NCBI GenBank assembly: GCA_009930275.1 | Contig: RZYP01000094.1 | Coordinates: 1-7,718, forward strand | Source: Negativicutes bacterium | GTDB taxonomy: Bacteria > Bacillota_C > Negativicutes > Acidaminococcales > Acidaminococcaceae | Reading direction: 5' to 3' | DNA: 7,718 nucleotides | Shown here: in pieces, positions 1-7,718 of the stretch | Position numbering within the stretch: position 1 is the stretch's first letter | How the letters are laid out: each line of letters begins with the position of its first letter | The notes under the pieces: generated by a model | What the model was told of the DNA's origin: nothing | Seen by the model: only the letters and a program-made list of their open reading frames with translations | The model's database searches: none | Translations under genes and position numbers: made by a program

Positions 1-3
1 TTT

Positions 4-71
4 TGCCCAGACGGTCGGCTTAATACCGGTCATACTCCATGTGGTTATCCACTTCCGTCAGTTATATGACC
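4..71 (-). ncRNA. ZTP (pfl) riboswitch aptamer, leader of an off-window gene
   Basis: This RNA senses ZTP/ZMP (AICAR phosphates), which accumulate when 10-formyl-tetrahydrofolate is short, and normally turns on purine or one-carbon genes. Read on the minus strand, P1 is GGTCATA (71-65) pairing with TATGACC (34-28). P2 is GTGG-ATAA-CCAC (52-41). The joining strand holds CTGACGGAA, and the 3' domain reads GCCGACCGTCTGGGCA (19-4). The GACGG (59-55) and CCGTC (14-10) segments can form the family's pseudoknot; in the usual consensus these are GGCGG and CCGCC, so one pair has changed compensatorily. P3 is GCC (19-17) with GGC (7-5). The CTGGGCA end is the family hallmark. The expression platform and the controlled gene lie beyond position 1; typical targets are purH, fhs, folD or glyA, but which one cannot be seen here. 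The call rests on recognising the consensus and pairing by eye. Confidence 0.9.
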
Positions 72-76
72 CCTAT

Positions 77-112
77 GGGTTTGATTATACCTTGCGCCCA
101 TTTCTTTGTCAA
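77..112 (-). promoter_or_regulatory. Consensus sigma-A promoter for the ZTP-riboswitch transcript
   Basis: On the minus strand a perfect -35 box TTGACA (112-107) is separated by 17 bases from a perfect -10 box TATAAT (89-84). The predicted start site, seven bases below the -10 box, is about 77-76, roughly five bases before the P1 helix of the riboswitch. The RNA would therefore begin almost directly with the aptamer. A full-consensus promoter is expected to be strong, which suits a gene controlled mainly after initiation. It also shows that the gene beyond position 1 is a separate transcription unit from the PBP gene upstream. Confidence 0.9.
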
Positions 113-127
113 CGCAAAGAAATGAGC
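96..127. promoter_or_regulatory. Palindrome spanning the -35 box (operator or hairpin)
   Basis: An inverted repeat with arms ATTTCTTTG and CAAAGAAAT (100-108 and 115-123) and a six-base centre can be extended outward: 99 pairs with 124, 97 with 126 and 96 with 127, the single interruption (98/125) being a G-U wobble in minus-strand RNA. The -35 box (107-112) lies in its centre. As DNA it could be an operator whose occupation blocks the promoter. As RNA from read-through of the upstream PBP gene it would be a 13-pair hairpin, but no U-tract follows, so it is not a standard terminator. It does not resemble the PurR box I know. The role is inferred; the symmetry is seen. Confidence 0.55.
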
Positions 128-136
128 TTCATTTAC

Positions 137-284
137 TAGAGGAACTTTTTATCCCTTGCCTCTCTCAGCACACTAAAGACAAGGGTTAAAGAAGTGACGG
201 GCTTGCTGCACACATCAGCGACCGACTGCTTGCAGTCGAATCGTCACGTGTGGAAGCAGCCAGAGGAACTCTTTAACCCTTGCC
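137..284. repeat. Intergenic cluster of direct and inverted repeats, REP-like
   Basis: Two 24-base direct copies, 137-160 and 261-284, read AGAGGAACT-(C/T)-TTTA-(A/T)-CCCTTGCC in their core and differ at three positions. A third partial copy lies inverted between them: CAAGGGTTAAAGA at 180-192 is the exact reverse complement of 270-282. Inside these arms, GCTGCACAC (205-213) can pair imperfectly with GTGTGGAAGCAGC (248-260), and CGACTGCTTGCAGTCG (223-238) is a tight hairpin. The segment 180-282 is therefore one large imperfect dyad. It lies between the PBP stop codon and the next promoter, where REP/BIME-like or MITE-like elements often sit. I see no ORF or transposase. An alternative role is a transcription stop: on the plus strand the 3' arm is followed by TTTTT (285-289), but there is no plus-strand gene here. 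Confidence 0.6.
223..238. repeat. Short perfect hairpin at the centre of the repeat cluster
   Basis: CGACTG (223-228) and CAGTCG (233-238) are exact reverse complements around a four-base loop. With flanking bases and one bulge the helix can be lengthened. It forms the tip of the larger dyad 180-282. GTGACG (194-199) and CGTCAC (242-247) give a second possible pairing that excludes the 209-213/248-252 pairing, so alternative folds exist. Confidence 0.5.
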
Positions 285-315
285 TTTTTGAATGTTCTAA
301 CCAAGACCGTTTTTC

Positions 316-2331
316 CTATTCAAACCAGACTTCCACTAGGGTTCCCTGACCAAGAATTGTTCCCGGCGGCAGCGACTGCTTTTTAGCTGTGCCACTGCCG
401 TGAGGTATAAGCACCAGCCTTCCCTGCTGGATCAGTTCCGCAACCTGTCTGATATTAAGTCCGGCAAAATTAGGAATTTTGGCCTTGCCATCAGGCATAA
501 TCTGCATCTGCGGCATTTGGTCAAGCTGCTTATAGTTTTCCGGCCTTTTCAAAGTATCAAGTGACGGCAAACCTATGGTAGTACTTGGCTGTATGCCCTG
601 CGCAACAAGTATTTGCTGCAAGGTATCCCTGAAAACCGGAGCTGATACCTGGGAACCGTAAAAAGCTCCCTGTGGCGAGTCTAGCATAATGAGCATAGCA
701 TACTGCGGAGAATCACTGGGGACAAAACCCACAAATGAAGCAATATAAACACCGGCAGCATAGCCGCCGTTCTCACTGAGCTTTTCCGCCGTGCCTGTTT
801 TCCCGGCTATTTTGTATCCCTGGATTCTCGCCGTTTTACCGCCGCCATCTGAAACAACCTGTTCCATCATGGAGCGCATTTGTTCGGCAACTTCTTCCGT
901 GATAACCCGCCTAACAACTTGTTTCTTCCCTTCCATCAAAACCTTGCCGTCTTGCGACACAACCTTTTGCACTATGTACGGTTTGACCAGTTCGCCGCCG
1001 TTAGCAATGGCACAGATAGCACGAAGCATTTGCAACGGCGACACCGCCACTCCCTGCCCAATGGACATAGTCGCTATATCCGGCAAACGCATCTCTTCGG
1101 GGTCATAAAGTATTCCATCCTCTTCACCCGGCAACTCAATGCCGGTTGCTTTGCCGAACCCAAATTTCTTAGTATAATCCGTCAGTTTCTGCCCTCCCAG
1201 CCTCATGCCGAGATCAGCCATCCCTGTATTAACGGAAAATTTAATAACGTCGGTAAATGTAATCGCTCCCAGAGAACCGCCATCCCAGTTTCTTATCGTG
1301 CGGTCGGCCACATTGAAGGCTCCCCCATCATAGAAGGGTGTATTGGGGCTGACCAGATTTTCACTCAAACCCGCGCAGCCAACAATTGGTTTAAAAACAG
1401 AACCTGGTTCGTAGATTATGGAAATAGCTCTATTTTTCAGAGCATCCATCGGATATTCGCTGAACTTGTTCGGATCGTAAGTTGGCCGGCTGGCCATGCC
1501 GAGTATCTCGCCAGTATTCGGATCCATCAGAATTACTGCTGCGCTTTTGGCATGGGTTTTAGCAATGGCGTCATCAAGGCCTTTTTCCAGAACATACTGC
1601 ATCTTATTGTCAATCGTCAGGTAAACAGTTGCCATTTCCGGTGGCGTAGCACTGTTAAACCCGCTTTCCGCAATCGGTCGGCCAAGAGCGTCCAAAATCT
1701 CACTTTTGCGGTTCTCCGCACCTTTGATAAGCGAGTCCAGAGCCCATTCTATACCACTCAGCCCGTTGTCATCTATGCCTACAAAGCCAAGTACATGCGC
1801 TGCCATCGTATTCTTCGTGTAATAACGTTTACTTTCCTGTAGAAAATGCAGCCCGGAAAATTTATTCTCTTTGATTATTTGCCTAACAGCATCAGCCTCG
1901 TCCGGCTCCATAGCCCTTTTGATCCATAAGAAACGTCCCTCGCTGCTGAAATCAGCAAAAAGGTCATCCGCCTTCATCTTCAGCACGGGTGCCAATAAAT
2001 CGGCTGCCAGTCGACGCGGGTCACGCTTTGGCTTCTCTCCCCGTGCCCAAAGTTCCGGGTTATCATCCATCTGCTGCGGGTCAACATACAAAGACTTGCT
2101 CATAATACTGACAGCCAGCTCTTCACCGTGGCGGTCAAGAATACTCCCGCGCGGCGAATAGACCTTCTCTTCACCGGTTGTTTGCCGAACTGAACGTCTT
2201 GCCAGCTCATTGCCGGTAATTATCTGCAGCCAGAACAAACGCAGGACAACAAGAGCAAAGGCCAATAAAATCAAAAAACCGATCACTCCGGTACGTTTCT
2301 TCCCGGAATGCAGGCTGAACTTTCTTCTCAA
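316..2331 (-). CDS. Class B penicillin-binding protein with PASTA domain (FtsI/SpoVD-like)
   Basis: This is a membrane-anchored D,D-transpeptidase that cross-links peptidoglycan outside the membrane, normally with an FtsW-type SEDS glycosyltransferase. Numbered from the GTG at 2340 (674 residues), it has a basic N-terminus, one membrane segment (about 18-40), a PBP dimerisation domain (about 60-220, with SPRGSILDRHG), and a transpeptidase domain with SVFK (Ser314 nucleophile), SVN (369-371) and KTGT (514-517). A single PASTA domain follows (about 619-674). All catalytic motifs are intact. The GTG at 2340 abuts AAGGGG (2346-2341) with no spacing, whereas the in-frame TTG at 2331 lies nine bases away and overlaps the ftsW stop codon as TTGA, so I prefer the TTG start (671 residues). 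Architecture fits SpoVD or PASTA-type FtsI; the sequence alone does not decide between division and sporulation. It is the last gene of the trmB-ftsW operon. Confidence 0.93.
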   Translation of the reverse strand: MRRKFSLHSGKKRTGVIGFLILLAFALVVLRLFWLQIITGNELARRSVRQTTGEEKVYSPRGSILDRHGEELAVSIMSKSLYVDPQQMDDNPELWARGEKPKRDPRRLAADLLAPVLKMKADDLFADFSSEGRFLWIKRAMEPDEADAVRQIIKENKFSGLHFLQESKRYYTKNTMAAHVLGFVGIDDNGLSGIEWALDSLIKGAENRKSEILDALGRPIAESGFNSATPPEMATVYLTIDNKMQYVLEKGLDDAIAKTHAKSAAVILMDPNTGEILGMASRPTYDPNKFSEYPMDALKNRAISIIYEPGSVFKPIVGCAGLSENLVSPNTPFYDGGAFNVADRTIRNWDGGSLGAITFTDVIKFSVNTGMADLGMRLGGQKLTDYTKKFGFGKATGIELPGEEDGILYDPEEMRLPDIATMSIGQGVAVSPLQMLRAICAIANGGELVKPYIVQKVVSQDGKVLMEGKKQVVRRVITEEVAEQMRSMMEQVVSDGGGKTARIQGYKIAGKTGTAEKLSENGGYAAGVYIASFVGFVPSDSPQYAMLIMLDSPQGAFYGSQVSAPVFRDTLQQILVAQGIQPSTTIGLPSLDTLKRPENYKQLDQMPQMQIMPDGKAKIPNFAGLNIRQVAELIQQGRLVLIPHGSGTAKKQSLPPGTILGQGTLVEVWFE

Positions 2332-3536
2332 CGCAGCCACCCCCTTGGTTGAGAGCGCTTGCTCGCAAGATTTTGCTTGCGTTGCTCGAAGGCCGCCGCC
2401 ACTTCCTCTTTGGCCGCATCCTGCTTGACTTCATCACGATAAACCGCAATAACGAGCCCGATAGCAATCAAATTAGCAATCAAAGCTGTACCGCCGTAGC
2501 TTATAAAAGAAAGCGGCACGCCGATAACGGGCAGAATACCGCACACCATGGCCATGTTGGCAACAGCTTGACCTACAACCAGGAAATTAACACCGGTAAC
2601 CAACAAAAAACCTCGTTCATCCCTCGTATTCAGAGCTATTTGATGAATAGCTGCTGCCAACATCAGGAAAATAATAATCAAAAGGGTCGCCCCAATAAAG
2701 CCCCACTCCTGACAAAAAATAGCAAAAGCAAAATCCGTGTGTGCTTCCGGCAGATAAAAAAACTTGCCCGTTCCCAGTCCGAAAGAAGTCCCTACAAGGC
2801 CACCGCTGCCAATTGACATCAGCGACTGCACAACCTGGTAACCTGTATTGCCGGCATCCTGCCAGGGGTCAAGCCAAATTTTGACCCTCGCCAAGCGATA
2901 GGGAGCATGAATAACAAGAAACACCGCAACAAGCAACGCAAGCCCAAGCAGGCAAACAAGCTGCCTTTTCGGCAACCCGGCAATTATATAAAGACCTATC
3001 ATGAGAGCAAAAATAATTGCCGCCGTTCCCATATCAGGCTGTAAAAAGACCAATAAGGCGAAAACACCTGCCTGAAAAAAAGCTATGTTCGCAGGGTTTT
3101 CTAACAGTGAAACTGCCTTGCCTTTGCGCAGGTACTCCCCAAGAGACCCCGCACCCAAAATTATTATCGACAGCTTGACGAACTCAGAGGGCTGGAAGCT
3201 TTGGCCGCCTATATACAGCCAGCGTTGTGCACCCTTGGTTGTTACACCGAAGGCATCAACGCAGACTAATACAATAAGGAAGAGGGCATACCAAACATGG
3301 CGAAGCCGCAGCCATAATCTATAATCAAAATACCAACCAACAATTCCCATCGCCACTAGGCCAACCGCCGCCGCCTTGGCATATGAATATAAATAATAAT
3401 AGCCATTGTCAAACATATCTCTGGCTTCAACAAAACTCGCACTAAAGACATTGATACAGCCAAGCGTCATTAGCAAAAAAGTTAAGACCAAAACGGCATC
3501 CTTTGGATTTTCCCAGATCAAAAAACGCTTGCGCAT
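2328..3536 (-). CDS. FtsW/RodA/SpoVE-family SEDS peptidoglycan glycosyltransferase
   Basis: SEDS proteins polymerise lipid II into glycan strands in partnership with a class B PBP. This 402-residue protein has about ten membrane segments and the family motifs: GAQRWLYIGGQSFQPSEF (102-119), QPDMGTA (166-172), YLPEAHTDFAF (261-271) and a C-terminal SYGGT (346-350). Asp268 in HTDF corresponds to the catalytic aspartate of E. coli FtsW (Asp297). The adjacent, overlapping class B PBP gene makes FtsW/SpoVE more likely than RodA, but I leave the symbol open. GGGGTGA sits about four bases before the ATG at 3536. It starts 19 bases after trmB and overlaps the next gene. Small oddities: GVPLSF where most family members have GVPLPF, and GGTA in place of GGSS. 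A charged cytoplasmic tail follows residue 367. Confidence 0.93.
   Translation of the reverse strand: MRKRFLIWENPKDAVLVLTFLLMTLGCINVFSASFVEARDMFDNGYYYLYSYAKAAAVGLVAMGIVGWYFDYRLWLRLRHVWYALFLIVLVCVDAFGVTTKGAQRWLYIGGQSFQPSEFVKLSIIILGAGSLGEYLRKGKAVSLLENPANIAFFQAGVFALLVFLQPDMGTAAIIFALMIGLYIIAGLPKRQLVCLLGLALLVAVFLVIHAPYRLARVKIWLDPWQDAGNTGYQVVQSLMSIGSGGLVGTSFGLGTGKFFYLPEAHTDFAFAIFCQEWGFIGATLLIIIFLMLAAAIHQIALNTRDERGFLLVTGVNFLVVGQAVANMAMVCGILPVIGVPLSFISYGGTALIANLIAIGLVIAVYRDEVKQDAAKEEVAAAFEQRKQNLASKRSQPRGWLR
2341..2346 (-). promoter_or_regulatory. Shine-Dalgarno site deciding the PBP start
   Basis: AAGGGG lies inside the 3' end of the ftsW-like gene. It is nine bases upstream of TTG 2331 and has zero spacing to GTG 2340, which favours the TTG. 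The TTG shares two bases with the ftsW stop TGA (2330-2328), the layout expected for translational coupling. Confidence 0.55.
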
Positions 3537-3555
3537 ACGCTCACCCCATGATTTT

Positions 3556-4194
3556 TTAGAAAACTACCTCGCAGAAACAAATCGGATTGCCCAACGCGCT
3601 GAATTTACGTTCGTACTCCGTCATAACCGGGTTATCATACTCCGAATGGTGCAAATCATAACTTAAAGCGATTATTTCGAGTCCAAAAGCCCTGAATTCT
3701 TCCAAAGAGAAATCGAAAAGAGCCCTGTTATCTGTTTTAAAGCGCAAATGTCCGCCTTTTCCCAAAAGCTTCTTGTATAACGCCAAAAAATCTCTATGTG
3801 TTAAGCGTCGGCGGGCATGACGAGCCTTGGGCCACGGGTCGCTGAAATTAAGATATAATTCTTTAATTTCGCCGGCCTCAAACCAGTCTTCCAGATATGC
3901 GGCATTGCCACAAATAATTTTGACGTTATCTCTGCCCGCGTCCTTGGCCTTCTTAGCCGGGTAATAAGCAATGTCCCTCTGCGTTTCTACGCCTATATAG
4001 GCTTTATCAGGATTCAGCTCTGCCAGGCCATTAATAAAAGCTCCTTTGCCGCAGCCTATTTCCAAGGCCAAAGCCTTATTGGGAAACATTTCCTGCCAAT
4101 GTCCCTTATGCTCTTCAATCTTATCAAGAAAGACATATTCATCCTGCAATTCCGTTATAGCGTCCGTTATCCACGCTTTTTTCCTGAGTCTCAT
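3556..4194 (-). CDS. trmB: tRNA (guanine-N7-)-methyltransferase TrmB
   Basis: TrmB uses S-adenosylmethionine to make m7G46 in the variable loop of many tRNAs in the cytoplasm. The Rossmann-fold SAM motif is LEIGCGKGAF (GCGKG at about 47-51 from the chosen start). The TrmB signature NFSDPWPKARHARRRL (about 116-131) and the C-terminal VMTEYERKF segment are both present, and the length of 212 residues is normal. An ATG at 4215 would add seven residues, but AAAGGTGG stands six bases before the ATG at 4194, and TrmB proteins characteristically begin MRLRKK, so I use 4194. It is the first gene of a tight operon with the SEDS and PBP genes, a pairing with no obvious functional logic. The last residues (CFCEVVF) differ slightly from the common IYRVE ending. 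Confidence 0.95.
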   Translation of the reverse strand: MRLRKKAWITDAITELQDEYVFLDKIEEHKGHWQEMFPNKALALEIGCGKGAFINGLAELNPDKAYIGVETQRDIAYYPAKKAKDAGRDNVKIICGNAAYLEDWFEAGEIKELYLNFSDPWPKARHARRRLTHRDFLALYKKLLGKGGHLRFKTDNRALFDFSLEEFRAFGLEIIALSYDLHHSEYDNPVMTEYERKFSALGNPICFCEVVF

Positions 4195-4200
4195 TACAAA

Positions 4201-4208
4201 CCACCTTT
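4201..4208 (-). promoter_or_regulatory. Strong ribosome binding site fixing the trmB start
   Basis: AAAGGTGG lies six bases upstream of ATG 4194. It falls inside the reading frame if the upstream ATG at 4215 is used, which shows that the shorter start is the natural one. Confidence 0.75.
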
Positions 4209-4234
4209 TACTCATTCTCTACTTTCTGTCCGTC

Positions 4235-4247
4235 TTGCCTCAGGCAA
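4235..4247. repeat. Small inverted repeat in the trmB leader
   Basis: TTGCC and GGCAA face each other around a three-base loop, between the predicted -10 box and the trmB start, so it would lie in the mRNA leader. On the minus strand the T-run precedes the stem rather than following it, so it is not a terminator for that strand. On the plus strand it is followed by As. Its role is unknown. Confidence 0.3.
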
Positions 4248-4267
4248 AAAGTTCTCGTTATCACATT

Positions 4268-4273
4268 ATTATA
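4268..4273 (-). promoter_or_regulatory. Likely -10 box of the trmB-ftsW-PBP operon promoter
   Basis: A perfect TATAAT (minus strand, 4273-4268) lies about 70 bases upstream of the trmB start in an AT-rich stretch and downstream of the regulator's terminator. The region 17 bases upstream is T-rich but has no good -35 match; TTGTGA is further away, at about 24 bases. This is the most plausible promoter for the operon, but it rests on one hexamer. Confidence 0.4.
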
Positions 4274-4369
4274 TAACAAATACTTCTAAAAAAGAATTCA
4301 CAACAGCTCGTTTCCTTGCAGTTTTTCCTTAAATGCTTTTGCGGCTGCAACAAATCTGACGAAGGCTGC

Positions 4370-4391
4370 GTGCAGTAAAAAATTGCTGCAC
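4370..4391. repeat. Six-pair hairpin with A/T-rich loop between terminator and promoter
   Basis: GTGCAG (4370-4375) and CTGCAC (4386-4391) are exact reverse complements around a ten-base loop rich in A (plus strand). It lies just below the main terminator of the regulator gene. No U-run follows the stem, so it is not an obvious second terminator. Apart from this hairpin and the signals listed, the gap 4195-4478 holds no gene I can support. Confidence 0.35.
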
Positions 4392-4396
4392 CATAG

Positions 4397-4436
4397 AAAA
4401 GAGGCACAGCCGACCTATTAAGTCTGCTGTACCTCA
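4397..4436 (-). terminator. Rho-independent terminator of the regulator gene
   Basis: On the minus strand GAGGTACAGC (4435-4426) pairs with GCTGTGCCTC (4410-4401) over ten positions with one wobble. GAC/GTC pairs extend the stem further toward a loop of about seven bases, and TTTT follows (4400-4397). It starts about 44 bases after the regulator stop codon. It separates the regulator from the trmB operon. Confidence 0.85.
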
Positions 4437-4478
4437 CTTTTGAATGATTTGGCAATACTTTAATGCAATTACCTGCTA

Positions 4479-6365
4479 TTATTCTTCGTCCGTCTTGGGC
4501 GCAAGTTCATATTTCTTCAGATAACGATATAAGGTTACACGACTGACATCAAGCATGCCAGCCAGTTTGCTTATATTGCCGCCGGCTGATTTCCAAGCTG
4601 CAATAAAGGCATCTTTGTCATATTTCCAGGATTTTTCCAAAGTCCGGTCGCCAGGAAGCTTAATATTATCGGCCTCAATAATGCTGCCCGGGGTATGGAA
4701 GAAAGCTTGTTCAATAACGCCTTGCAGTTGCTTGATATTTCCTGACCAGCTGCAGCTGGTCAGAAGCTGCAGCGCTCTTGCCGACAGACGTTTGGGTGGA
4801 AGGCTGTGCTGCGCTGACATTTCCGCTAGGATATGTGACGCAATAACCTCAATATCCTTAACTCTTTCGCGCAGCGGCGGAACGCGGATAACCGTGTTGA
4901 GCACCAAGTCATACAGCTCTCTGGAGAATAGCCCTTTGTCGGCCAATCTTTTCAAATTGGAATCACAAGCCGCAATTACGCGGATGTTAAGTTTCTTTCT
5001 TATACCGGTTTCTTTATTAACAATTCCGTTCTTCAAGGCATCAGCGAGTTTGTCGCCCATTTCAACCGGCAATTTCTCTACCTCGTCCAAGAAAAGCGTA
5101 CCGCCCAATGAAAGTTCCAGTTTGCCGGCCGTAGGCTGGTTGTCGCTATCCGTAGAGCCAAAGAAATCCGCTTCCAAGTCCGCAAGCGGACCATTATAAC
5201 ATTTGACTACGATCAGCGGTGCCGCAGCACGCGGACTGGCCTGATGAATGCCGTGCGCCAGTCTTTGCTTGCCGGTACCAGGTTCGCCTTGGATCAGGAT
5301 ATTGTTATCACTGCGGGCAATACGTGACGCTTTATGCTGCAAAGCCAAAAACTCGCTGGTTTCGCCGACCATGCTGTACAAGCTGTAGCGGGAACTATAA
5401 CCTGTGGCATGTGCAATTGTTGTTTTCAAATCTTCTATTGACATGGTCAGCACTAAAGCACTTTCAACATCGCTGCCTGATTTAACCGGCAGTACCGTCG
5501 TAATGTCCTCGTAAGTGCGGTCCTGGGTTATCCATGTAATTTCCCTGCGATGCGTAGGAGAACCTTTTAAGGCCTTTTTGATAGGGATATGCTCATAATT
5601 AAGGAACACATCTTCCATTTTTTCCTTGCCTTCCAAACGGCCTGTCGCATTGTTATTACAATATTTTATTTTTTCATCCTTGCCCACCCAATAGACGGAT
5701 ACGGGCAATTCGTTCATGGTAAGCTGATAAATATTCCAGTACTCCAGCAAAGACAGATATTGTTCAATGGAATATTTCATCGTCAATAGCAGGGATAACA
5801 GCATATCATAGGGTAAATCGCTTTGGTCGAGGGAGAAAAAGGAAATAATGTAGCGGATCTTGCCATTAACAAAAACCGGCGCGCTGCAAGCATCTCCTGA
5901 ATGGCTGTCCTTAATCCACATTTCCGGTCCGAACATTAAAAACGGTACCTTATGCTCTCTTGCGACGCTGATACTTGAAGTACCCACGTCTTCTTCCAAG
6001 ACACGCATCCCTTGAATATCTTCAATAACTCTTTGAAAAAATGGCAGGGCATAATTCTTGATTACGTAACCTTCCTCATCAATCAAAAGCATGCTCAGAT
6101 TGTGGACATTGAAATGCTGCTTGTTCTGCTCATACAAACCGTCTACATATCTTACGATAAATTCATGCGCTTTTTGGTGCTCAACAATTTCTTCTTTGCT
6201 CAGCTTATTAAGCTTTGGCATTGTTTCATGGGGTAAATTTATGGCAGCACAACGTTGCCATGATTCAGCCACCCATGGATGAACATTAGGGTCAACAATG
6301 CCTTCCTCCATGAATTTCTTGTAGTATGACGCAAGCTTTTCTTTATTTCTTCTCTCACGAATCAT
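4479..6365 (-). CDS. AcoR/DhaR-type regulator (GAF-PAS-AAA+-Fis HTH) with degenerate AAA+ domain
   Basis: This 628-residue cytoplasmic DNA-binding regulator has the layout of the acetoin/dihydroxyacetone regulator group. An N-terminal SWQRC segment (35-39) and a GAF-like sensor (about 80-180, GTSSISVAREHKVPF) come first, then a PAS-like region (about 215-310). Next are an AAA+ domain (about 330-560) and a Fis-type HTH (about 586-618, GGNISKLAGMLDVSRVTLYR). Walker A (GEPGTGK, 360-366) and Walker B (GGTLFLDE, 421-428) are present. The sigma-54 contact motif GAFTGA is absent: DFFG leads through a loop four residues shorter (STDSDNQPTA) to GKLE. The two arginine fingers (PspF R162, R168) align with Ser481 and Leu487, and sensor II Arg with Lys545. 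It probably acts at sigma-A promoters or as a repressor, as TyrR and DhaR do. GAGGAGGG precedes the ATG by nine bases. The effector and targets are unknown. Confidence 0.88.
   Translation of the reverse strand: MIRERRNKEKLASYYKKFMEEGIVDPNVHPWVAESWQRCAAINLPHETMPKLNKLSKEEIVEHQKAHEFIVRYVDGLYEQNKQHFNVHNLSMLLIDEEGYVIKNYALPFFQRVIEDIQGMRVLEEDVGTSSISVAREHKVPFLMFGPEMWIKDSHSGDACSAPVFVNGKIRYIISFFSLDQSDLPYDMLLSLLLTMKYSIEQYLSLLEYWNIYQLTMNELPVSVYWVGKDEKIKYCNNNATGRLEGKEKMEDVFLNYEHIPIKKALKGSPTHRREITWITQDRTYEDITTVLPVKSGSDVESALVLTMSIEDLKTTIAHATGYSSRYSLYSMVGETSEFLALQHKASRIARSDNNILIQGEPGTGKQRLAHGIHQASPRAAAPLIVVKCYNGPLADLEADFFGSTDSDNQPTAGKLELSLGGTLFLDEVEKLPVEMGDKLADALKNGIVNKETGIRKKLNIRVIAACDSNLKRLADKGLFSRELYDLVLNTVIRVPPLRERVKDIEVIASHILAEMSAQHSLPPKRLSARALQLLTSCSWSGNIKQLQGVIEQAFFHTPGSIIEADNIKLPGDRTLEKSWKYDKDAFIAAWKSAGGNISKLAGMLDVSRVTLYRYLKKYELAPKTDEE
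4742..4763. repeat. Perfect 22-base palindrome inside the regulator gene
   Basis: CTGACCAGCTG is followed at once by its exact reverse complement, giving an uninterrupted 11+11 dyad. It encodes the region around residues 534-541, just before the sensor II motif SGNIKQL. A further GCTGCAGC occurs three bases later. It could be an internal operator, an mRNA hairpin, or a chance product of codon choice. Confidence 0.6.
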
Positions 6366-6462
6366 TCAACAATACCCTCCTCATTCAAAATCAAAATAAT
6401 CATCACTGTTGACGTGTAATATTCGACACAATTTCTGTAAATCCTACAAAGAAAACTGGGGA

Positions 6463-6468
6463 ATTATA
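6463..6468 (-). promoter_or_regulatory. Possible -10 box for the regulator gene
   Basis: TATAAT (minus strand) lies about 100 bases upstream of the regulator ATG, in the AT-rich 116-base gap after the NlpC/P60 gene. No convincing -35 box is seen at 16-18 bases, and I see no intrinsic terminator in this gap, so read-through from the upstream operon is also possible. Confidence 0.3.
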
Positions 6469-6481
6469 AATATTGTTACAT

Positions 6482-7174
6482 TTACTTAGTCTTAACTGCA
6501 GAATTTGCTAATATTCTTCTTGCACCATAATAGTGGTCGCGCCAATACTTTTCGCTCAGACTGCTTAGCATAACACCAGTCGAAGAAGAAGCGTGCCAGA
6601 ATTTACCCGCGCCGGCATAAATACCGACATGAGAGGCTCCCGGTTCATAAGTAGTGAAAAAAACCAAGTCGCCTTCTTTTAAATCCTTTTTCAGGACGAA
6701 AATACCTTCCAGGCACTGAGCATCAGCCAAGCGCGGTACTTTAGCCTTATGCTCGGCAAAAACATGCTGCACATATCCCGAACAATCAAATGCTTTCGGC
6801 GTTGTTCCCCCGAATTTGTAGGGAGTGCCCTTGTACTTTGAGGCAGTCTTGACAATGTCCTTACCACTCACTCCGCGAATGCCTTCTTTATCAAAAGCCG
6901 CATTTATTACTTCGCGGTAGGTTCGATCGTCGAGAAGCCCCGTAACTTTGAGATTATGCTTTTTTTGAAACTCCTTAAGCGCCTTTTCTGTTTCTCTGGA
7001 GAAATTACCTGAGGTTTCGGTATTAATACCAACAACATTAAGCTTTTGCTGGACTATCTTTACCTTCCACCCCTTATCGCCAACCTTCAAAGGGCCGGAT
7101 GCAGCTAAAATCGTCTGTGGCAACATCAAAACAAACAGCAGCAGTGCCACAACAAAACAGGTTATTCGTTTCAT
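6482..7174 (-). CDS. Secreted NlpC/P60 peptidoglycan hydrolase with PG_binding_1 domain
   Basis: This is a probable D,L-endopeptidase that cuts stem peptides of peptidoglycan outside the cell. From the start at 7174 it has 230 residues: a signal peptide (about 1-25, MKRIT then a hydrophobic core ending near ILAAS), a PG_binding_1 repeat (about 32-92, VGDKGWKVKIVQQKL) and a C-terminal NlpC/P60 domain (about 105-222). The catalytic triad is visible as Cys131 (FDCSGY), His182 (SHVGIY) and His194 (FWHASS). The ORF is open up to 7225, but that would put 17 residues before the signal peptide and overlap the upstream gene; a GGGGGTGG site six bases before ATG 7174 fixes the start. It begins 20 bases after the radical SAM gene, so the two are probably co-transcribed. 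Substrate bond specificity cannot be read from sequence. Confidence 0.93.
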   Translation of the reverse strand: MKRITCFVVALLLFVLMLPQTILAASGPLKVGDKGWKVKIVQQKLNVVGINTETSGNFSRETEKALKEFQKKHNLKVTGLLDDRTYREVINAAFDKEGIRGVSGKDIVKTASKYKGTPYKFGGTTPKAFDCSGYVQHVFAEHKAKVPRLADAQCLEGIFVLKKDLKEGDLVFFTTYEPGASHVGIYAGAGKFWHASSSTGVMLSSLSEKYWRDHYYGARRILANSAVKTK

Positions 7175-7180
7175 CAATGG

Positions 7181-7190
7181 CCACCCCCCC
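7181..7190 (-). promoter_or_regulatory. Ribosome binding site of the NlpC/P60 gene
   Basis: A run of seven Gs followed by TGG on the minus strand stands six bases upstream of ATG 7174, in the short gap after the radical SAM stop codon. It decides between ATG 7174 and the longer open frame. Confidence 0.65.
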
Positions 7191-7194
7191 AAGC

Positions 7195-7718
7195 TTAGTA
7201 TCTGGAATCGTTGTAAACGTCCCAATCCTTTAATTTGCCTAATTCTTCAGCAGCATAGTCAATCTGAGTAAGCAGTTTATCTTTATCCTTTGGCAAAGTT
7301 CCTGCCAACTGAACGTAATTGGAAACATGATTGCTGCGGAACAAACAGTGACTTGCCGCCGGCAAGTCTATCAACGATATTATTTTATGCAATTCAAGCA
7401 TGATGCCTCGCGGGGGAAGAGGATCAAATTCACCTCTTTCATACTGATCGAGAAGCTCGCTGCCGCGATAAATCATCAGCGTAATGGCACTAAGCATATT
7501 AGGCTTTATTTCATTGATAGCCTTAGCAGTCTCTCTGGCATGCTTGTCAGAACCCTTGGCACCGGCCAAGCCCAGAATAATCATGATTGAAAGCTTCATT
7601 CCGGCCGCGACAACGCGCCTGCCTGCTTCCACTGCTTCCGGTCCGCTTACACCTTTATTGACGGCCTTTAATACCGCATCATCGCCGGTTTCCATCCCGT
7701 AATAAAGAAGTTTTAAGC
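7195..7718 (-). CDS. Radical SAM protein, C-terminal part (5' end outside window)
   Basis: The frame is open to the window edge at 7718 and ends with TAA at 7197-7195; about 174 residues are visible. The segment LKLLYYGMETGDDAVLKAVNKGVSG resembles the late part of a radical SAM TIM barrel, where a SAM-binding glutamate follows GxE. It is followed by AAGMKLSIMIILGLAG and the tail FRSNHVSNYVQLAGTLPKDKDKLL, which I associate with the COG1032/HemN-like radical SAM family of unknown function. The CxxxCxxC cluster-binding motif would be in the missing N-terminal part and cannot be checked. The internal ATG at 7695 is not the start, because the similarity continues upstream of it. The gene is followed after 20 bases by the NlpC/P60 gene. 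Substrate and reaction are unknown. Confidence 0.82.
   Translation of the reverse strand, partial: LKLLYYGMETGDDAVLKAVNKGVSGPEAVEAGRRVVAAGMKLSIMIILGLAGAKGSDKHARETAKAINEIKPNMLSAITLMIYRGSELLDQYERGEFDPLPPRGIMLELHKIISLIDLPAASHCLFRSNHVSNYVQLAGTLPKDKDKLLTQIDYAAEELGKLKDWDVYNDSRY

Follow-up and report, generated by a model that had tools for sequence, protein, structure and literature searches.

Relatives of the enhancer binding proteins (EBPs) that lack the GAFTGA motif are already a known kind, as described in PMC3162934. In TyrR, HupR, VpsR, YplP and the NtrC proteins of R. capsulatus and Caulobacter the GAFTGA loop is deleted, and all six are known or presumed to act without sigma-54 (PMC3162934 and PMC10274813). 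PMC10274813 gives ATP binding rather than hydrolysis for R. capsulatus NtrC, states that ATP is not required by VpsR, and reports that the GAFTGA-less Caulobacter NtrC depends on residues of both Walker motifs, A and B; because of this last case, loss of GAFTGA is no proof that hydrolysis has been lost. E. coli DhaR, described as sigma-70 dependent in PMC3162934, also has no GAFTGA.

Here we analyse a 628-residue regulator which shares with DhaR both this absence and the order GAF-PAS-AAA+-Fis, encoded in a contig of 7,718 nucleotides (the window) from a Negativicutes bacterium; it was compared with TyrR by alignment, and with HupR, the two NtrC proteins, VpsR and YplP by description. The reading frame of the original prediction stands, as one open frame, to which we add the strand that it did not give (Table 1). 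The GAF/PAS sensor half that it proposed is also present, its predicted fold agreeing with that of DhaR(N); an EBP-type AAA+ fold follows, and then a recognition helix which is highly conserved (mean 0.96 over residues 606-618 in an alignment of 83 members).

Table 1. Positions in the window of the regulator gene, its domains and key residues, and its upstream signals; counts refer to the 83-member alignment.
Feature	Position	Strand	Remarks
Predicted SigH-type promoter GTAGGATTT-N11-GTCGAATAT	6419..6447	-	first base 82 nt upstream of ATG
Ribosome-binding site GAGGAGGG, 9 nt before ATG	6375..6382	-	read from sequence
Regulator gene, 628 aa, GAF-PAS-AAA+-Fis HTH, no GAFTGA	4479..6365	-	single open frame
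GAF domain, residues about 65-207	5745..6173	-	
PAS domain, residues about 208-310	5436..5744	-	
AAA+ domain with lid, residues 333-568	4662..5369	-	
Walker A GEPGTGKQ, residues 360-367	5265..5288	-	Lys366 and Gln367 in 83/83
Lys388, replacing PspF Asn64	5202..5204	-	K 51, R 28, H 2, N 2 of 83
Shortened loop 1 at GAFTGA site, residues about 404-413	5127..5156	-	mean column conservation 0.36
Walker B TLFLDE, residues 423-428	5082..5099	-	Asp427 and Glu428 in 83/83
Sensor I, Cys467-Asp468	4962..4967	-	C 78, S 4, T 1; D 83/83
Ser481, first arginine-finger position	4923..4925	-	S 65, others 18, Arg 0 of 83
Leu487, second arginine-finger position	4905..4907	-	L 40, I 23, others; Arg 0 of 83
Lys545, sensor II	4731..4733	-	K 83/83
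Fis-type HTH, residues 584-620, recognition helix VSRVTLYRYLKK	4506..4616	-	PF02954, 30.9 bits

The subfamily and its AAA+ core

A genome scan for two peptide patterns of the N-terminal half, which reaches only relatives keeping one of them, gave 64 loci, of which 63 hold full-length relatives (46-96% identity over the best segment) and one (L067) an unrelated EBP. Most are titled Phascolarctobacterium, Acidaminococcaceae, Acidaminococcus, Succiniclasticum, Selenomonadales, Sporomusa, Sporomusaceae, Pelosinus or Mitsuokella; the remainder include some Bacillota and Negativicutes MAGs, and three loci titled Acholeplasmataceae. The copies at these three (L005, L024 and L064) are 79-96% identical to that of the window and have similar neighbours, and the titles look wrong. 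The 83-member alignment combines the window's protein, the 63 loci and 20 selected more distant members, minus L038 (8001-9868, Succiniclasticum ruminis DSM 9236), which was excluded for its altered C-terminus: a frame change, by error or mutation, leaves it with 606 residues, an altered tail and an unread HTH. The C-terminal end of L208 also differs from that of other members, with the HTH unaligned, perhaps through a frame change.

The residues were read against PspF, NtrC, TyrR and DhaR, all from E. coli MG1655, and the alignment bears out the original prediction that Walker A and Walker B are retained while GAFTGA gives way to a shorter, unrelated loop, the two arginine fingers to Ser and Leu, the sensor II Arg to Lys, and the TN of sensor I to CD. 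Relative to PspF, A84-G87 of the GAFTGA motif (83-88) are gapped, G83 is replaced by Ser and A88 by Asp, and loop 1 is four residues shorter; Arg162 and Arg168 correspond to Ser481 and Leu487, Thr148-Asn149 to Cys467-Asp468, and Arg227 to Lys545. TyrR, in contrast, keeps both arginine fingers and the sensor II Arg. The DhaR fingers resemble those of the subfamily, with Ser at the first position (FSR.LY) and no Arg at the second, but its Walker B is degenerate (LEKI) where that of the 628-residue regulator is intact. PspF Asn64, which we take to be the glutamate-switch residue, is replaced by Lys or Arg in 79 of the 83; the two members that keep Asn there (L210 and L211) have the lowest N-terminal scores among the 20 added distant-member genomes.

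A displaced GAFTGA is ruled out, as the pattern G[AS]F[TS]GA occurs in none of the 83 members once gaps are removed from their sequences; by alignment, GAFTGA is absent from L038 as well. Chance, a sequencing error or a pseudogene is ruled out too, since the residue states are common to the 83. Of the 628 positions 81 do not vary across the alignment, including Gly360, Lys366, Gln367, Arg368, Asp427, Glu428, Asp468 and Lys545. Conservation averages 0.97 for the P-loop, 0.94 for the stretch around sensor II and 0.93 for Walker B, set against 0.72 for the AAA+ core and 0.36 for loop 1. The original prediction spoke of a protein that had lost its sigma-54 and its ATPase machinery: for the sigma-54 loop this holds, but for the ATPase machinery it is only half true, since neither the Walker A Lys nor the two Walker B acids ever vary.

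A tree of 50 AAA+ domains places all 21 rows of the subfamily on one side of a branch with 100/99 support, recovered in 100% of 200 bootstrap trees, which answers in the affirmative the question of whether GAFTGA-less homologues make up a stable group; judged by sequence, these traits mark one stable subfamily. The EBP frames retained by a motif filter in carrier genomes (L071-L088 and L162-L191) comprise six GAFTGA-less subfamily members and 26 others, reading GAFTGA (22), GSFTGA (2), GAFSGA (1) and SSFTGA (1), the last two variants lying outside the narrow pattern by which the loop was scored automatically. GAFTGA-bearing activators of the carrier genomes, such as L169, L171 and L177 (presumably AcoR-type), take the top five of 30 full-length scores against the subfamily profile, at 257-293 bits, yet the tree separates them from the subfamily at 100/99.

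Distribution of the subfamily and of rpoN

Of 380 genomes sampled from the class of P. faecium, which its members identify as probably the Negativicutes, 219 matched an N-terminal profile: 200 of these matches were strong (E below 1e-60, a threshold set in this analysis) and 19 weak, so that a strong match is missing in 180. In a sample of 398 genomes from the phylum, 119 reach an E of 0.001 or better; 10 exceed 380 bits, all of them also in the class sample, and the next scores 73 bits.

Among 50 carrier genomes rpoN was found in 19, including that of Sporomusa ovata (G050), and had no match in 31, which comprise three named strains and otherwise mostly MAGs, which may be incomplete; the unmatched genomes include three (G001, G002 and G047) whose copies are 90-96% identical to the window's. 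Within the class sample, the 200 genomes with a strong subfamily match divide into 121 with a strong rpoN match, 74 with none and 5 with a weak one, and the 180 genomes without a strong subfamily match into 36 with rpoN and 144 with neither. The original prediction expected automatic annotation to call the protein a sigma-54-dependent activator, and some sources do so. With no sigma-54 loop, no arginine fingers, and rpoN unmatched in 31 of 50 and 74 of 200 carriers, that label is probably wrong, as the prediction had it.

The PF00158 profile passes its own cut-off in all 14 control genomes; the cut-off alone thus cannot tell an EBP, and match strength was therefore used. The presence of EBP domains at the usual strength (E below 1e-60) follows that of rpoN: 19 of 19 carriers with rpoN have them, and 30 of the 31 without do not. 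The GAFTGA-less regulator does not follow rpoN in this way. When all PF00158 matches were inspected in nine rpoN-less genomes, the subfamily protein scored 105-116 bits and everything else at most 35.4 bits; it is the sole real EBP-type match in these nine. A count of EBPs by the GAFTGA pattern in DNA was unreliable and was discarded. Two genomes have unusual patterns: G035 has an EBP at 3e-70 although rpoN is unmatched, and G016, a Phascolarctobacterium MAG, carries rpoN and a strong EBP together on contig C175, unlike its relatives. Both patterns look like assembly faults, with contamination or transfer possible for contig C175.

Promoter and genomic neighbourhood

Upstream of the gene lies a perfect match to the SigH consensus, which we take from B. 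subtilis. Strict sites with the same 11-nt spacer are found at -79 and -73 in two close relatives, L005 and L064, and at -76 in the more distant L050, so that 4 of 64 upstream regions carry one, compared with a mean of 0.01 (maximum 1) in Markov controls; allowing up to one mismatch within 200 nt gives 5 of 64 (control mean 0.41, maximum 3), and most relatives have no SigH-type site in those 200 nt. Over both strands of the 63 loci (1,902,838 bases) there are 12 strict sites, three of them at the subfamily gene. A SigH profile matches 25 of 25 selected genomes, 20 above its cut-off and five below at 169-293 bits. In the window, the regulator gene is probably transcribed from this predicted promoter. 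SigH-type sigma factors occur in rpoN-less hosts.

No conserved target gene was seen adjoining the regulator in the loci compared. In 33 of 60 loci a trmB gene lies within three same-strand ORFs downstream, and in 35 of 58 the regulator gene is preceded by one of nlpC type; both counts may be too low, given that antisense frames are taken in some loci by the ORF caller. In the window, trmB is followed by FtsW/RodA-type and SpoVD/FtsI-type genes (316-3536, minus strand), both of which fall under the NCBI curated cut-offs of their best families. The left flanks of L007, L017, L036, L042, L064 and others carry divergent upstream genes, which we take to be like those of the Rnf complex; an rnfC-like cluster (cluster 9) occurs in 12 loci. 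Several dyads of 5 bases upstream of neighbouring genes exceed Markov controls, but we claim no operator because related flanks are homologous, which the control ignores.

Proposed mechanism and its alternatives

We propose, with a probability of about three in four, that the protein is a sigma-54-independent regulator to which ATP binds but whose ring does not productively hydrolyse it. The GAF/PAS half would bind an effector or a partner protein; ATP or ADP in the AAA+ pocket would act as an allosteric or structural ligand setting the oligomer state, with no productive hydrolysis by the ring; and the Fis-type HTH would bind operators, so as to activate or repress by direct contact with sigma-A (or SigH) RNA polymerase. 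That the ATP pocket is kept while residues for ring hydrolysis are lost suggests that ATP is a signal rather than a fuel; the original prediction that ATP may be a structural or sensory ligand is consistent with the invariance of the pocket. The nearest reported mechanism is that of R. capsulatus NtrC (PMC10274813). Against the explanation stand the 19 of 50 carriers that do have rpoN, and the genomes of the class (180 of 380) without a strong match, 36 of which have rpoN. Also weighing against it are the possible incompleteness of the MAGs that make up most of the rpoN-less genomes, a pTM of 0.47 for the full-length model, and a dyad search that yielded neither operator nor regulon.

Invariance of Glu428 may point to some residual hydrolysis, and the regulator might still hydrolyse ATP, with another residue in trans or slowly in cis, for a step free of sigma-54. 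The Walker B pair Asp427-Glu428, present in all 83 members, the Lys or Arg at the glutamate-switch position of 79, and the Caulobacter NtrC precedent (PMC10274813) would all accord with this; however, no member has Arg at either of the finger positions and the residues of both sensors are replaced, which makes retained hydrolysis unlikely. The opposite extreme, a dead AAA+ scaffold in which nucleotide plays no part, would accord with the loss of fingers, sensors and sigma-54 loop, and VpsR offers a parallel (PMC10274813), but a P-loop, sensor II and Walker B conserved well above the average of the core, beside a loop 1 that has drifted, argue against it, and we consider it improbable.

That the regulator is instead a DhaR orthologue controlling dihydroxyacetone metabolism through DhaK/DhaL we judge very unlikely, although DhaR (NF008485) is its best NCBIfam match (residues 25-624, 242.3 bits; next 168), the modelled N-terminal fold resembles DhaR(N), and the tree leans towards orthology by placing DhaR beside the subfamily with a split of 92/79. 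The score is far under the curated cut-off of 551 bits; DhaK was found in 20 of the 50 carrier genomes and not in the other 30, which include G001, G002 and G047 with the copies nearest the window's; the broken Walker B is that of DhaR and not of our protein; and the tree placement is doubtful because the DhaR branch is very long (2.42). Moreover, 14 of the 26 GAFTGA-type relatives from carrier genomes outscore DhaR against the full-length subfamily profile (up to 292.6 versus 211.2 bits), and for the AAA+ part DhaR is last of 30. From these comparisons we infer that the subfamily descended independently from a GAFTGA-type activator and converged on the DhaR state.

A limited literature search found nothing on enhancer binding proteins and sigma54 in Negativicutes, nor on rpoN in Phascolarctobacterium; as far as these searches show, a subfamily confined to one class, its pocket frozen and its fingers lost, is new. 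Going beyond the sigma-54-independent, ATP-binding regulator proposed above, it is conceivable, if rather doubtful, that this is a Negativicutes-restricted regulator whose hydrolysis-dead AAA+ domain reads the cellular ATP/ADP state together with a GAF-PAS effector and which controls sigma-A or SigH promoters; it would then have survived the loss of sigma-54 where all other EBP-type proteins disappeared. The sigma-54-dependent naming used by some sources extends to a lineage in which sigma-54 has not been detected. These genomes offer a natural series, with rpoN present or lost and GAFTGA-bearing relatives in the same cell, of what the AAA+ domain of an EBP does without sigma-54; and the frozen ATP pocket, beside finger positions that vary freely, makes the distinction between nucleotide binding and hydrolysis directly testable.
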